Source of the DNA: Nitrospirota bacterium
Lineage (GTDB): Bacteria; Nitrospirota; Nitrospiria; Nitrospirales; UBA8639
Assembly: GCA_003695915.1 (NCBI GenBank)
Contig: RFGF01000099.1
Span: 1 to 64,000 of the forward strand
DNA: 64,000 nt
Reading direction: 5' to 3'
Each line of letters opens with the position of its first letter. Position 1 is the stretch's first letter. The translations under genes were made by a program, and so were the position numbers. This document shows positions 1 to 64,000 of the stretch, piece after piece. The notes beneath the pieces are model-generated. The model was not told the DNA's origin, searched no databases, and saw only the letters and a program-made list of their open reading frames with translations.

Positions 1-1
1 T

Positions 2-235
2 GCCTGTTGGCTCATCGAACGAGGTCGACGCACGCATCTGTTGCGCGATGTCGTGTACGACGGTATCACGCCGGACTTTTGGGCCGCCTGCGACGGCGTG
101 GCCGATCCACGCTTTCGCGGCCGCTATGGCTTTATCACGTGCGGGAAAGGCCAGCCGGGCCAAGCAGGATGGATGACGCATCCAGCCTCCCATGCGCGAT
201 TTCGCAGCATTCGCGTGCTGCGAGGCCGATCATGA
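2..235 (+). CDS. tldD: TldD-like metalloprotease, C-terminal end (partial)
   Basis: Only the last 77 residues are present; the gene enters from the left edge, read from base 2. The tail has the look of a TldD C-terminus: an 'LIERGRRTHLL' strand near the edge, then a 'CGKGQPGQ' stretch and a closing R-V-L strand. In known TldD the metal-binding HExxxH lies in the N-terminal half, which is outside the window. The stop overlaps the start of the following tldE gene by an ATGA, so the two are translationally coupled. TldD and TldE form a heterodimeric protease that degrades unfolded or modified peptides. The assignment rests partly on the very clear TldE partner. Confidence 0.8.
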   Translation, partial: ACWLIERGRRTHLLRDVVYDGITPDFWAACDGVADPRFRGRYGFITCGKGQPGQAGWMTHPASHARFRSIRVLRGRS

Positions 236-1572
236 AATCCGATTTGTCCAAGCCCTGGCCCAGATTGACCAGTCGCGACGAATTCGCCTTTCTTGCCAAT
301 CTCGTCTTTCGGCACAGCGCAGCCGACCATGTCCTGGTCAGCATCGAGGATCGGCACAGCGGAACGGCTCGTTTTGCCAACAGCCAGATCACCCAACAAG
401 TGGACGTTCGAACCGTCGCCTTCGTAATTACTGTCGCCTTTGACCAACGCCATGGAACCGCGAGCACCACGGATCTCACGGCCGGTGCGGTTCAGGCCAC
501 GCTGAAACGCGCAGAGGCTCTCGCCAAGGCTGCGCCTGTCGATCCGGAATATCTCCCGCCACCCGGCGCTCAGGCCTATCCGTCTTGGCCGACCTTCGAG
601 GCCGACACCGCGGAGACAGGCCCGTCCGAGCGCCTCCATTTGGCACACACATGCATCGCTCGATGCGAGGCAGACTCGCATCAAGCTGCCGGGATGATCG
701 CCACAACAATTGCACAGATGGGAGTGGCCGCCAACAGCGGATTATTCGCCTTTGAGCCGCGAACGGAGGCACAATTCAGCATCACCGCTTCTCGGGACGA
801 CGCCAGTGGATGGGCGGCAGCCCGCCATCGGGCCATCCATCGCCTGGCCGTCGTCGAGCGGACAGAAGAGGCGCTGGCCACCGCTAAACGGATGGGCATC
901 CCCCGAAACCTGCCTGCCGGTCGATACCAAGTCGTCCTCGCTCCCCCCGCAGTGGCGGGATTGCTGAACTGGGTTATCAAAATGCTCGACGCCAAAGCGT
1001 ACGAAAAAGGGATCAGTCCGTTCAGAGGAAAGTTAGGGCAACCGATCATCGACGAGCGGCTCACCTTGCGCAATGACCCTGGTCATCCCGATCTCTTGGG
1101 AGTGAATTTTACGAGAGAAGGGCTTCCCGTGGAGGAAGCCCTCTGGATCGACAAGGGCCAGCTTCGCCAATTAGCGTACGACCGCTTCACGGCTTACCGG
1201 CATGGACTCAAAAGCCTTCCCACGCTCGATGCGCCGTTGCTCAGCGGGCAAGACCCGGTAGCGACCACGAATGAACTGGTGGCTTCGATCACACGCGGCA
1301 TGTGGATTTCGAATTTTTGGTATATCCGACCGGTCAATCTTACGGACTTGACATTGACGGGCATGACGCGGGATGGAACGTTTCTGATCGAAGACGGACA
1401 AATCGTCGCGCCCGTCCGGAACTTCCGTTTTCAGGAAAGTCCCCTCCGGGCCTTCAATCGCCTCGATGCCTTTACAGAACCCCGAGAAGCGACAACTTCC
1501 GAAACGGGGAAACTCCTGGTGCCCGCCATGACCATTCGTGATTTTCATTTCTCGAGTGTGTCGTGGTTTTGA
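232..1572 (+). CDS. pmbA: TldE/PmbA family protein
   Basis: 446 residues, the usual size for PmbA/TldE, the non-catalytic partner of the TldD metalloprotease. The reading frame is open further upstream, but the ATG at 232 is preferred because it overlaps the tldD stop (ATGA) and gives the family length. The C-terminal half carries the typical beta-rich features and ends in a 'PAMTIRDFHFSS' motif close to the end, as family members do. No HExxxH is seen, which fits TldE rather than TldD. The gene converges on the Spy-like gene at 1647 with only 74 bases between them. Confidence 0.88.
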   Translation: MKSDLSKPWPRLTSRDEFAFLANLVFRHSAADHVLVSIEDRHSGTARFANSQITQQVDVRTVAFVITVAFDQRHGTASTTDLTAGAVQATLKRAEALAKAAPVDPEYLPPPGAQAYPSWPTFEADTAETGPSERLHLAHTCIARCEADSHQAAGMIATTIAQMGVAANSGLFAFEPRTEAQFSITASRDDASGWAAARHRAIHRLAVVERTEEALATAKRMGIPRNLPAGRYQVVLAPPAVAGLLNWVIKMLDAKAYEKGISPFRGKLGQPIIDERLTLRNDPGHPDLLGVNFTREGLPVEEALWIDKGQLRQLAYDRFTAYRHGLKSLPTLDAPLLSGQDPVATTNELVASITRGMWISNFWYIRPVNLTDLTLTGMTRDGTFLIEDGQIVAPVRNFRFQESPLRAFNRLDAFTEPREATTSETGKLLVPAMTIRDFHFSSVSWF

Positions 1573-1646
1573 AAGCGCCAGCGCAACCTTCAAAAAAGGC
1601 GTCGGATCCATTCATTCTGTCTGGGGTTTTGGCGCAGCCAGATACC

Positions 1647-2264
1647 CTACTCGTGCTCTTTTTCTTTTTTGTATCCTCGGCTATGACCGCCCTTCATTCC
1701 ATAGTCATGGCCATGGCCATAGCTATGGCCCATCATCTCGCCATGCATATGCCCTCCCATCCCATGCTCCATGAAGTGTCTCAAGCGCTCCCGGAATTGA
1801 TCGTATTGGGCTGGGGTCAAAATGTCCATGAGTTTCATCAAGGTATCCACGCGAAAGAGCATCAGTTGCTTTTTCAATTCGCTGATTTCATCGATCTTAG
1901 CGACAATGGCGTTTCGATCGAGCGTCTTTTGACCGAGCAACTCGGCCAAATCGATTTCCGCTATTCGAACGTCAGCATGTGTTTTAATCAAGGCCTTTCG
2001 ATACTCGGCTTCCAAAGCCTCGAGTGTTTTGACCTGTTCTTCCGACAATCCGAGTTCTTCCTTCAGGGCCAATGGCGAGAAAGGCATATGATGTCGCATC
2101 ACATGCCCTTTTTGGGCGTAGCCCATCATCCCGCCGTGCGGCGCCTTTTTGTGCCCATACCCGTGCTTGTCGTCAGCGAACGACGACGGGGAAACGAGCA
2201 GCCCCACCCCTACGAAACAGATGAAGCTCATCATGGCCCACCGACTCCCTGTACATCTTGTCAT
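1647..2264 (-). CDS. His/Met-rich Spy/CpxP-like periplasmic protein
   Basis: 205 residues from an ATG preceded by GGGAGG seven bases upstream; the frame extends 14 codons further but without such a site. An N-terminal hydrophobic segment ending in an A-D-D boundary is a likely signal peptide. The core is helical and contains 'LGLSEEQ' and an 'ILTPAQYDQF' segment, the LTxxQ-type motif of the Spy/CpxP/heavy-metal-resistance group. Both ends are rich in His, Met and Gly, suggesting metal binding. Known members are periplasmic chaperones or metal-sensing/sequestering proteins. It lies downstream of the BON/FGE/methyltransferase genes on the same strand, with a 96-base gap. Confidence 0.75.
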   Translation of the reverse strand: MTRCTGSRWAMMSFICFVGVGLLVSPSSFADDKHGYGHKKAPHGGMMGYAQKGHVMRHHMPFSPLALKEELGLSEEQVKTLEALEAEYRKALIKTHADVRIAEIDLAELLGQKTLDRNAIVAKIDEISELKKQLMLFRVDTLMKLMDILTPAQYDQFRERLRHFMEHGMGGHMHGEMMGHSYGHGHDYGMKGGHSRGYKKEKEHE

Positions 2265-2360
2265 CTTGCACCTCCCATCAGGTTGAATTGGATAACACGT
2301 CGTCACATCTTGTGCAGTCTCGTCAGCAACAGTCGTTCCTCGCCAAGGCCATGACGATCG

Positions 2361-3110
2361 TTACCGACACGAGTCGGAAAGATTCCGAACCTTTCGTCCG
2401 ACGATGGCATCGTAATACAACGGACGACCGTCCACGGCGTAGCGGTGACGATAGCGAATCCGGCGCTTGACGTCCAGCGCGCCCTGTTCGAAGAGCTCCC
2501 GCGACAGTGAAGCAAACTCGCTCTGCGGGGTTTCCAAAAAATCGCTTTTGAGATTGAACGCGATCCACCCGCCTTGAGCAATGAGATTGTAGGCGGCTAC
2601 AAAGGCCGAACCGGGTATGTCGTTGAATCCCAACGCAGCCACGCATGTCAAGCCGTTGAAGGCGTATCCTTTGAGTTCTCGCTGGATCGCATCCTCGCGA
2701 ATATCCCCGACGAAGTAGCGCTGATAGACATGCGGGCGGTCCCGCTCCATAGCCATTTTGACAGCCGCATTGATATCCACGCCGACGATTGTGAGCACCC
2801 CTGCCGCATGGAGTTGTTCCGCCACTAAGCCGCTACCCGCGCCGAGATCCAACACGCACAATGTCGTGGGGTCTTCGCCGGCATCCTTGACAGCCGAAAT
2901 GAGCAACGACGCCACGGTTTGGGGAGAAACGCACTGGAGCAGATCATGAAACACATACTCGTACAAGCCAGGAATGGAAAAGACCGAGGCATAATCATGA
3001 AAGCGGATCTTTTTCTGTACACCGTCCTGGATCACGTAACAATATTCTTGATCTTGTTCCAATGGATCCGCGACTTGGGGAAGTTCAACGTGGTAGGTGA
3101 TCTTGGCCAT
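2361..3110 (-). CDS. class I SAM-dependent methyltransferase
   Basis: 249 residues. The frame runs open to 3497 but the ATG at 3110 has a GAGGAA ribosome site and avoids a long overlap with the upstream gene. Motif I for S-adenosylmethionine binding is seen at about residues 86-94 (VLDLGAGSG), followed by the acidic end of strand 2 (VGVDIN, about 107-113). A later 'GGWIAFNLK' fits motif IV/post-motif regions. The substrate cannot be told from sequence; the fold resembles TPR-associated or small-molecule methyltransferases. The start overlaps the end of the FGE-like gene by 26 bases, indicating co-transcription. Confidence 0.8.
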   Translation of the reverse strand: MAKITYHVELPQVADPLEQDQEYCYVIQDGVQKKIRFHDYASVFSIPGLYEYVFHDLLQCVSPQTVASLLISAVKDAGEDPTTLCVLDLGAGSGLVAEQLHAAGVLTIVGVDINAAVKMAMERDRPHVYQRYFVGDIREDAIQRELKGYAFNGLTCVAALGFNDIPGSAFVAAYNLIAQGGWIAFNLKSDFLETPQSEFASLSRELFEQGALDVKRRIRYRHRYAVDGRPLYYDAIVGRKVRNLSDSCR

Positions 3111-4131
3111 TCGATTCCTCCGCACGAGCTGAAGAGATTGACATGGCACAGCGGAAGCCGATCGTGGCCTCGCGCTGTTCCGGAAAGGCACCGCCCCGCG
3201 TCGCCGCCCGCAACATGCGTGGGCGACTTTTCCACGACCCCCCGCGCACGCTTTTATACCGTCCACTTTTGGGACCATGGGGATTCCGTTCCGGCATGAT
3301 GGGATAATAATCGGCGCCCAACCAATCATTGACCCATTCGGCCACATTGCCTGCCAAATGATGGACCTGATAAGGACTGCGCCCTTCCGGGTAACTATCA
3401 ACTGCTGCGACCAAGGGAATCTCGTGGACGTGATACGCGCCAAAGACGGCGATGGCGTCCGTGGGAGGCGTATCGCCCCAAGGAAAGATTCTCCCATCGG
3501 TGCCCCGAGCCGCTTTTTCCCATTCGGCTTCCGTGGGAAGTCGTTTACCCTGTGCTTGACAAAAGGCGACCGCTTCTTGCCACGTCACATAAAGCGCGGG
3601 CCAGGGGGCCAACACTTGATCGGGAATATAATGCACGCTGATCAAATGCCAGATGAGTTTCTGGAGTTCGGCCGAGACCGGGAGTCCCGCCTGATCGAGA
3701 AACGCCAAGAATTCTCCAAGTGAGACTTCGTACTGATCGATGGCAAACGTGTCGAGCCAAATTCGCCGGGCAGGAAATTCGGTATCGTCATACTGCGTCG
3801 CAAACCCGAAGGGATCGTCGTCTTTGCGGTTCGTCCCCATCACGAACCACCCTGCCGGAACCGTCACCATGGGTGAGGGTTTAGCGAAACGAGCAATTCG
3901 TTTCAAGTGTTCGTGTAATTCCGGGGCAACCGAGCTCGCGAAGCCGATCACCGGAGCGAGCGCGGCAAGAACTACCGTCACAGCCACTAGGTGGAGACCG
4001 TGAAGACCTCGTCTCGAACTGTTTGCCTTTGGGTTGCTTTCCCCGAACACCTTTCCGGTTTCCTTCGAGTGATTCATTCTGATTCCCGACCAAAGTCTCT
4101 TCACGCCTAACCAAGATCGAAACTTTGTCAT
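3085..4131 (-). CDS. membrane-anchored formylglycine-generating-enzyme (SUMF1) fold protein
   Basis: 348 residues. A hydrophobic segment at about residues 47-66 would anchor or export the protein; the rest is an FGE-sulfatase (SUMF1/PvdO/EgtB) domain. Hallmarks are 'VPAGWFVMGT', 'RLPTEAEWEKAARG', 'GNVAEWVNDW' and the C-terminal 'VRGGSW...GFRC' block. The start chosen overlaps the stop of the BON gene (ATGA), arguing for coupling; an internal ATG at 4077 would give a more signal-like N-terminus. The domain is used both for formylglycine formation and for many unrelated roles, and no sulfatase lies nearby. The exact function is therefore open; an envelope location is inferred. Confidence 0.8.
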   Translation of the reverse strand: MTKFRSWLGVKRLWSGIRMNHSKETGKVFGESNPKANSSRRGLHGLHLVAVTVVLAALAPVIGFASSVAPELHEHLKRIARFAKPSPMVTVPAGWFVMGTNRKDDDPFGFATQYDDTEFPARRIWLDTFAIDQYEVSLGEFLAFLDQAGLPVSAELQKLIWHLISVHYIPDQVLAPWPALYVTWQEAVAFCQAQGKRLPTEAEWEKAARGTDGRIFPWGDTPPTDAIAVFGAYHVHEIPLVAAVDSYPEGRSPYQVHHLAGNVAEWVNDWLGADYYPIMPERNPHGPKSGRYKSVRGGSWKSRPRMLRAATRGGAFPEQREATIGFRCAMSISSARAEESNGQDHLPR

Positions 4132-4868
4132 TCACGCGCTTTCAAATTATTCACCACCTTATCGACACCAAAGACATACCACGCATCGTATTCCGCCATG
4201 TTCCGTTGGACTTCGTTGATCACTATTCCGTCGAGCGTGACGACCGCCTGTTTGGTGCTCACCTGAATCGAATCCGCATTGACGAAAGGATCTTTTTCCA
4301 ACACGAGCCGCACGGCCTCCGTAATCTGGTCGTCGCTGTCCTCTTCCGGTGGCTCGACCGCCAACCCGTTGATCACATCTCGGCTGCCAGGTACCCACCA
4401 TGCCAAAACGCCGGCCAAGCGCTTTTGGATCAGACTCAAAACATGCCCATCGAGCAGCACGACTCCATCATTGACAGAAATCTCAATCATCCCGGGGTTG
4501 GGAAACAAGGCTTCCCGCACAATCTCGACCTTTCCATTGTGGTGTACTCGGTGTACCTTGATCGTGCAGTGCTGCAATCCCGGTTCTTGCAACAACGCAT
4601 CGCGGACGGCATCCAGGATCGCTCCGTCTCCCATGCGAACCGACGGTTCCACATGAAGGCGATCGACGATGCCCCGGACCCCTGGAACGGCCGCCGCCAG
4701 TTCGAGACCTAACTTCTTGGCGGCAATGTCGCTCACTTCTCCTTCGAGCGTCAGGACCTCGTCCTCCGGATCATAGTCGATCTGGATCGGATACTTATGC
4801 AGATTGATCCGCGGTTCCTTTTCTAAAGCCGCTTTCACGGCATTGATCACTGTGAGTTTGTCGGGCAT
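4128..4868 (-). CDS. triple BON-domain protein
   Basis: 246 residues built of three BON-like repeats, each with the alternating helix/strand pattern and a 'V.LDG.V' or 'LTLEGEV' core (about residues 5-75, 80-165 and 170-243). BON domains bind phospholipid or are found in osmotic-stress and secretin-associated proteins. No signal peptide is visible, so a cytoplasmic or non-classical location is likely. A GAAAGGAT ribosome site precedes the ATG. It is the first gene of a minus-strand cluster followed, by ATGA overlap, by the FGE-fold protein. Confidence 0.8.
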   Translation of the reverse strand: MPDKLTVINAVKAALEKEPRINLHKYPIQIDYDPEDEVLTLEGEVSDIAAKKLGLELAAAVPGVRGIVDRLHVEPSVRMGDGAILDAVRDALLQEPGLQHCTIKVHRVHHNGKVEIVREALFPNPGMIEISVNDGVVLLDGHVLSLIQKRLAGVLAWWVPGSRDVINGLAVEPPEEDSDDQITEAVRLVLEKDPFVNADSIQVSTKQAVVTLDGIVINEVQRNMAEYDAWYVFGVDKVVNNLKARE

Positions 4869-4908
4869 GGCTTATCCTTTCAAAAAAATAATGAATTAGG
4901 TTATTTAG

Positions 4909-5481
4909 CTATATTCCACGTTTGGCGCTTTGGCTGGCACTGCTCGTCACAGCCGTTGTTCGGCGGGCTATGGAGGATTCCCGCTGAATCTCGTCGATGG
5001 TTCGCCCGGTGAGCACAGAGGTTTGCCACTCGCGGGTCGGATCGAATCCTGACCTAGCTTCCTCATCACGCGCTTTGATCAACAACCAATGTCGAGGATC
5101 GCGCTTCAAACGGATGAGCGCGAAGCCGCCCCGCAACCGTTGTCCCTGTAAGAGAAATTCCAGCTTGCCTTGTTCCAGCATGCCTTTGGGATTCTGTCGG
5201 CCTTTGGGCTCGTACCTTCCTATGTCCCACACCAATACCGGACCCGCTCCATAGTGCCCTTCCTCGATCACGCCTTCGAAGTCAGCGTATCCCAGCTCAT
5301 GATCGTCAACTTGTACGGCCAGCCTTTTGACGCTGGGATCGAGCGAGGGCCCCTTGGGAATCGCCCATGATTTCAACACGCCGTCGATTTCCAACCGAAA
5401 GTCATAGTGCAGGTGCGAAGCGGCGTGTTTCTGCACCGTGAACACTGGGCGTTTCCGTATCCGAGGCTGACGAACGACCAT
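4909..5481 (-). CDS. stand-alone LigD-type 3'-phosphoesterase domain protein
   Basis: 190 residues from the ATG at 5481, which has a GAGGG upstream and starts 16 bases after the previous gene stops; the frame also allows a start at 5586 inside that gene. The protein is the LigD 3'-phosphoesterase (PE) domain alone: 'FTVQKHAASHLHYDFRLE' holds the His/Asp/Arg active-site residues, then 'SWAIPKGPS', 'DHELGYADFEG' and 'EGHYGAGPV'. In Pseudomonas LigD this domain trims 3'-phosphates and ribonucleotides during end joining. Here it is separated by about 35 kb from ku and the ligase domain. Confidence 0.88.
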   Translation of the reverse strand: MVVRQPRIRKRPVFTVQKHAASHLHYDFRLEIDGVLKSWAIPKGPSLDPSVKRLAVQVDDHELGYADFEGVIEEGHYGAGPVLVWDIGRYEPKGRQNPKGMLEQGKLEFLLQGQRLRGGFALIRLKRDPRHWLLIKARDEEARSGFDPTREWQTSVLTGRTIDEIQRESSIARRTTAVTSSASQSAKRGI

Positions 5482-5497
5482 CACCCATCGACCCTCG

Positions 5498-5989
5498 TCA
5501 CGAAAGTTTATATCCGAAACGCCGGAGCAAGGCTTTTCGCTCTTCGATCTCGGCGGCCTGTTCGATCCCTTTGGGCGAAGAGCCATCGACGACGCCCAGG
5601 ATTCCGCGTCCCCGCTCGGTTTCTGCCAGAATCACGTCGACGGGATTGGCCGTCGCACAATAAATGCCGCACACCTCGGGAACCTGTCGAACGGCAGGCA
5701 ATACATTGATGGGGAAACAATTGCGCAGCAGGATCACGAAACTGTGTCCGGCTCCGATCGCCTGAGCGTTCGTTCGCGCCAATTCAACGAGTTCGTCGTC
5801 CGTCCCGCTCCAGCGGACCAAGCACGCCCCCGAGGCCTCGCAAAACGCCAGGCCGAATTTGATCCCTGGCACAGCGCCGACCAACGCCTCATGGAGGTCT
5901 TCGACCGTTTTAATAAAATGCGCTTGTCCAAGGATGAGATTGATATCTTCAGGCTTCTGCAGTGTCAGCGAGACGAGATTGACCCCCAT
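5498..5989 (-). CDS. adenosine-specific kinase family protein
   Basis: 163 residues matching the small 'adenosine-specific kinase' (Adenosine_kin/DUF193) family by its length and by segments such as 'LGQAHFIKTVEDLHEAL', 'GIKFGLAFCEASG' and 'GHSFVILLRN'. An archaeal member is known structurally; the biochemical role in bacteria is poorly established. The gene sits directly upstream of the LigD-PE gene with a 16-base gap, so they are probably co-transcribed. Confidence in the family is good, in the reaction low. Confidence 0.8.
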   Translation of the reverse strand: MGVNLVSLTLQKPEDINLILGQAHFIKTVEDLHEALVGAVPGIKFGLAFCEASGACLVRWSGTDDELVELARTNAQAIGAGHSFVILLRNCFPINVLPAVRQVPEVCGIYCATANPVDVILAETERGRGILGVVDGSSPKGIEQAAEIEERKALLRRFGYKLS

Positions 5990-6018
5990 ATTTGTGCCCC
6001 TTCTTCAGTCCCTCGATG

Positions 6019-6480
6019 TTACCGGGCAAATTGTCCCATCAATTGTGCTTTAGCCAGGACATGGCCCTGAGCGGCTTCGAGTACCTGCGCCTTAGTCGCG
6101 CGCGCGGGAAGACGAAGCATCGTATCCAGCGCATACAGCGTAAAATAATAACGATGCGGCTTCCCGGGCGGCGGGCAAGGGCCTCCATACCCGATCCGCT
6201 TAAAATCGTTGATTCCCTGCTTGGCCCCGTTCGGCAAGACATCCTTCGTCGGCAGTCCTTCAGGCAACCCCTGCTCCGACGGCGGAATATTGAACAGGAC
6301 CCAATGGACCCAGGTGCCCATCGGAGCGTCGGGATCATCGGCAATCAACGCCAAACTCTGTGTGCCTTTGGGCGGTGCACTCCATTGAAGCGGCGGGGAG
6401 ACATCCGCTCCCATGCATGTGTACTTCGAAGGAATACGATCCCCTTCACGAAAGGCAGGACTCGAGAGTGTCAAAGCCAT
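6019..6480 (-). CDS. YbhB/YbcL-type PEBP family protein
   Basis: 153 residues, typical length for bacterial phosphatidylethanolamine-binding-protein relatives (Raf kinase inhibitor-like). Key motifs are 'CMGADVSPPLQWSAPP', 'DDPDAP', 'WVHWVLFNIP' and 'GYGGPCPPPGKPHRYYFT'; together they form the ligand-binding pocket with its conserved Asp and His residues. A GGAGGAA ribosome site lies just upstream. No signal peptide is seen, so the protein is likely cytosolic. The physiological ligand in bacteria is not known. Confidence 0.9.
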   Translation of the reverse strand: MALTLSSPAFREGDRIPSKYTCMGADVSPPLQWSAPPKGTQSLALIADDPDAPMGTWVHWVLFNIPPSEQGLPEGLPTKDVLPNGAKQGINDFKRIGYGGPCPPPGKPHRYYFTLYALDTMLRLPARATKAQVLEAAQGHVLAKAQLMGQFAR

Positions 6481-6510
6481 GGGTTCCTCCCAAGAAAAAG
6501 ATGAACAGCG

Positions 6511-6681
6511 TTATCCAAGACGACCGAGAATGGCTTGTAACACGCGCTTTCGTTCTTTGAGATCTTCGCGCAATTCTTGTTTTTCCGTGTCAGCGATCTC
6601 GTGGCCCAACTCAGAAATCGCCGTATTCAACGCCCACCGAAGAATGTCCCGCTCTTTCTCATCCAACGTGACTTCCATCAT
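6511..6681 (-). CDS. small conserved-looking hypothetical protein (56 aa)
   Basis: A 56-codon frame read on the minus strand from ATG 6681 (an alternative ATG is the next codon) to TAA 6511. AAAGGAG lies at the right distance upstream. The peptide is highly charged, has no membrane segment and is probably all helix: an acidic N-terminus, 'ERDILRWALNTAISEL', 'EIADTEKQE', then a Lys/Arg/Glu-rich end. Spacing and coding character fit a real gene between the PEBP gene and the MCE cluster. Function unknown. Confidence 0.7.
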   Translation of the reverse strand: MMEVTLDEKERDILRWALNTAISELGHEIADTEKQELREDLKERKRVLQAILGRLG

Positions 6682-6822
6682 TCACACTCCTTTCTTTTCG
6701 TTCCGTCACGATGCGGATCGTACGCATATCATGCTCGAGAGGGATTCCTCGATTGTCAAACTAATATTCCCGACCTATCGAACGTTCCGTTCTTCGGGCA
6801 CAACCCAAGAACAGGGCTGCTG

Positions 6823-7395
6823 TCATATACGCTTTTGATCGAGCCGCGCCTGCACCCAGCTCACAAGCTCGCCCAGCAGATGGTCACGATTGTGTACCGT
6901 GACGTTTCGCCGAAGACAATCGGGACGGTGTTTGACCTCGGCTATGAATCCGCTGCCGCGCAGGGCAATGGTGGCAATCAGGATCTTCGACGAGCGCAAC
7001 ACGGCACGGACATCCTCGCAGAATCGATGACTCAGACACTCCATTTTGCCAATTTCATCGATGAGAATCATCTGCGAGGACGCACGGGGCAAATCGAGTT
7101 CCCGAAGCAACGCCTCGAACCCCTCGAGATCGACTCCATATCGCCCAACGCGATAGGACCCTCGATGCTCGACATGGGCGAGGAGACGGGTGCGGCCATT
7201 CAGTGTCACAATTTGAAATCCTTGCCGCACTCCGCGCTCGCGGATTTCCTGCGTATAAAATCCTGCCGGGCGATACACGGCCAAGCGTTCTGCGAGCGAG
7301 CGAATTATCGTCGTCTTTCCCACTCCAGGCCGTCCGGTAATCAAAAGATGGCGCTCCGTCCCCATCTGCGCTCCCATATCAAACCAGCGGTCCAC
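6823..7395 (-). CDS. THEP1-type nucleoside-triphosphatase
   Basis: 190 residues with a P-loop 'GRPGVGKTT' near residues 21-29 and a Walker B-type 'MILIDEIGKME' near 108-118, the signature of the THEP1 NTPase family (PF03266). 'GFYTQEIRERGVRQGF' is also typical. The start is a GTG directly after the stop of the lipoprotein gene; ATG codons at 7377 and 7365 are alternatives. Known members hydrolyse NTPs or dNTPs slowly; the cellular role is unknown. It is the last gene of the MCE lipid-transport operon on the minus strand. Confidence 0.85.
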   Translation of the reverse strand: MDRWFDMGAQMGTERHLLITGRPGVGKTTIIRSLAERLAVYRPAGFYTQEIRERGVRQGFQIVTLNGRTRLLAHVEHRGSYRVGRYGVDLEGFEALLRELDLPRASSQMILIDEIGKMECLSHRFCEDVRAVLRSSKILIATIALRGSGFIAEVKHRPDCLRRNVTVHNRDHLLGELVSWVQARLDQKRI

Positions 7396-8067
7396 TCAAC
7401 AGCCATGACTCCCGGAACTATCCATACAGACCTGGAGCCAATCGTTGAGCTGTCGGAGAAACGTCGCGACCGCCCGATTGGCGGCCACGACTCCCCCATA
7501 GGGATCATCGCTCGGCGCGTCTTCGACAATGACAAATTCCCGAATCCCGCGGATGCGCGAGGGGTCGATTTCCACAAGCTGGGCTCGTGCACGGAATTGC
7601 ACCTGGCTGGGCACATGGATAAATTCGTGCTGAAGGAGCACGTTTTGCACATCGAGTCGGAAATCGCTAGGAACCTGGCTCGGAGGCTGGATCACTCGCC
7701 AGCCACTCGCCTCCAAAGCCTCTACGATAAGCGGATGCAACATGCGAGCTGGAACATCCACCCATCGATGATACGCAAACGGTAGCACTTCATAATCTCG
7801 AGAAACATAGATCATCCGCGCCGAATCAAAACCGGATCGCGCACGTGGAATCGGAACCAGCAGCGTGGGGATGCTCGCCGAGGGAGACGTCGCCGTTTCG
7901 ATCCGCGAGATTTCTTCTTCAACCGTCGTGTCTCCCATGAGCACAAATGTCCGAACGGCCTCATGCGAAGCCGGGGAAAAGAGACTGCATCCACTTACGC
8001 CAAGTGCCCACCAGCCCACCAGCACGAATCCCCGGAACCATCGAGCATTGCTCCATCGTTCGTTCAT
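7396..8067 (-). CDS. ABC-type transport auxiliary lipoprotein (PqiC/MlaB-associated type)
   Basis: 223 residues. The N-terminus is a lipoprotein signal with lipobox 'GVSGC' (Cys27). The mature part shows the ABC_trans_aux pattern: 'TLLVPIPRARSGFDSARMIYVSRDYEVLPFAYHRW' in two adjoining stretches, then 'LHPLIVEALEASG'. Such lipoproteins sit at the outer membrane and contact the MCE ring in PqiABC or Mla-like systems. The start overlaps the stop of the MlaD gene (ATGA). The family is clear from both sequence and context. Confidence 0.85.
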   Translation of the reverse strand: MNERWSNARWFRGFVLVGWWALGVSGCSLFSPASHEAVRTFVLMGDTTVEEEISRIETATSPSASIPTLLVPIPRARSGFDSARMIYVSRDYEVLPFAYHRWVDVPARMLHPLIVEALEASGWRVIQPPSQVPSDFRLDVQNVLLQHEFIHVPSQVQFRARAQLVEIDPSRIRGIREFVIVEDAPSDDPYGGVVAANRAVATFLRQLNDWLQVCMDSSGSHGC

Positions 8068-8999
8068 TCGCCTGGCCCCCGCGGTTCTGCCGATCGGCCA
8101 AACAGCAGCGATTGCGGTTCGCGTTCGAGTTGTTGCGCCACACGCTGTAAGGTCGCCGTCAGGTCTCGAAGTTCGGCGATCAAGGTGCTCGCTTCAGGAA
8201 GCGTCTGTGCGGCAAACCGTTGGAGATCAGGCGCCGTCCGCTCGACCGCCGCGTCCAATCTCGTACTCGTTTGGGCGACGCGGCGAGACATATTCTCCAA
8301 TGCCGCCGCGCTCGTCTGAACCCGCGACATCAAGGCAGGCAATTGAGCCGTCAGATGCTGCGTCACCCGTTCGAGATTCTTGAGCGTCCGAACGGCATAG
8401 GTCACGCTTTTCCCCACCTCATGATCATGAGCGGCCAGTTGATGCGTCACCTGCGCCACATCCGTCAATAATCGATCGATGGTTTTTCTTGTTTCATCGT
8501 CCAACACCATCGCCAGGGCTTCTGTGACCCGATTGAGATTGTTGAGCAAGAGCGTTGCGGATTCGTTGAACCGTACGAGCAACGAGGGCTTCGTTTTGAT
8601 CACCGGATACGGCTCACCCGGTCGAGCGGTCAATGGCTTGGCATCACGACTGCCGCCGGTGAGATCCACGATCGCCAGCCCGGTTAACACCTGGACATTG
8701 AGGACCGCCACGGTGTCCTCTTTGATGGGCGTCCCTCGAACGATGTCGAGCGTTAAGCGGACTCGTTCGGGATTGTCAGGATCGAGCACGATTTCGGCCA
8801 CCCGCCCGACCTCCACGCCGCGATATTTCACCGGCGCATTGACGTTCAACCCGGAGACCGACTCTCCCATAAACGCATAATAGCGATCATACACTTGCCG
8901 ATCATACCCTTTTCCCAACCACAAGACGATCCCCACCAACACCACGCCCAGGACGATCACAAAGGCCCCAACGATCGTATAGTTTATTCGCGGTTCCAT
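8064..8999 (-). CDS. mlaD: MlaD/MCE-domain substrate-binding protein
   Basis: 311 residues. One transmembrane helix at about residues 8-29, then an MCE domain (about 40-115) with 'YAFMGESVSGLNVNAPVKYRG' around its start and 'VGRVAEI' next. The remainder (about 140-300) is a long helical region rich in Leu, Ala, Gln and Thr with coiled-coil character, as in longer MCE proteins that form a periplasmic tube. It would bind phospholipid between inner and outer membranes. The start overlaps the ATPase gene by 16 bases. Confidence 0.88.
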   Translation of the reverse strand: MEPRINYTIVGAFVIVLGVVLVGIVLWLGKGYDRQVYDRYYAFMGESVSGLNVNAPVKYRGVEVGRVAEIVLDPDNPERVRLTLDIVRGTPIKEDTVAVLNVQVLTGLAIVDLTGGSRDAKPLTARPGEPYPVIKTKPSLLVRFNESATLLLNNLNRVTEALAMVLDDETRKTIDRLLTDVAQVTHQLAAHDHEVGKSVTYAVRTLKNLERVTQHLTAQLPALMSRVQTSAAALENMSRRVAQTSTRLDAAVERTAPDLQRFAAQTLPEASTLIAELRDLTATLQRVAQQLEREPQSLLFGRSAEPRGPGE

Positions 9000-9778
9000 A
9001 CAGGCTCCCTGGCTGCTCGCCCGCGCGGTCCATGGAAATACTCACGAATAATCGGATCGTCCGAGTACGACAATTCCTGCATCGTGCCAATCCCCAGCAC
9101 GCGTCCGTTTCCCAAAATCGCCACCCGATCCGTGACTCGCCACAAGGTATCGAGATCATGCGTGATGATGACCATCGTCAGCCCGAACCAATGCTTCAAC
9201 CGTTGGACCAGCTCATCAAATTCCGCCGCGCTGATCGGATCGAGTCCCGATGTCGGCTCATCGAGGAACAACACCTCCGGGTCCAAGGCAACGGCTCGAG
9301 CCAACGCCACGCGTTTTCGCATGCCGCCGCTCAATTCGTTGGGATATTTCCCGATGCTCGCCAACGGAAAGCCTGTCAGCGCGATCTTGATCAGAGCGAT
9401 GTCTCGGACCAATGCCTGACTCAACCGCGTATGCTCCCGCAGCGGAGCCTCCACGTTCTCGACCACGGTCAAGGAACTGAACAAGGCCCCATGCTGAAAC
9501 ATGACTCCACACCGTCGATAGATCGCCCGAGCCTGCATCTCGGTGAGTTGAGCCGTGTCATACCCCAACAGCCGAATCGTCCCTCCACTCGGTTTCTGGA
9601 GAAGCAGCAGCTCCCGGAGCAACGTGGATTTGCCACATCCATTTCCACCGGCAATGGCGAAGACTTCGCCTCGATAGACGGCCAAGCTCACATCTTCGTG
9701 CACCGTCGCTTGGCCGAAGCGGGTGCACACATGCCGGACATCGATGATGGGCTCGCGCTCCGAGATCCCCCGCTCCAC
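8984..9778 (-). CDS. mlaF: MlaF-type ABC transporter ATP-binding protein
   Basis: 264 residues with all ATPase motifs: Walker A 'GGNGCGKST' (44-52), Q-loop 'GVMFQHGALF', signature 'LSGGMRKRVALA', Walker B 'VLFLDEPTSGLDP' and H-loop 'VIITHD'. The 'FQHGALFSSLTVVENV' segment is typical of MlaF/Ttg2A. It energises phospholipid movement with the permease encoded one base upstream (stop at 9780) and the MCE protein downstream. Confidence 0.93.
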   Translation of the reverse strand: MERGISEREPIIDVRHVCTRFGQATVHEDVSLAVYRGEVFAIAGGNGCGKSTLLRELLLLQKPSGGTIRLLGYDTAQLTEMQARAIYRRCGVMFQHGALFSSLTVVENVEAPLREHTRLSQALVRDIALIKIALTGFPLASIGKYPNELSGGMRKRVALARAVALDPEVLFLDEPTSGLDPISAAEFDELVQRLKHWFGLTMVIITHDLDTLWRVTDRVAILGNGRVLGIGTMQELSYSDDPIIREYFHGPRGRAAREPVWNRE

Positions 9779-9779
9779 G

Positions 9780-10973
9780 TTACACCCCCCACCAATTCAA
9801 CACAATGGAGAACAGCGCATCAAACACAATGACGAGGAAAATGCTTTGCACGACGCTGATCGTTGTGCGTTGACCCACGCTATCGACCCCTCCGTAAATT
9901 TGAAACCCTTGATAGCATCCCACCAATGCAATGATCACGGCAAACACCGGCGCCTTCACAAGCCCGATCACATAGTGCTTTAGCGCGATGGCCTGCTCGA
10001 ACCGAGATAGAAATTCCGTCATTTCGATGTTCAATTGATTGGCCGCAATCATCATCCCTCCGAGGACACCCAGGACATCGGCATACACGGTCAATAACGG
10101 CAACGCAACCAAGAGGGCCAAGACTTTGGGGAGCACTAAATACTGAAAGGGCGAAATTCCCAACGTGCGAACGGCATCCAGCTCTTCGGTCACCCTCATG
10201 GTTCCGATTTGGGCGGTATAGGCCGAGCCAGATCGTCCGGCAATCAAAATCGCGGTGATCAGCGGAGCGATTTCCCTGAGCAACGCGATACCGACTAAAT
10301 CGACAATAAAAATGTTAGCGCCCAAGGCCCGCAACTGCTCAGCGCCTTGGTAGGCAATGACCACCCCCATTAAAAAGCTCAACAACCCGATAATGGGAAG
10401 CGCATGAAACCCATCTCGCTCCAAACTTTTGGCTAACATGCGCCAGCGGAGCGTGCGTGGCGAGACCAGCGCTTGCACCCCGGCCATCGTACTGGCTCCG
10501 AGAAACGCGACGGCTTGGATCGCCTGGTTGGCTTTGGTCCAGACGGCTACGCCCAACCTGGCCACCCAGTGGGGTTGCCCATCGACCGGCATCTTCGCGA
10601 TAGCGAGGGCTTGATCAGCCACCAGGTTCAGGAGTTCTGCGAATTCGGGACGGAGTCCGATCCAAGAAATCTCGCGCCCTTCTTTTCGCAGACGTTCGAG
10701 GCAGCGATACAAAACAACCGCCCCACACGTATCCAACGCCGTGATGCCACTCCCATCCCACACCACTGCTCGTTGCTCGGGCCATTTTATTTTGCAGATC
10801 TGCCGTTCGAGCCTGGAAAGCGACGTCACCGTCCAGTTCCCCGAACAGCGAAGGACGCCCTGGCTCACATCGACCGTGAGATTTGCCTGTTGATGAAGCG
10901 ACATGGCGGACTGGATACCTGAAACATTCGTTGAGAGTCTGTCTACCCCGATCTTTTTTGAACGCCAAATCAT
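9780..10973 (-). CDS. mlaE: MlaE-type permease with N-terminal STAS domain
   Basis: 397 residues. Residues about 30-120 form a STAS-like domain ('LRCSGNWTV', 'AVVWDGSGITALDTCGAVVL'), and the rest is the MlaE permease with 'IVDLVGIALLREIAPLITAI' and 'AGRSGSAYTAQIGTMRVTEE', the conserved EQ-loop region that meets the ATPase. STAS-MlaE fusions are common and replace a separate MlaB. No convincing ribosome site marks the start; an ATG at 10904 would drop 23 residues and fits the usual STAS start better. It is the first gene of the operon mlaE-F-D-lipoprotein-NTPase. Confidence 0.9.
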   Translation of the reverse strand: MIWRSKKIGVDRLSTNVSGIQSAMSLHQQANLTVDVSQGVLRCSGNWTVTSLSRLERQICKIKWPEQRAVVWDGSGITALDTCGAVVLYRCLERLRKEGREISWIGLRPEFAELLNLVADQALAIAKMPVDGQPHWVARLGVAVWTKANQAIQAVAFLGASTMAGVQALVSPRTLRWRMLAKSLERDGFHALPIIGLLSFLMGVVIAYQGAEQLRALGANIFIVDLVGIALLREIAPLITAILIAGRSGSAYTAQIGTMRVTEELDAVRTLGISPFQYLVLPKVLALLVALPLLTVYADVLGVLGGMMIAANQLNIEMTEFLSRFEQAIALKHYVIGLVKAPVFAVIIALVGCYQGFQIYGGVDSVGQRTTISVVQSIFLVIVFDALFSIVLNWWGV

Positions 10974-11571
10974 GAACGATTCACGGTCTCGATCCGGTGA
11001 CGCATCATGACGGTTGACAGGGATCCTCTCTACCAGACAGCTCTATCATACATACGGAACATACAGGAGCGGAGTATAGAGGAAAAGGCCAATGATCTAA
11101 TTTATTGGTCAACCAAGAGAATATGCACAGGCCCGATTGCTCGTTCACGGTTCCCTTTCCCGGAAATACCACGGATCGAGACCATGACTCACGCAGCGGA
11201 TTTGTCGGAGCCCGAGCTTGCACCTAACTCTCTTTCATCCGAGTCTGGCGCTCTCCCATGCGCGAGCGCCACAGGCATGGAAGACGAGGATCCATTCTCC
11301 ACTCTGTTGAGCTGAGCCGCGGACGAACCTTCCATGCATTCATGCGCCACGCAGCCAGGCCCGCACGCAAATACGCTTGCGGCCTACCCAGGCTACTCGC
11401 CAAAGCCTATGTTCTTGACTATCGTCAACTGGGCTCTTGATGGCGGACATAAAACCAATGTCAGAAGGGAGGTTATGATGAGGATGTTCACGGTCTTTGA
11501 AAAGCCATAGGCATTAGCCATGAACAGCAAGTTCGAGATGGGCTTGGCCGGGTCACGCAAGGAGGACAGCG
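10974..11571. other. 598-base gene-free region with a hairpin and a leader-like mini-ORF
   Basis: Divergent region between mlaE and the broken metallo-hydrolase gene. No frame here has convincing coding character. It contains a perfect 8-base inverted repeat (TGGCGCTC/GAGCGCCA, 11246-11271, 10-base loop) and a 12-codon ATG frame (11475-11510) preceded by GGGAGG. Promoters for both flanking genes should lie here, but I could not pick convincing -35/-10 pairs. Confidence 0.6.
11246..11271. repeat. 8-bp inverted repeat (hairpin)
   Basis: TGGCGCTC at 11246-11253 pairs with GAGCGCCA at 11264-11271 around a 10-base loop. There is no T-run after either arm, so it is not a clear terminator; an operator or RNA hairpin in the leader of the downstream gene is possible. 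Confidence 0.45.
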
Positions 11572-13194
11572 ATGACATCCTCATTTGGTCAATTGCCGCC
11601 TCATCAGTACGTGGGTCTGGCTCCGTGGGTCTGGGTGGAATTTGAAAGCGCAGACCCACCCCATCCTTTTCCTTTTCTCGGAGGCGTGGACCCAGCAGTG
11701 GTCTTGAGTCTCCACGATGTGCACCAGCGCCTCTCGGGGGCTATCGATATTGCCATCAGCTACGTGTTTGCCGGGCGGACGTCGCCCACCGACCCAGCCC
11801 TTCGCCGTCGCCTGGAAAATGCCTATATCGAGGTGGTGCATTCTCGTCCCCAGACTCCTCACCACATCCAGTGCTGGCGGGAGCCCGACGGAACATTTCA
11901 TAGGGACTATCCTTTGGATTCTTCGCAATCCGCCGTCCTCCGATACTCGGGCTTGTGCGTGTGCAATGCGGTGACCCAACAGGCCGTGCCCTTTGCGTTT
12001 GATTCCCATACCGCTCCCGCCATCGGCAATGTGGTAGGCTGGTTAGATGGCATGCAGCAGGCTTCCGAGATTCGCGCCGGAGTGGATCGTTTGGGCATGG
12101 CCTTTGGGGCTGGCTTAGCCAAACACGTGAGCGAATTCTTGGACCTCTTGATGATCCATCATTGCCTATCGGCGACTCCCCGGGCCTCTGTTCGATCCCA
12201 TTGGCTCACCCACCACCCAGGATCAGGATCTCATCCATCTCGGCCATGCGGCCCTGATGTATCGGCACCAGGATCGCTTCTTGTTCTTCGATCCATGGCT
12301 TGTTCCATGGTTTGCCGAGGCCCCGGTCCCTTCCCTGTGGACTTCTCTGCTCCCGAAACCGGCTGCTATTTTCTTGACCCACGACCATGACGATCACGTC
12401 GATCCCCGGACTCTCCTCGCTTTTCCAAAAGAGACCCCCGTGATTGTGCCCAGCAAAGCCAACCGCGTGACTTGTATTTTGACTACCCCGCACTGCTCAG
12501 AGGCCTTGGATTTACCAATGTCATCGAGTTGGCCCATGGGGAGACCTGGCCGTTCGAAGGCGGCGGCGTGACTGCCGTCCCGTTTTACGGAGAAAGTTCC
12601 TGTGAACTTCATCTCCCTCGCAACTGCTATCTCATCAATGACCAAGGCGACAACACCCTCATTGCGGTCGATAGCGGACCGACAAACTCGGGCGACTCAC
12701 TGCTGACCGATGGGATTCTCAATGAACTCGTCCATCGGTACGGGCCTATCCGCACGATTTTCCAGCAACTCGGACAGCTTCTCGAACTCCGAACCTTCGC
12801 CGCCTATGCCTGCCTTTCCCACCCGGGGCGTTGGTTGGAAGTCGGAGAAAATTGCTGTGTGACGAGCGAGTACATTACCGGGTTGGTGGAACGCACAGGA
12901 GCCAATCTCGTGGCCGCGTATGCCAACGGAGGCGCCGAATGGCTTCCCGATCATCCCGTGTTTGTCTTTCACGGAAGAAACCAGGCTCTCCGGGAAATGA
13001 TCACGGCGCATTGGTGGCCCATGGATACGCTGGAATCCCAGCTGGCGGCGCGGCAGTGCCGTATCCATCAATGTCGCGCGCTCGATCTGTTTCGAAAACA
13101 GGCCAGCGGCCAGGTCATTCCGCTGATCGCCGGGTCCCATCAACCCATGGATCTTTACCTCCTCGACCATCCTCCCCCAGCGTCCGAGAGCTAG
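11572..13194 (+). pseudogene. MBL-fold metallo-hydrolase gene with two compensating frameshifts
   Basis: Starts at an ATG with AAGGAGG seven bases upstream. The first frame runs with good coding character to about 12160. It must then shift by +1 into the frame that encodes 'LIHLGHAALMYRHQDRFLFF' and the metal-binding 'LTHDHDDHVDP' (HxHxDH). At about 12465 it shifts back, giving 'DLYFDYPALLRGLGFTNV', 'HGETWPFEGGGVTAVPF' and a run to 13194. Joined, the product would be about 540 residues: an unrecognised N-terminal domain of about 190 residues and a C-terminal metallo-beta-lactamase fold. Because all three segments look well conserved, a recent mutation pair or assembly errors are both possible. 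The substrate is unknown. Confidence 0.75.
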
Positions 13195-13202
13195 ATTCTT
13201 CT

Positions 13203-13331
13203 CGAACGAAAGGCGAGGTTCAACACACCGCCGAAGTTTCACGTCCAGGTGGAGCTCGGCGACGGGAAGGAAAAGCTGTCGGCATCAAGGAGTTCAAGAA
13301 ACTGCTGAAGGAAGAGTTTGAATTACAATAA
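13203..13331 (+). pseudogene. frameshifted C-terminal gene remnant, family unknown
   Basis: Two adjoining frames read like one C-terminus: 'FNTPPKFHVQVELGDGKEK' (about 13218-13274) in one frame and, after a one-base shift, 'IKEFKKLLKEEFELQ' ending at the TAA of 13329-13331. Both pieces have protein-like composition and the second stops cleanly. I do not recognise the family. An upstream stop (TAG at 13192-13194) precludes a complete gene. Confidence 0.4.
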
Positions 13332-13439
13332 CGAAAGACCATCCGCGCTGGCACGCATGCTCGCTTATGCCTCATCGTTCTCTACGTGTTTATTAACCGC
13401 GAGAAAGATGAGTGGCACATTAGAAACGGTCCAGCGAAA

Positions 13440-13469
13440 AATTGTAGGGGCAAGAATTGTAGGGGCAAG
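13440..13469. repeat. 15-bp tandem direct repeat (two copies)
   Basis: AATTGTAGGGGCAAG occurs twice in succession (13440-13454 and 13455-13469), followed by a partial third start (AGA). It lies in non-coding sequence; the GTAGGGGC core resembles motifs often seen in dispersed intergenic repeats, but no other copy was noticed in this window. Confidence 0.8.
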
Positions 13470-13582
13470 AGAAGATACGTTCATGGTGAACCTTCCATCA
13501 GCCTCTTTTGCCCCCTCACCCCGACTCGTTATTCCCCTGCCGCACGAGCCTCTAGCTTTCAGAACATGCGCAGCTCGCAGCG

Positions 13583-14686
13583 TCACGCAGACTGGGCGGC
13601 AAAACGAGAAATGCTGATGGGAAGCCTTTTCGCTCCCCAATTTCCCGGTTGGGCCTCGAACACTCCGGCGCACGGTGTCTGACAAACCCGACAGCGTCCA
13701 TCGGCCGTGAGATTCCATTCTCGAATCACATACCAATCCCGCCCGATGAGTTTGGCCCCACACTGGTGACAATACGTGCTTCCGCCTTCCTCATCGTGCA
13801 CGTTGCCGGTATACGCGTAGCGAATACCGTTCTGAATGGCGATGCGCCGGGCCATGGTGAGGGTTTCCGGAGGAGTCGGCGGCGTATCCAACATTTTCCA
13901 GTCGGGATGAAACGCCGTGAAATGGATGGGCACATCGGGACCGAGTTCTCTGACGACCCATTGCGTGAGCTGATGAAGTTCTTCCGGCGAATCATTGTGC
14001 CCCGGAATCAACAACGTCGTGATTTCGAACCACACCGAGGTTTCCCGCTTCAGATAGACGAGCGTATCGAGCACAGGTTGCAAGTGCGAACCGGTCAGGC
14101 GCTGATAAAAGGATTCGGTGAACGCCTTCAGATCTACATTGGCGGCGTCCATATATCGATAGAATTCCCGTCGCGGTTCCTCGCACACATATCCCGCGGT
14201 CACCGCCACCGTCTTGATGCCGCGTTCATGACAGGCTTTGGCGACATCGATGGCATATTCATGGAAGATGACTGGATCGTTATACGTAAAGGCCACGCTC
14301 CGGCATCCGAGTGCTACGGCTGCGTGCGCAATTTGGTCGGGCGTCGCTTCCTCGGCCAGGATGTCCATTTCTCGCGATTTGCTCATATCCCAATTTTGGC
14401 AAAATTTGCACGCCAGGTTGCAGCCGGCCGTGCCAAACGATAAGACCGGCGTTCCGGGCAAAAAGTGATTGAGGGGCTTTTTTTCGATTGGATCGACACA
14501 GAATCCGCTCGATCGGCCATAGGTCGTCAGCACGACCTGATCCTGATGTCTCGCGCGCACGAAACACATACCGCGCTGACCTTCCTGCAGGCAACAAAAT
14601 CGTGGGCACAAATCGCATTGGATGCGTCCATCCTCTAAACGATGCCAGTATTTGGTAGGATGATAGGAAGATACGGTTGCGGTCAT
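13583..14686 (-). CDS. amrS: AmmeMemoRadiSam-system radical SAM enzyme (AmrS-like, PflA-related)
   Basis: 367 residues. The N-terminal 'CDLCPRFC' and 'GMCFVR' cysteines precede the radical SAM motif 'CNLACKFCQNW' (CxxxCxxC), followed by 'AFTYNDPVIFHEY'. 'KTVAVTAGYV', 'ANVDLKAF' and 'TLLIPGHNDS' are typical of AmrS. A C-terminal zinc-ribbon-like block has 'YCHQCGAKLIGRD' and 'CRVCQTPC'. AAGGAGA lies upstream of the ATG. In other genomes this enzyme accompanies the AmrA/AmrB (Memo-like) proteins, which are not in this window; its substrate is not established. Confidence 0.9.
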   Translation of the reverse strand: MTATVSSYHPTKYWHRLEDGRIQCDLCPRFCCLQEGQRGMCFVRARHQDQVVLTTYGRSSGFCVDPIEKKPLNHFLPGTPVLSFGTAGCNLACKFCQNWDMSKSREMDILAEEATPDQIAHAAVALGCRSVAFTYNDPVIFHEYAIDVAKACHERGIKTVAVTAGYVCEEPRREFYRYMDAANVDLKAFTESFYQRLTGSHLQPVLDTLVYLKRETSVWFEITTLLIPGHNDSPEELHQLTQWVVRELGPDVPIHFTAFHPDWKMLDTPPTPPETLTMARRIAIQNGIRYAYTGNVHDEEGGSTYCHQCGAKLIGRDWYVIREWNLTADGRCRVCQTPCAGVFEAQPGNWGAKRLPISISRFAAQSA

Positions 14687-14815
14687 TGGCGATGATCTCC
14701 TTCTCGTGACGAATGCTTCTCTAGCTCGTAGTATAGCAGAGAGCCGTGGAGGCCGGGATCATCATCGCTCTAGCATTCTTATCAGCTCGAGACCGTGCGA
14801 AGGATGGAGCGCGCG

Positions 14816-15880
14816 ATGCTGGACATCGATGGAGCACGCTACTCTGGAAGCGGAACCATCGTCAGACAAGCCGTCGCCTTTTCCGCCCTCACCGGCATTC
14901 CGATTCATCTCTATCATGTTCGGGCCAAACGTCCGAAACCCGGCTTGCGCCGCCAACATCTTCGCGTCGTCCAAGCCATCGGGGAGCTCGTCAACGCCTC
15001 GCTGACCGATGTGTATGAAGGCTCTCAGGACTTCCGATTTGTTCCCCATGCCCTCAATCCAGCATCACAGTACGTCTGGGATATCGGCTCTGCCGGATCA
15101 ACGACCATGTTGGCACTGGCCGTTCTTCCGGTCCTGGCCTTCAGATCCAGTTCGACCGTTGCGGAAATTCACGGAGGCGTTTTTCAAGATTTTGCTCCCT
15201 CCGTCTTCCATCTCGAACACGTCATGCAGCCCTGGCTCCAGGCCATGGGACTCAGGGCAACTGTCACACTCGTTCGCCCTGGATACGTCCCTACGGGGAG
15301 AGGTGTCATTCGACTGGAAGTTGAGCCTGTGCCGGATAGGCTAGCCCCCCTGATTTTTCATCGTTCAACGGCCGTTCAAAAAGTCTGGGGCATTGCACTG
15401 GCTTCTCATCTGGCCGAACGCCGTGTCGCTCAACGGATGGCCGACGCTGCGAACCGCACCTTGGTGCGTGCCGGACATCGCGCCGACATCGAGATCCGAG
15501 AAGATACTACGGCTCATCAAGCCGGCGCCGCACTCGCCCTTTTCGCCGATTGCGAAGGCGGCATTCGACTCGGTGCCGATCGAGCAGGGGCACCAGGTCG
15601 GCGATCGGAAGATATCGGGCGGCAGGTCGCCAAGCAACTCCTCGACGATCTGGCCACGGGCGCCACGCTGGACCGCTTCGCCGCCGATCAAATCATTCCT
15701 TTTGCAGCATTAGCCGACGGTGAAAGCCGTTTTCTTATTCCGGGGCAGACAGACCATATCGAGAGCAATGCGTGGCTGGCTCACCTGTTTCTCGGCGCCA
15801 AAGTGACCGTGCACGGGCATCGTCTGAACATTACAGGGACAGGATATCGTCCTTTCTCATCCACAGGAGTTCGTTCCTGA
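14816..15880 (+). CDS. rtcA: RNA 3'-terminal phosphate cyclase
   Basis: 354 residues from the ATG at 14816, chosen for the GGAG six bases upstream and because the protein then begins 'MLDIDGARYSGSGTIVRQAV', the normal RtcA opening. Further family blocks are 'RPGYVPTGRGVIRLEVEP' and, near the end, 'TDHIESNAWLAHLF', which holds the likely adenylated histidine. The enzyme turns RNA 3'-phosphate ends into 2',3'-cyclic phosphates using ATP. It is divergent from amrS (129-base gap). No rtcB or rtcR is visible here. Confidence 0.9.
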   Translation: MLDIDGARYSGSGTIVRQAVAFSALTGIPIHLYHVRAKRPKPGLRRQHLRVVQAIGELVNASLTDVYEGSQDFRFVPHALNPASQYVWDIGSAGSTTMLALAVLPVLAFRSSSTVAEIHGGVFQDFAPSVFHLEHVMQPWLQAMGLRATVTLVRPGYVPTGRGVIRLEVEPVPDRLAPLIFHRSTAVQKVWGIALASHLAERRVAQRMADAANRTLVRAGHRADIEIREDTTAHQAGAALALFADCEGGIRLGADRAGAPGRRSEDIGRQVAKQLLDDLATGATLDRFAADQIIPFAALADGESRFLIPGQTDHIESNAWLAHLFLGAKVTVHGHRLNITGTGYRPFSSTGVRS

Positions 15881-15965
15881 TCTAGAGACTCTTGTTTCGA
15901 TGAGAAAAATGTCCTAGCATGAAAAAGCTCGGCTGCTGCTTTCATCAATCCATCTTCAGGCACCC

Positions 15966-16682
15966 ATGACCACCGCCATTCAGCCTGCATCGGAAACACA
16001 AGAAGCGAAAAAGCAACGGGTCAAACGCATCATTCGCATATTGGAGCGCACGTATCCCGATACGCGCTTGGCGCTCAATTTTTCCACGCCGTTGGAGTTG
16101 CTCATCGCGCTGATCTTGGCCGCTCAATGCACGGACGAGCGCGTCAATCGCGTCACCGCCACGTTGTTCAAAAAATACCGAACTGCTCAGGACTGGGCGA
16201 ACGCAGATCAACGCACGTTGGAAGAAGAAATCCGGAGCACGGGCTTCTATCGCAATAAAGCGAAGGCCATCCGCGAATGTTGCCAAGCGCTCGTGACCCG
16301 ATATCATGGCGAAGTCCCCACCACACTCGACGAACTGCTCACGCTCCCTGGCGTGGGACGGAAAACCGCCAATATCTTGCGCGGCAACGTATTCGGGCAA
16401 CCCGCCATCGGTGTCGATACCCACGTCGCCCGATTGGCCCAGCGGTTAGGTCTGACCACGCACACCGATCCCGATAAAATCGAACACGATCTCGACCCTC
16501 TGGTTCCCGACAAGGACAAAGTCCGATTCTGCCACTTGCTCCAAGCCCACGGCCGCACCGTATGCCTGGCACGGAAACCTAAATGCTCAGAATGCGTCAT
16601 TGCCGAACTTTGTCCGTATCCTACGAACACACCATCTTCCGTGCCATCGAGGCGAGCGCGCCGATCGAACAGGCGATCATGA
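15966..16682 (+). CDS. nth: endonuclease III (DNA glycosylase/AP lyase)
   Basis: 238 residues. The helix-hairpin-helix motif 'LPGVGRKTANILRG' spans 127-140 with the catalytic Lys133; the second catalytic residue is Asp151 in 'GVDTHVARL', 18 residues on, as in E. coli Nth. A [4Fe-4S] site is formed by Cys200, 207, 210 and 216 with C-x6-C-x2-C-x5-C spacing. It removes oxidised pyrimidines in base excision repair. An N-terminal extension of about 12 residues and a short basic tail are unremarkable. Confidence 0.95.
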   Translation: MTTAIQPASETQEAKKQRVKRIIRILERTYPDTRLALNFSTPLELLIALILAAQCTDERVNRVTATLFKKYRTAQDWANADQRTLEEEIRSTGFYRNKAKAIRECCQALVTRYHGEVPTTLDELLTLPGVGRKTANILRGNVFGQPAIGVDTHVARLAQRLGLTTHTDPDKIEHDLDPLVPDKDKVRFCHLLQAHGRTVCLARKPKCSECVIAELCPYPTNTPSSVPSRRARRSNRRS

Positions 16683-16694
16683 AGGATTTCTTCG

Positions 16695-17654
16695 ATGCCG
16701 GTTAAGGTGAAGACCCGTCAACTGTGGAGTGGCAGCCAGCATGAGCCATCGTCGGGCGAGGCTTCGCCTGATGCCCATGTTCCCCTCACCGGTGCGGTCA
16801 AGAAACTGCATGCACGCCTCTGCCGACGGGTTGGTTCGGCCATCGCGGATTATCAGATGATCGAAGAAGGCGACAGGATCATGGTCTGTGTGTCCGGGGG
16901 AAAAGACAGTTTCGGGTTACTCGATATTTTACTCTCGCTCCGATCGCGAGCGCCCATTCGCTATGAACTGATCGCCGTGAATTTGGACCAAAAACAGCCA
17001 GGGTTTCCCGCCCATGTCTTGCCAGAGTATTTCGCGAAACGCGGCGTGCCGTTTCACATTGAAACTCGCGATACCTATTCGACCGTCAAACGGCTCGTCC
17101 CAGAGGGGGAAACCATGTGCGCGGTCTGTTCCCGACTCCGGCGAGGCATTTTGTATTGGCTCGCCGATCAACTTGGGGCAACGAAAATCGCCTTGGGGCA
17201 TCATCGCGACGACATCATCGAGACCTTTTTGCTCAACGTGTTTTTCAACGGAAAGTTGCGGGCCATGCCGCCCAAACTCCTGTCCGACGATCAGCGCCAT
17301 GTCGTCATCCGACCGTTGGCCTATGTTGCAGAAGCCGATTTAGCCCGGTATGCAGCCCTTCGACGGTTTCCGATCATTCCTTGCAATCTTTGCGGGTCGC
17401 AAGACAATCTTCAGCGGAAAAAGATCAAGACCTGGCTTCAGGAATGGGAACGCCAAATTCCCGAATGTCGCGACAGTTTGTTCGCGGCCTTGGGCAATGT
17501 CCTCCCCGAGCATTTGCTGGATCGACGACTCTTTGACATCAGCTCGCTTCGGCCAAACCCACACTCCCCCGGCGACACGGGGCCGTCATTCGAGGCATCT
17601 GGGTCTCACCTACAGGATCATGGTGAGACGATTCAGCGGCTCCACCGCCAGTAA
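16695..17654 (+). CDS. ttcA: TtcA-like tRNA 2-thiocytidine synthetase
   Basis: 319 residues. PP-loop 'SGGKDS' at 67-72, CxxC pairs at Cys142/145 ('CAVC') and Cys230/233 ('CNLC'), and '[16 protein letters not shown]' match TtcA, which adds sulfur to C32 of some tRNAs using ATP and an iron-sulfur cluster. It lies 12 bases after nth and so is probably in the same transcript. The last 40 residues are Pro/Gly/His-rich and not conserved in my reading. Confidence 0.92.
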
Positions 17655-17673
17655 TCCTATCTGCAAGGGTCGC

Positions 17674-18105
17674 ATGAATCGCCAGTCCGATTGCGCAGAG
17701 CCCGGGAATCGATCTCCGCTCCTTCCCATCGGGATTATCGTGCTGAGTATGCTGGCACTCCCAGCCCTCCTCTCTTCAACCGTTCCAGACGGTCCTGTGA
17801 AAGACGGAGACGTCGTGTTTTCCACTGACCAGCATCGGGTATATTTTGTCCATCCCGAACGATTTGAGGCATTGGGTTATGCCGACTTTTGTCTTCTTCA
17901 ACCACGAGAACAACTCCTCATCATGCGCACGTTGGCAGCACGCGAGCCGACCATGTTCATAGCCCGAACGATCAGGCAGCCATCGCCGGCATTTCCCTTT
18001 TGTCCTTCTCAGGCGGATCTCATGGTCAAATCCCACCAAATCACGCTGAAAGCGACCGTATGGGGCGGGCTTTCGGATCTGCTCGCCCATGTCTTTTCAT
18101 CGTAA
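17674..18105 (+). CDS. hypothetical protein with N-terminal membrane segment
   Basis: 143 residues from the ATG at 17674, preceded by AAGGG; the open frame extends far upstream through ttcA but that part is a shadow. A hydrophobic stretch near residues 17-35 is a signal peptide or anchor. The exported part has no recognisable motif; it begins 'VKDGDVVFSTDQHRVYFVHP' and contains a few scattered cysteines. It is 19 bases after ttcA and probably read through from it. Function unknown. Confidence 0.65.
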   Translation: MNRQSDCAEPGNRSPLLPIGIIVLSMLALPALLSSTVPDGPVKDGDVVFSTDQHRVYFVHPERFEALGYADFCLLQPREQLLIMRTLAAREPTMFIARTIRQPSPAFPFCPSQADLMVKSHQITLKATVWGGLSDLLAHVFSS

Positions 18106-18155
18106 TGCCCTATTCCTGCTGGTTAGCTGAACGGAACGATGCCCATAACCTTTTA

Positions 18156-18175
18156 ATGTCTTCTTAGGAAGACAT
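18156..18175. repeat. inverted repeat between convergent genes
   Basis: ATGTCTTC (18156-18163) and GAAGACAT (18168-18175) form a perfect 8-base stem with a TTAG loop, between the convergent hypothetical gene and msrA. A T-run is lacking on either side, so a bidirectional terminator is possible but not proven. Confidence 0.45.
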
Positions 18176-18234
18176 CGGTGGGGCTGAGAGTTCTGGGAAC
18201 ACGACCCGCGACAAGAGCAAGCTTCTCTGCGCGA

Positions 18235-18798
18235 TCAGCGTTTGACTTTACCGGCAAATTGCTGGCGAAATTTGGCGACCTTGGGCGCAATCGAATATGC
18301 ACAGTACGGTTGGAAGGGATTGCGGGCATAGTAGTTCTGATGATAGTCCTCGGCCACATAGAATGTTCCGGCGGGAGCCAGTTCCGTCACAATCGGGGCA
18401 TCGAAGACCTGCGAGCGAGTCAAATCGGCAATAACCTCTTCAGCGATGCGCTTCTGTTCCGGTGAATGATAAAAAATCGCCGAGCGATATTGACTACCTA
18501 TGTCGTGTCCTTGGCGATTCAACGTCGTCGGGTCGTGAACGGCAAAAAACACATCCAATAAGTCCCGATACGACACGACGGAGGGATCGAACACAATTTG
18601 AACGACCTCTGCATGACCAGTGGTTCCCGTGCAGACCGCCTCGTAAGTGGGATTCGGAGTATATCCGCCCATATATCCCGAGGTCACGGACCGGACACCC
18701 TGCATGTGCTGAAACACTGCCTCCAGGCACCAGAAACATCCTCCGGCCAATGTGGCCGTTTCCAGGGAGGACCATCGCTCCATTGACATTTCGGCCAT
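18235..18798 (-). CDS. msrA: peptide-methionine (S)-S-oxide reductase
   Basis: 187 residues. The catalytic '[11 protein letters not shown]' places the reactive cysteine at residue 21; 'VTSGYMGG', 'TGHAEVVQI', '[18 protein letters not shown]' and 'AEDYHQNYY' complete the MsrA signature. It reduces methionine-S-sulfoxide in oxidised proteins. AAGGAG precedes the start. No extra resolving-cysteine tail of the E. coli kind is evident. Confidence 0.96.
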
Positions 18799-18953
18799 AC
18801 CTGGTCTCCTTAGTCCATCAAAGGATTCGTCGCCGATTCACAGGCGAGCCCCTTTCCATGGGGTGACCACGGTTATACCAACAACACTGCAGGCTGCTCA
18901 ACGAACCGCTCTTCCCCAGCTCTTCTAGCAAGGCAAGGAAACACATTTTCCCC

Positions 18954-18982
18954 TTGACTCGTTTCGAAACTTCGTAGATGAT
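18954..18982 (+). promoter_or_regulatory. weak candidate promoter containing a 10-bp palindrome
   Basis: TTGACT (18954-18959) is followed after 17 bases by GATGAT (18977-18982), a poor -10. The spacer contains the perfect palindrome GTTTCGAAAC (18961-18970), which could be a repressor site. It lies 33 bases upstream of the hypothetical gene at 19016. Confidence 0.3.
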
Positions 18983-19015
18983 GAAACACAACGTTTACTC
19001 CAGAGAGCCCATCTT

Positions 19016-19402
19016 ATGCTGATCGCTGCTGTCCCCACTCATGAGTGGAACGCCCTCTATGCTCGTTGCAAACGATCGCACCCTCCCGTGTGGGCAAGTT
19101 CTCATGTCTTCTTGCAAGCCCAACTCGGATGGGCCATCGACCTTGTTTCCATTCGGCATCATGAGCATGAGCTTCTCGGCATGCTGTTCCCCGAGCGTTG
19201 GCGGGGCCATACCCGCGACGATGTCCTCAACGCGGTGGGAGACGGCAATCTCGATGCCAGGGTGCTGCAATACGAGCCCTTGCTCGATGGAGAAGATACG
19301 GTGTTGGTGCATTTCGAATCGACCGTCGACGGTCTCTCTTCGGAACAACAATGGCACAACATCCGGTCCATCGCCAAGCATGTGTTCTACATGTGCCAAT
19401 AA
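19016..19402 (+). CDS. hypothetical protein
   Basis: 128 residues; no family recognised. The start ATG has a GAGAG stretch about nine bases upstream. The protein is soluble-looking, with 'VFLQAQLGWAIDLVS', 'HEHELLGMLFPERW' and 'DTVLVHFESTVDG'; histidines are frequent. Coding bias looks genuine compared with the overlapping frames. It stands alone between msrA (divergent) and the DUF3565 gene. Confidence 0.6.
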   Translation: MLIAAVPTHEWNALYARCKRSHPPVWASSHVFLQAQLGWAIDLVSIRHHEHELLGMLFPERWRGHTRDDVLNAVGDGNLDARVLQYEPLLDGEDTVLVHFESTVDGLSSEQQWHNIRSIAKHVFYMCQ

Positions 19403-19484
19403 GACATACCATCCATTCCCTCTCCGCGGCTCCGCCGCGTCGCAACGTTTGAAAGCCGTTTTTTGATATGGTTGCAGGAAGGGC

Positions 19485-19709
19485 ATGAATCAACCGATCA
19501 TCGGGTTTCATCAAGACGAGCACGGCGATTGGATAGCCGATTTGGCATGCGGCCATATCCAGCATGTCCGACATCATCCACCGTGGATTGTTCGTCCCTG
19601 GGTCACGACGCCTGAAGGAAGACATGAACGCTTAGGTACGCTGCTCCCTTGCCGCTTGTGTAATGACCACACCGCATCATCCCAATCAACAGAATCACCT
19701 CTTCGTTAA
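19485..19709 (+). CDS. DUF3565 family small protein
   Basis: 74 residues with the strongly conserved core 'GFHQDEHGDWIADLACGH', then 'QHVRHHPPWIVRPWV' and a closing 'LPCRLC'. The Cys and His residues suggest a zinc site. GGAAGG lies just before the ATG. The family is widespread in bacteria, with no established function. Confidence 0.85.
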   Translation: MNQPIIGFHQDEHGDWIADLACGHIQHVRHHPPWIVRPWVTTPEGRHERLGTLLPCRLCNDHTASSQSTESPLR

Positions 19710-19762
19710 CGAGGTCGTCCTGGCATCGCGGATACACTCGGCAGCCAGCAACCTCTAATCCT

Positions 19763-20275
19763 ATGACAGCCATCATTTTCTGCTTCTTTTCTCAGGCCAA
19801 TCGGTGGCGCTGCGCCCTCGGCTCTTTTTGGCCACTCCTCTGTGTTCGTCGCGGTATGATGGCGATGATCGTGATTCTTGCATTCCCCACAGACCAGGCC
19901 AGGGCCGCCTCACCGGCTACGACGGCACTCGCACCTCGCGAAGTCGTCGAACGTTGGCTGACCTGGTATCCAAAACACTTGTCACGTGCGGCGGAATTGA
20001 CGACTCGGACGTTTCGACAAGGATTGTCGCAAGCGGAATGGGTCGCCACTCGTGGTCCGGAACTGCGCAATCTTCAGCTGCGATATGTTCGAGCCAAGAT
20101 CGCCCATCAGGAGATCGCAGGGAAAGAAGCGCGCGTCGTGGTCAACGCCCATATTATCACCGCGTTGGACGACCATCCTCAGGACGAAGTGTATTTTTTA
20201 ACGAAGGAAGCAGACGGCCATTGGCGAATCGATCGAGTCGAAGTCTACCTGGAAAATTTCAATCGCCCTCCGTGA
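19763..20275 (+). CDS. exported hypothetical protein
   Basis: 170 residues as the longest frame. An internal ATG near 19856 would begin with a cleaner signal peptide (hydrophobic run ending 'DQARAAS'). The mature part contains 'REVVERWLTWYPKHLSRAA', 'GLSQAEWVATRGPEL' and ends in a beta-strand-rich 'DEVYFLTKEADGHWRIDRV' segment, which resembles the end of NTF2-like or DUF4864-type domains. Function unknown; probably periplasmic. Confidence 0.65.
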   Translation: MTAIIFCFFSQANRWRCALGSFWPLLCVRRGMMAMIVILAFPTDQARAASPATTALAPREVVERWLTWYPKHLSRAAELTTRTFRQGLSQAEWVATRGPELRNLQLRYVRAKIAHQEIAGKEARVVVNAHIITALDDHPQDEVYFLTKEADGHWRIDRVEVYLENFNRPP

Positions 20276-20392
20276 AACGCTTCCGCCCTTCATCTATCTC
20301 TCGCGATGCTCGACCCATACCTTTCAAGCCGGCCTATTCGCCGGTCAATGCCTTTCCTATCCAAAGTCGATTCGCCTTTCGGACATCAGCAA

Positions 20393-21778
20393 TCATTTCG
20401 TCTCTTCGGATGCCCCTTTTTCCGAAAGCAAGCGTTTGTTGATCACCTTGCGGCCGAAATAAATCAACGCACACGACACCACAAGTGCGCACGGGACAAC
20501 CAACGCGGACGCGAATTCCGCATTGGCCAACCAACCCCCTTTGTGCAACGCCTTCACGATGTAATTCGCCAGCCCGCTCAAATAATACGCGATGACAATG
20601 ACAGAAAGGCCTTCGACCGTATGCTGGAGAATAGCCTGACTTTTAGTGGTCTTGTCCACGCTCGCCAACATCTTGAGGTTCTGCTGCTCGATCGCCAAAT
20701 TCTGGGCTTGCAGCAACAGCTCGACTTTCGTCCGGATGACGGCAATGGTTCCCTCGAAATCGTGCTCCAAGGCATCGATGCGTCGGAGCAATTGCTGATA
20801 CCCTTCCACGACACCCGTAATCATCCCCGATACATAATCCCCGATCGGGCGGGTAAAGGGCAGCGGGCGCTCCTGGAGCGCAGTAAGATTGCTCAAGACG
20901 ATGCTTTGATACGGCGGGGCCGCCGAGAGTTTGTAGCGCATGGATTCCGCCATTCGACTAACAGCAAGAAAATCTTTGGACAACACGGTGAGCCAGTGTT
21001 GCAGTGCTTGGGGCGTTGCCGTTTCCAATTGATTCATGATTACGGACCGTTGATAGAGATGTCGCTGTTCGTACTCATGCACATGATCGACGGCCCGACC
21101 GAATGCCTGAAAGGGAAGCAGAATCAAATGCGTGTAATTTTCGATGGCTACCAGGGTGTCGGTGAGACGAAGCAGATGCTGGAGCAATACATCGCGAGTC
21201 GGCGCCCATATGTAATATCGCTCGCGAATATCGCCGTCCGGTGTAAACGTCGTGGCCACGTGGATCGTCTGCCCGAACACCTGGCTCCCATACAGCTGCG
21301 GACCCGGCAAGAGCCCTTTGAGTTGCTCCTGCGCCATCTGCTCGACAGGACAGATGATCATATCTAGCGCGTTGATGCGAATCCCCAGCGGCGAAAAGGG
21401 GAAATAATAGCCCGGGAACCCGATGGCTCCGAACTCCAGCGGCTTCTCACGATCAGCGGGCAGGTGCCAAATCTGATAGCTGTAGTACTCGGTATGTGCC
21501 TCCCACGCCACGACCAATCGATCTCCATTCTCTGCTGTTTTGACGCCGTACCCTAATTTCTCGTGCACCACACAGTCTTCGTCGGGGATGGTTAAGCACT
21601 GGAGAAGGTGTCGGAATTCTTCCCGACTCTGCGGCCGTTCAGTCGGAGGATTGGCCATCCGATAGGCCATATGATGAATATGAGCGGGCACGTCGAGCCA
21701 TTCTTTGAGATACCGCTTCGGGGGCTCATGAATGTGTTGGAGAAACCCGGGTTGAGGAATTCGAGGATTGAGACTCAT
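20393..21778 (-). CDS. DUF3422 family membrane protein
   Basis: 461 residues. The N-terminal two thirds carry the DUF3422 pattern ('HEKLGYGVKTAENGDRLVV', 'HTEYYSYQIWHL', 'FPFSPLGIRINALDM'). A helical stretch at about 340-395 is coiled-coil-like, and two transmembrane helices near the C-terminus (about 390-445) would anchor it with most of the protein in the cytoplasm. The family is known from Proteobacteria and others, without an established role. It converges on the exported protein gene at 20275. Confidence 0.85.
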   Translation of the reverse strand: MSLNPRIPQPGFLQHIHEPPKRYLKEWLDVPAHIHHMAYRMANPPTERPQSREEFRHLLQCLTIPDEDCVVHEKLGYGVKTAENGDRLVVAWEAHTEYYSYQIWHLPADREKPLEFGAIGFPGYYFPFSPLGIRINALDMIICPVEQMAQEQLKGLLPGPQLYGSQVFGQTIHVATTFTPDGDIRERYYIWAPTRDVLLQHLLRLTDTLVAIENYTHLILLPFQAFGRAVDHVHEYEQRHLYQRSVIMNQLETATPQALQHWLTVLSKDFLAVSRMAESMRYKLSAAPPYQSIVLSNLTALQERPLPFTRPIGDYVSGMITGVVEGYQQLLRRIDALEHDFEGTIAVIRTKVELLLQAQNLAIEQQNLKMLASVDKTTKSQAILQHTVEGLSVIVIAYYLSGLANYIVKALHKGGWLANAEFASALVVPCALVVSCALIYFGRKVINKRLLSEKGASEETK

Positions 21779-21964
21779 CGATCACCATTCCGTCACGCGC
21801 GTGAAATGTGCAACGTCATACCGGTTGCCTTGTAACGCACGTGTTCCTTTCGATTCAAGTGACCGAGAGTCTCATCTTCGACATCGACAGCGCGACGTGA
21901 ATCCGGCAGGAACAGCCATCGCGCATAGAGGCACGCATTCTTTATCACCGATGGAGGAACGCTC

Positions 21965-22156
21965 ATGAGTCAGATCGATACCGTGATTGCTGCAAATACC
22001 CTCCCTTCCCTCGCGCTCCCGCTAATTGCGTCTGCCGACATCCGCGGCGACGTCGTCTTTTCGGCGCTACCTCCGCCGGCACCGATCTCGGCGACACCGC
22101 ATGATACCGTGCGCATTTCCTCCGAGGCGAGGGGCACTTCAGGAAGCGAAGTGTGA
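21965..22156 (+). CDS. possible small protein (63 aa)
   Basis: A 63-codon frame with an excellent ribosome site (GGAGG seven bases before the ATG). The peptide is Ala/Pro/Ser-rich with no clear domain or membrane segment. The good translation signal supports it; the composition does not add much. It stands alone, divergent from the DUF3422 gene. Confidence 0.45.
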   Translation: MSQIDTVIAANTLPSLALPLIASADIRGDVVFSALPPPAPISATPHDTVRISSEARGTSGSEV

Positions 22157-22396
22157 GGCACCATACTACCGAGTCCGCCATCACGTCCTTTTGGCTTCTC
22201 CGGTTCGTGATATCTTTTTGATTTTCTCTTGACAAAAGCAGGCATTCGGTTCAGGCTTATCCATCAAGCATCCTATCCGCTCAATCACCGTTTGTCAGAT
22301 CACCTTCGACATATCCATCCCTCGCTGTCGCTCTATGACATACAAGTCTCTGCAGCCAGGCGGCAGCACCCACATACTCACACAACGGAGGAAGCC

Positions 22397-22849
22397 ATGA
22401 AACACTCACTGGGCAATCTCAGCTGGCTAATGATGCTGATCGCTCTCGGAAGTGGATGCGATTCCGGATACCAGGAAAAGAATATGGAACCACGCACGAC
22501 GAGCGAGCCTACCGCCTCGTCCGCACCAGCGACGGTTCCACATCCCGAAGACACGGCCTTGCATGGTGGAGCGCTGATGGCGCCTCAAGACACGGCTGGA
22601 TCAAAGGAAAACCAGGAAGGGGTCGCACACTTCGAACAAGGACATTGGGATGCGGCCCAGGACCATTTCCTCAACGCCTTAGCCGTCAATCCCGATTTGG
22701 CCGAAGCTCATTACAATATCGCACTCACGCTGGATAAACTCGGCAAGCACGGTGAGGCCACCGAGCATTTTCAGGTGGCCCTCGATCTCGCGCCAAATGA
22801 TCCGAGAATCCAAGATTCCTCGATTCTCAAAGCCCATCTCGGGAGATAA
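22397..22849 (+). CDS. TPR-containing lipoprotein
   Basis: 150 residues from the ATG at 22397, which has CGGAGGAA upstream; the frame is open earlier but lacks a site. The signal has lipobox 'LGSGC' (Cys21). After a Thr/Pro/Ser-rich linker (about 28-70) come two TPR-like helical repeats: 'GVAHFEQGHWDAAQDHFLNA' and 'AEAHYNIALTLDKLGKHGEA'. A scaffold role at the membrane is inferred. Its 3' end overlaps the convergent sthA gene by 23 bases. Confidence 0.8.
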   Translation: MKHSLGNLSWLMMLIALGSGCDSGYQEKNMEPRTTSEPTASSAPATVPHPEDTALHGGALMAPQDTAGSKENQEGVAHFEQGHWDAAQDHFLNALAVNPDLAEAHYNIALTLDKLGKHGEATEHFQVALDLAPNDPRIQDSSILKAHLGR

Positions 22850-24248
22850 CGCTGCTCCTGGAAGGGCGACGCTGCAGAAGATCGAGCGCGGCCACTCGGT
22901 AGGCTTCTGCCAATGTGGGGAAATTGAAGATAGTGTCCACGAAACTTTCGACATGGAGCCGATTGAGAAGCGCCATCTGGCCGATATGAATGAGTTCCGT
23001 GGCGCCCTCGCCGACGATCTGCACTCCCAGGATCCGTTCAGTGGTGGGATCGGCGACCAGCTTGAGCACCCCATTGGTCATTCCGGAGATCTGGCTTCGC
23101 GCGATTTCATGAAAATGCGCACGCCCGACGAGCGCTCCTCCATAGCGTCCGACGGCTTCCTGCTCGCTGAGCCCGACACTGGAGATTTCCGGGACCGTAT
23201 AAATACCCATGGGAATGTGTTCGGGATCGAGGCCGGGATCGAGCCCCAGCGCATGCCGAACGGCCCGCCGCCCTTGCTCCATGGCACACGAGGCTAAAGC
23301 GGGCGGACCGATGACGTCGCCCACGGCGTAAATGTGAGGGACAGGAGTCTGGCACTGGTGATTGACGGGAATCAGGCCGCGCGACGTCAGATCGAGTCCC
23401 GCGGCCTGCACATCCAAAGACTCCACATTGGCCACCCGTCCTAGAGCGACTAACAGTTTTTCGCTCAAGACCGTCTCCCCGCTTTTCAATCTGGTCACGA
23501 CACGGGAACAACCGTCCCAGGCCACCTCTTCGATCTGTTGCCCTCCCACATACCGTCCTCCACTCTTGTAGAACGCCGCGAAAAACTCATCTGTCAACTC
23601 CTGATCCAAAAACCGAAGAGGGCGGTCGGCCGTATCGATCATGGTGACCTGTACACCCAAGATTGCAAAGATCGATGCGTACTCGCTGGCAATGACCCCT
23701 CCGCCGAGAACGGTGAGCGACTTCGGCAAATACACGAGAGAAAGAATGGAATCGCTGTCGAGAATATGTTCGTGATCGACAGGGATCGATTCGGGGATTC
23801 GCGGCCGAGAGCCGGTCGCGATGACGATGACCTCGCCTCGGAGCCGTAACGACGTGCCCTCGACAGTCGTGATTTGGACTTCTCGATCCGTGGCGAACCG
23901 TGCCCGGCCATGGAATCGCTCGATGCCGTTCCGAGTCAGTTGATCGTTCATCAATCGTCCATGAGTTTTGACCACATGATCCAACCGAGACATCAAACTG
24001 GCCACCTTCACATCGTCACGAAGCTTGAATTCGAACACCTCGGCCGTGCGCTGAAATCGACTCATCTGCAGCGCGCTTTCGCGCAACGTTTTGCTGGGAA
24101 TCGTACCACGATACACACACGCTCCACCGACCTCGAATTCTTGCTCGATCAGGGCCACGCGCTTCCCAGCCTTGGCACCCTGAATCGCAGCCTTTTGTCC
24201 GGCCGGTCCACTGCCGATCACGACGATGTCATAATGAGCGGTCGTCAT
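22827..24248 (-). CDS. sthA: Si-specific NAD(P)+ transhydrogenase (soluble)
   Basis: 473 residues from the ATG at 24248, which overlaps the stop of the HDOD gene (ATGA). FAD site 'VVIGSGPAGQKAA' at 9-21; the region 'GGACVYRGTIPSKTLRE' has only one cysteine (Cys44) where dithiol reductases have CxxxxC, as expected for SthA. NAD-binding 'LTVLGGGVIASEYASI' and C-terminal dimerisation domain follow. The enzyme equilibrates NADH and NADPH in the cytosol. Confidence 0.93.
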   Translation of the reverse strand: MTTAHYDIVVIGSGPAGQKAAIQGAKAGKRVALIEQEFEVGGACVYRGTIPSKTLRESALQMSRFQRTAEVFEFKLRDDVKVASLMSRLDHVVKTHGRLMNDQLTRNGIERFHGRARFATDREVQITTVEGTSLRLRGEVIVIATGSRPRIPESIPVDHEHILDSDSILSLVYLPKSLTVLGGGVIASEYASIFAILGVQVTMIDTADRPLRFLDQELTDEFFAAFYKSGGRYVGGQQIEEVAWDGCSRVVTRLKSGETVLSEKLLVALGRVANVESLDVQAAGLDLTSRGLIPVNHQCQTPVPHIYAVGDVIGPPALASCAMEQGRRAVRHALGLDPGLDPEHIPMGIYTVPEISSVGLSEQEAVGRYGGALVGRAHFHEIARSQISGMTNGVLKLVADPTTERILGVQIVGEGATELIHIGQMALLNRLHVESFVDTIFNFPTLAEAYRVAALDLLQRRPSRSSVISRDGL

Positions 24249-25120
24249 ACGATCAGGCACTCCACGCTCGGCCGAACGGTATCTGCCAGATCGAGAAGAG
24301 CCGTGAGATCTTCGGGATACAGGTTGAGATCCCGAATCACCGGAAGCGCGCGAAGCGCATCTTCCTCCATTTCGGCAGGATCCAAGAGAAAAGTAGCGAG
24401 ATGATCGGCAAGACAGGTGATGACCGCGCCTTTGGTAGGAGAACGCGCTTCATGATAACGATCGTCTTGATAGAACCGAATGGTCTCCTGAACGGGATCC
24501 GGCAACGCCCATGCTTCAGCGAGACGCACGCCAGCAGGGATATGGAACTCGTTTATCAGCGGTTCGAGCACAGACCAAGGAAGGCGCATGGATCGCTGTC
24601 GATCGCTCACCAGCACATGCAAAATGAGCGGCTTCCCGATCGTATGGAGCAATCCGCACAAAAAGGCATTTTCCACATTGTGACGCAATCGACGGGCGAT
24701 TTCTTTCCCATATAATCCTGTAGCCAAAGCATGGCGCCATAACAGTTGGACTTCCCGTTCATACCCCACAATTTTGAACACCCCCGACTGAAGAGAAACG
24801 GAAAACGCGATGCCCGCTAACATATTCAGTCCCAGCCATGCAATGGCTTGTTGTAATGAGACGATGGGAGAGCGGGGAAGATAGGCAGGAGAATTGGCGA
24901 TACGCAGAATTTGTGCCGCGAGCGCTTGATCCTGCTGAATGAGCGTCGCGAGCTTTCCGGCGTCGGCATTCGGATCATGCGCCAGCGTCAAGACCTGATT
25001 CGCCACATGAGGCAGCAGGGGGAGATCCAACTCGCCTTCGTCCAGACGCCGTGTGAGGACATGACGAAGCTCGTCAGCCCTGTCCAGATCGGTGCTCGCG
25101 ACAATGGATGATGTTGGCAT
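24245..25120 (-). CDS. HDOD domain protein
   Basis: 291 residues. The HDOD pattern is clear: 'LPLLPHVANQVLTLAHDPNA', 'QDQALAAQILRIANSPAY', 'IVSLQQAIAWLGLNML' and 'CGLLHTIGKPLIL'. HDOD proteins are non-enzymatic relatives of HD-type hydrolases and act in signalling. A GTG directly before the ATG is an alternative start. Its stop overlaps the start of sthA, suggesting co-expression with a redox gene. Confidence 0.85.
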   Translation of the reverse strand: MPTSSIVASTDLDRADELRHVLTRRLDEGELDLPLLPHVANQVLTLAHDPNADAGKLATLIQQDQALAAQILRIANSPAYLPRSPIVSLQQAIAWLGLNMLAGIAFSVSLQSGVFKIVGYEREVQLLWRHALATGLYGKEIARRLRHNVENAFLCGLLHTIGKPLILHVLVSDRQRSMRLPWSVLEPLINEFHIPAGVRLAEAWALPDPVQETIRFYQDDRYHEARSPTKGAVITCLADHLATFLLDPAEMEEDALRALPVIRDLNLYPEDLTALLDLADTVRPSVECLIV

Positions 25121-25208
25121 CACCCATTTTGTCGGTTCTGTCCGGGCGACCCTTAAAATCGCCCTCCTGCGTCACGAGCACCAGGCATCCTACATCCCAC
25201 GACCTGAA

Positions 25209-25574
25209 TTACACGGATCGGAACACCGCCAACAGATCGCTGAGCACGAGCATTTTGATCCGAAGCACTTCCCGTTCGCTTTCCAACTCCTGACGGAGTC
25301 GGATATCGTTCGGTTGCGCGTACAAGGCTTTTGCCAGCGCAGCGATGCGTTTGTATTCCTGTTCGACTTTGGCCTTCACCACCCGATTGCCGGCGAGATG
25401 GTCGAACATCTGAGCCGTGATCGACGCAAAATGACGATCGAATTCTTCTTCCGGTGGAGAAGTCCGAAGGGATTCGTTCAGACATCGATCGATAGATTGG
25501 GCGAGAAACACATAAAACCGGACGAACGTTTCGGTCATATCTACATACCATGACGCCGTCTGTTGCTCTGTCAT
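25209..25574 (-). CDS. hypothetical helical protein
   Basis: 121 residues, AAAGGAG upstream of the ATG. It appears entirely helical, with 'WYVDMTETFVRFYVFLAQS', 'EQEYKRIAALAKALYAQP' and 'LRQELESEREVLRIKMLVLS'. No motif is recognised. Spaced 88 bases before the HDOD gene and on the same strand, it may be in the same transcript. It diverges from the PIG-L gene. Confidence 0.65.
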   Translation of the reverse strand: MTEQQTASWYVDMTETFVRFYVFLAQSIDRCLNESLRTSPPEEEFDRHFASITAQMFDHLAGNRVVKAKVEQEYKRIAALAKALYAQPNDIRLRQELESEREVLRIKMLVLSDLLAVFRSV

Positions 25575-25696
25575 GAGAGACTCCTTTCATGAAAGATCGG
25601 AACCAGTGCTTGATGAACTCGGGTGGAAATGCTAGAGCTTACCACATGCGACGACAAAAACCTGCACATTTCGACTCGATTTGTCGGCAGGGGAAC

Positions 25697-26746
25697 ATGC
25701 CTCTCCTGAGACGGTGCGCGACCGCGCGCCTCATTCGCTCCCTTACAGCAGACGGATCGCGCCTGCTGACTCTGGCCTTCGGATTGCTCGTCATTATGGC
25801 CAGCTCCGGATGGACAGCCTGCTCGGCGCAGGCCCGTTTACAAGATCCTGTTGCTCGTCTTCTTCAGGAGCTCGGCCAACGCGGGGTCAATCTCGATGGT
25901 GAACTTGCCGAGTTAAACGAACTGGCCCATCTTCGTGCGCATCCCGACCAGGCCCGAGCGCGTTATGCCGCTCTCCGGGCATCGTTGGAAACCAAACTGG
26001 CGGCCGTTCGCTCAGCCCCGCTTCCCGACCCCGACAATGCGCTCATGGCTCATCTGGCCGGCGGCGGCGTTCGGATACTGGCGATCACGGCCCATCCGGA
26101 TGACGAGAATATGATGAGCGGACTACTGACCTTTGCCCGCGATTACCACAACCCGGTGCTGCTGCTGTGTCTCACGCGCGGTGAAGCCGGAGAACAGGTG
26201 ACCGATGATCGACCCGTGGCAGAGGTGGGACAAAGACGGACACACGAACTTCATGCCGCGGCCACCGTTCTAGACATCGCCGTCATCATCGCCGGATTTC
26301 CCAATGGCGCATTCAAGCGCGTCGTTCCTGGCCGGACCTTCTGGTTTCCCCAAGACGTGCTGCGTGCGTGGAGGACCGATGGGGATCCTGCTCGCGTCGT
26401 GAAGACGGTCGCCACGCGTTTCGCTCCCGATCTGGTGCTGACGTTCGAACCGAACTGGGGATGGACCGGCAATCCCGAACACCGAGCTGCCGCCGTGCTG
26501 GCTCACGAGGCCGCTAAGCAGACGGGCGCGCAACTCGCCTATGCCGTCATGGTCGACACGCCCCATACCGACCGTTTCGACACCACCATGTTTTCATCTC
26601 ATCGGGGTCAGAGTTATTGGGCCGTCAAGCTCGCCGCTGCCCGTCAACACCGCTCTCAATATCGCCTCCCCCCTGACGCCGAGCACCATCCCGAGCGATT
26701 TCCGCACCTGGCCGTTGAGCACTTCCAGCGCGTCGAAACACCCTGA
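25697..26746 (+). CDS. exported PIG-L family deacetylase
   Basis: 349 residues from the ATG at 25697, chosen for its AGGGGA site; the frame is open to 25589. An N-terminal hydrophobic segment (about 25-40) ending near 'CSAQA' indicates export. The PIG-L/LmbE domain begins 'RILAITAHPDDENMMSG' with the metal-binding His-Pro-Asp-Asp, and continues with 'LCLTRGEAGE', 'RRTHELHAAATVL' and 'NPEHRAAAVLAHEAA'. Members remove acetyl groups from N-acetylglucosamine-containing lipids or small molecules; the substrate here is unknown. Confidence 0.88.
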   Translation: MPLLRRCATARLIRSLTADGSRLLTLAFGLLVIMASSGWTACSAQARLQDPVARLLQELGQRGVNLDGELAELNELAHLRAHPDQARARYAALRASLETKLAAVRSAPLPDPDNALMAHLAGGGVRILAITAHPDDENMMSGLLTFARDYHNPVLLLCLTRGEAGEQVTDDRPVAEVGQRRTHELHAAATVLDIAVIIAGFPNGAFKRVVPGRTFWFPQDVLRAWRTDGDPARVVKTVATRFAPDLVLTFEPNWGWTGNPEHRAAAVLAHEAAKQTGAQLAYAVMVDTPHTDRFDTTMFSSHRGQSYWAVKLAAARQHRSQYRLPPDAEHHPERFPHLAVEHFQRVETP

Positions 26747-26932
26747 AGTCGGTGGCCTAAACCGTTGAAGAATTGGTGTATGGCGACCATGCGGTCCTAC
26801 CGGATCTCGCGGTTCCCTGTTCACGCATCGTCATTGCCAAGACCGGCATGTTCATGACAGAGTACGCAGCATTCCAACAGCCTCAGACCATTGGTCTAAC
26901 ACGATTCACCGAGCATCTTGGCACCTGCCCGG

Positions 26933-27982
26933 ATGAAAATCTCATTCTTTTCAGCGATCCTGACTATCCTCATTCTCGGCATCGCGACCGCGATGTGGTG
27001 GCAGAACCGTCAAGACGAGCCGACGCCAAAGACGTTGACCCTGTACGGAAACGTCGACATCCGAGATGTCCGACTCGCTTTTCGCGCGACCGAGCGTATC
27101 GCACGCCTGTTCGTCGAGGAGGGGGATTCTGTGCAAAAGGGACAAGTGCTGGCCACGGTCGAATCCGACCGATTGCAGCAGGCCGTAGCCCGTGCGGAAG
27201 CTCGCGTCGCCGCGCAACAACAGGTCGTGGCACGGCTCCAAACAGGTAGCCGCCCGGAGGAAATCAGAAAAGCCAGAGCCGACGTTTTGGCTGCTCGTAT
27301 GGATGCCATCGATGCCGAGCGGACGGCCCGACGACTCGAGCGGCTCGCCGCCAAAGACTTGGCGACGAAGCAGGAGCGAGACGATGCTCGCGCTCGGGCC
27401 AATGCCGCGTGGGCGCGCTGGAAAGCGGCTCGCGAGACCCTTCGGTTGGTCCTGAAAGGCCCGAGAGAAGAAGACATCGCCGAAGCCAAAGCTCGCCTTC
27501 GCGCCTATCAAGCCGAATTGGCCTTGTCCCGCCGCGATCTCGCCGATGCCTCCTTGCTCGCACCCGCCGACGGGGTGATCGAAGATCGTTTGCTCGAACC
27601 CGGGGAGATGGCCTCGCCGACACGCCCTGTCTATACCCTGGCCCTCACCAACCCCGTGTGGGTTCGGGCTTATGTCTCCGAGCCGCATCTCGGGAAATTG
27701 CGCTTGGGTATGCAGGCGTTCATTTTTACCGACAGCTTTCCCGACAAGCGATACGAAGGATGGATCGGATTCATTTCTCCAACCGCACAATTTACCCCTA
27801 AAAACGTCGAAACACCGGAAATCCGCACCAGTCTGGTCTATCAAGTGCGTATCTTTGCCTGTAATCCCCAAGACGAACTCCGATTGGGCATGCCGGCGAC
27901 CGTCGTGATTCCTCTCGATCAAACCCGACAATCCACCACGCCTTCGGCTGAGCACCGATGTTCGCGCCAAACCTCGCCATGA
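26933..27982 (+). CDS. HlyD-family periplasmic adaptor
   Basis: 349 residues from the ATG at 26933 (the open frame includes an upstream TTG). One N-terminal anchor (about 4-22), then the lipoyl-like half 'GNVDIRDVRLAFRATERIAR', a long Ala/Arg-rich coiled coil (about 85-200), the second half 'DASLLAPADGVIEDRLLEPG' and a beta-barrel. The end overlaps the next ABC gene by an ATGA. It would link the exporter to an outer-membrane channel. It resembles YhiI/YbhG. Confidence 0.88.
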   Translation: MKISFFSAILTILILGIATAMWWQNRQDEPTPKTLTLYGNVDIRDVRLAFRATERIARLFVEEGDSVQKGQVLATVESDRLQQAVARAEARVAAQQQVVARLQTGSRPEEIRKARADVLAARMDAIDAERTARRLERLAAKDLATKQERDDARARANAAWARWKAARETLRLVLKGPREEDIAEAKARLRAYQAELALSRRDLADASLLAPADGVIEDRLLEPGEMASPTRPVYTLALTNPVWVRAYVSEPHLGKLRLGMQAFIFTDSFPDKRYEGWIGFISPTAQFTPKNVETPEIRTSLVYQVRIFACNPQDELRLGMPATVVIPLDQTRQSTTPSAEHRCSRQTSP

Positions 27983-29793
27983 GCCCTTCATCCGAACCAG
28001 CTCCACACCAAACCGATTCCTCTGCCGAGATTCAAGACATCGTGTTGACGTTTCACGATGTGAGCAAATCGTTTGTGTCCGGTCATCGGGTGATTCATGC
28101 CTTGACTCGGGTGTCGTTTACCGTTCGGCGGGGCACCGTCACCGGAATCATCGGACCGGACGGCGCCGGAAAAACCACGCTGATGCGGCTAGCCGCCACG
28201 CTTCTGCGCCCCGATCAGGGACACATCAGCGTGCTGGGGATGGATACGCAACGGGAGGCTGCCGCCATCTACGGACAGATCGGATATATGCCGCAACGCT
28301 TCGGATTGTACGAGGATCTCACCGTTCAGGAAAATCTCGATCTCTATGCCGACCTTCATGGATTGGACCACGACCACCGATCCGCTCGCTACCGACAATT
28401 GATGGTCATGACCGGACTCGAGCCCTTTACCCGGCGGCTCGCCGGCCAGCTTTCCGGCGGCATGAAACAAAAATTGGGTCTGGCCTGTTCGCTCCTGGGC
28501 ACTCCTCCACTTCTCTTGCTCGATGAACCGACCGTCGGGGTCGATCCGCTTTCCCGGCGCGAGCTGTGGACGATCGTCGACCGCCTGGTTCGGGAAGAAG
28601 GCACGAGCGTGGTGCTCACCACGTCGTACATCGAAGAGGCCGAGCGCTGCCCTGATGTCCTCATTCTCCACGAGGGCACGATATTAGGGCGAGCACACCC
28701 TTCGACCTTCAAACGAGAAATCGAAGGTCGTGTCTATCAGATCCACAGCTCTGCCGTACACAAGCGGCTCATCCATGCCACGCTGACCGATCGCCCTGAA
28801 GTCGTCGATGCCATGGTGCAAGGCGAGTCCGTTCGACTGGTGCTTCGAGATCCGCATCCTGAAACGCTTGCGGCGATCGTGCCTGCCATTCCCCAGCTTT
28901 CCATCGCGCCGGTTCCGCCCAGGCTGGAAGACTGGTTTATCGTGAAATTAAGGCAACAAGCCTCGCAGCCGGCAGTTCGGTCTCAGCTCAAGCCGTTGAC
29001 GGCATCGCAAACGAGCCTCTCCCCCGCGCCGCGCGCGCCGGTCATCCAAGTCCGCCATGCACAACGGCGTTTTGGGGACTTTTACGCGGTCCATGATGTG
29101 TCGTTCGATGTATTGTCTGGAGAAATTTTCGGATTATTGGGACCCAACGGCGCCGGGAAATCGACGACGTTCCGTATGCTCTGCGGTCTCTTGCCACCGA
29201 GTGGCGGACATTTGACGGTTGCCGGCGTCGATTTGCGACGGGCTCGGTCGGCCGCCCGCCAGCGCATTGGCTATATGTCTCAAAAATTTTCGCTGTATCG
29301 GGATTTGAGTGTGAGGGAAAATTTGCGGTTTTTCAGCAGCGCTTACGGCTTACGCGGCGATCGTCGACGGGAACGGAACAATTGGGCGCTGGATCAGTTC
29401 GGCTTGAGACCCTTCGCCGATGCCGTCTCGGGTGAACTGCCTTTGGGGTACAAGCAACGCCTGGCTCTGGCCTGTGCCCTCATGCACGAACCAGACATCC
29501 TCTTTTTGGACGAACCGACGTCCGGCGTCGATCCGTTGGCACGAAGAGAATTTTGGCACCGGATTCTCGAATTGGCGGGTCGGGGCGTCACGATCATGGT
29601 AACGACGCATGTTCTGGAAGAAGCCGAATACTGCGATCGCATCGCCATCATGGCCCATGGCCGCCTGCTAACCCTGGGGACGCCGGACGAGATCAAACGA
29701 CGCGCCCGCACCGTGGAATGCCCGACGCCTTCGCTGGAAGACGCCTTTGTGTATCTCATTCACACTGAACGACGACAAGCCGTCGTGTCATGA
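27979..29793 (+). CDS. ABC transporter with two fused ATP-binding domains
   Basis: 604 residues carrying two full nucleotide-binding domains. First: Walker A 'GPDGAGKTT', signature 'LSGGMKQKLGLA', Walker B 'LLLLDEPTVGVDP'. Second: 'GPNGAGKST', 'LPLGYKQRLALA' and 'ILFLDEPTSGVDP'. The 'YMPQRFGLYEDLTVQEN' Q-loop is typical of ABC-2 exporters. The ATG at 27979 overlaps the HlyD stop (an ATG at 27958 is less likely). The arrangement matches RbbA/YbhF-type export ATPases. The second signature is degenerate (LPLGYKQ), as is common in such fusions. Confidence 0.92.
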   Translation: MSPSSEPAPHQTDSSAEIQDIVLTFHDVSKSFVSGHRVIHALTRVSFTVRRGTVTGIIGPDGAGKTTLMRLAATLLRPDQGHISVLGMDTQREAAAIYGQIGYMPQRFGLYEDLTVQENLDLYADLHGLDHDHRSARYRQLMVMTGLEPFTRRLAGQLSGGMKQKLGLACSLLGTPPLLLLDEPTVGVDPLSRRELWTIVDRLVREEGTSVVLTTSYIEEAERCPDVLILHEGTILGRAHPSTFKREIEGRVYQIHSSAVHKRLIHATLTDRPEVVDAMVQGESVRLVLRDPHPETLAAIVPAIPQLSIAPVPPRLEDWFIVKLRQQASQPAVRSQLKPLTASQTSLSPAPRAPVIQVRHAQRRFGDFYAVHDVSFDVLSGEIFGLLGPNGAGKSTTFRMLCGLLPPSGGHLTVAGVDLRRARSAARQRIGYMSQKFSLYRDLSVRENLRFFSSAYGLRGDRRRERNNWALDQFGLRPFADAVSGELPLGYKQRLALACALMHEPDILFLDEPTSGVDPLARREFWHRILELAGRGVTIMVTTHVLEEAEYCDRIAIMAHGRLLTLGTPDEIKRRARTVECPTPSLEDAFVYLIHTERRQAVVS

Positions 29794-30947
29794 GCCAGTC
29801 CCGACCGCGCCGCGTGCATCGTTTCCCATCCAACAACACGTGGATGCGCCTCCGAGGGCTGATGCGGAAAGAGGCGCTTCAAATCGTGCGGGACCCGAGC
29901 AGTATCGCCATTGCGTTTCTCATCCCGGTTCTTCTGCTGCTTTTGTTCGGATACGGCATTTCGCTCGATGCCGAGCACGTCCCCGTGGGATTGGTCGTGG
30001 AACAGCCCACGCATCTGACGGCGGAATTCACCGCCTCGTTTTTCCACTCCCGGTATTTCCTCCCGATCTCCTTCGATTCGATGACGGCAGCCGAGGAAGC
30101 CCTGCGCGAGCATCGCGTCAATGCTATCGTTCGCCTCCGAGAACCATTCGGCAAACAGATTTCTGCCGGGGCTGTCGCCCCTGTTCAAGTCATCGTCAAC
30201 GGAAGCGATGCCAATACGGCACGATTGATCATCGGATACGTCGAGGGCGCGACGGCGCGCTGGCTCGAGCGCCTGGTCCGCGAAGGCCGCACGCGCCCTC
30301 TCCCGATCGCCATCGAGCCGCGTATTTGGTTCAATGCTGAAGTGCGGAGTCGCAACTTTCTCGTACCGGGATTGGTTGCAGTGATTATGACACTGATCGG
30401 GGCACTCTTGACGGCATTGGTGATGGCTCGCGAATGGGAACGGGGGACGATGGAAGCGCTGATGACCACACCGGTAACCGCGAACGACATTCTGCTGGGT
30501 AAAATCATTCCCTATTTTTTCTTGGGCACGGGGGGGATGGTCCTGTCCGTCGTCATGGCCATCGGGTTGTTCGATGTCCCCTTTCGCGGCTCCTTCTGGG
30601 TCTTGGCTTTGGCGGGGGGCATCTTTCTCTCTGTGGCATTGGGCATGGGGCTTTTGATTTCCGTCCTCGCCAAAAACCAGTTCGTCGCCGCCCAAGCGGC
30701 CATCATCGTCACCTTTCTCCCGGCCTTTCTCTTGTCCGGATTTTTGTTCGATATCGGGAGTATGCCGCCGCTCATTCAGGGAATCACCTATATCTTTGCT
30801 GCCCGCTATTTCGTCGAGATCCTCCAATCGGCGTTTTTGGCCGGAACGATCTGGCCGCTGTTCATTCCCAACCTTATCGCACTCCTGATCATGGCAGGGC
30901 TCTTTCTCGGCCTGTGCCGATTCATCTTCCGAAAACGACTCGAATAG
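29790..30947 (+). CDS. ABC-2 type permease (first of pair)
   Basis: 385 residues. An N-terminal helix (about 35-58) is followed by a large periplasmic domain and five more helices near the C-terminus. 'MRKEALQIVRDPSSIAIAF', 'WERGTMEALMTTPVTANDIL' and 'GSMPPLIQGITYIFAARYFV' are typical of YhhJ/YbhS/YbhR permeases. Its ATG overlaps the ATPase stop (ATGA), so the genes are translated in step. Confidence 0.9.
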   Translation: MSQSRPRRVHRFPSNNTWMRLRGLMRKEALQIVRDPSSIAIAFLIPVLLLLLFGYGISLDAEHVPVGLVVEQPTHLTAEFTASFFHSRYFLPISFDSMTAAEEALREHRVNAIVRLREPFGKQISAGAVAPVQVIVNGSDANTARLIIGYVEGATARWLERLVREGRTRPLPIAIEPRIWFNAEVRSRNFLVPGLVAVIMTLIGALLTALVMAREWERGTMEALMTTPVTANDILLGKIIPYFFLGTGGMVLSVVMAIGLFDVPFRGSFWVLALAGGIFLSVALGMGLLISVLAKNQFVAAQAAIIVTFLPAFLLSGFLFDIGSMPPLIQGITYIFAARYFVEILQSAFLAGTIWPLFIPNLIALLIMAGLFLGLCRFIFRKRLE

Positions 30948-30955
30948 GCGATGCC

Positions 30956-32065
30956 ATGTGGGTCAGAATCCAGGCGTTGATGATCAAAGAATTCTTGGCG
31001 TTGCTCAAGGATAAAAAAACGCGCACGGTGATTTTGATTCCGCCGATGGTTCAACTCCTGGTTTTCGGGTATGCCGCCACCTTCGACCTGAATCATATCC
31101 CCTTCGCACTCTATAACGAGGATGCTGGACCCTGGGGACGGCACATGGCCGAAGCGATCCAGGGGTCGCCGCACTTCGATCTCGTCGCACGGATTTCGCA
31201 CGAAGCCGACATGGCCCCTTTGATCGACCTACGGAAGGCGCTCGTGATCGTCCGGATCGGCCAACACTTCAGCCGTCGGATCGCTCATGGCGAGCCTGCA
31301 GACATGCAAGTGCTCGTCGATGGGCGAAATTCCAACACCGCCTTGCTGGCCTTGAATTATCTCCGAACCATCGTCCAGCAATTTATCGCCCAGATCGATG
31401 AGCCGGGCCAGTCGGTTGCGCTGCCTGTCAAGTTGGAAGTACGCGCCTGGTTCAACCCCAACCTGGAAAGCCGATGGTTTTTCATTCCGGGCATCGTGGG
31501 ATCGCTCACCATGATCGTCGCCCTGTTGGTGACGGCGCTGTCCGTAGCCAGAGAGCGGGAACAAGGCACCTTCGATCAATTGTTGGTCACGCCCTTACGG
31601 CCGACAGAAATTCTGATCGGGAAAACCGTTCCCGGGTTTCTCATCGGCCTCCTGGAAGCCACCGTGATCATCGCGCTCGCCCGCTGGTGGTTCGAGATCC
31701 CGCTGGTCGGCAATCTCGTAAGCCTGTATTGTGGTCTCGCGGTCTTTTTGCTCTCCGGCTTGGGAGTGGGGCTGATGATCTCGTCCTTGGCCGTGACACA
31801 ACAACAAGGCCTCCTGGGAGTCTTTGTCTTCATGGTGCCTGCGATTTTATTGTCGGGCTTTGCCACGCCCATCGCCAATATGCCATCGCCCGTTCAATAC
31901 CTCACGTTCCTCAATCCCATGCGGTATTTCATGATCGTGGTGCGAGGCATCTTCCTGGAAGACATGCCCGTTGACATGTTACTCTGGCAACTCTGGCCCA
32001 TGGCAGTGATCGGATTGATCGCTCTATCTTTCGCCGGCTGGTTGTTCCGTCACCGCTTGTATTGA
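30956..32065 (+). CDS. ABC-2 type permease (second of pair)
   Basis: 369 residues from the ATG at 30956, eight bases after the previous stop; the frame is open earlier within the preceding gene. It shares the layout of its neighbour: 'MIKEFLALLKDKKTRTVIL' at the start, 'REREQGTFDQLLVTPLRPTE' in the middle, and 'TFLNPMRYFMIVVRGIFLED' near the end. The two permeases would form the heterodimeric channel of the exporter. The substrate cannot be told; relatives export drugs or lipophilic compounds. Confidence 0.9.
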   Translation: MWVRIQALMIKEFLALLKDKKTRTVILIPPMVQLLVFGYAATFDLNHIPFALYNEDAGPWGRHMAEAIQGSPHFDLVARISHEADMAPLIDLRKALVIVRIGQHFSRRIAHGEPADMQVLVDGRNSNTALLALNYLRTIVQQFIAQIDEPGQSVALPVKLEVRAWFNPNLESRWFFIPGIVGSLTMIVALLVTALSVAREREQGTFDQLLVTPLRPTEILIGKTVPGFLIGLLEATVIIALARWWFEIPLVGNLVSLYCGLAVFLLSGLGVGLMISSLAVTQQQGLLGVFVFMVPAILLSGFATPIANMPSPVQYLTFLNPMRYFMIVVRGIFLEDMPVDMLLWQLWPMAVIGLIALSFAGWLFRHRLY

Positions 32066-32163
32066 ACGATGGCCGGAACCGACAAGCTCGCGGGAATCGT
32101 CCGGCTTGTTCTCATGGTCCAGCTCCTAGGGGTCCACATCATGGCGACTCCCTGCGGTACATC

Positions 32164-33183
32164 ATGTCTCTGCTTCGCCAAGATCCCACGACGAAAGACT
32201 GGGTGATCATTGCGCCCCAACGCGCCAAGCGCCCGGATCAATTCGCGCAATCCTCGCCTCATCCCTCGAGCGAAGCGCTCCCGGTTCACGACCCTTCGTG
32301 TCCGTTTTGTCCCGGCAACGAAACGCTCACGCCGCCGGAAATCCTGCGCCTTTCCGACTCCGGAACTGGCGAATGGCAAGTCCGCGTGGTCCCTAACAAA
32401 TTTCCGGCTTTGCAGCCCACCGGCCCGTCAGCTTACCGCACCCCTCATACCCTCTTTTATGAAATGGACGGCGTGGGCTCGCACGAAGTCATCATTGAAA
32501 CGCCGCGACACAACGAACGGTTGGCTTTGATGAGCGACCAGGACGTGGCCATGATTCTTCGCGCCTGCCAGCGACGATACCGCGATCTGCTCGCGCATCC
32601 CCATGTCAACAGCGTCGTGCTATTCAAAAACCATGGGAAACGCGCCGGCACCTCGTTGCAGCATCCGCATATGCAGGTGGTGGCCGCCCCGATCGCGCCC
32701 GTTCTCATGCGACGGAAGGTTGAAGTGGCCACTACGTATTATGACGAGACAGGCCGCTGTCTCTATTCCGACATGGTCGAAGCGGAACTCCAGGCCGGCA
32801 GTCGGATCGTCATAAAGAAGGACGGGTATGTGGTGTTTCAGCCTTTTGCTTCGCGGCTTCCCTTTGAAACTTGGATCATGCCCCACCGTCCCGTACCATC
32901 GTTCGCCTTGGTGTCCGAAGAGGACCTCCCCAAAGTTGCGAGCGTTCTTCGGCGAACGCTCGCGGTTTTAGACACCGCGCTCCAGAATCCCGATTTCAAT
33001 CTGGTGCTGCATTCTGTTCCGACAACCGGAGGCGCGTGCGCATGGTTCTCCTGGCACATTCAGATTCTTCCTCGGCTCACCGCCATTGCCGGGTTCGAAC
33101 TGGGTTCGGGGATGTTCATCAATACCCTGTTGCCGGAGGAATCCGCTAAAATTCTACGCAACGCCTACGAGGCGCTCCCGTGA
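32164..33183 (+). CDS. galT: galactose-1-phosphate uridylyltransferase (GalT-like)
   Basis: 339 residues from the ATG at 32164; the frame is open to 32062 but that extension is not protein-like. The enzyme has 'CPFCPG' (zinc ligands), 'NHGKRAGTSLQHPHMQ' with the HPH active site, and 'AWFSWHIQILPRL'. In GalT the first His of HxH carries the uridylyl group. No galK or galE is present; the next gene is a nucleotide-sugar-using transferase, so this enzyme may work with other hexose-1-phosphates. Confidence 0.88.
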   Translation: MSLLRQDPTTKDWVIIAPQRAKRPDQFAQSSPHPSSEALPVHDPSCPFCPGNETLTPPEILRLSDSGTGEWQVRVVPNKFPALQPTGPSAYRTPHTLFYEMDGVGSHEVIIETPRHNERLALMSDQDVAMILRACQRRYRDLLAHPHVNSVVLFKNHGKRAGTSLQHPHMQVVAAPIAPVLMRRKVEVATTYYDETGRCLYSDMVEAELQAGSRIVIKKDGYVVFQPFASRLPFETWIMPHRPVPSFALVSEEDLPKVASVLRRTLAVLDTALQNPDFNLVLHSVPTTGGACAWFSWHIQILPRLTAIAGFELGSGMFINTLLPEESAKILRNAYEALP

Positions 33184-33221
33184 TCCGACAACCCCACCTG
33201 CAATAGAAAGGAGAGTTTCCC

Positions 33222-34499
33222 ATGCTGCCTGAAGTCCACGTGGGTCGGCGCTCGGCCCTCATTTCCTGTCAGATCGATCATTATCGGCTGATTGTCGGGG
33301 ACGAGCTGATCGACGAAATCTTCGGCCTTGCGCACAAACTCAAAGGCCTGAAGGTGTGCGAGATCAATTCCACCGCGTTCGGGGGTGGGGTGGCTGAATT
33401 GCTCCCTCGACTCGTCCCGTTCATGGAGGCCCTAGGGCTCGACGTGGACTGGCGACTGATCCATGCCCCGACCGAATTTTTCACGATCACCAAAGCGTTT
33501 CACAACGCCCTACAGGGGAAGCCGCATACTTTGCTCGAATCGGAAAAATCCTTGTATCTCCAGGTCAACGAGCAAACCGCCAAATTGTTGGAAGAACGGT
33601 ACGATGTGATCATCGTGCACGACCCCCAGCCGGCTGCGCTGCGATACTTCGCCGGTCAGCGAGACGCCAAGTGGATCTGGCGCTGTCACATCGATAGCTC
33701 CCATCCGAGCGAAGAGGTGAGCCAATTTCTGTTGCCCTACTTGAACCTGTACGATGCCATGATCTTTACTATGCCCGAATTTCTCATTCCCGGCATGACG
33801 GTCAAACGCATCGTATTCATTCCACCGGCCATCGATCCCTTGGCTACCAAAAACATGGATCTGCCGTTGGATATCTGCAAGCGCGCCATGGCCGATTCGG
33901 GAGTCGATCCCACACGGCCGGTGTTGCTCCAAGTTTCGCGGTTCGACCCGTGGAAAGATCCCTTGGGGGTCATCAAAGCTTATCAGTTGGTCAAGCAGGA
34001 ATGCCGCGAGGTACAGCTCGTCTTCATCGGGGCAATGGCCGCGGACGATCCCGAAGGCTGGGCGCTCATGGATCAGGTAGAAGAAGAAGCAGCGAAAGAT
34101 CCCGATATTTTTGTTTTCAATAACCTGGCCGGGATCGGCAACGCCGAAGTGAACATGTTCCAGCGCGGAAGCGACGTGATCGTCCAGAAATCCATTCGAG
34201 AGGGGTTCGGCCTGGTCGTCTCCGAGGCGTTCTGGAAGGAAAAACCGGTCGTCGCCGGAAACGCTGGCGGCATTCCCCTCCAATTTCCCGATGCCTTTCG
34301 CTGGTACCTGGTGGAAAATATCGAGGATTGCGCCGAGCGCATTCTTCATCTGCTTCGCAAGCCTGGGGCCCGCGGGGCCTTTGGCCGAGCGGGACGCGAA
34401 CGCGTCCGCCAGCATTTTTTGCTGCCACGGCTCGTACGGGACCGTCTGCGGCTCATCAGAGATCTTGTGGATGGACGTGAGCCGCAGAGAAGTTCCTGA
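33222..34499 (+). CDS. GT4 glycosyltransferase, TreT-like (trehalose synthase type)
   Basis: 425 residues with AAAGGAGAG upstream. 'EINSTAFGGGVAELLPRLVP' near the N-terminus, 'WIWRCHIDSSHPSE' in the middle and the GT4 donor-site 'QKSIREGFGLVVSEAFWKEK' are characteristic of trehalose glycosyl-transferring synthase (TreT) and relatives. TreT joins NDP-glucose and glucose into trehalose. Exact specificity is inferred only. Lies between galT and phosphoketolase in the same direction. Confidence 0.82.
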   Translation: MLPEVHVGRRSALISCQIDHYRLIVGDELIDEIFGLAHKLKGLKVCEINSTAFGGGVAELLPRLVPFMEALGLDVDWRLIHAPTEFFTITKAFHNALQGKPHTLLESEKSLYLQVNEQTAKLLEERYDVIIVHDPQPAALRYFAGQRDAKWIWRCHIDSSHPSEEVSQFLLPYLNLYDAMIFTMPEFLIPGMTVKRIVFIPPAIDPLATKNMDLPLDICKRAMADSGVDPTRPVLLQVSRFDPWKDPLGVIKAYQLVKQECREVQLVFIGAMAADDPEGWALMDQVEEEAAKDPDIFVFNNLAGIGNAEVNMFQRGSDVIVQKSIREGFGLVVSEAFWKEKPVVAGNAGGIPLQFPDAFRWYLVENIEDCAERILHLLRKPGARGAFGRAGRERVRQHFLLPRLVRDRLRLIRDLVDGREPQRSS

Positions 34500-34571
34500 C
34501 CAGATCACCGCATTCAATTTTCATCCGATGACACTATCGTCGCGACAAAACCACGGCAAGGAGGACGTTCT

Positions 34572-36965
34572 ATGACGCCCCATACTTCCCCAACCTCATC
34601 GCGATCTTCATCGCTCACCCAAGAAGAACTCGAACTCATGGATGCCTATTGGCGGGCGGCCAATTATCTCTCCGTGGGGCAGATTTATCTCTTGGACAAT
34701 CCGCTGCTCCGGGAGCCGCTGACGCTCGACCATATCAAGCCCCGCTTGCTCGGGCATTGGGGTACGACACCGGGACTCAATTTCATCTACGTGCATCTGA
34801 ATCGCATCATCAATCGATACGACCTCGATATGATTTACATTGCCGGCCCCGGGCACGGAGGACCGGCCATGGTGGCCAATACCTACCTGGAGGGGACCTA
34901 CAGCGAACTCTACCCGACGATCACCCAAGACGCCGAGGGGATGAAAAAGCTCTTCAAACAATTCTCGTTTCCCGGCGGGGTCCCGAGTCATGCCGCACCG
35001 GAAACGCCGGGCTCCATTCACGAAGGCGGCGAACTCGGCTATGCGCTATCTCACGCCTTCGGCGCGGCATTCGACAATCCCGACTTGATCGTGGCCTGTG
35101 TCGTTGGAGACGGTGAGGCCGAAACCGGCCCGCTGGCCACGGCTTGGCACTGCAACAAATTTTTGAATCCGGCAACCGACGGCGCCGTCCTACCTATCCT
35201 TCATCTCAACGGCTACAAAATCGCGAATCCCACCATATTGGCACGGATCAGCGAGGAGGAATTATTGGGCTTGTTCAGAGGGTACGGCTATGAACCGTAT
35301 GTCGTCGATGGCGAGGATCCGGCACGCGTGCATCGCGCTATGGCCGACACCCTCGACACCGTCATCGACGATATCCACGCCATCCAGCGACGAGCGCGCC
35401 ATGACGGCATCGTCGCACGCCCCCGCTGGCCGATGATCATTTTGAAAACGCCCAAAGGTTGGACATGCCCGAAGGAAGTCGACGGCAAAAAAGTCGAAGG
35501 CTTCTGGCGCTCGCACCAAGTGCCGCTCTCGGACCTCGCGCACAAGCCCGAGCACGTCAAGCTCTTGGAGCAATGGATGAAAAGTTACCGCCCCGAGGAA
35601 TTGTTCGACGAAACCGGCCGGCTTCGGCCCAAGCTGGCAGCCCTGGCCCCGAAAGGTTCCCGCCGCATGGGAGCCAACCCGCACGCCAACGGCGGAATCC
35701 TGCTCAAGGAACTCCGCCTGCCCAACTTTCGGGACTACGCCGTGAAAGTGACCCAGCCAGGAGTCATCACGGCCGAAGCCACCAGAATCATGGGGCAATA
35801 TCTCCGCGATGTTTTGAAATTGAACCACGACCACCGAAACTTTCGCGTGTTCGGTCCTGACGAAACCTCGTCCAACCGATTGGATGCCATCTTCGAATTC
35901 ACCGATCGCACCTGGATGGCCGACGTGCTTCCGGAAGACGAACATCTCTCCCGAGACGGCCGAGTCATGGAAATCCTGAGCGAGCATACCTGCCAGGGGT
36001 GGTTGGAAGGGTATTTGCTCACAGGCCGCCATGGATTTTTTTCGTGTTACGAGGCCTTCATTCACATCGTCGATTCCATGTTCAACCAACATGCCAAGTG
36101 GTTGAAGGTGACCCGAGAAATCCCGTGGCGACGACCGATCGCCTCCTTGAACTATCTCCTCACGTCCCATGTATGGCGGCAAGATCACAACGGGTTCTCG
36201 CATCAAGACCCCGGCTTCATCGACCTTGTCGTGAACAAAAAGGCCGAAGTGATTCGCGTGTACCTGCCGCCCGATGCCAATAGCCTCCTCTTCGTTACCG
36301 ACCAATGTCTGCGCAGCCGCAATTTGGTGAACGTGATCATCGCCGGCAAACAGCCCGCGCTGCAGTATTTGGATCTGGATGCGGCCATCAAACACTGCAC
36401 GGCCGGCATCGGAATCTGGGAATGGGCGAGCAACGATCAAGGCACCGAACCGGACGTGGTGATGGCCTGCGCCGGCGACGTGCCGACGCTGGAGACGTTG
36501 GCCGCCGTGCATCTTCTCCGCCGGCAGATTCCGGATCTCAAAATCCGCGTCGTCAATGTCGTCGATCTCATGAAACTGCAACCACGGGAAGAGCATCCCC
36601 ACGGCCTGTCGGACAAAGAGTTCGACACGTTGTTCACCACCGACAAACCGATTATCTTTGCGTTTCACGGCTATCCCTGGCTGATCCACCGCCTCACCTA
36701 TCGGCGGACGAATCATAAGAATTTGCACGTCCGGGGGTACAAGGAAGAAGGGACGACGACGACTCCGTTCGACATGACGGTCAGAAACGATCTCGATCGT
36801 TTCCATCTCGTGGCCGACGTGATCGATCGCGTGCCCAAGCTCGGTGCGCATGCTGCCTACGTTAAGCAGGCCGTGCGCGACAAACTCATTGAGCACAAGG
36901 AATACATCGTCCAGCGTGGCGAGGATATGCCGGAAATCCGGGATTGGCGGTGGAACACGCCGTAG
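34572..36965 (+). CDS. xfp: phosphoketolase (Xfp/Xpk)
   Basis: 797 residues, full length. A strong AAGGAGG precedes the ATG. The N-terminal thiamine-diphosphate domain includes '[19 protein letters not shown]', '[15 protein letters not shown]' and '[15 protein letters not shown]'; the middle domain holds '[11 protein letters not shown]' and the C-terminal domain ends '[14 protein letters not shown]'-like. The enzyme splits xylulose-5-phosphate or fructose-6-phosphate with phosphate to give acetyl-phosphate. No acetate kinase is visible in the window. Confidence 0.96.
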
Positions 36966-37314
36966 CGTTGAATGACGAGGGGGCAGCGATCTGGATACAC
37001 AATAAGCTGACCGCCTTGTTTACACATGTTCCAACGCGGCGCTCTTGTTTCCTTTGTGTCAATAGGGCTGTTAACAATTATTAAGATGTTAACGGTTTGA
37101 GCACGGTCGAAGAGAACTGTTCTCTGGCTCTTTGCACTCGCCTCGTCTTTCAACTCTGCTATTTGTAAAGGTTTTCATTGAATGGCATGTCGTGTGCTAC
37201 ATTTCTACAAAAGAAGCTATCCCAAACATTCACAGCAACGAGGCCTGAACGCCCATGGCGAGAGCATCACATGGCTTCTAGTCATCACATACCCAACAAG
37301 GAGGTAGATCACAT
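36966..37314 (+). other. 349-base intergenic region, possible promoter region
   Basis: A-T-rich compared with its neighbours, with several 'GTTAAC' sites around 37070-37095. It separates xfp from the exported protein at 37315. It carries a sigma-54-like sequence (37183-37198). I see no gene in it. Confidence 0.6.
37183..37198 (+). promoter_or_regulatory. candidate sigma-54 (-24/-12) promoter
   Basis: TGGCATGTCGTGTGCT has GG and GC at the exact 10-base spacing of the -24/-12 consensus, with two mismatches to TGGCACG-N4-TTGCT. It ends 116 bases upstream of the exported-protein ATG. No sigma-54 activator gene lies nearby, and a chance match is possible. Confidence 0.35.
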
Positions 37315-37839
37315 ATGAAAAGACAGCTCGCTTCGTCGACATGCACAGCTATTGTTGGTCTGGCCTTTGTGGCTGGGCTACTGCTTCCCCTCTCACCGGC
37401 GCTGGGAGTCGAAGCGGACAACGCCAAGGAGACACTTCGAGAGATTCAAAAGAATTTCGGGCCGGTTTTGAAACTCGAAGGCAACGCCCGGCGAGAAATC
37501 AACGCCATTGCCAATCTCTTGGCGCCGGATTCCAAAATCAAACCTATCGACGCCACACAGGCCAGCGGCGAGATGTGCATGTTGGAAACGGTGTCCAAAC
37601 ACAATATGGTTCATTTCAGCGAACATCCGGAACAAACCACCGAAGATATTGTCTATTTCATCGATCCCGAACAATTCATTGCCAATGGCCTGGATGTCAC
37701 GAAACTCCCCCGCCATCCCGAAAAACTCGGGGAAATGAAGCCACTGCAATGGTATTACTACGATGGGACGTATGTGGAACCGCACCAAGGGAGCAAATTG
37801 AATAAACCCTTCGTCATCATGAGCGTGGACGTGAAATAA
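37315..37839 (+). CDS. exported hypothetical protein
   Basis: 174 residues with a strong AAGGAGG before the start. Signal peptide of about 32 residues ending near 'SPALGVE'. The mature protein has no metal-binding cluster; 'LDVTKLPRHPEKLGEMKPL' and 'QWYYYDGTYVEPHQGSKL' are notable, and it ends 'FVIMSVDVK'. I do not recognise the family. It is a monocistronic gene, with an upstream promoter candidate and a downstream hairpin, suggesting dedicated regulation. Probably periplasmic. Confidence 0.75.
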   Translation: MKRQLASSTCTAIVGLAFVAGLLLPLSPALGVEADNAKETLREIQKNFGPVLKLEGNARREINAIANLLAPDSKIKPIDATQASGEMCMLETVSKHNMVHFSEHPEQTTEDIVYFIDPEQFIANGLDVTKLPRHPEKLGEMKPLQWYYYDGTYVEPHQGSKLNKPFVIMSVDVK

Positions 37840-38291
37840 CGTTCTCTTTCTGGATCGGTCATAAGCGGCAAGAAGGATGTCTCCTTGCCGCTTGTGTATT
37901 GTCGTTGAGATTCTCCTCTTCATCCTTTTATCCCGCATCGGTGGTCCCTATCCATTAGACGCATGTTGCAGCAGAAATCCGAAGGAGCGAAGCCCAGCGA
38001 GTCTTGACCCTGTTCGCGATGCTTTTGCTATGTTTCCCACTCGTCGGAAGGACCTTTCTTGGCGCAATCCCGGCATGGCTCCCATGTTCACGGCCAGTAT
38101 GATCAGTATGGAGGAAAAGGACATGCAGCCTTGATCATCCTGCTCATGCATTGTGCTGTCGGTTCGGTTTATACTCCTCACCTCGGTAAGCGAGCGGTAA
38201 AGGATGCAATGATATTGGCTGCCGATGGATCGAAAGGCGAAATACGGCTATTCAATATGTTGAACTCTCAATTTCAATGAAGGGAGTCGTT
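37840..38291. other. 452-base region without a supported gene
   Basis: Begins with the hairpin at 37863. A 73-codon TTG-start frame (38059-38280) with GGAAGG upstream runs up to the next ribosome site, but its composition is unconvincing. A minus-strand frame overlaps it. Nothing else is seen. Confidence 0.5.
37863..37893 (+). terminator. hairpin terminator-like structure
   Basis: AAGCGGCAAG (37863-37872) pairs perfectly with CTTGCCGCTT (37884-37893) around an 11-base loop, 23 bases after the exported-protein stop. It is followed by GTGTATTGTC rather than a clean T-run, so termination may be partial. Confidence 0.6.
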
Positions 38292-38651
38292 ATGACCATT
38301 CACGACATTGGTACAGAGCTGGTTTCCCTGTGCAGGCAGGGGAAAAATTTCGAAGCGATCGAAAAATTTTATGATGCGAACATTGTCAGTGTCGAAGCAC
38401 GCGAACTTCCCGGCATCGGCCAAGTGCAAACGGGTATCGAGGCTATCAAACGAAAAAATGCCTGGTGGTTCGACAATCACGACGTCCATCACGTCGATGT
38501 GAGCGGGCCGTTTTTTAATGGCGACCGTTTTGCGGTTCATTTTCGATTCGACGTCACCTCGAAGCATGCCGGAAAACGCACGACCATGGAGGAAATCGGC
38601 GTGTATACGGTAGAGCACGAGAAAATCGTCAAGGAAGAATTTTTCTATTGA
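38292..38651 (+). CDS. NTF2-fold (SnoaL-like) protein
   Basis: 119 residues from the ATG at 38292, with AGGGAG at 38281-38286. The cone-like NTF2 pattern is visible: helical start 'IGTELVSLCRQGKNFEAIEK', then 'FYDANIVSVEARELPG' and strands 'GDRFAVHFRFDVTSK' and 'KIVKEEFFY' at the end. The family includes small-molecule isomerases and binding proteins. No catalytic residues can be assigned with confidence. Soluble, no signal peptide. Confidence 0.8.
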   Translation: MTIHDIGTELVSLCRQGKNFEAIEKFYDANIVSVEARELPGIGQVQTGIEAIKRKNAWWFDNHDVHHVDVSGPFFNGDRFAVHFRFDVTSKHAGKRTTMEEIGVYTVEHEKIVKEEFFY

Positions 38652-39007
38652 TGCTACCTTTAACGATCGCTAGTCCCTCTCTCTCGCCTTTAAGGAAATC
38701 GTGTCTCCGCATGGCTCCTAGGGCAGGTTTATGCCAAGCACCTCAATCTTGCAAAGAAGCGTGCCTCGGATGAGAGGAGGTCAGTCCTAGCAAACATGCA
38801 GAATCTTAGAAGAGGGAAATTCCCAAAAGACCTGAACAGGATGGATTCTCCGCCTTCGCAGGAATGAGACGGGAAAAAATCTTTGACGGAGCTTTCAGGA
38901 TGATGAGAGGTCATCATAATGCTGGATCCATTCAGCCTATGAATCAGCGACCGGTTTTAGAGGTGCTGAACGCGGAAGATCTCGATGAGGAGTTGGCACG
39001 GCAATCA
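38652..39007. other. 356-base region, nothing recognised
   Basis: Between the convergent NTF2-fold and pcm genes. The plus-strand open frame that begins at 38864 continues through pcm as an antisense shadow. I see no gene, clear hairpin or repeat. Confidence 0.6.
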
Positions 39008-39709
39008 TTACGGGCCTGTTCCGTAACGCCCACGGAGATTCACGTACAACACGGCGTCCAGTCGTTGACGAATGAGTCCCTCATCCCGTTTCTCGAACAG
39101 CGTCAGATACTGAATCCCCTCTTCGATCACTGGGCCGACGAGTCGGCCGCCGGGCTTGAGTTGAGCGAGCAACGGTGGAGGTGCCTCTCGACACGCAGCA
39201 GTGACACAGATCCGATCGTAGGGAGCGCATTCTGGATAGCCCTGTCCACCGTCGCCGAGGACAACGAGCACATCGGTGTAACCCAGCCTGGTGAGGTTGT
39301 TTTTGGCGAACGCATAGGTGACCGGATCGATTTCCATGGTGACGACCAAGCCGGTTGGTCCCACGATTTCCCGTGCGACGGCGGCTCCATAGCCTGAGCC
39401 GGTCCCCACCTCGAGCAATCGATGTCCTTCGTCGAGCCCCAAGGGCTCGTAAAAGAGCGGATAACTATGCGGACAGGAAATGGTCGCCTGTTCCCCGGGA
39501 AGCGGCAAGGGAACTTCGAGATACGCATAATCCCTGTACGGGGTCGGAATAAATTCTTCACGCGGAACGGTCAGCAACGCCTGAACAATCCGTTCGGAGC
39601 GGAGATATCCCTCCTCGATTAACCATCGAACTTTTTCGCGTCGTTCTTGCTCGAAGGCTTCCTTCGTTTTCGTCGGTTCTTTGGGAGGCGGGACGATCCA
39701 GCCGTCCAT
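39008..39709 (-). CDS. pcm: protein-L-isoaspartate O-methyltransferase
   Basis: 233 residues. SAM-binding 'LLEVGTGSGYGAAVARE', preceded by 'ATISCPHSYPLFYEPL' (the isoaspartate-site region) and followed by 'VVTMEIDP' and 'GDGGQGYPECAPYDRICVTA'. It methylates isoaspartyl residues to start repair of aged proteins. It starts seven bases after the ligase gene stops, making it the third gene of a ku-ligD-pcm transcript. Confidence 0.9.
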   Translation of the reverse strand: MDGWIVPPPKEPTKTKEAFEQERREKVRWLIEEGYLRSERIVQALLTVPREEFIPTPYRDYAYLEVPLPLPGEQATISCPHSYPLFYEPLGLDEGHRLLEVGTGSGYGAAVAREIVGPTGLVVTMEIDPVTYAFAKNNLTRLGYTDVLVVLGDGGQGYPECAPYDRICVTAACREAPPPLLAQLKPGGRLVGPVIEEGIQYLTLFEKRDEGLIRQRLDAVLYVNLRGRYGTGP

Positions 39710-39716
39710 TGGCGCC

Positions 39717-40622
39717 TCACTTCACGAGTCCCTTGAAAATCGGCGCCCGCAATTTGCCCCCGGCCGTTTTTTCCATGAAATGGACACGGCACCGGAGATC
39801 AGTCTTACGCCATTGTGCGCGTTTCGGACCGTCTGCTGGCGGAGAAGGCAGGGGTGGCTTCGACATCAATTGTTCGAATAGGCGATGGCGATCCTCCTCC
39901 GTAAACCCACTCCCCACCCGCCCTCGATACATCCATGTCCCCTGCTTATCTTCACCCAGCAGCAGGGCGCTGATGGCCGGTTCGTGCTCCCGTTGCAGAA
40001 AGCCGATGATGGCAAATTCTTGGATCTGCCCGACTTTGACCTTTTTCCAGTACGAAGAGCGACACCCCACGAGATAGGGGCTGTCGATCTGCTTGGCCAT
40101 CATTCCTTCGAACCCCGCATGTCGGATTTCAGAAAAAAAGCGCGTTCCGTGCTCCAAAACGCCTTCGGAGAACACCAGCGTCGGGCTCGCATAGCGCTGG
40201 ACCATGTCGTGAAGCCGATCGCGACGTTCCAACAGCGGACGATCGAGCAAGGGACGGTCGTTGAGATACAAGAGATCGAACGCCATAAAAGTGGCGGGAT
40301 GAAGCTGAGCCAAGAATGCCGCGCGCGTGGAACTTCGTGTCTGAACCCGCTCTTGGAGTCTGGGAAAGGACGGTTTCCCCTCGATCAAGACGATGAGTTC
40401 CCCATCGAGCACCGAATTTTCAGGGAGATTTTGGAGGCTTCGTAATTCGGGAAACACCGGCGCCATGTCCACGAATCGCCGGTTCTCCAGCCGGATGCGC
40501 CCATGTTCGATGAACGCGAGGCAGCGCGTGCCGTCCCACTTGATTTCAAAGAGATGGTGAGGAGAATCGAAAGGCTCCCGCGCCAATTGAGCGAGCATAG
40601 GACTGATGTGGCGCGGCAGCAC
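39717..40622 (-). CDS. ligD: LigD-type ATP-dependent DNA ligase domain protein
   Basis: 301 residues from a GTG at 40622 with AGAGGG upstream. It is the ligase domain alone: nucleotidyl motif I 'EIKWDGTR' with Lys28, motif III 'FMAFDLLYLN', motif IV 'GFEGMMAKQ', motif V 'YWKKVKVG', and an OB-fold end 'FMEKTAGGKLRAPIFKGL'. Length matches the LigD ligase region with no polymerase or phosphoesterase domain. It seals breaks bridged by Ku, whose gene lies nine bases upstream. Confidence 0.92.
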   Translation of the reverse strand: MLPRHISPMLAQLAREPFDSPHHLFEIKWDGTRCLAFIEHGRIRLENRRFVDMAPVFPELRSLQNLPENSVLDGELIVLIEGKPSFPRLQERVQTRSSTRAAFLAQLHPATFMAFDLLYLNDRPLLDRPLLERRDRLHDMVQRYASPTLVFSEGVLEHGTRFFSEIRHAGFEGMMAKQIDSPYLVGCRSSYWKKVKVGQIQEFAIIGFLQREHEPAISALLLGEDKQGTWMYRGRVGSGFTEEDRHRLFEQLMSKPPLPSPPADGPKRAQWRKTDLRCRVHFMEKTAGGKLRAPIFKGLVK

Positions 40623-40631
40623 GCATCCCTC

Positions 40632-41468
40632 TTATGCGCTCTTTCCTCGTTTGAATTTTCGGACGGGCGCAAGTGATTTGACAGGCTGACTCTTTTTCGT
40701 TTGAGCAACACTGGCTTTGAGGGCGTCCATGAAATTGATCACCTTTCTCACCTCGGCCTCGTGCACCGTGACAGGCGCGACGCCTTTGATTTTGGCTCGA
40801 ATCAATTCGATGAGCGCGTGCTCATAGCGGTCTGTAAACTTCGACGGATCAAAAGGGGCGATCTTGCTCTTCACCAACATCCGAGCCAGTTCCAGTTGCT
40901 CTTTGTCAACCCTGCCGTTTTGAATGTCAGCAAAGAACGGCGTGGCCTTGCTGATTTCATTGGCGTAGCGCAGGGTCAGCATGACCATCCCTTTATCCTG
41001 CGCCTTGATCGCCACAAGGTGCTCGCGCCCTTTCATGACCACCTGCCCGATCGCCATGACCCCCTCTTGCCCCATCGCCTCGCGGATCACGCGAAAAGCT
41101 TGATCGGCAACGGGTCCATCCGGGGCGAGATAATGGGGAGCCTCGATGTATAGCGGATCGAGTTCATGGGCATAGATGAATTGCACGACGTCGATAGTCT
41201 TCGTGGTTTCGAGCTTGAGATGGTCCAATTCGACCTCGTCGAGAACTACGTATTTCCCTTTTTCGTATTCGTACCCCTTCTCGACGTCTTCTTGCTCGAC
41301 GGGACCATGGATCGGGCACGTCAACTGATGATGTATGCGCTGGTGGCACCCTTTATGAAGCTGATGAAGGACAATGCGACCGGCGCTGCTGGTGGCCGAA
41401 TAGAGCCTGACGGGGATCGTGACGAGCGAAAGTTTCAGATTGCCTTTCCATGTAGCACGAGGCGGCAT
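40632..41468 (-). CDS. ku: Ku, non-homologous end-joining DNA-binding protein
   Basis: 278 residues from the ATG at 41468, which begins 'MPPRATWKGNLKLSLVTIPV' like other bacterial Ku; the frame is open 13 codons further. 'LHQLHKGCHQRI' and 'YEYEKGKYVVLDEVELDHL' are family hallmarks, and a Lys-rich C-terminus ('VRKFKRGKSA') is typical. Ku encircles DNA ends as a homodimer and recruits LigD. First gene of the operon ku-ligD-pcm. Confidence 0.94.
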   Translation of the reverse strand: MPPRATWKGNLKLSLVTIPVRLYSATSSAGRIVLHQLHKGCHQRIHHQLTCPIHGPVEQEDVEKGYEYEKGKYVVLDEVELDHLKLETTKTIDVVQFIYAHELDPLYIEAPHYLAPDGPVADQAFRVIREAMGQEGVMAIGQVVMKGREHLVAIKAQDKGMVMLTLRYANEISKATPFFADIQNGRVDKEQLELARMLVKSKIAPFDPSKFTDRYEHALIELIRAKIKGVAPVTVHEAEVRKVINFMDALKASVAQTKKSQPVKSLAPVRKFKRGKSA

Positions 41469-41748
41469 GAGTGGCTCGCTCCAGACATGCGGAGATATCT
41501 TACTCAATGGTAAGCAATGAGAGCGTGAAACTCAAACGCTCTGACCTCATGACCTCTCTCACACCTGACCTGAAAGAGCCCATAAACAAGATAAGACTGC
41601 GGTGCATCGGCACTGCCCTCATCCCGTGATCGTGGTGCGCGTTTTCCTGGCAGATGGAGACAGCTTTTACGCTTTTGTTGTCTAAGTGTCATGCGTTCTT
41701 TTACAATAAATTAGCGAATCCAATCGTCGACTCCAAAAGAGCTTTTTC

Positions 41749-41955
41749 ATGAAACCTGCGAACCCCGACGAACCCGTTTCCTCGGATGGGAGCGATAAGA
41801 CGTCCCTCCCTACACCGCAGCGCATTTGGACGCAGATCCACCGGCGAAAGAAAGCCAAGGCGACGCTTCCCCTAGCCGATGAATGGTCCACAGCCGACAA
41901 TTCCCCGCCTACCAATCTCCGGATGCCGTCAGCGAAGATGTCTCGCAACTCGTAA
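41749..41955 (+). CDS. doubtful small ORF (68 aa)
   Basis: A 68-codon frame with AAAGAG upstream of the ATG. The peptide is hydrophilic, rich in Pro, Ser, Lys and Thr, with 'PQRIWTQIHRRKKAKA' the only notable segment. It has no recognised domain and may be non-coding. Confidence 0.3.
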   Translation: MKPANPDEPVSSDGSDKTSLPTPQRIWTQIHRRKKAKATLPLADEWSTADNSPPTNLRMPSAKMSRNS

Positions 41956-42066
41956 TGCGAGCCCCCCACTTACCTTCCTTATTCTCTCACGCTTGGCTTC
42001 TCCATCTGTCGTGCATTTCCCAAACTTGGGGCTTTCAGGGAAATCTATGGTAGGTCTTTTGTTCCC

Positions 42067-42096
42067 TTGATTCACTGAAAAATCGGGTGTTACGAT
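42067..42096 (+). promoter_or_regulatory. candidate sigma-70 promoter for the nuo operon
   Basis: TTGATT (42067-42072) and TACGAT (42091-42096) are separated by 18 bases, each with four of six consensus bases. Transcription would begin near 42103, about 38 bases before the nuoA ATG. Plausible position, moderate match. Confidence 0.35.
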
Positions 42097-42140
42097 GCCT
42101 TCCCTGCAGAAGTCATAAGTTTTTGTCAGTGAGAGAAGTA

Positions 42141-42524
42141 ATGAGCGGCGTCGATCTTCTCGTTGAATATCTTGCTCGATATTCTTCGATTCTCATTTTT
42201 ATTCTCTTAGCGTTTGGCTTCGGAGTCGTGACTCTTCTTCTGTCGTATTTGGTTCAACCTAAATACCCGGAACCGGAAAAATTGTCGCCGTACGAGTGCG
42301 GAAGCGAACCGTTCTCGGATTCGCGCATCCCGTTCCCGGTCCGTTATTATGTGATCGCCATGCTGTTCGTGATCTTCGATATTGAAGTGATCTTCTTGTA
42401 TCCATGGGCCGTGACCTTCAAACAGTTGGGATTGATCGGCTTTATCGAAATGATGATTTTCATCGGCCTGTTCGTCGTGGCCTATGTGTATGCATGGCGG
42501 AAAGGCGCACTCGAGTGGGATTAA
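42141..42524 (+). CDS. nuoA: NADH-quinone oxidoreductase subunit A
   Basis: 127 residues from ATG 42141, with GAGAGAAG upstream; the earlier in-frame start is not supported. Three transmembrane helices; conserved 'YPEPEKLSPYECGSEPF' loop and 'IPFPVRYYVIAMLFVIFDIE' with the acidic residue of TM2. NuoA is a small membrane subunit at the joint of the two arms. First gene of the complex I operon. Confidence 0.95.
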   Translation: MSGVDLLVEYLARYSSILIFILLAFGFGVVTLLLSYLVQPKYPEPEKLSPYECGSEPFSDSRIPFPVRYYVIAMLFVIFDIEVIFLYPWAVTFKQLGLIGFIEMMIFIGLFVVAYVYAWRKGALEWD

Positions 42525-42558
42525 CGATGGGCGTGGGACGAGCCCCATACCTCATTTG

Positions 42559-42582
42559 TTCAATCCGATGTTCAATCCGATG
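42559..42582. repeat. 12-bp tandem direct repeat (two copies)
   Basis: TTCAATCCGATG occurs twice in a row between nuoA and nuoB, followed by a partial third copy (TTC). Non-coding; likely replication slippage. Confidence 0.85.
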
Positions 42583-42602
42583 TTCGTGAGAATTCGGTCG
42601 CC

Positions 42603-43127
42603 ATGGGATTGATTCAGATCGGCAAGCACGACAAAGACGGCGAGGTGGGGGTCATGACCTTGTCGTTAGAAAAAGCGGTCAACTGGGCTCGAAAAGGCTC
42701 GTTGTGGCCCATGACCTTCGGGCTCGCATGTTGCGCGATCGAGATGATCGCGGCCGTGTCGGCTCGGTACGATATCGATCGTTACGGGGCCGGCGTATTT
42801 CGAGCTTCTCCCCGTCAGTCCGATCTCATGATCGTGGCTGGGACGGTGTGCCGGCGCATGGCCCCCGTCATTCGTAAGATCTATGATCAGATGCCTGAGC
42901 CGAAATATGTCATCGCCATGGGGTCCTGTGCGACATCGGGCAATATCTATGACAGTTACAGTGTTGTGCAGGGTGTGGATCGCTTCGTCCCCGTCGATAT
43001 TTACGTACCCGGCTGTCCGCCGACCCCCGAAGCACTGTTCGACGGAATTTTGAAATTGCAAGACCGGATCATGCAAAAGCGAGTCTTTACGAAACAACCC
43101 GAACAGGTCAAAGGACACGTGGGATGA
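42603..43127 (+). CDS. nuoB: NADH-quinone oxidoreductase subunit B
   Basis: 174 residues. The ligands of the terminal N2 [4Fe-4S] cluster are all present: Cys43-Cys44 ('GLACCAIEM'), Cys109 ('MGSCATSG') and Cys138 ('[10 protein letters not shown]'). N2 passes electrons to the quinone. Its stop overlaps the nuoC start (ATGA). Confidence 0.97.
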
Positions 43128-43720
43128 GCGACAACATCGACACGCCATCGACTCAGGAGCAACCACCCTCTTCGGCGCAAGAGGCGGAAACCAATGAAAA
43201 AGCACCCGCTGCGCCGCCTTCCCTGATATTCTTGGCTGACCGAATTCGGGAAAAGTTTCCTGAAGCCGTGATCGCAGCCAAGGAATGGCGGGGAGATTTA
43301 GCGGTAACCGTCACTCGTGAGGCGCTCCATGCTATCTGTCGATTCCTTCGCGACGATCCGGAGATGGATTTCGATTACATTGTCCATGTCAGCTCTGTCG
43401 ATTGGCCCGATGAGCCGGAACGCTTCGAAGTCGTGTATGAAGTGTATTCCATTCGGAAGCGGCACCGGATTCGCATCAAAACACGCGTGCCCGAACATGA
43501 TTGCATTGTCGATTCGATGACGGACATCTGGCGAGGGGCCGAATTCATGGAGCGTGAGGTGTTCGACATGATGGGCATTCGGTTTCGGAACCATCCCGAT
43601 TTGCGGCGTATCCTGATGCCCGACGATTACACGGAAGGCTATCCGCTTCGCAAGGACTTTCCCTTGCAAGGCAAGGGTTGGCGGGATACGTTTGAATTTT
43701 TGAACGATCCCGCGAACTAA
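43124..43720 (+). CDS. nuoC: NADH-quinone oxidoreductase subunit C
   Basis: 198 residues, separate from NuoD rather than fused as in E. coli. '[20 protein letters not shown]', then '[20 protein letters not shown]' and '[20 protein letters not shown]' are the subunit C signature. An extra acidic, Glu/Ser/Pro-rich N-terminus of about 30 residues precedes the domain. Overlaps nuoB by ATGA. Confidence 0.96.
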
Positions 43721-43780
43721 TCACTGGATGTCCATAGTGTCGAAACATGGGTTGGCATAGAAAGTGAGTTAAGGAATACC

Positions 43781-45028
43781 ATGGCGCACCTCGAAGACCA
43801 GCGCAGCACCGTCTATCACGTGGATCCGTCGCATCCCGAGACGGACACGCTTCCGACGCTCCGCACCGAAGAGTTGCTGCTGAACATGGGACCACAGCAC
43901 CCCAGCACGCACGGCGTGCTCAAGGTGATCCTCGAGCTGGAAGGCGAACGGATCGTGAAATCGACGCCGGTGATGGGCTTTCTCCATCGCGGTGTGGAAA
44001 AACTCGCGGAACACGGAACCTATCATCAGTTCATTCCTCATACCGACCGCTTGGACTACGTCTGCGCCATGTACAACAATTTTGCTTACTGCCGGGCGGT
44101 GGAAAAGCTGATGGGCATCACGGTGCCCGATCGGGCGGAATACCTGCGAACGATCGTGGCAGAAGTTCAACGCATTATCGGACACCTGTTCTGGCTGGGC
44201 ACCCAGGCGCTGGACATCGGGGCCATGACGGTCTTTTTCTATACGTTCCGTGATCGGGAAATCCTGCTGGATTGGTTCGACGAACTGTGCGGGGCACGGC
44301 TCACGACGAGCTGGTATCGCATCGGAGGCGTAGAGCGAGATTTCACGCCAGAATTGGAACAAAAAATTCGTAAATTTCTGGATTATTTTCCCCCGAAAAT
44401 CGACGAATACGTCGTCTTTTTGGAACGCAACCGGATCTGGCTGGCCCGCACGAAGGGCGTGGCGGTCATTTCTGCGGAAGATGCCCTAAGCTTCGGGCTG
44501 AGCGGACCCACGTTACGGGGCTCCGGCGTCGATTACGATTTACGCAAGTACGAGTCGTACGGCGCTTACCCGCGCTGCGAATTCAGCGTGCCGGTCGGAA
44601 AAAACGGCGATACCTATGATCGATACTGGATCCGGATCGAGGAGATGCGTGAAAGTATCAAGATTATCCGGCAATGCATGGATCAAATGGAGCCGGGGCC
44701 GATTATGGCGGATGTCCCAAGTGTCACCTTGCCGCCGAAAGAGCGGGTCTTTACGAATCTGGAATCCATGATTCAGCAATTTAAGCTCTTTTCCCAAGGC
44801 TTCGATGCCCCAGTGGGAGAAATTTATTGCGGGACGGAAGCCCATAAAGGCGAGCTGGGCTTCTATATCGTCAGCACGGGCGGAGGGCGCCCCTATCGAT
44901 TGAAGATTCGGGCGCCGTCGTTCATTCATATGGGAGCGTTTGATCATATGGCTCGGGGGTATATGATCGCCGACGCGATTACGATCTTCGGCACATATGA
45001 TATTGTTATGGGAGAATGCGATCGATAA
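43781..45028 (+). CDS. nuoD: NADH-quinone oxidoreductase subunit D
   Basis: 415 residues, AAGGAAT upstream. 'NMGPQHPSTHGVLKVILELE' near the start contains the quinone-pocket His; 'LHRGVEKLAEH', 'DRLDYVCAMYNN' and the closing 'FGTYDIVMGECDR' are typical. It forms the quinone-binding site with NuoB. It is 60 bases after nuoC. Confidence 0.97.
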   Translation: MAHLEDQRSTVYHVDPSHPETDTLPTLRTEELLLNMGPQHPSTHGVLKVILELEGERIVKSTPVMGFLHRGVEKLAEHGTYHQFIPHTDRLDYVCAMYNNFAYCRAVEKLMGITVPDRAEYLRTIVAEVQRIIGHLFWLGTQALDIGAMTVFFYTFRDREILLDWFDELCGARLTTSWYRIGGVERDFTPELEQKIRKFLDYFPPKIDEYVVFLERNRIWLARTKGVAVISAEDALSFGLSGPTLRGSGVDYDLRKYESYGAYPRCEFSVPVGKNGDTYDRYWIRIEEMRESIKIIRQCMDQMEPGPIMADVPSVTLPPKERVFTNLESMIQQFKLFSQGFDAPVGEIYCGTEAHKGELGFYIVSTGGGRPYRLKIRAPSFIHMGAFDHMARGYMIADAITIFGTYDIVMGECDR

Positions 45029-45081
45029 CCCGGGGCTGGCAATCGAGAGCACGGCCAGCATGCCGGATAAGGAGCAGATAA

Positions 45082-47781
45082 ATGGCGTTAAAACCAGTCA
45101 CCACTCCTGATGCGGAAGCCGCCACCATCGAGTTGACGTTGGACGGGAAGACTGTGACCGCCAAGGAAGGCGTGTCGCTTTACGACGTCATCGCTAGCAC
45201 AGGAAAAATCGTGCCAGCGATGTGCTACCACTATACCTTCGATCCCTTCGGGTCCTGTGGCATGTGTCTGGTTATGCAGGAAGGCAAAAAAGCACCGGTT
45301 CGATCCTGCACAGCAAAAGCCACTGCGGGGATGGTGATCCGCACCGAAGGCGAAGATTTGTTCTTGGCGAGAAAAAAAGCCGTTGAAAAACATCTGTCCG
45401 TCCATCCACTGGATTGTCCCGTGTGTGATGCGGACGGACATTGTGAATTACAGGACACCGCCTTTCAGCACGGCGTCACCAACCTGGCCAACGCCAAGCA
45501 AAAGAACATTCCTGAAGATACGCGAAGCCTGGTGTTGGACTTCAACATGAACCGATGTATCGCTTGCGGCGAATGCATCAATATTTGTAAAGACGTGCAG
45601 CGCATCGATGCCCTGCAATTCATCAAGAAAGGTGGGTTCACCCAAGTGGTCGCCAAAGGCGATCAACCCTTAGTGTGCGAATTCTGTGGCGATTGCCTGG
45701 CCGTGTGTCCGGTGGGAGCCATTACGAATAAGTTCTCGAAATATGCCTACAAACCATGGCAATTGCGCAAAACGACGACGACCTGCAATTACTGCGGCGA
45801 CGGCTGCCAGATGTATCTCGAAACCAAAGATACGGACGTCATCCGGGTGACCTCTCCGTTGTCCTGGAAAAACAAATGGGGCGATCGCGCGGATACGGTC
45901 AACGGTCATGGGGGACTGTGCGTGCGAGGGCGATTCGGATTTCAATTTATCGATAGCCCTGCCCGACTGACACAGCCGCTGGTTCGCACGGACACCGGCC
46001 TGATCGAAGCCCCATGGATCGATGCCATGGATCTCGCTGCCGGGCGCCTAGCCTATGTCAAAGCTCAATATGGAGCCCAAGCCATCGCCGGGCTGATCAC
46101 GGCCCGCTGCACCAACGAAGACCTGTATGTCTTTCAACGCTTCATGCGAGCCGTCATCGGAACGAATCATCTCGACAGCAGTGCCAGGTATGGGCACATG
46201 AACTTCGTCCGAGCCATGCATCGAGCACTGGGGATCGGCCGGATGATGAATACCTCTGCCGAAATTACGAAAGCCAACGCTATTTTGCTTGTGGGGTCCA
46301 ATATTACGGAAACGAATCCCGTCGCCAGCCTCCGTGTCAAAGCGGCGATCGGCACCTACAAAGCCCAAGTGATCGTCGTGGACGAAGCCCCCACCAACAT
46401 CGCCAAATTGGCTTCTCATCCCCTTTTGGTCAAACCTGGAACGGAAGGGCTGTTCGTTCAAGGCATGGTGAAATCCATTGTCGAACAGGATCTCATCGAC
46501 GAAGAAGCGGTCCACGCGCACCCGCAAGCTTTTGCCGCCTTACAAAAGGCGGTCGAAAAAATTTCCTTCACCGATATTTCGACCCAAACGGGCATTCCCG
46601 TGGATCAGATCCACGAAGTCGCCCGGATTTTTGCCGAAGCTCCTCGATCCGTCATCCTGTGCGGCGAAGGGCTGACGCGTCAACCAGGCGGTTATCACCA
46701 TATGTTGACGCTCTTTGATTTGGCGTGGGTGACAGGGAAATTGCGCCAGCCCGGCTGCGGGATCAATGCCTATATCGAAGAAGCGAACGAACAGGGCGCC
46801 GTCGACATGGGGGTGGCTCCCGAATTTCTTCCTGGACTTCTGCGTTTTGACGATCCGGCTGCACGGGAAAAATGGTCGCGCGTGTGGGGCGCAGACCTCC
46901 CTCCCAGCGGACAAGGCGCCCATCTGATGGACATCCTCGAACGGTGTCGGTCCGGCGAAATCAAAGCCCTGTACCTCGTAGGGGAAAATCCGCTGGCCAC
47001 ATTGCCGGCCTCCGCCAACGTCGAGGCCGCTTTGAGGAATCTGGAGGTGCTCATTTGTCAGGATCCGTTTTTAACCGACACCGGAAGAATGGCACATGTC
47101 GTCTTTCCTGCCGCCACATTCGCGGAAAAAGACGGGACCATGACCAATCAGGAAGGGAAGGTTCAATTCGTGCGGCCCGCGTTGGATCCACCAGGAGAAA
47201 GCGCACTCGATTGGCATATTATGGCTGGCCTGGCTGATGCGCTCGGGTCTCCGATGCCGTATGAAACCACTCAGGATATTCAGAACGAAATTCGACGGGA
47301 ATTGCCGACCTACTACAATTTGGGCCGTCCCAAAAAGGTCGAAGCACGTCCCGATGCGTATCTTGCCTCCCAGTATTGCGAGGAGGTCGACCAGCGTTAT
47401 ACGCCCGTGACGCTCCCGAGCGAAAACCGGCCATTCCGATTGCGTCTTATCCAGCTCTTGTATCATTCTGGAAAATTATCCACGCGAGCATCGGGGCTCA
47501 TGGCCATCTCTCCGAACACTAAGCGACTCCATCTCCACCGAGAGGACCTGGAACGATTGGGCATTCACCAGGGGGGGCGCGTGCGTTTAATCACCGATCA
47601 GGGAAGCGTGGATCTCGAGGTGGAAGAAGATCTCTCCGTGATGCCGGGCTCCTGCACGTTTCCCGAACATTTCACCGAGCCACCCCTCAAAGACCTCGTT
47701 TCTGTGCAACTCGATCCGATCACTGGGGTGCCGTATTTTAAATTGACCGGCGTCACGCTCGAGCCGATTGCCTCGACATGA
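45082..47781 (+). CDS. nuoG: NADH-quinone oxidoreductase subunit G
   Basis: 899 residues, AAGGAG upstream. N-terminal [2Fe-2S] Cys48, 59, 62, 76; His-ligated cluster His108, Cys112, 115, 121; then two full CxxCxxCxxxC motifs at Cys159-169 and Cys199-209; then an N7-like site Cys235, 238, 242 and 280. A molybdopterin-oxidoreductase-like domain fills the rest (about 285-890). Two complete ferredoxin motifs are more than the usual NuoG set and resemble formate dehydrogenase or [FeFe]-hydrogenase subunits. NuoE and NuoF, its normal electron donors, are not encoded here. nuoI follows directly, with no nuoH between. Confidence 0.93.
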   Translation: MALKPVTTPDAEAATIELTLDGKTVTAKEGVSLYDVIASTGKIVPAMCYHYTFDPFGSCGMCLVMQEGKKAPVRSCTAKATAGMVIRTEGEDLFLARKKAVEKHLSVHPLDCPVCDADGHCELQDTAFQHGVTNLANAKQKNIPEDTRSLVLDFNMNRCIACGECINICKDVQRIDALQFIKKGGFTQVVAKGDQPLVCEFCGDCLAVCPVGAITNKFSKYAYKPWQLRKTTTTCNYCGDGCQMYLETKDTDVIRVTSPLSWKNKWGDRADTVNGHGGLCVRGRFGFQFIDSPARLTQPLVRTDTGLIEAPWIDAMDLAAGRLAYVKAQYGAQAIAGLITARCTNEDLYVFQRFMRAVIGTNHLDSSARYGHMNFVRAMHRALGIGRMMNTSAEITKANAILLVGSNITETNPVASLRVKAAIGTYKAQVIVVDEAPTNIAKLASHPLLVKPGTEGLFVQGMVKSIVEQDLIDEEAVHAHPQAFAALQKAVEKISFTDISTQTGIPVDQIHEVARIFAEAPRSVILCGEGLTRQPGGYHHMLTLFDLAWVTGKLRQPGCGINAYIEEANEQGAVDMGVAPEFLPGLLRFDDPAAREKWSRVWGADLPPSGQGAHLMDILERCRSGEIKALYLVGENPLATLPASANVEAALRNLEVLICQDPFLTDTGRMAHVVFPAATFAEKDGTMTNQEGKVQFVRPALDPPGESALDWHIMAGLADALGSPMPYETTQDIQNEIRRELPTYYNLGRPKKVEARPDAYLASQYCEEVDQRYTPVTLPSENRPFRLRLIQLLYHSGKLSTRASGLMAISPNTKRLHLHREDLERLGIHQGGRVRLITDQGSVDLEVEEDLSVMPGSCTFPEHFTEPPLKDLVSVQLDPITGVPYFKLTGVTLEPIAST

Positions 47782-47794
47782 AGTGAGAAGAACC

Positions 47795-48367
47795 ATGCCA
47801 ACGACGTCCTCTCCAGCGAAAAAATTATTCGACACGGTTTTGTTCCGAGAAATTTGGGAGGCCATGAAAGTGACCTTCCGCCACATGTTTCATCGTCCCA
47901 TGACATTTGAGTATCCACGGGAAAAACGGACGATTCCCGATACCCATCGGGGAGCCTTGGCGTTGCTTCGCTACGACGACGGTCAAGAACGGTGCGTCGG
48001 ATGCGACCTCTGCGAGGCTGCATGCCCGTCGCATTGCATCAAGGTTATCAGCGAAGAAGACAAAACCCGACCGCTTCAACGCTATGCCAAGGAATTCTAT
48101 ATCGACATTACCAAGTGTGTCTTTTGCGGGTATTGCGTGGAAGCATGCCCTGTGAATGCCTTGGCCATGACCAAGCTCTACGAGTACTCGACCCCGGATA
48201 AACGCACGCTGCTTTTCGATAAAGCGCGGCTCTATGAAATTGGCGAACGGTATTTAGAGGATGGGAAACGCTATTTGTACGCACATAACCAAGAAAAAGA
48301 AGGCGAAGAGAGCCGCGCGTATCGCTATCAATTTCCTGTTCCCGTCCAAAAAACGCCGAACGCCTGA
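47795..48367 (+). CDS. nuoI: NADH-quinone oxidoreductase subunit I
   Basis: 190 residues from the ATG at 47795, 13 bases after nuoG; the open frame begins 27 bases earlier inside nuoG. Two ferredoxin motifs: Cys67, 70, 73, 77 and Cys108, 111, 114, 118, binding N6a and N6b. It passes electrons from the peripheral arm to NuoB. Normally nuoH precedes it; here it does not. Confidence 0.95.
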   Translation: MPTTSSPAKKLFDTVLFREIWEAMKVTFRHMFHRPMTFEYPREKRTIPDTHRGALALLRYDDGQERCVGCDLCEAACPSHCIKVISEEDKTRPLQRYAKEFYIDITKCVFCGYCVEACPVNALAMTKLYEYSTPDKRTLLFDKARLYEIGERYLEDGKRYLYAHNQEKEGEESRAYRYQFPVPVQKTPNA

Positions 48368-48377
48368 TTCAACCACC

Positions 48378-48899
48378 ATGGTATGGCTTTTGTTTGGTTA
48401 CTTCGCTGCGGTGAGCATTGTCGCCGGCGTGCTCACAGTAACCTTGCGCAATCCCGTGCATTGCGCACTCGCCTTGCTGACCGTTCTCCTGCATGTCGCT
48501 GGCCTGTTCGTGCTCCTGAATGCGGAATTTCTGTTCGCCGTCCAAATCATCGTCTATGCCGGAGCCATTCTCGTTCTGTATTTGTTTGTGCTCATGTTGC
48601 TCAACTTGAAATCTGAAGAACAGTATTTCCATCGCCATTACCTGTTTCTCGTCTTTGCCGGCATCGGCATCTTAGGCGAACTCCTGCTGCTGCTCTGGCA
48701 GTCGCCGTATCGGGGAGTTCGAGGAACGGCATCCCCGAAAGTCGTCCTGGAAACGGGTCCGAGCCATGCAGTCGGACTCACGATGTTTAGCGATTATTTG
48801 TTGTTATTTGAGATCGTGGGCGTATTTCTGCTTGGAGCCATTATCGGCGCCATTGTGTTGGCCAAAACACCCACAGCCGCCGACGTCAAAGCCGAGTAA
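48378..48899 (+). CDS. nuoJ: NADH-quinone oxidoreductase subunit J
   Basis: 173 residues from the ATG at 48378, ten bases after nuoI; the open frame overlaps nuoI. Five transmembrane helices, with the conserved 'EFLFAVQIIVYAGAILVLYL' of TM3, which holds the pi-bulge involved in proton transfer. Short C-terminus ending 'PTAADVKAE'. Confidence 0.94.
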   Translation: MVWLLFGYFAAVSIVAGVLTVTLRNPVHCALALLTVLLHVAGLFVLLNAEFLFAVQIIVYAGAILVLYLFVLMLLNLKSEEQYFHRHYLFLVFAGIGILGELLLLLWQSPYRGVRGTASPKVVLETGPSHAVGLTMFSDYLLLFEIVGVFLLGAIIGAIVLAKTPTAADVKAE

Positions 48900-48905
48900 T
48901 ATTCG

Positions 48906-49226
48906 ATGGATGCCCCAACATCCATGATTCCATTGGCCGCCTATGTCACGGTCAGCGCAATTTTGTTCATGACTGGATTGGTCGGCGTCCTCGTGCGACG
49001 CAACTTCATCATCGTGCTGATGTGCGTTGAGATCATGTTGAATGCCGCCAATATCAATTTAGTGGCGTTTTCGCATTATTTGGAATCCATGGCCGGTCAA
49101 TTAGCGGCGCTGTTTGTAATCGCCATCGCTGCCGGAGAAGCTGCGGTTGGACTGGCGATCATCATCGTCGTCTTCCGAACAAAAATTGCGACCAATGTGG
49201 ATCAGATCAACATTCTGAAGTGGTAA
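48906..49226 (+). CDS. nuoK: NADH-quinone oxidoreductase subunit K
   Basis: 106 residues, three transmembrane helices. 'RRNFIIVLMCVEIMLNAANI' holds the conserved Glu of TM2, and a second Glu lies in 'AAGEAAVGLAI' of TM3. Both are part of the central proton path. Six bases after nuoJ. Confidence 0.96.
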   Translation: MDAPTSMIPLAAYVTVSAILFMTGLVGVLVRRNFIIVLMCVEIMLNAANINLVAFSHYLESMAGQLAALFVIAIAAGEAAVGLAIIIVVFRTKIATNVDQINILKW

Positions 49227-49227
49227 C

Positions 49228-51225
49228 GTGTTCGAGCTGCTCGTTCTTCTGATTCCCCTGTTCCCGCTCCTCGCCGTCTTGGTCAATGGCCTGTTCGGGC
49301 ATCGCTATTCTCACGAGGTGGCCGCTCGACTGGCATATGGCTCCGTGTTCCTCTCGTTTCTTTGCGCGCTAGCCGTAGCGGCCGACGTCGTCGCCGACCC
49401 TCAGCCGCGCGAAGTTGTCGCGTATTCCTGGATTTTTGGCGGCGATCTGTCGATCGATCTTGCCTTCCTGATCGATCCTCTGACCACTGTCATGTTGCTA
49501 GTCGTCACGGGCGTGGGCTTCCTCATTCACGTGTACTCGGTAGGATACATGCACGGGGAAGAGGGATTCACACGGTTCTTTACCTATATGAATCTGTTCA
49601 TGGTCTCCATGTTGCTCTTGGTCATGGGCAACAATTATGCGGTGCTTTTCATCGGCTGGGAGGGGGTGGGACTGTGTTCGTATCTCTTGATCGGGTACTA
49701 CTACGATAAAGTGTCGGCAGCCAAAGCGGCGACCAAAGCCTTCGTCATGAATCGTATCGGCGATGCCGGATTTCTCTTGGCGATCTTTTTGATTTTTTCT
49801 CACTTCCGTACCTTGGATTACACCACGGTGCTAGCACAAGCTTCGGAGCTTTCCACCGGCATGGCCACGGCGATCGCGCTGTGTTTGCTGGTGGGCGCGG
49901 TCGGCAAATCGGCGCAATTGCCACTCTATACGTGGTTGCCGGATGCCATGGAGGGCCCAACGCCTGTCAGCGCATTGATTCACGCGGCGACCATGGTCAC
50001 GGCTGGCGTCTACATGGTCGTTCGCAATCATGCAATCTACGATCTCGCCCCGATAGCCATGACGGCCGTGGGCATTATCGGCGGGACAACGGCCCTCTTT
50101 GCTGCCACCATCGGCCTCGTGCAAAACGACATCAAACGGGTCTTAGCGTATTCCACGGTCAGCCAACTCGGGTACATGTTTCTCGCCTGTGGGGTCGGGG
50201 CCTATATCGCCGCGATTTTTCACTTAGTGACCCATGCGTTTTTCAAAGCGCTCTTGTTTTTGGCGGCCGGCTCGGTCATTCACGCGCTGGGTGGAGAACA
50301 AGATATTCGCAAAATGGGGGGGCTGCGCCAGAAAATTCCGATTACGTATGCCGTTTTTATGATCGGAACGATCGCCATTGCTGGCATTCCGCCGCTTGCG
50401 GGATTCTGGAGCAAAGACGAAATTCTCGCCCATGCCTTTGTGCAGCATCATTATGGGTTATACCTTCTGGGAGCGATCGGCGCTGTGCTGACCAGTTTTT
50501 ATATGTTTCGTCTGACCTTTTTGACGTTTTATGGACCATCCCGCGTCGATCCACATGTGGCACACCATATCCATGAATCACCGAAGGTGATGACCGTTCC
50601 CTTGATGATCCTGGCCGCGTTATCGATCGTAGGTGGTTTTCTTGGCGTCCCTCCTGAACACGGTCTCTTACACAGCTTTTTGCATCCGGTGGCTGCCTCG
50701 GCTGGTGGGGCAGCTCATGAATCCAGCACCGGCCTAGTGGTTGGCCTCGCGACCTTTGCGACCCTCACCGCGTTCGCGGGCCTCGGTTTGGCCTATTATC
50801 TATATGTGGTTCGTCCGCACATGGCGGACGAATGGGCGCGTCGGACCTCTGGACTCTATACGCTCCTCCTCAACAAATATTATGTCGATGAATTCTATGA
50901 CCGGATCGCGGTGGAGCCCTGCAAACGATTGGGGGACATGTGGGATTGGGCAGATCGTCATATCATCGATCGAGTCGTTCAAGGCATCAACCACATGACG
51001 GACAAAGGGGCGGCTGCGGCCACTTGGATCGAAAAACATATTATTTATGGCGGGTTGAACATCATCGGCTATGCCAACCATCTCGCGGCATGGTCCTGGC
51101 GGAAACTGCAAAGCGGTATGGTCCATCATTATGCGACCATCATCGTGATCGGCTTAGCGGTGCTTGTCCACTTGCTTCTGTTCTGGTTGACAGGAGCCAC
51201 GCCCGGTAGTTACGCCATGCGGTGA
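49228..51225 (+). CDS. nuoL: NADH-quinone oxidoreductase subunit L (extended)
   Basis: 665 residues, starting at a GTG one base after nuoK. Key pump residues are Glu145 ('GWEGVGLCSYLLIG'), Lys227 ('AVGKSAQLPLYTWLP') and His252 ('ALIHAATMVTAGVY'). The C-terminal lateral helix region ('NKYYVDEFYDRIAVEPCKRL' onward, about 545-640) is longer than in E. coli NuoL (613 residues in total) and contains an extra amphipathic stretch around 'YGGLNIIGYANHLAAWSW'. A longer lateral helix would be needed to span two NuoM subunits. Confidence 0.95.
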   Translation: MFELLVLLIPLFPLLAVLVNGLFGHRYSHEVAARLAYGSVFLSFLCALAVAADVVADPQPREVVAYSWIFGGDLSIDLAFLIDPLTTVMLLVVTGVGFLIHVYSVGYMHGEEGFTRFFTYMNLFMVSMLLLVMGNNYAVLFIGWEGVGLCSYLLIGYYYDKVSAAKAATKAFVMNRIGDAGFLLAIFLIFSHFRTLDYTTVLAQASELSTGMATAIALCLLVGAVGKSAQLPLYTWLPDAMEGPTPVSALIHAATMVTAGVYMVVRNHAIYDLAPIAMTAVGIIGGTTALFAATIGLVQNDIKRVLAYSTVSQLGYMFLACGVGAYIAAIFHLVTHAFFKALLFLAAGSVIHALGGEQDIRKMGGLRQKIPITYAVFMIGTIAIAGIPPLAGFWSKDEILAHAFVQHHYGLYLLGAIGAVLTSFYMFRLTFLTFYGPSRVDPHVAHHIHESPKVMTVPLMILAALSIVGGFLGVPPEHGLLHSFLHPVAASAGGAAHESSTGLVVGLATFATLTAFAGLGLAYYLYVVRPHMADEWARRTSGLYTLLLNKYYVDEFYDRIAVEPCKRLGDMWDWADRHIIDRVVQGINHMTDKGAAAATWIEKHIIYGGLNIIGYANHLAAWSWRKLQSGMVHHYATIIVIGLAVLVHLLLFWLTGATPGSYAMR

Positions 51226-51230
51226 CGACA

Positions 51231-52784
51231 ATGCTCGAAGAAATTGAATTCGGGTTCCCCCTGCTCACGTTTCTGATTTTTTTCCCGCTCGTTGGGGCAG
51301 CGGCCTTGTGGGCCGTGAAGGACGAAGCGTCTATCAAACAGGCGGCCTTAGCGATTGCGGGCATCGAGTTGGTCGCCGCCATCGTGGTGCTCTTGGGCTT
51401 CGTGCCCGGAACAGCAGCCATGCAGTTTGTCGAGCATGCCCGTTGGTTTCCTCAATTGGGAATCGGATATCACCTGGCCGTGGACGGCATCAGTGTGTTG
51501 TTCATGGGTCTCACAGCCTTCCTGACGGTGTTGTTGGTCTTGTATGCCTGGGATACGGTTCACCTGCGACCCAAAGCCTTTTACATGAGCGTGTTGGGGC
51601 TCGAAGCCACGGTCATGGGCATCTTCTTGTCCATCGATTTGATCCTCTTTTTCGTCTTTTGGGAATTGATGCTGATCCCGAGTTACTTCTTGATCAAGTT
51701 GTGGGGAACCGGGTCGGAACGAGAATACGCGGCCTTAAAATATGTCTTGTACACACTGTTGGGAAGCGTCTTCATGTTGGTAGGCTTCGCGCTGTTGAGC
51801 CTCAATTACCACGAGGTCAAGCAGGCGTATAGCTTCGATCTTCTCGAGCTCTTGTCGGTCCCGGTTCCTTTCGATCAACAAGTGTTGATCTTTTGGCTGA
51901 TCTTTTTAGGATTAGCCTTCAAGGCGCCAATTTTTCCTTTTCATTCGTGGTTGCCCGATGCACTGGTTCAAGGCCCGATTCCCATGTCCGTGATGCTGGC
52001 GGGCATCAAAATGGGCACCTATGGGTTTCTCCGGTTCAGCTTTCCCCTGCTCCCTGAAGCTTCGCGAAATCCTTCTATCGTCACAATAGTAATGATCTTG
52101 GGACTGGCCGCGATCATCTACGGAGCACTGATCGCCATCGTGCAAGCGGATTTCCGTCGACTCTTGGTCTTCAGCAGCATCAGCCATTTGGGTTTCGTGG
52201 TGATCGGCCTGTTTGCCTTGAATGTCCAAGGGATTCAGGGCAGCCTGATTCATATGATCAACCTGGGCTTTAGCACCGCAGGACTCTTTTTCTTCGCTGG
52301 CTTTTTGTACGAACGACTCGGCCACATCGACGTTCGACAATCCAGCGGGCTGGCCAAAAAACTTCCACTTCTGGCAACGCTCTTTCTGATCCTCGGGATG
52401 GCGTCCATTGGCTTGCCGGGGACGAATGGATTCATCGGTGAGTTTCTCATCCTCATGGGCGCATTTCAGGCCCATTGGATATACGGGGCTATCGCGGTGA
52501 CTGGCGTCATCTTTGCCTCCGCCTACTTTCTTTGGTATTACGAGCGTGCCATCTTTGGTCCTTTGAAAGCCGGGCTCCCGGCCGCGCTCAGAGACCTCAC
52601 ACCCCGTGAATGGGCGATTGGGATCTCGTTATCGGTGATGATTTTTTGGATTGGGATTTATCCCTCTCCCTTTTTGCGAATGATCAACGGGTCGGTCCAG
52701 GCAGTCGTGGAACGGCTTGATCGCGGGAGCCTGGCAACCCCTACGGTTGACCACCCGCTCATCTCACGCTGGGTACAGGATTGA
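51231..52784 (+). CDS. nuoM: NADH-quinone oxidoreductase subunit M, first copy (canonical)
   Basis: 517 residues from the ATG at 51231 (a GTG at 51222 overlapping the nuoL stop is the alternative). All pump residues are present: Glu145 ('FWELMLIPSYFLIKLWG'), Lys231 ('AFKAPIFPFHSWLP'), Lys260 ('LAGIKMGTYGFLRFS') and a Glu late in 'GTNGFIGEFLIL'. This is the ordinary NuoM. Confidence 0.95.
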   Translation: MLEEIEFGFPLLTFLIFFPLVGAAALWAVKDEASIKQAALAIAGIELVAAIVVLLGFVPGTAAMQFVEHARWFPQLGIGYHLAVDGISVLFMGLTAFLTVLLVLYAWDTVHLRPKAFYMSVLGLEATVMGIFLSIDLILFFVFWELMLIPSYFLIKLWGTGSEREYAALKYVLYTLLGSVFMLVGFALLSLNYHEVKQAYSFDLLELLSVPVPFDQQVLIFWLIFLGLAFKAPIFPFHSWLPDALVQGPIPMSVMLAGIKMGTYGFLRFSFPLLPEASRNPSIVTIVMILGLAAIIYGALIAIVQADFRRLLVFSSISHLGFVVIGLFALNVQGIQGSLIHMINLGFSTAGLFFFAGFLYERLGHIDVRQSSGLAKKLPLLATLFLILGMASIGLPGTNGFIGEFLILMGAFQAHWIYGAIAVTGVIFASAYFLWYYERAIFGPLKAGLPAALRDLTPREWAIGISLSVMIFWIGIYPSPFLRMINGSVQAVVERLDRGSLATPTVDHPLISRWVQD

Positions 52785-52789
52785 ATGCC

Positions 52790-54385
52790 ATGAGCGAGTA
52801 CGCGCTTCTTATCATTTTGTTCGCTCCGTTTTTAGGAGCCGTAGCGCTAATCTTTGTGCCTCGACGCGAGGCCTTGCTCACCCGGCTCGTGGCTGCGACA
52901 TCATCTGGCATTTGCCTGCTGGCTTCCTTGTATATTTTCTTTGCCTATGACATCGAGCGGGGCGGGTTCCAATTTGTCCAACGCTTTCCCTGGTCGGAGG
53001 AATTGGGGATCGCCTTTTATCTAGGGGTTGATGGTATCGGGGGACCTTTGGTCCTGGCTTCTGCCATCTTGTTGTTCGCCGGGGTGTTCGTCTCCTGGCA
53101 TATCCAGGACCGGACCAAAGAATTTTATATCTTCCTGCTCATTTTGGCGGCGGCGACCATCGGCGTCTTCATGTCGCTCGATCTCTTCTTTTTATATTTC
53201 TTTTACGAGATGTCAGTCTTGCCGATGTACCTCTTGCTGGGCATCTGGGGAAGTCACACGAAAGGCTATCTCTCGATGACGGATCCGGAGGGGCGGCGGT
53301 TGCGGGATTCGGTCGGCTTCATTTTTAACTTCGGCTCCAACAGCAAAGAGTACGCGGCCATGAAGCTCACGTTGTTTCTCTCCGCGGGCGCCGTCGTGGC
53401 ACTCATGGGCATCTTACTGATTTACCATTTTTCTGGGCTTCATACCTTCGATATCTTGGTCCTCCGCGAGCAAGCTCATTTTTCCGGCACGCTCGCCACG
53501 ATCATTTGGCTCTTGATCTTTTTCGGCTTCGCCTCCATTGCGCCGATTTGGCCGTTGCACTCCTGGTCGCCTGTGGGCCATGCAGCCGCACCAGCAGCGA
53601 CCAGTATGCTGCATGCCGGCGTGCTCATGAAGTTAGGCCATTTCTCTATCATCCGTGTGGGCTACGAAATTCTACCGGAGACGACGAGGGATCTGATTCC
53701 CATCGCAGCGATTTTGTGCGTATTCAGCATCATTTATGGTGGGCTGGTCTCGTATTTCGCCAAGGATACGAAGTATGTCATCGGCTACTCGAGTTCCAGC
53801 CACATGGGCTATATTTTCCTAGGAATGGCGGCACTCGATTACATCAGCCTGACCGGGGCGGTTATCTACATGTTCGCGCATGCGCTTGCCACGGGCATGC
53901 TCTTCGCTATGGCAGGCTGGGTCTACGATCAAACCCACACTCGTGACATTCCCTCCTTAGGGGGACTTGTGGAACGCATGCCGTTTTTGGCCGGCGCGTT
54001 TATCGTCGCCTGCATGGCCTCCATCGGAATGCCAGGCACGGTGAACTTTATCGCTGAAGTCATGATCATCGTCGGAAGCTGGCAGAAATACCCATTTCAA
54101 GTCATTGTGGCCGTGCTGGGAATCGTGTTGACGATGGCGTATTTGTTCCGCATGATGCGTGGCCTGTTTTATGGACGATTGGTTCCGGAGTATGCACACG
54201 TCCAGGATACGCACGCCTTCGTCGATCGGATGCCGTTGTTGTTGATGATCTTTTGCAGCATCAGTTTAGGAATTTTTCCAGGCCATTTTTACGAAGTGGT
54301 CCGCTCGACCGTCGTACCGATGCTCGACCGCATTAACCAAGTCGCGCCGTTGTTGACCCAGACGAGTACCAGCTTCCTACCATGA
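52790..54385 (+). CDS. nuoM2: NADH-quinone oxidoreductase subunit M, second copy (divergent)
   Basis: 531 residues from the ATG at 52790, five bases after nuoM1 (an in-frame TTG overlaps that stop). Glu140 ('FFYEMSVLPMYLLLGIWG') and Lys281 ('GVLMKLGHFSIIR') are kept, and 'GTVNFIAEVMII' keeps the late Glu. The TM7 lysine is missing: 'GFASIAPIWPLHSW' has Ile250 where NuoM1 has Lys231. There is also an insertion of about 25 residues at 155-185, between helices 4 and 5. Tandem NuoM copies define the '2M' type of complex I. Confidence 0.94.
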   Translation: MSEYALLIILFAPFLGAVALIFVPRREALLTRLVAATSSGICLLASLYIFFAYDIERGGFQFVQRFPWSEELGIAFYLGVDGIGGPLVLASAILLFAGVFVSWHIQDRTKEFYIFLLILAAATIGVFMSLDLFFLYFFYEMSVLPMYLLLGIWGSHTKGYLSMTDPEGRRLRDSVGFIFNFGSNSKEYAAMKLTLFLSAGAVVALMGILLIYHFSGLHTFDILVLREQAHFSGTLATIIWLLIFFGFASIAPIWPLHSWSPVGHAAAPAATSMLHAGVLMKLGHFSIIRVGYEILPETTRDLIPIAAILCVFSIIYGGLVSYFAKDTKYVIGYSSSSHMGYIFLGMAALDYISLTGAVIYMFAHALATGMLFAMAGWVYDQTHTRDIPSLGGLVERMPFLAGAFIVACMASIGMPGTVNFIAEVMIIVGSWQKYPFQVIVAVLGIVLTMAYLFRMMRGLFYGRLVPEYAHVQDTHAFVDRMPLLLMIFCSISLGIFPGHFYEVVRSTVVPMLDRINQVAPLLTQTSTSFLP

Positions 54386-55869
54386 CGTTCGATCTCGCGC
54401 TGACCGGTTCAGACCTCCTTTTGCTCCTTCCGGAAATTCTCCTGACGCTGTGGCTGTGTCTGATGGTATGCCTCGATTTTTCCATGCGAAAGATCACGCA
54501 TCAGAATCTGGCTTACCTCGGCATCGGCGGGGTGCTCGCCACCCTGGTCGTCCTGATCTGGTTCGATCTAACCGGTATCACCGGCACCCTCTTCAAAAAC
54601 ATGTTCGTGCTCGACCGGTTGGCAATCTTCTTTAAGATTTTTATCCTGCTGGCCACGGCACTCGTGATGTGTAGTTCCATCGATTCCGTTCGAACATTTC
54701 GCTTTTTCAAAGGCGAATACTACTTTTTAGTGCTCATGTCGACCTTGGGCATGATGTTCATGGCTTCGGCCGGCGATTTGCTGTCGGTCTTTGTAACGGT
54801 GGAGTTTTCCACATTCGGCTTTTATGTCCTCGTGGCCTATTTGCGGGACGATCTGCGATCCAGCGAAGCCGGGTTGAAATTTTTCATCCTCGGTGTGTTC
54901 GCGGCCGGCTTACTGGCGTACGGAATCAGCTTGGTGTACGGCGAGACGGGGACGTTGATTTTTTCCGACATAGCGGGGACTTCGGGTAGCTACGGGATGA
55001 CCATCGGCTTTTTGCTGATTTTCGCCGCGCTAGGATTCAAAATCGGAGCCGTTCCTTTTCATTCGTGGATCCCCGACACCTATCAAGGAGCGCCTACACC
55101 TGTCACCGCTTTTCTCTCGATCGCCCCAAAAGGTGCGGCCATCGCTATCTTGATCCGTATGTTTTACGTGGCGCTGGCGTCGTTCAAGCCTATGTGGGTG
55201 CTGTTATTTATTGCCGGCTCCATTCTTTCGATGACCTACGGGAACATCGTGGCGATCGCGCAAAAAAACATCAAACGGCTGTTGGCATATTCCGGAATCG
55301 CGCAAATCGGCAATGTCTTGATCGGCCTGGCGGCGGGCACCAAACAAGGTAGCGATGCTATCTTGTTTTATCTCCTGACCTACCTTTTCGCAAATCTCGG
55401 GGCTTTTGCCGTGGTCATCGGCGTCAGCCATATCATCAAAAGCGACGAGATCGAGGACTACAGCGGGCTCAATCGGCGCTCGCCGTTCTTGGCTGCGTCT
55501 ATGCTGTTGTTTCTGCTCTCGTTGGCCGGAGTGCCGCCACTAGCCGGGTTTATCGGCAAGCTCTATTTGTTTGTGGCCGCGATCGATCAAGAGCTGTACA
55601 CGCTTCTGATTTTTGGTCTGATCAATATCATCATTTCCATGTACTATTATTTGATCGTAGTCAAGAAGATGTACATCAACGAACCGCTCGACCCCAGTCC
55701 CCTGACGGTATCGATCCCCCTGAAAACCGTCGTGTACGTCGGCATCGCGGGAACTCTTCTCTTGGGCATCTATCCCAAGCCTTTCATCGATTGGGCTGTC
55801 TCGGCCACGCTGATGTTCTCGAACATCGCGGGTCCGACAGCGGCTGCCGGGTCGATATTCGGGGGCTGA
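54382..55869 (+). CDS. nuoN: NADH-quinone oxidoreductase subunit N
   Basis: 495 residues, start overlapping the nuoM2 stop (ATGA). Glu in 'TVEFSTFGFYVLVAYLRDD', Lys in 'LGFKIGAVPFHSWIPDTYQG' and a second Lys in 'AFLSIAPKGAAIAILIR' are the pump residues. Last gene of the cluster. A short GC stem (GGGGC-TGA-GCCCC) lies at the stop codon, with TTTT about ten bases later, a weak terminator candidate. Confidence 0.96.
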   Translation: MTFDLALTGSDLLLLLPEILLTLWLCLMVCLDFSMRKITHQNLAYLGIGGVLATLVVLIWFDLTGITGTLFKNMFVLDRLAIFFKIFILLATALVMCSSIDSVRTFRFFKGEYYFLVLMSTLGMMFMASAGDLLSVFVTVEFSTFGFYVLVAYLRDDLRSSEAGLKFFILGVFAAGLLAYGISLVYGETGTLIFSDIAGTSGSYGMTIGFLLIFAALGFKIGAVPFHSWIPDTYQGAPTPVTAFLSIAPKGAAIAILIRMFYVALASFKPMWVLLFIAGSILSMTYGNIVAIAQKNIKRLLAYSGIAQIGNVLIGLAAGTKQGSDAILFYLLTYLFANLGAFAVVIGVSHIIKSDEIEDYSGLNRRSPFLAASMLLFLLSLAGVPPLAGFIGKLYLFVAAIDQELYTLLIFGLINIIISMYYYLIVVKKMYINEPLDPSPLTVSIPLKTVVYVGIAGTLLLGIYPKPFIDWAVSATLMFSNIAGPTAAAGSIFGG

Positions 55870-56054
55870 GCCCCGGCGAGACTTTTCCTCAACACTGCTC
55901 TTCATCGAGCCCCGCGCGTCATCAATGGCGAAATGCCATGCGATCATGGGTCGACCCCAAGGCCAACCCTTCGCCGAGCGGACCTTCATGATTCCTGCGC
56001 TTCTCCAATGTTCGGGCCGAGACCTAAGCGTCCATTTCTGATACGCTAGATGGC

Positions 56055-57338
56055 ATGACGAAACATTCGCTGATCGCTCCATGGATCAAGGCGTTCCTTC
56101 ACGTCCTCTTCAGCTCGAAGATGCTCATCCTGCTGATGACGGGCTTTTCATCCGGCCTGCCGCTCCTCCTGACCGGATCGACACTCAAATATTGGATGCG
56201 CGAGGAAGGCCTGGATCTGTCCACGATTGGATTTTTCGGGTTGGTGGGGCTGCCCTATACCTTGAAATTCCTATGGGCGCCGATCATGGATCGGGTTATC
56301 CCTCCTTTTCTTGGGCGGCGTCGGGGGTGGATGATTCAGACGCAAGTAGCGCTTCTGTTAGCGATCGTCGCTGTCGCATTCACACACCCGGCGCAGCACC
56401 TTGTCAGCGTGGCCGTCTTGTGCTTACTGATCACGTTTTTTAGCGCCAGCCAAGACATTGTGCTGGATGCCTATCGTCGAGAAGCGCTCCGCGAAGAGGA
56501 ATTGGGGATCGGCTCCTCGGTATTTATTTATGGTTATCGCCTAGGGATGCTCACGGCAGGAGCCTTTGCGTTGTTTTTGGCCGATCAGGCCTCGATCTCC
56601 TGGAATCTGGTATATGTCATCATGGGGGCTTTGATGGTCATCGGCCTGGCAGCGACCTGGATGGCACCGGAACCTCAATTGGAAGTCCCTCCGCCACGAA
56701 CGTTGAAGGAAGCCGTCGTCGGGCCCTTTGTCGAGTTTTTCGAACGGCCCGGCGCATTCCTCATTTTGGCCTTTATTCTTTTCTATAAAATTGGCGACAG
56801 CATGGCCTCGGAAATGCTGTCTCCGTTCATGGTCGATTTGGGAGTCTCCAAAACAGAGTATGCGGTGATCGTCAAAATGTTCGGGATGGCCGCACTCATC
56901 GGCGGCGGCCTGATCGGCGGGGCGGCAATCTACCGGCTGGGCATCCTCAAATCATTGTGGGTTTTCGGCCTCCTGCAGATGATTTCGACGGCAGGATTCG
57001 TGCTATTGGCGATCCTCGGCAATGACATGCTCGTTCTGACGAGCGTCATTGCGTTCGAGACTTTTGCCAGCGGGTTGGGCCAGACTGCCTATGTCGCCTT
57101 TATGGCCAGCCTGACCAACAAGCGCTTTACCGCCACACAATATGCGCTGCTCACCAGCCTGATGGGTGTCCCACGGGTCATGGCTGGATCCGTCACGGGT
57201 ATCCTCGCCGAATGGCTGGGATGGAGCGCGTTTTACGCCTTCTGTACCTTGATGGCTTTGCCAGGCCTGCTCTTGCTTTTACGGCTCTCTACGAATGAGC
57301 AAGAGACCGTCCCTGCGTTGGCCACCCTGCGATCTTGA
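56055..57338 (+). CDS. ampG: AmpG-like MFS permease (muropeptide transporter family)
   Basis: 427 residues, about 12 transmembrane helices. 'LLLTGSTLKYWMREEGLDLS' and 'FFGLVGLPYTLKFLWAPIMD' at the start, then 'RRRGWMIQTQ' and 'SASQDIVLDAYRREAL', are typical of AmpG, which brings anhydromuropeptides into the cell for peptidoglycan recycling. nagZ lies about 5 kb further on. The start has no strong ribosome site. Confidence 0.88.
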   Translation: MTKHSLIAPWIKAFLHVLFSSKMLILLMTGFSSGLPLLLTGSTLKYWMREEGLDLSTIGFFGLVGLPYTLKFLWAPIMDRVIPPFLGRRRGWMIQTQVALLLAIVAVAFTHPAQHLVSVAVLCLLITFFSASQDIVLDAYRREALREEELGIGSSVFIYGYRLGMLTAGAFALFLADQASISWNLVYVIMGALMVIGLAATWMAPEPQLEVPPPRTLKEAVVGPFVEFFERPGAFLILAFILFYKIGDSMASEMLSPFMVDLGVSKTEYAVIVKMFGMAALIGGGLIGGAAIYRLGILKSLWVFGLLQMISTAGFVLLAILGNDMLVLTSVIAFETFASGLGQTAYVAFMASLTNKRFTATQYALLTSLMGVPRVMAGSVTGILAEWLGWSAFYAFCTLMALPGLLLLLRLSTNEQETVPALATLRS

Positions 57339-57427
57339 CAAGACGATAGATGGGCTGTGTGGTCATGCGAGGATAGCGAAAGTTGAAGGCTTCCTCGCCA
57401 TCGGAGCGAGCGTTACTGAACAATCGA

Positions 57428-58228
57428 TCATTCCTGTTCTGCCGATCCATTGCGTTTCGGAAACCAAGGGAGAAATCGGCTCGTGGTTCGCTGGTATTGT
57501 CGATACAGTTCGCCCCGGCTGGCGAGCGCCTGGGCTTCATTGAATGGAACTCCGCTCACCTTGAGAAGGGCCCACGTCATCAGCACAGGACCGATCAAGG
57601 TCATCCACCAGTGGGGTGCTCCGATGCCTACGAGCACATAGGCCCACCACTGCAGGCTTTCGAAGAAATAATTGGGATGCCGGGAATACCGCCAAAGACC
57701 ATGCTGGCAGACTCGGCCCCGGTTCGCCGGATCGGCGCGAAAGCGTTGGAGCTGGATATCGGCGAGAGTTTCGCCGATGACGGCAAACGCCCAGAGCAGG
57801 AACCCCAGGAGATCCCATACGTTCGGCGCCGGACTAGGGTTCGCCATAGCCACAAGCAGAGGGAGCGAAAAGACCGCTACGGCCAAGGCCTGACTTTGAA
57901 AATACCAGAACAGGTTGCGCTGCGCCCGCTCGCCCCATGCACGCCGCAATATACGATAGCGTGCATCCTCGGGTTGTTTATAGATTCGATTCACGAACAG
58001 ATGGACCGCCAGGCGAAGCCCATAGACAAGCCCCATAGCCGAGACCAAAGCCCGCCGCATCGGATCCCCAGGGGCAAGAACCCCATAGGCGACGGCGGTT
58101 CCGGCAAAACCCAGACAAAAACCGAGATCGGCGATGGAAGCGTTCGACACCTCACGCTGAATCGCCCAGAGTCCCGCCATGATCGGGATCAGGCACATCC
58201 AACTCCAGAGTACGAACTCGAAAGACAT
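57428..58228 (-). CDS. DUF1295 family membrane protein
   Basis: 266 residues with five or six transmembrane helices. C-terminal motifs 'CQHGLWRYSRHPNYFFE' and 'RTTSRFLPWFPK' mark the DUF1295 family, related in fold to steroid 5-alpha-reductases and isoprenylcysteine methyltransferases. The His and Asn of 'SRHPNYF' probably bind the cofactor. Function unknown, a membrane-lipid reductase is a guess from the fold. It is convergent with ampG, 89 bases apart. Confidence 0.87.
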   Translation of the reverse strand: MSFEFVLWSWMCLIPIMAGLWAIQREVSNASIADLGFCLGFAGTAVAYGVLAPGDPMRRALVSAMGLVYGLRLAVHLFVNRIYKQPEDARYRILRRAWGERAQRNLFWYFQSQALAVAVFSLPLLVAMANPSPAPNVWDLLGFLLWAFAVIGETLADIQLQRFRADPANRGRVCQHGLWRYSRHPNYFFESLQWWAYVLVGIGAPHWWMTLIGPVLMTWALLKVSGVPFNEAQALASRGELYRQYQRTTSRFLPWFPKRNGSAEQE

Positions 58229-58949
58229 CTCGCTTATACCGACTTGCGAGTTCCGGTGGGAGCACCGATGATCACGTCAAGAGCAACGATTCGGATTTCG
58301 CAGCCCGGATGATGAAATACGGCGACCCCTCACGAGCCATCGGGCCGAACTATGCAGAGGCTTCCATCGCATGAGCACACGACTCGATCACCGACCATTC
58401 GTTTCCATCCCAGTTCGGCATGAATCGTCCCTTTTCGGAGAGATCGCAAGGGTATGGCCGCAACCCGAGCAGAGCATGCCTGAAGGATCACTCTGCACCA
58501 CACGGATGAAACAGGCACAACAGACACAATAGAGATAGCCTGGCCCATAAAACCGATAGAGATAGGTCGGCGACCATGTCACCCAGTCGACTGCTTCGAT
58601 GCAGTAGGCCGTTCAACGCATAGGAGACTCCAAGGGTTGAACGTTTGTGTTTGCTTCTTTGGCAATTCAATTCCCATGCCGCTCACAAAAGCAAGCCTCG
58701 CAAAGCGCGGAAGAACACCGATTCGGGCCGATTCACGGACATGTGCATCAGTTTCTTGTCTAGTCGGAAGACCGCCAATGCCAACTTTGTTGTCATACTG
58801 GATATGATGGATACAAATGTTTGCATATTACCTGCGTATTATGATCGAGCACTGCATGCACAAGGTCGTGCGAGCAAGACAGCAAAACGATCACTATGAC
58901 TGACTATTACACAGCTGTGTCGCGGGAAACGGATATGAGACAGGAAGGG
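58229..58949. other. 721-base region without a firm gene
   Basis: Between the DUF1295 gene and tRNA-Leu. Several short frames overlap; the only one with a motif is the minus-strand zinc-ribbon-like frame at 58388-58582. Nothing else is supported. Confidence 0.55.
58388..58582 (-). CDS. possible zinc-ribbon fragment (64 aa)
   Basis: A minus-strand frame with a weak GTG start. It contains 'YCVCCACF' and 'MLCSGCGHTLAIS', a CxxC...CxxC pair typical of zinc ribbons. The peptide lacks a good start and reads poorly after the second CxxC, so it could be a decayed gene. Confidence 0.35.
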   Translation of the reverse strand: MTWSPTYLYRFYGPGYLYCVCCACFIRVVQSDPSGMLCSGCGHTLAISPKRDDSCRTGMETNGR

Positions 58950-59034
58950 TGGTGCCGAAGGCGGGAGTCGAACCCGCACGGGTTTCCCCACACGCCCCTC
59001 AAACGTGCGTGTCTACCAATTCCACCACTTCGGC
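58950..59034 (-). tRNA. tRNA-Leu (anticodon GAG)
   Basis: Read on the minus strand, the 5' GCCGAAG pairs with the 3' CTTCGGC acceptor strand, followed by A and an encoded CCA. The anticodon loop TTGAGGG gives GAG, with a CACGT/GCGTG stem. The long variable arm (TGTGGGGAAACCCGTG region) and the D-loop TTGGTAGAC fit a class II leucine tRNA. The T-arm GCGGGTTCGACTCCCGC is normal. Confidence 0.96.
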
Positions 59035-59043
59035 ACGAGGAGC

Positions 59044-59072
59044 ATTATGAAACGCTCGCGGAATCTTGTCAA
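59044..59072 (-). promoter_or_regulatory. sigma-70 promoter of tRNA-Leu
   Basis: On the minus strand TTGACA (59072-59067) and CATAAT (59049-59044) are separated by exactly 17 bases, a perfect -35 and five of six -10 bases. The -10 ends nine bases before the tRNA, so transcription begins just upstream. It is the clearest promoter in the window. Confidence 0.85.
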
Positions 59073-59152
59073 TGAATTCATCGACTCTGTAGAATCCGCG
59101 TATCCCATTGTGATCGACGAGCGATCAGAGCATCGTCACCTCTACAAAACGC

Positions 59153-59860
59153 ATGACTTCCGTTGTCACCATCGAGACCGCCAAGCGGCAGAATCCATCA
59201 TGGACTGAACCGTGGGTCGGTGCGTTCTTCGACGTCGACAATACATTGGTTCCTGGCTTTTCCATGGAAATTTGGTTCGTCAGACATTTAGTTCGCCTCG
59301 GGGTCATTGGCGTTCGCGAACTCAGTCGCAGCTTCTGGTTCCTGCTCCAACGGATTCCGCCGCTCTCGCTTGCCCCCCTGCGCAGCCACAAACTCTACCT
59401 TTTCGGGCAAGATCCAGACGTCATCGAATCAATCGCCCGCACGTTCGTTCTCGCACATGCGCGCCACAAGATTTCAGCCCGAGCCGAAGCACAACTCGAG
59501 CGACATCGCCGAGCCGGACATCGCATTGCACTCATTAGCGGTTCGCCGGAGTTTTTGGTGAAACCCTTAGCGGAGCTTTTAAATGTTTCGCTCGTGTATG
59601 CCGCCCGACTCGAGACCAATGATCGCGGCTATACCGGACGAGTATTCGCACCGCTTCCTTATGGGCACGGCAAACGTTTGCTCGTGGAACGGCTGGCTAA
59701 AAGGTATCGATTGGATCTCACGCGCAGCTATGCGTATGGAGACAGCCCCGGCGATCTACAGGCTTTGCAAGCTGTGGGCTATCCACACGTCGTCAACCCT
59801 ATTCGAGGCATGGCTCGTATTGCCAGAAAACGGGGCTGGCCGATCACCCAATGGGCATGA
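59153..59860 (+). CDS. HAD-IB family hydrolase
   Basis: 235 residues. Catalytic 'FFDVDNTLVPG' with Asp27 and Asp29, 'ALISGSPEFLVKPLAELL' (motif II Ser), a Lys in 'YGHGKRLLVERLA' and 'YAYGDSPGDLQAL' (motif IV Asp). This matches the HAD-IB group, which includes SerB-type phosphatases. The helical cap between motifs I and II probably sets the substrate, which is not known. Diverges from the tRNA. Confidence 0.88.
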   Translation: MTSVVTIETAKRQNPSWTEPWVGAFFDVDNTLVPGFSMEIWFVRHLVRLGVIGVRELSRSFWFLLQRIPPLSLAPLRSHKLYLFGQDPDVIESIARTFVLAHARHKISARAEAQLERHRRAGHRIALISGSPEFLVKPLAELLNVSLVYAARLETNDRGYTGRVFAPLPYGHGKRLLVERLAKRYRLDLTRSYAYGDSPGDLQALQAVGYPHVVNPIRGMARIARKRGWPITQWA

Positions 59861-59946
59861 ACACGTTTTCTTCCCTTCGATCCCGCATGTCGATCCCACA
59901 TATCGCGACTCGCACCATCCTTCGTTCGATCCTGTTGTGACATCCG

Positions 59947-60603
59947 ATGAGCCATCCCTCGACATCGGTCCGAGTCACCGAAATATTTTATAGTATCCAA
60001 GGTGAGTCCACGTTTGCTGGCTTGCCTTGTGTGTTCGTCCGGCTGACGGGGTGCCCACTGCGCTGTTCGTGGTGCGACACCGCCTATGCGTTTTATGGTG
60101 GAACGTCCTTGACGATTTCCCACATTGTGGAGCAGGTGCGACGCTACAACTGTCGGCTCGTGGAAATCACCGGCGGTGAGCCACTGCATCAACCGGCGGC
60201 GCAGACGCTCATTACCGCCTTATGCGATGCCGGCTTCCAGGTGCTCGTCGAGACCAGCGGGGCCATGGATATCGCTCCGGTGGATACGCGGGCACACATC
60301 ATTTTGGATGTGAAATGTCCTGCCAGTGGGATGACGCATCGCATGCATTGGCCGAATCTGGCTCGTGTCTCGCAAAAAGACGAGATCAAGTTTGTGATCC
60401 AAAATCGAGAGGATTATGAATGGGCTGTGGCGATACTCCACCGCTACCGTCTTGCCGATCGTTGCACGATTTTGTTCAGCCCGGTGTTCGGCAAACTCGA
60501 ACATCAGGTGCTGGCTGAATGGATCCTTCAAGATCGTCTCCCTGTGCGCTTTCAGATTCAACTCCATAAACACATTTGGGATCCGGCCTTACCGGGCGTG
60601 TAA
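59947..60603 (+). CDS. queE: 7-carboxy-7-deazaguanine synthase
   Basis: 218 residues. The radical SAM cysteines are Cys36, 40 and 43 ('CPLRCSWCDT', CxxxCxxC); 'FYSIQGESTFAGLPCVFVRL' precedes them and 'VEITGGEPL' follows. It makes the 7-deazaguanine precursor of queuosine. No other que gene lies in the window. Confidence 0.93.
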   Translation: MSHPSTSVRVTEIFYSIQGESTFAGLPCVFVRLTGCPLRCSWCDTAYAFYGGTSLTISHIVEQVRRYNCRLVEITGGEPLHQPAAQTLITALCDAGFQVLVETSGAMDIAPVDTRAHIILDVKCPASGMTHRMHWPNLARVSQKDEIKFVIQNREDYEWAVAILHRYRLADRCTILFSPVFGKLEHQVLAEWILQDRLPVRFQIQLHKHIWDPALPGV

Positions 60604-60659
60604 CGATGACGAGATCACTGACCAGCTTACTCTCATGATGAATCGACGACGAGGTCTTC

Positions 60660-62174
60660 ATGAACATTCAAGTCAAACCAGGCAAGCCTGAAGAGGTGAC
60701 CACTGACGTTCTCATTCTTGGCGGCTATCAGGATGAGACCGAGCCCATGGCATCCGTCCACTCGCTCGACCGTCGACTCGGAGGTCTATTGACCGAGCTT
60801 CGGCGCAGTCACGAGTTCGAAGGAAAGCTCAACCAAACCGCCCTCGTCCACACACGGGGTGCGATCCCGGCCAAACGCATTTTGTTGGTCGGCCTGGGGA
60901 AAAAGGACAAGCTTGGACTGGATCACGTGCGACAGGCCATGGGCACCGCGATCAAGCGGATACGCCAAATCGGAGCCCCTTCCGGAGCCGCCGTGTTGCT
61001 CGGCGTCGATCAACTCGCATCCTCCATCGTCGCCATCGCACAGGCCATGGTCGAAGGAGCCCTGCTGGGAAGCTATCGATTCACGGCATATCGGACGGAG
61101 CCATCGGACAATGACAAGACGGTCAAACGTTTGACGTTGCTGGTGGAAGACTCTGGTCATCTCGCTGACGCCAAAGAAGGCGTGCGCCGTGGCCACGTCG
61201 CCGGGGAAGCCACAGCCTATGTACGCGATCTCTGCAACCATCCGGCCAATGTGATGACGCCCACCCGCATGGTGGCCGAGGCAAAGTCCGTGGCCAAAGA
61301 ACGAGGCGTGCGGCTGACCGTATTGGATCGACGACAACAAGAAAAACTGGGAATGGGGGGATTGCTCGGGGTGGCACGCGGCAGCCACGAACCCCCGCAA
61401 TTCATCATCCTCGAATATACCGGCGCTCCAAAGAAAGAACGTCCGATTGTGCTTGTGGGCAAGACCGTGACCTTCGATTCCGGCGGCATCTCGCTCAAGC
61501 CTTCCGAAAATATGGAGCAAATGAAAGCGGACATGACAGGCGGGGCCGAGGTGCTTGCTACTGTTCGCGCGGCGGCGCGATTACAGTTGCCGCTCCATGT
61601 CATCGGCATTCTCCCTGCGACGGAAAACATGCCCGGGGGACGAGCGATGAAACCGGGAGATATTCTCACTATGCTCTCCGGGAAGACCGTCGAAGTCCAG
61701 AATACCGATGCCGAAGGGCGATTGATTCTCGCCGACGGCTTGGCATATGCCACGCGGCTCAAACCGGCCTGCATCGTGGACGTCGCCACCTTGACTGGAG
61801 CCTGCATGGTCGCACTCGGTCAGTTTGCGATTGGCATGTTGGGTAACGACGAGCCGTTGAAGTCTCAATTGAAAACAGCCGGAGAGCAATCGGGAGAACG
61901 GGTATGGGAAATGCCACTCTGGGACGAATACTTCGAACAATTGAAAAGCGATGTCGCAGACATGCGCAATATCGGAGGACGTCCCGCTGGTATGATCACG
62001 GCAGCGATGTTCTTGAGCAAATTCGTCGAAGAGTATCCCTGGGTACACTTGGATATCGCCAGCACAGACTGGAGCACGACCGAACGGCCGTATATTGGCA
62101 AGGGCCCGACCGGGATCGGAACGCGCCTCTTGATCCAGTATCTGTTGAACTGCGTCGACGAAAAGGGGCGCTAA
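60660..62174 (+). CDS. pepA: leucyl aminopeptidase (M17 family)
   Basis: 504 residues with GAGG upstream. The active-site blocks are 'VGKTVTFDSGGISLKPSENM' (metal-binding Asp and Lys) and 'NTDAEGRLILADGLAYA', the M17 signature. 'GRPAGMITAAMFLSKF' follows. The zinc or manganese enzyme removes N-terminal residues from peptides in the cytosol. nagZ follows seven bases later. Confidence 0.95.
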   Translation: MNIQVKPGKPEEVTTDVLILGGYQDETEPMASVHSLDRRLGGLLTELRRSHEFEGKLNQTALVHTRGAIPAKRILLVGLGKKDKLGLDHVRQAMGTAIKRIRQIGAPSGAAVLLGVDQLASSIVAIAQAMVEGALLGSYRFTAYRTEPSDNDKTVKRLTLLVEDSGHLADAKEGVRRGHVAGEATAYVRDLCNHPANVMTPTRMVAEAKSVAKERGVRLTVLDRRQQEKLGMGGLLGVARGSHEPPQFIILEYTGAPKKERPIVLVGKTVTFDSGGISLKPSENMEQMKADMTGGAEVLATVRAAARLQLPLHVIGILPATENMPGGRAMKPGDILTMLSGKTVEVQNTDAEGRLILADGLAYATRLKPACIVDVATLTGACMVALGQFAIGMLGNDEPLKSQLKTAGEQSGERVWEMPLWDEYFEQLKSDVADMRNIGGRPAGMITAAMFLSKFVEEYPWVHLDIASTDWSTTERPYIGKGPTGIGTRLLIQYLLNCVDEKGR

Positions 62175-62181
62175 ACTCGTC

Positions 62182-63303
62182 ATGGCGATTCGCGATCTCG
62201 TCAGCAGCCTCTTTTTAGTCGGATTTCAGGGCACGGACGTTTCTCCCCAACTAGCGAACTGGCTCGAAACGTATCGACCTGCAGGGTTCATCGTCTTTTC
62301 CCGAAACCTTGAAAATCCCGACCAAATTGCCCGCTTGACGGCCTCGCTGCAGACCTATGCAGACGAACATCCATTTCTGATCGCCATCGATCAGGAGGGG
62401 GGTCGCGTTTCGCGATTGCCACCTTCGTTTACGATCTTCCCCTCAGCGGCGTCTCTTGGCGCGTGCCAAGACCCGGACCTGGCTTACGAAGCCGCAGCGA
62501 CCACGGCCAAAGAGCTTCTTGCCGTGGGCATCAATATGAACATGGCTCCCGTTTTGGACGTCAATACCAATCCTGCCAATCCCATCATCGGAGACCGCGC
62601 GTTTGGTCATCACCCGGACCTCGTCAAGGCCATGGGCGTCGCTACGATGACCGGCCTTCAAGACCACGGCGTGATCGCGTGCGGCAAGCATTTTCCAGGA
62701 CATGGCGAGACGACCGCCGACTCCCATGTGGAACTGCCGACCGTGACAACGTCCCGGGCACGACTCGACTCCGTCGAACTTTCTCCCTTTCGCGATGCCA
62801 TCGACCGAGGCATTGCCGCGCTCATGACCGCTCATGTGCGGTATATGGCCCTGGACGCCGAACGTCCGGCGACGCTGTCCCCTTCCATTGTAACGGGACT
62901 TCTTCGAGAAACCTTGGGATTTACCGGGGTCATCGTCACGGACGACCTGGAAATGCAGGGAGTGCTGGACTGCCTCCTGATCGAGGAGGCGTCCGTGCTT
63001 GCTCTGAACGCAGGATGTGACATGCTTGTGATTTGCCACGATCCAGCCCGTCAGTCCCGTGCGATAGAGGCGGTCGTTCGCGCGGTCGAAGAAGGTCGGC
63101 TCTCGATAGACCGCATCATGGCCAGTCACGCCAGAATCACGGCTCTCAAACAACGGTTTCATCTCTCGCGATCCGCTCCTCCCGAGGGAATTACACAGAT
63201 CGTCGGGTCTTCGGCGCATCGCGCCCTCTGCGAGAAGATCCGACATTTGAGCGCATCGTTGATAGCTCAGGAGACGACAGACGCAAGACACGAGACGAGA
63301 TGA
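62182..63303 (+). CDS. nagZ: beta-N-acetylhexosaminidase (NagZ, GH3)
   Basis: 373 residues. 'IAIDQEGGRVSRLP' and 'NMNMAPVLDVNTNPANPIIG' mark the GH3 barrel; 'CGKHFPGHGETTADSHVELP' contains the NagZ loop with the catalytic Asp-His pair and 'IVTDDLEMQGV' the nucleophile Asp. It releases N-acetylglucosamine from muropeptides imported by AmpG. Seven bases after pepA. Confidence 0.94.
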   Translation: MAIRDLVSSLFLVGFQGTDVSPQLANWLETYRPAGFIVFSRNLENPDQIARLTASLQTYADEHPFLIAIDQEGGRVSRLPPSFTIFPSAASLGACQDPDLAYEAAATTAKELLAVGINMNMAPVLDVNTNPANPIIGDRAFGHHPDLVKAMGVATMTGLQDHGVIACGKHFPGHGETTADSHVELPTVTTSRARLDSVELSPFRDAIDRGIAALMTAHVRYMALDAERPATLSPSIVTGLLRETLGFTGVIVTDDLEMQGVLDCLLIEEASVLALNAGCDMLVICHDPARQSRAIEAVVRAVEEGRLSIDRIMASHARITALKQRFHLSRSAPPEGITQIVGSSAHRALCEKIRHLSASLIAQETTDARHETR

Positions 63304-63423
63304 GGCAGTCGGTTGAACCTTAGAGTTCGCCGCCTCACATCAACCGTGCTCACCGCTCCCATCGAGGACAGGTGAGCACCACATATAAAAAATAATATTG
63401 CATGGAGCAAGGAGAACAGCACG

Positions 63424-63825
63424 ATGGGCGTCAAAAAAGGTGATTTGATCGATGAACACAAACGTCATCCCGACGGTTGCGGCCTGGTCGTGAAAGTCAT
63501 GGGCGGGGGAGAGGGGTTTGAAAAAATAATTTGTTGTGGACACGAATTGACCGAGGAAGATGTCGTCCCGTCCCTTGGCCGCAGTCGTGGACGAAAAAAA
63601 GGCCATCTTCCCGTCGCGGTGATTCTCGATGAAAAAAAGTTGTATCCCGATTCCTGCGGATTGCGTGTCATGATCATCGATGGCGGTGCAGGATTTCAAG
63701 AAATCATTTGTTGCGGACATTCATTGACCATGAAAGCCATGCAAGATCTTCGCTATGGTCACATGCGTAATGCCCCTGATTCCTCGTCACCAGAGTCTCC
63801 GGCATCTCCGCACGGCAATGCCTGA
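63424..63825 (+). CDS. duplicated desulforedoxin-like protein
   Basis: 133 residues with AAGGAG upstream. Two repeats of about 40 residues, each with 'CGL..V.....GG.GF..IICCGH.LT': first at about 18-43, second at about 77-102. The CG...CCG pattern is that of desulforedoxin and the desulfoferrodoxin N-terminal iron site, but the first Cys of the CxxC pair is Pro ('HPDGC', 'YPDSC'), leaving three cysteines per repeat. A Ser/Pro-rich tail follows. Function unknown; metal binding is inferred. Confidence 0.7.
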   Translation: MGVKKGDLIDEHKRHPDGCGLVVKVMGGGEGFEKIICCGHELTEEDVVPSLGRSRGRKKGHLPVAVILDEKKLYPDSCGLRVMIIDGGAGFQEIICCGHSLTMKAMQDLRYGHMRNAPDSSSPESPASPHGNA

Positions 63826-64000
63826 ATGGACAAAACACCGCATGTTGGGGTGGACATCGGAATCGATCAAACAATGGGTCCGGTGGATGCAATGGCTCGA
63901 CCGCTGGGGATACATGACCGCCTGTCTCAGCTTTTTGCTGTTGGGGATGTTGGTGTTCGTGTACAGCTGGACCGAGTTCTTCCGGCATGCAGGCGAAGAG
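63818..64000 (+). CDS. membrane protein, N-terminal part (partial)
   Basis: 61 codons from an ATG overlapping the end of the previous gene; the gene runs off the right edge. A Trp-rich amphipathic start ('WVRWMQWLDRWGYM') is followed by one transmembrane helix (about 33-50). No family can be named from this piece. Overlap with the previous stop suggests coupling. Confidence 0.65.
   Translation, partial: MPEWTKHRMLGWTSESIKQWVRWMQWLDRWGYMTACLSFLLLGMLVFVYSWTEFFRHAGEE

Follow-up and report, generated by a model that had tools for sequence, protein, structure and literature searches.

The 2M complexes of nitrite oxidisers are believed to power the reduction of ferredoxin for CO2 fixation, and their higher proton stoichiometry is a hypothesis in the literature too. 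In the current models of complex I pumping that were consulted, the ion pair of the TM5 glutamate and the TM7 lysine is the switch. The 2M complexes were reportedly defined by Chadwick et al. 2018; the Nitrospira 2M complex I of that work is cited in PMC6606698 and PMC9040806, and in the 2M complex I of N. moscoviensis the genes nuoE, nuoF and nuoH are absent from the cluster (PMC6606698). The Complex_I_3 type has two MrpD-like subunits together with two NuoM (compare PMC9040806). The TM7 lysine has been called "absolutely conserved, essential for activity" (PMC7419157), and mutants that lack it, in NuoM of E. coli as in Nqo13 of Paracoccus, were catalytically dead (PMC3046159, PMC9802314), while in Paracoccus the stoichiometry was unchanged in all functional Nqo13 variants (PMC9802314).

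Gene cluster and 2M identity

The window, that is, the whole stretch of 64,000 nucleotides of Nitrospirota contig RFGF01000099.1 (order Nitrospirales) that was analysed, holds a complex I cluster at about positions 42087-55869 with the gene order nuoA-B-C-D-G-I-J-K-L-M1-M2-N, from which nuoE, nuoF and nuoH are missing. The last four genes, nuoL (49228..51225), nuoM1 (51222..52784), nuoM2 (52781..54385) and nuoN (54382..55869), and all codons and segments described below lie on the plus strand; nuoM2 opens with TTG at 52781, and its start is probably the ATG at 52790. The product of nuoM2 scored 410.6 bits against TIGR01972 (NuoM), for which the curated cut-off is 263.8. This second NuoM gene stands beside those for NuoL and NuoN. 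In an alignment with E. coli NuoL, the NuoL of the window showed an insertion of 26 residues in the lateral amphipathic helix (HL), which is typical of 2M complexes; in the class-level relative G202, the NuoL belonging to the single-M complex does not have it. The cluster is the Nitrospira 2M complex I: it shares with the complex described by Chadwick et al. 2018, as reflected in the papers that cite it, the order nuoL-M1-M2-N, the long NuoL with the HL insertion and the lack of NuoE, NuoF and NuoH genes in the cluster, and against that description no difference was found at the locus itself.

The genome has only one NuoH gene (G000:C98:27358-28344); it sits on contig C98, close to the other genes for complex I. 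As the cluster has no nuoH, the 2M complex must share this single NuoH, which contributes to the quinone site, or do without it. Just upstream of the nuo cluster, the window also carries adjacent genes for Ku and an ATP-dependent DNA ligase on the minus strand (39717-41507), which form a bacterial end-joining pair.

Residues and loop that set NuoM2 apart

The first-pass annotation had reported the TM7 lysine of NuoM1 as K231 in 'AFKAPIFPFHSW' (P0002) and an isoleucine at the equivalent site of NuoM2, in 'GFASIAPIWPLHSW' (P0003), and both were borne out. The isoleucine (codon 53537..53539; residue 250 from ATG 52790 and 253 from TTG 52781) faced K234 of E. coli NuoM in a pairwise alignment, a position at which NuoL and NuoN also have lysine. 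The TM5 glutamate and the TM8 lysine are retained, as had been claimed, as E143 (53207..53209) and K284 (53630..53632) in P0003 numbering, corresponding to E. coli E144 and K265, and the counterpart of the TM12 glutamate E407 of E. coli is retained as E426 (54056..54058). His267 (53579..53581), equivalent to E. coli H248 and to the proton-uptake histidine H246 of Paracoccus, is kept in NuoM2 and lost in NuoM1. The E. coli axis residues E144, H241, H248, H322, K265, H348 and E407 were all kept in Nitrospirales NuoM2. Among the residues expected of a canonical pump, the TM5 Glu, the TM8 Lys and the TM12 Lys/Glu are present and the TM7 lysine that partners the TM5 glutamate is the one missing.

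The site was isoleucine in 98/98 sequences of the Nitrospirales alignment, and in 133/133 NuoM2 once class-level relatives were added, which rules out a sequencing error or an oddity of one genome. The codon varied only synonymously among the 133 NuoM2 (ATC in 101, ATT in 31). The first-pass annotation had named a lysine or arginine in the same spatial position as one observation that would overturn its claim; none was seen in the immediate neighbourhood of the site, where positions 247-263 were invariant or conservatively varied in the 98-sequence alignment.

The loss is accompanied by a histidine in TM8. His278 (codon 53612..53614) stands at the position of NuoL H254 and was found in every lysine-less NuoM aligned (138/138 rows, namely 133 with Ile and 5 with Leu, the G202 protein being counted twice), compared with 1/184 lysine-bearing rows. 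The single exception was a NuoM of Paenibacillus with both the lysine and the histidine, indicating that the histidine does not imply the absence of the lysine. A histidine adjoining the TM8 lysine is otherwise the arrangement of MrpA (H273; PMC7419157), and NuoM2, judged by its sequence, combines an MrpA-like TM8 (His + Lys) with a NuoM body. The association of the TM7 loss with the TM8 histidine counts as only one event in the tree described below; it suggests compensation, and shared ancestry could explain it instead.

The loop insertion noted in the first-pass annotation is also present, but it was placed there between TM4 and TM5 at about 25 residues, and it was found here to follow immediately on the E143 helix, in the loop that joins TM5 to TM6, and to measure 27-28 residues; the earlier observation on NuoM2 is thus confirmed in part. 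From loop length and the structural model, the insertion covers approximately residues 158-186 (53252..53338). The segment W156-K195 encloses 38 residues in most NuoM2 and 10-11 in other NuoM. In the AlphaFold model of NuoM2, TM5 spans residues 135-157, a low-confidence coil follows at 158-188, and TM6 spans 189-218; the model is of moderate confidence (mean pLDDT 69.9, falling under 50 near E143 and at the insertion) and was used for helix boundaries and fold only. Its best match in the PDB was the NuoM of Paracoccus complex I (8qby_M), with a TM-score of 0.83. E. coli NuoM K173, which is located at the cytoplasmic surface (PMC3046159), comes just after the insertion, and the insertion can therefore be assigned to the cytoplasmic side.

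Nor can NuoM1 be taken as an ordinary, unaltered partner of NuoM2: it is abnormal as well, which, like the TM8 histidine of NuoM2, had escaped the first-pass annotation. In 122/122 NuoM1 of Nitrospirales-type 2M complexes, the counterpart of E. coli H248 was Leu or Met and that of H348 was Leu, and in the same 122/122 sequences two residues were missing between E. coli H241 and K265. The NuoM1 of the window agrees with this, with Leu at both histidine positions and two residues gone before the TM8 lysine. In Paracoccus, changing H246 (equivalent to E. coli H248) to Phe abolished catalysis (PMC9802314). Complex_I_3-type relatives showed the reverse pattern, with a canonical NuoM1 and with Tyr at H248 and Asp at H348 in NuoM2, while both NuoM of the relative L126 were intact at the two sites. 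Every complex examined contained at least one NuoM with both histidines; the pattern amounts to two events, one per paralogue, and is suggestive only.

Origin of the lysine-less NuoM lineage

In the class-level relative G202, a second complex I was found beside the 2M-type one (L156:6190-18891). This NADH-type operon has the order NuoD-E-F-G-H-I-J-K-L-M-N and a NuoL without the lateral-helix insertion, and its single NuoM (P0006) has Leu at the TM7 site and no TM5-TM6 insertion. Records of Prevotella nigrescens, Phocaeicola massiliensis and Bacteroides finegoldii likewise showed a single NuoM with Leu at this site, and in the lysine-less single NuoMs of both Bacteroidota and G202 the TM5-TM6 loop is 10 residues long.

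A maximum-likelihood NuoM tree was built without the columns of TM7, the TM8 histidine and the insertion, from a sample that, beyond Nitrospirota, consisted of plasmid records and E. coli. All lysine-less NuoM grouped in a single clade (SH-aLRT 98), the state changing once on the tree; the lysine-less NuoM of G202 was sister to NuoM2 (99), and NuoM1 was placed in another clade. In AU tests, a single clade of NuoM1 and NuoM2 was rejected (p 4.3e-5), which excludes a recent duplication of NuoM1 as the source of NuoM2, and a position of the Bacteroidota NuoM among the lysine type was rejected as well (p 0.0097). Taken together, the tree and the AU tests indicate that NuoM2 was not copied from NuoM1 but came from a lineage that had already lost the lysine, with the insertion arising later. 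We propose a lysine-less NuoM clade, whose members share common descent, a residue other than lysine in TM7 and the TM8 histidine; it is an old lineage, in which the loss of the TM7 lysine predates the 2M complex.

Viral contigs were scanned for the motif 'HAGVLMKLG' and with the lysine-less alignment, and gave no lead. A text search of the literature found no earlier report of the missing NuoM lysine, a weak negative as most subscription papers fall outside such a search. In addition, MrpD2-like subunits of green-type complex I, in Pararhizobium (L196:2262-4022) and in Nitrospirota relatives (L127-L132, L134, L141, L166, L175, L181 and L183), had Asn at the TM7 lysine site and retained the TM8 and TM12 lysines, indicating a second, independent loss of the TM7 lysine, and so at least two losses in the antiporter-like subunits of complex I.

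Function of NuoM2 and comparison with known systems

The doubt raised in the first-pass annotation, whether the second NuoM really pumps a proton, is partly supported. The missing lysine normally pairs with the TM5 glutamate, and the dead published mutants show that its loss bears on the canonical mechanism. It does not follow that NuoM2 pumps no proton, since relatives exist in which this type is the sole NuoM, the TM8 histidine is constant, and the mutants are wholly dead. That the lysine-less state is fixed and constrained in sole NuoMs argues for a rebuilt switch, which in its simplest form would consist of the TM5 glutamate and the TM8 His/Lys pair. Going by the sequence comparisons, we somewhat favour the reading that NuoM2 uses a different proton switch, built from the TM5 Glu together with the His and Lys of TM8, and is a working relay module from the lysine-less lineage. 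The TM7 lysine was lost once in an old NuoM lineage whose members carry the TM8 histidine that is elsewhere a mark of NuoL and MrpA, and the TM5 glutamate would be tuned by the TM8 histidine and lysine in place of the TM7 lysine. Cytoplasmic links follow TM8 (PMC7419157), and both proton entry from the cytoplasm and the lateral relay may run along TM8 to the TM12 glutamate. The module would then have been imported into the Nitrospira 2M complex I, and the TM5-TM6 insertion may have been acquired with this move, perhaps for gating proton entry or contacting a neighbour. In the literature searched, no demonstrated activity of any lysine-less NuoM was found, and for the NUO of Bacteroides fragilis no NADH:quinone activity was shown and the deletion mutant was no less fit in the mouse (PMC7002350).

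NuoM2 could instead hold the longer arm and pass charge along the axis as a spacer or conductor that ejects no proton of its own, so that the 2M complex pumps four protons and not five. The residue that carries the switch in canonical models is gone, neither Nitrospirales NuoM has the full canonical set, the NuoM2 of the Complex_I_3 type has lost H248 (Tyr) and H348 (Asp) in addition, and in the model with an exit through NuoL alone an additional antiporter-like subunit can do without its own exit path (PMC10212512). This is nevertheless less likely, given the invariance of the TM5 Glu, TM8 Lys, TM12 Glu and, in Nitrospirales, all bridging histidines, and given that the lysine-less type is the only NuoM of other complexes; moreover, the known lysine mutants lose the whole reaction and not one proton, so a bare loss should give a dead enzyme and not a four-proton one. 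That NuoM2 is degenerating, with a lysine lost under relaxed constraint and the loss tolerated while NuoM1 works, is very improbable and largely refuted: each complex does have two NuoM, one of which has lost H248/H348 in nearly every lineage, but NuoM2 hardly varies from TM7 to TM8, its Ile codon changes only synonymously, the loss is older than the second NuoM, and in Nitrospirales NuoM1 is the more altered of the two.

A replacement of the lysine from outside, in which a Lys or Arg from the insertion or from an adjacent subunit reaches the TM5 glutamate, is also improbable. Basic residues are well conserved in the insertion (K161 in 129/133 and R175 in 128/133 NuoM2), directly after the TM5 helix, but the insertion lies on the cytoplasmic surface whereas the glutamate is in the middle of the membrane, and the absence of the insertion from the lysine-less single NuoMs of Bacteroidota and G202 rules it out as the substitute.

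As a more tentative proposal, which we hold to be possible and somewhat short of probable, the whole lysine-less branch of NuoM would run the proton relay of complex I with the TM8 His + Lys pair as its switch, and Nitrospira would have joined both NuoM types in one enzyme, each complementing the canonical residues missing from the other. The state of NuoM2 bears directly on whether the 2M complexes of nitrite oxidisers move a fifth proton, and the large natural lysine-less group, which includes sole-NuoM complexes, offers a ready-made test of pumping models, with the TM8 histidine as the candidate replacement.

Compared with canonical NuoM/ND4/Nqo13 (E. coli, Paracoccus, Thermus), NuoM2 has the same fold, TM5 Glu, TM8 Lys, TM12 Glu and bridging histidines, but lacks the TM7 lysine, has the extra TM8 histidine and the TM5-TM6 insertion, and reads 'SP.GHAAAP' after TM7 where these proteins read 'LPDAH..AP'. 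With MrpA and NuoL (ND5) it shares a TM8 histidine at the equivalent position (E. coli NuoL H254; MrpA H273, PMC7419157), whereas these proteins retain the TM7 lysine and NuoM2 has a TM12 glutamate and no lateral helix. The NuoM of the 11-subunit NUO of Bacteroidota (Prevotella, Bacteroides, Phocaeicola) likewise has no TM7 lysine, carries the TM8 His + Lys and belongs to the same clade, but it is the sole NuoM of its complex, has no TM5-TM6 insertion and has Leu where NuoM2 has Ile. To the description of the Nitrospira 2M complex I in the citing papers, the present analysis adds the loss of the TM7 lysine and the TM8 histidine in NuoM2, the lineage from which NuoM2 came, and the alterations of NuoM1.
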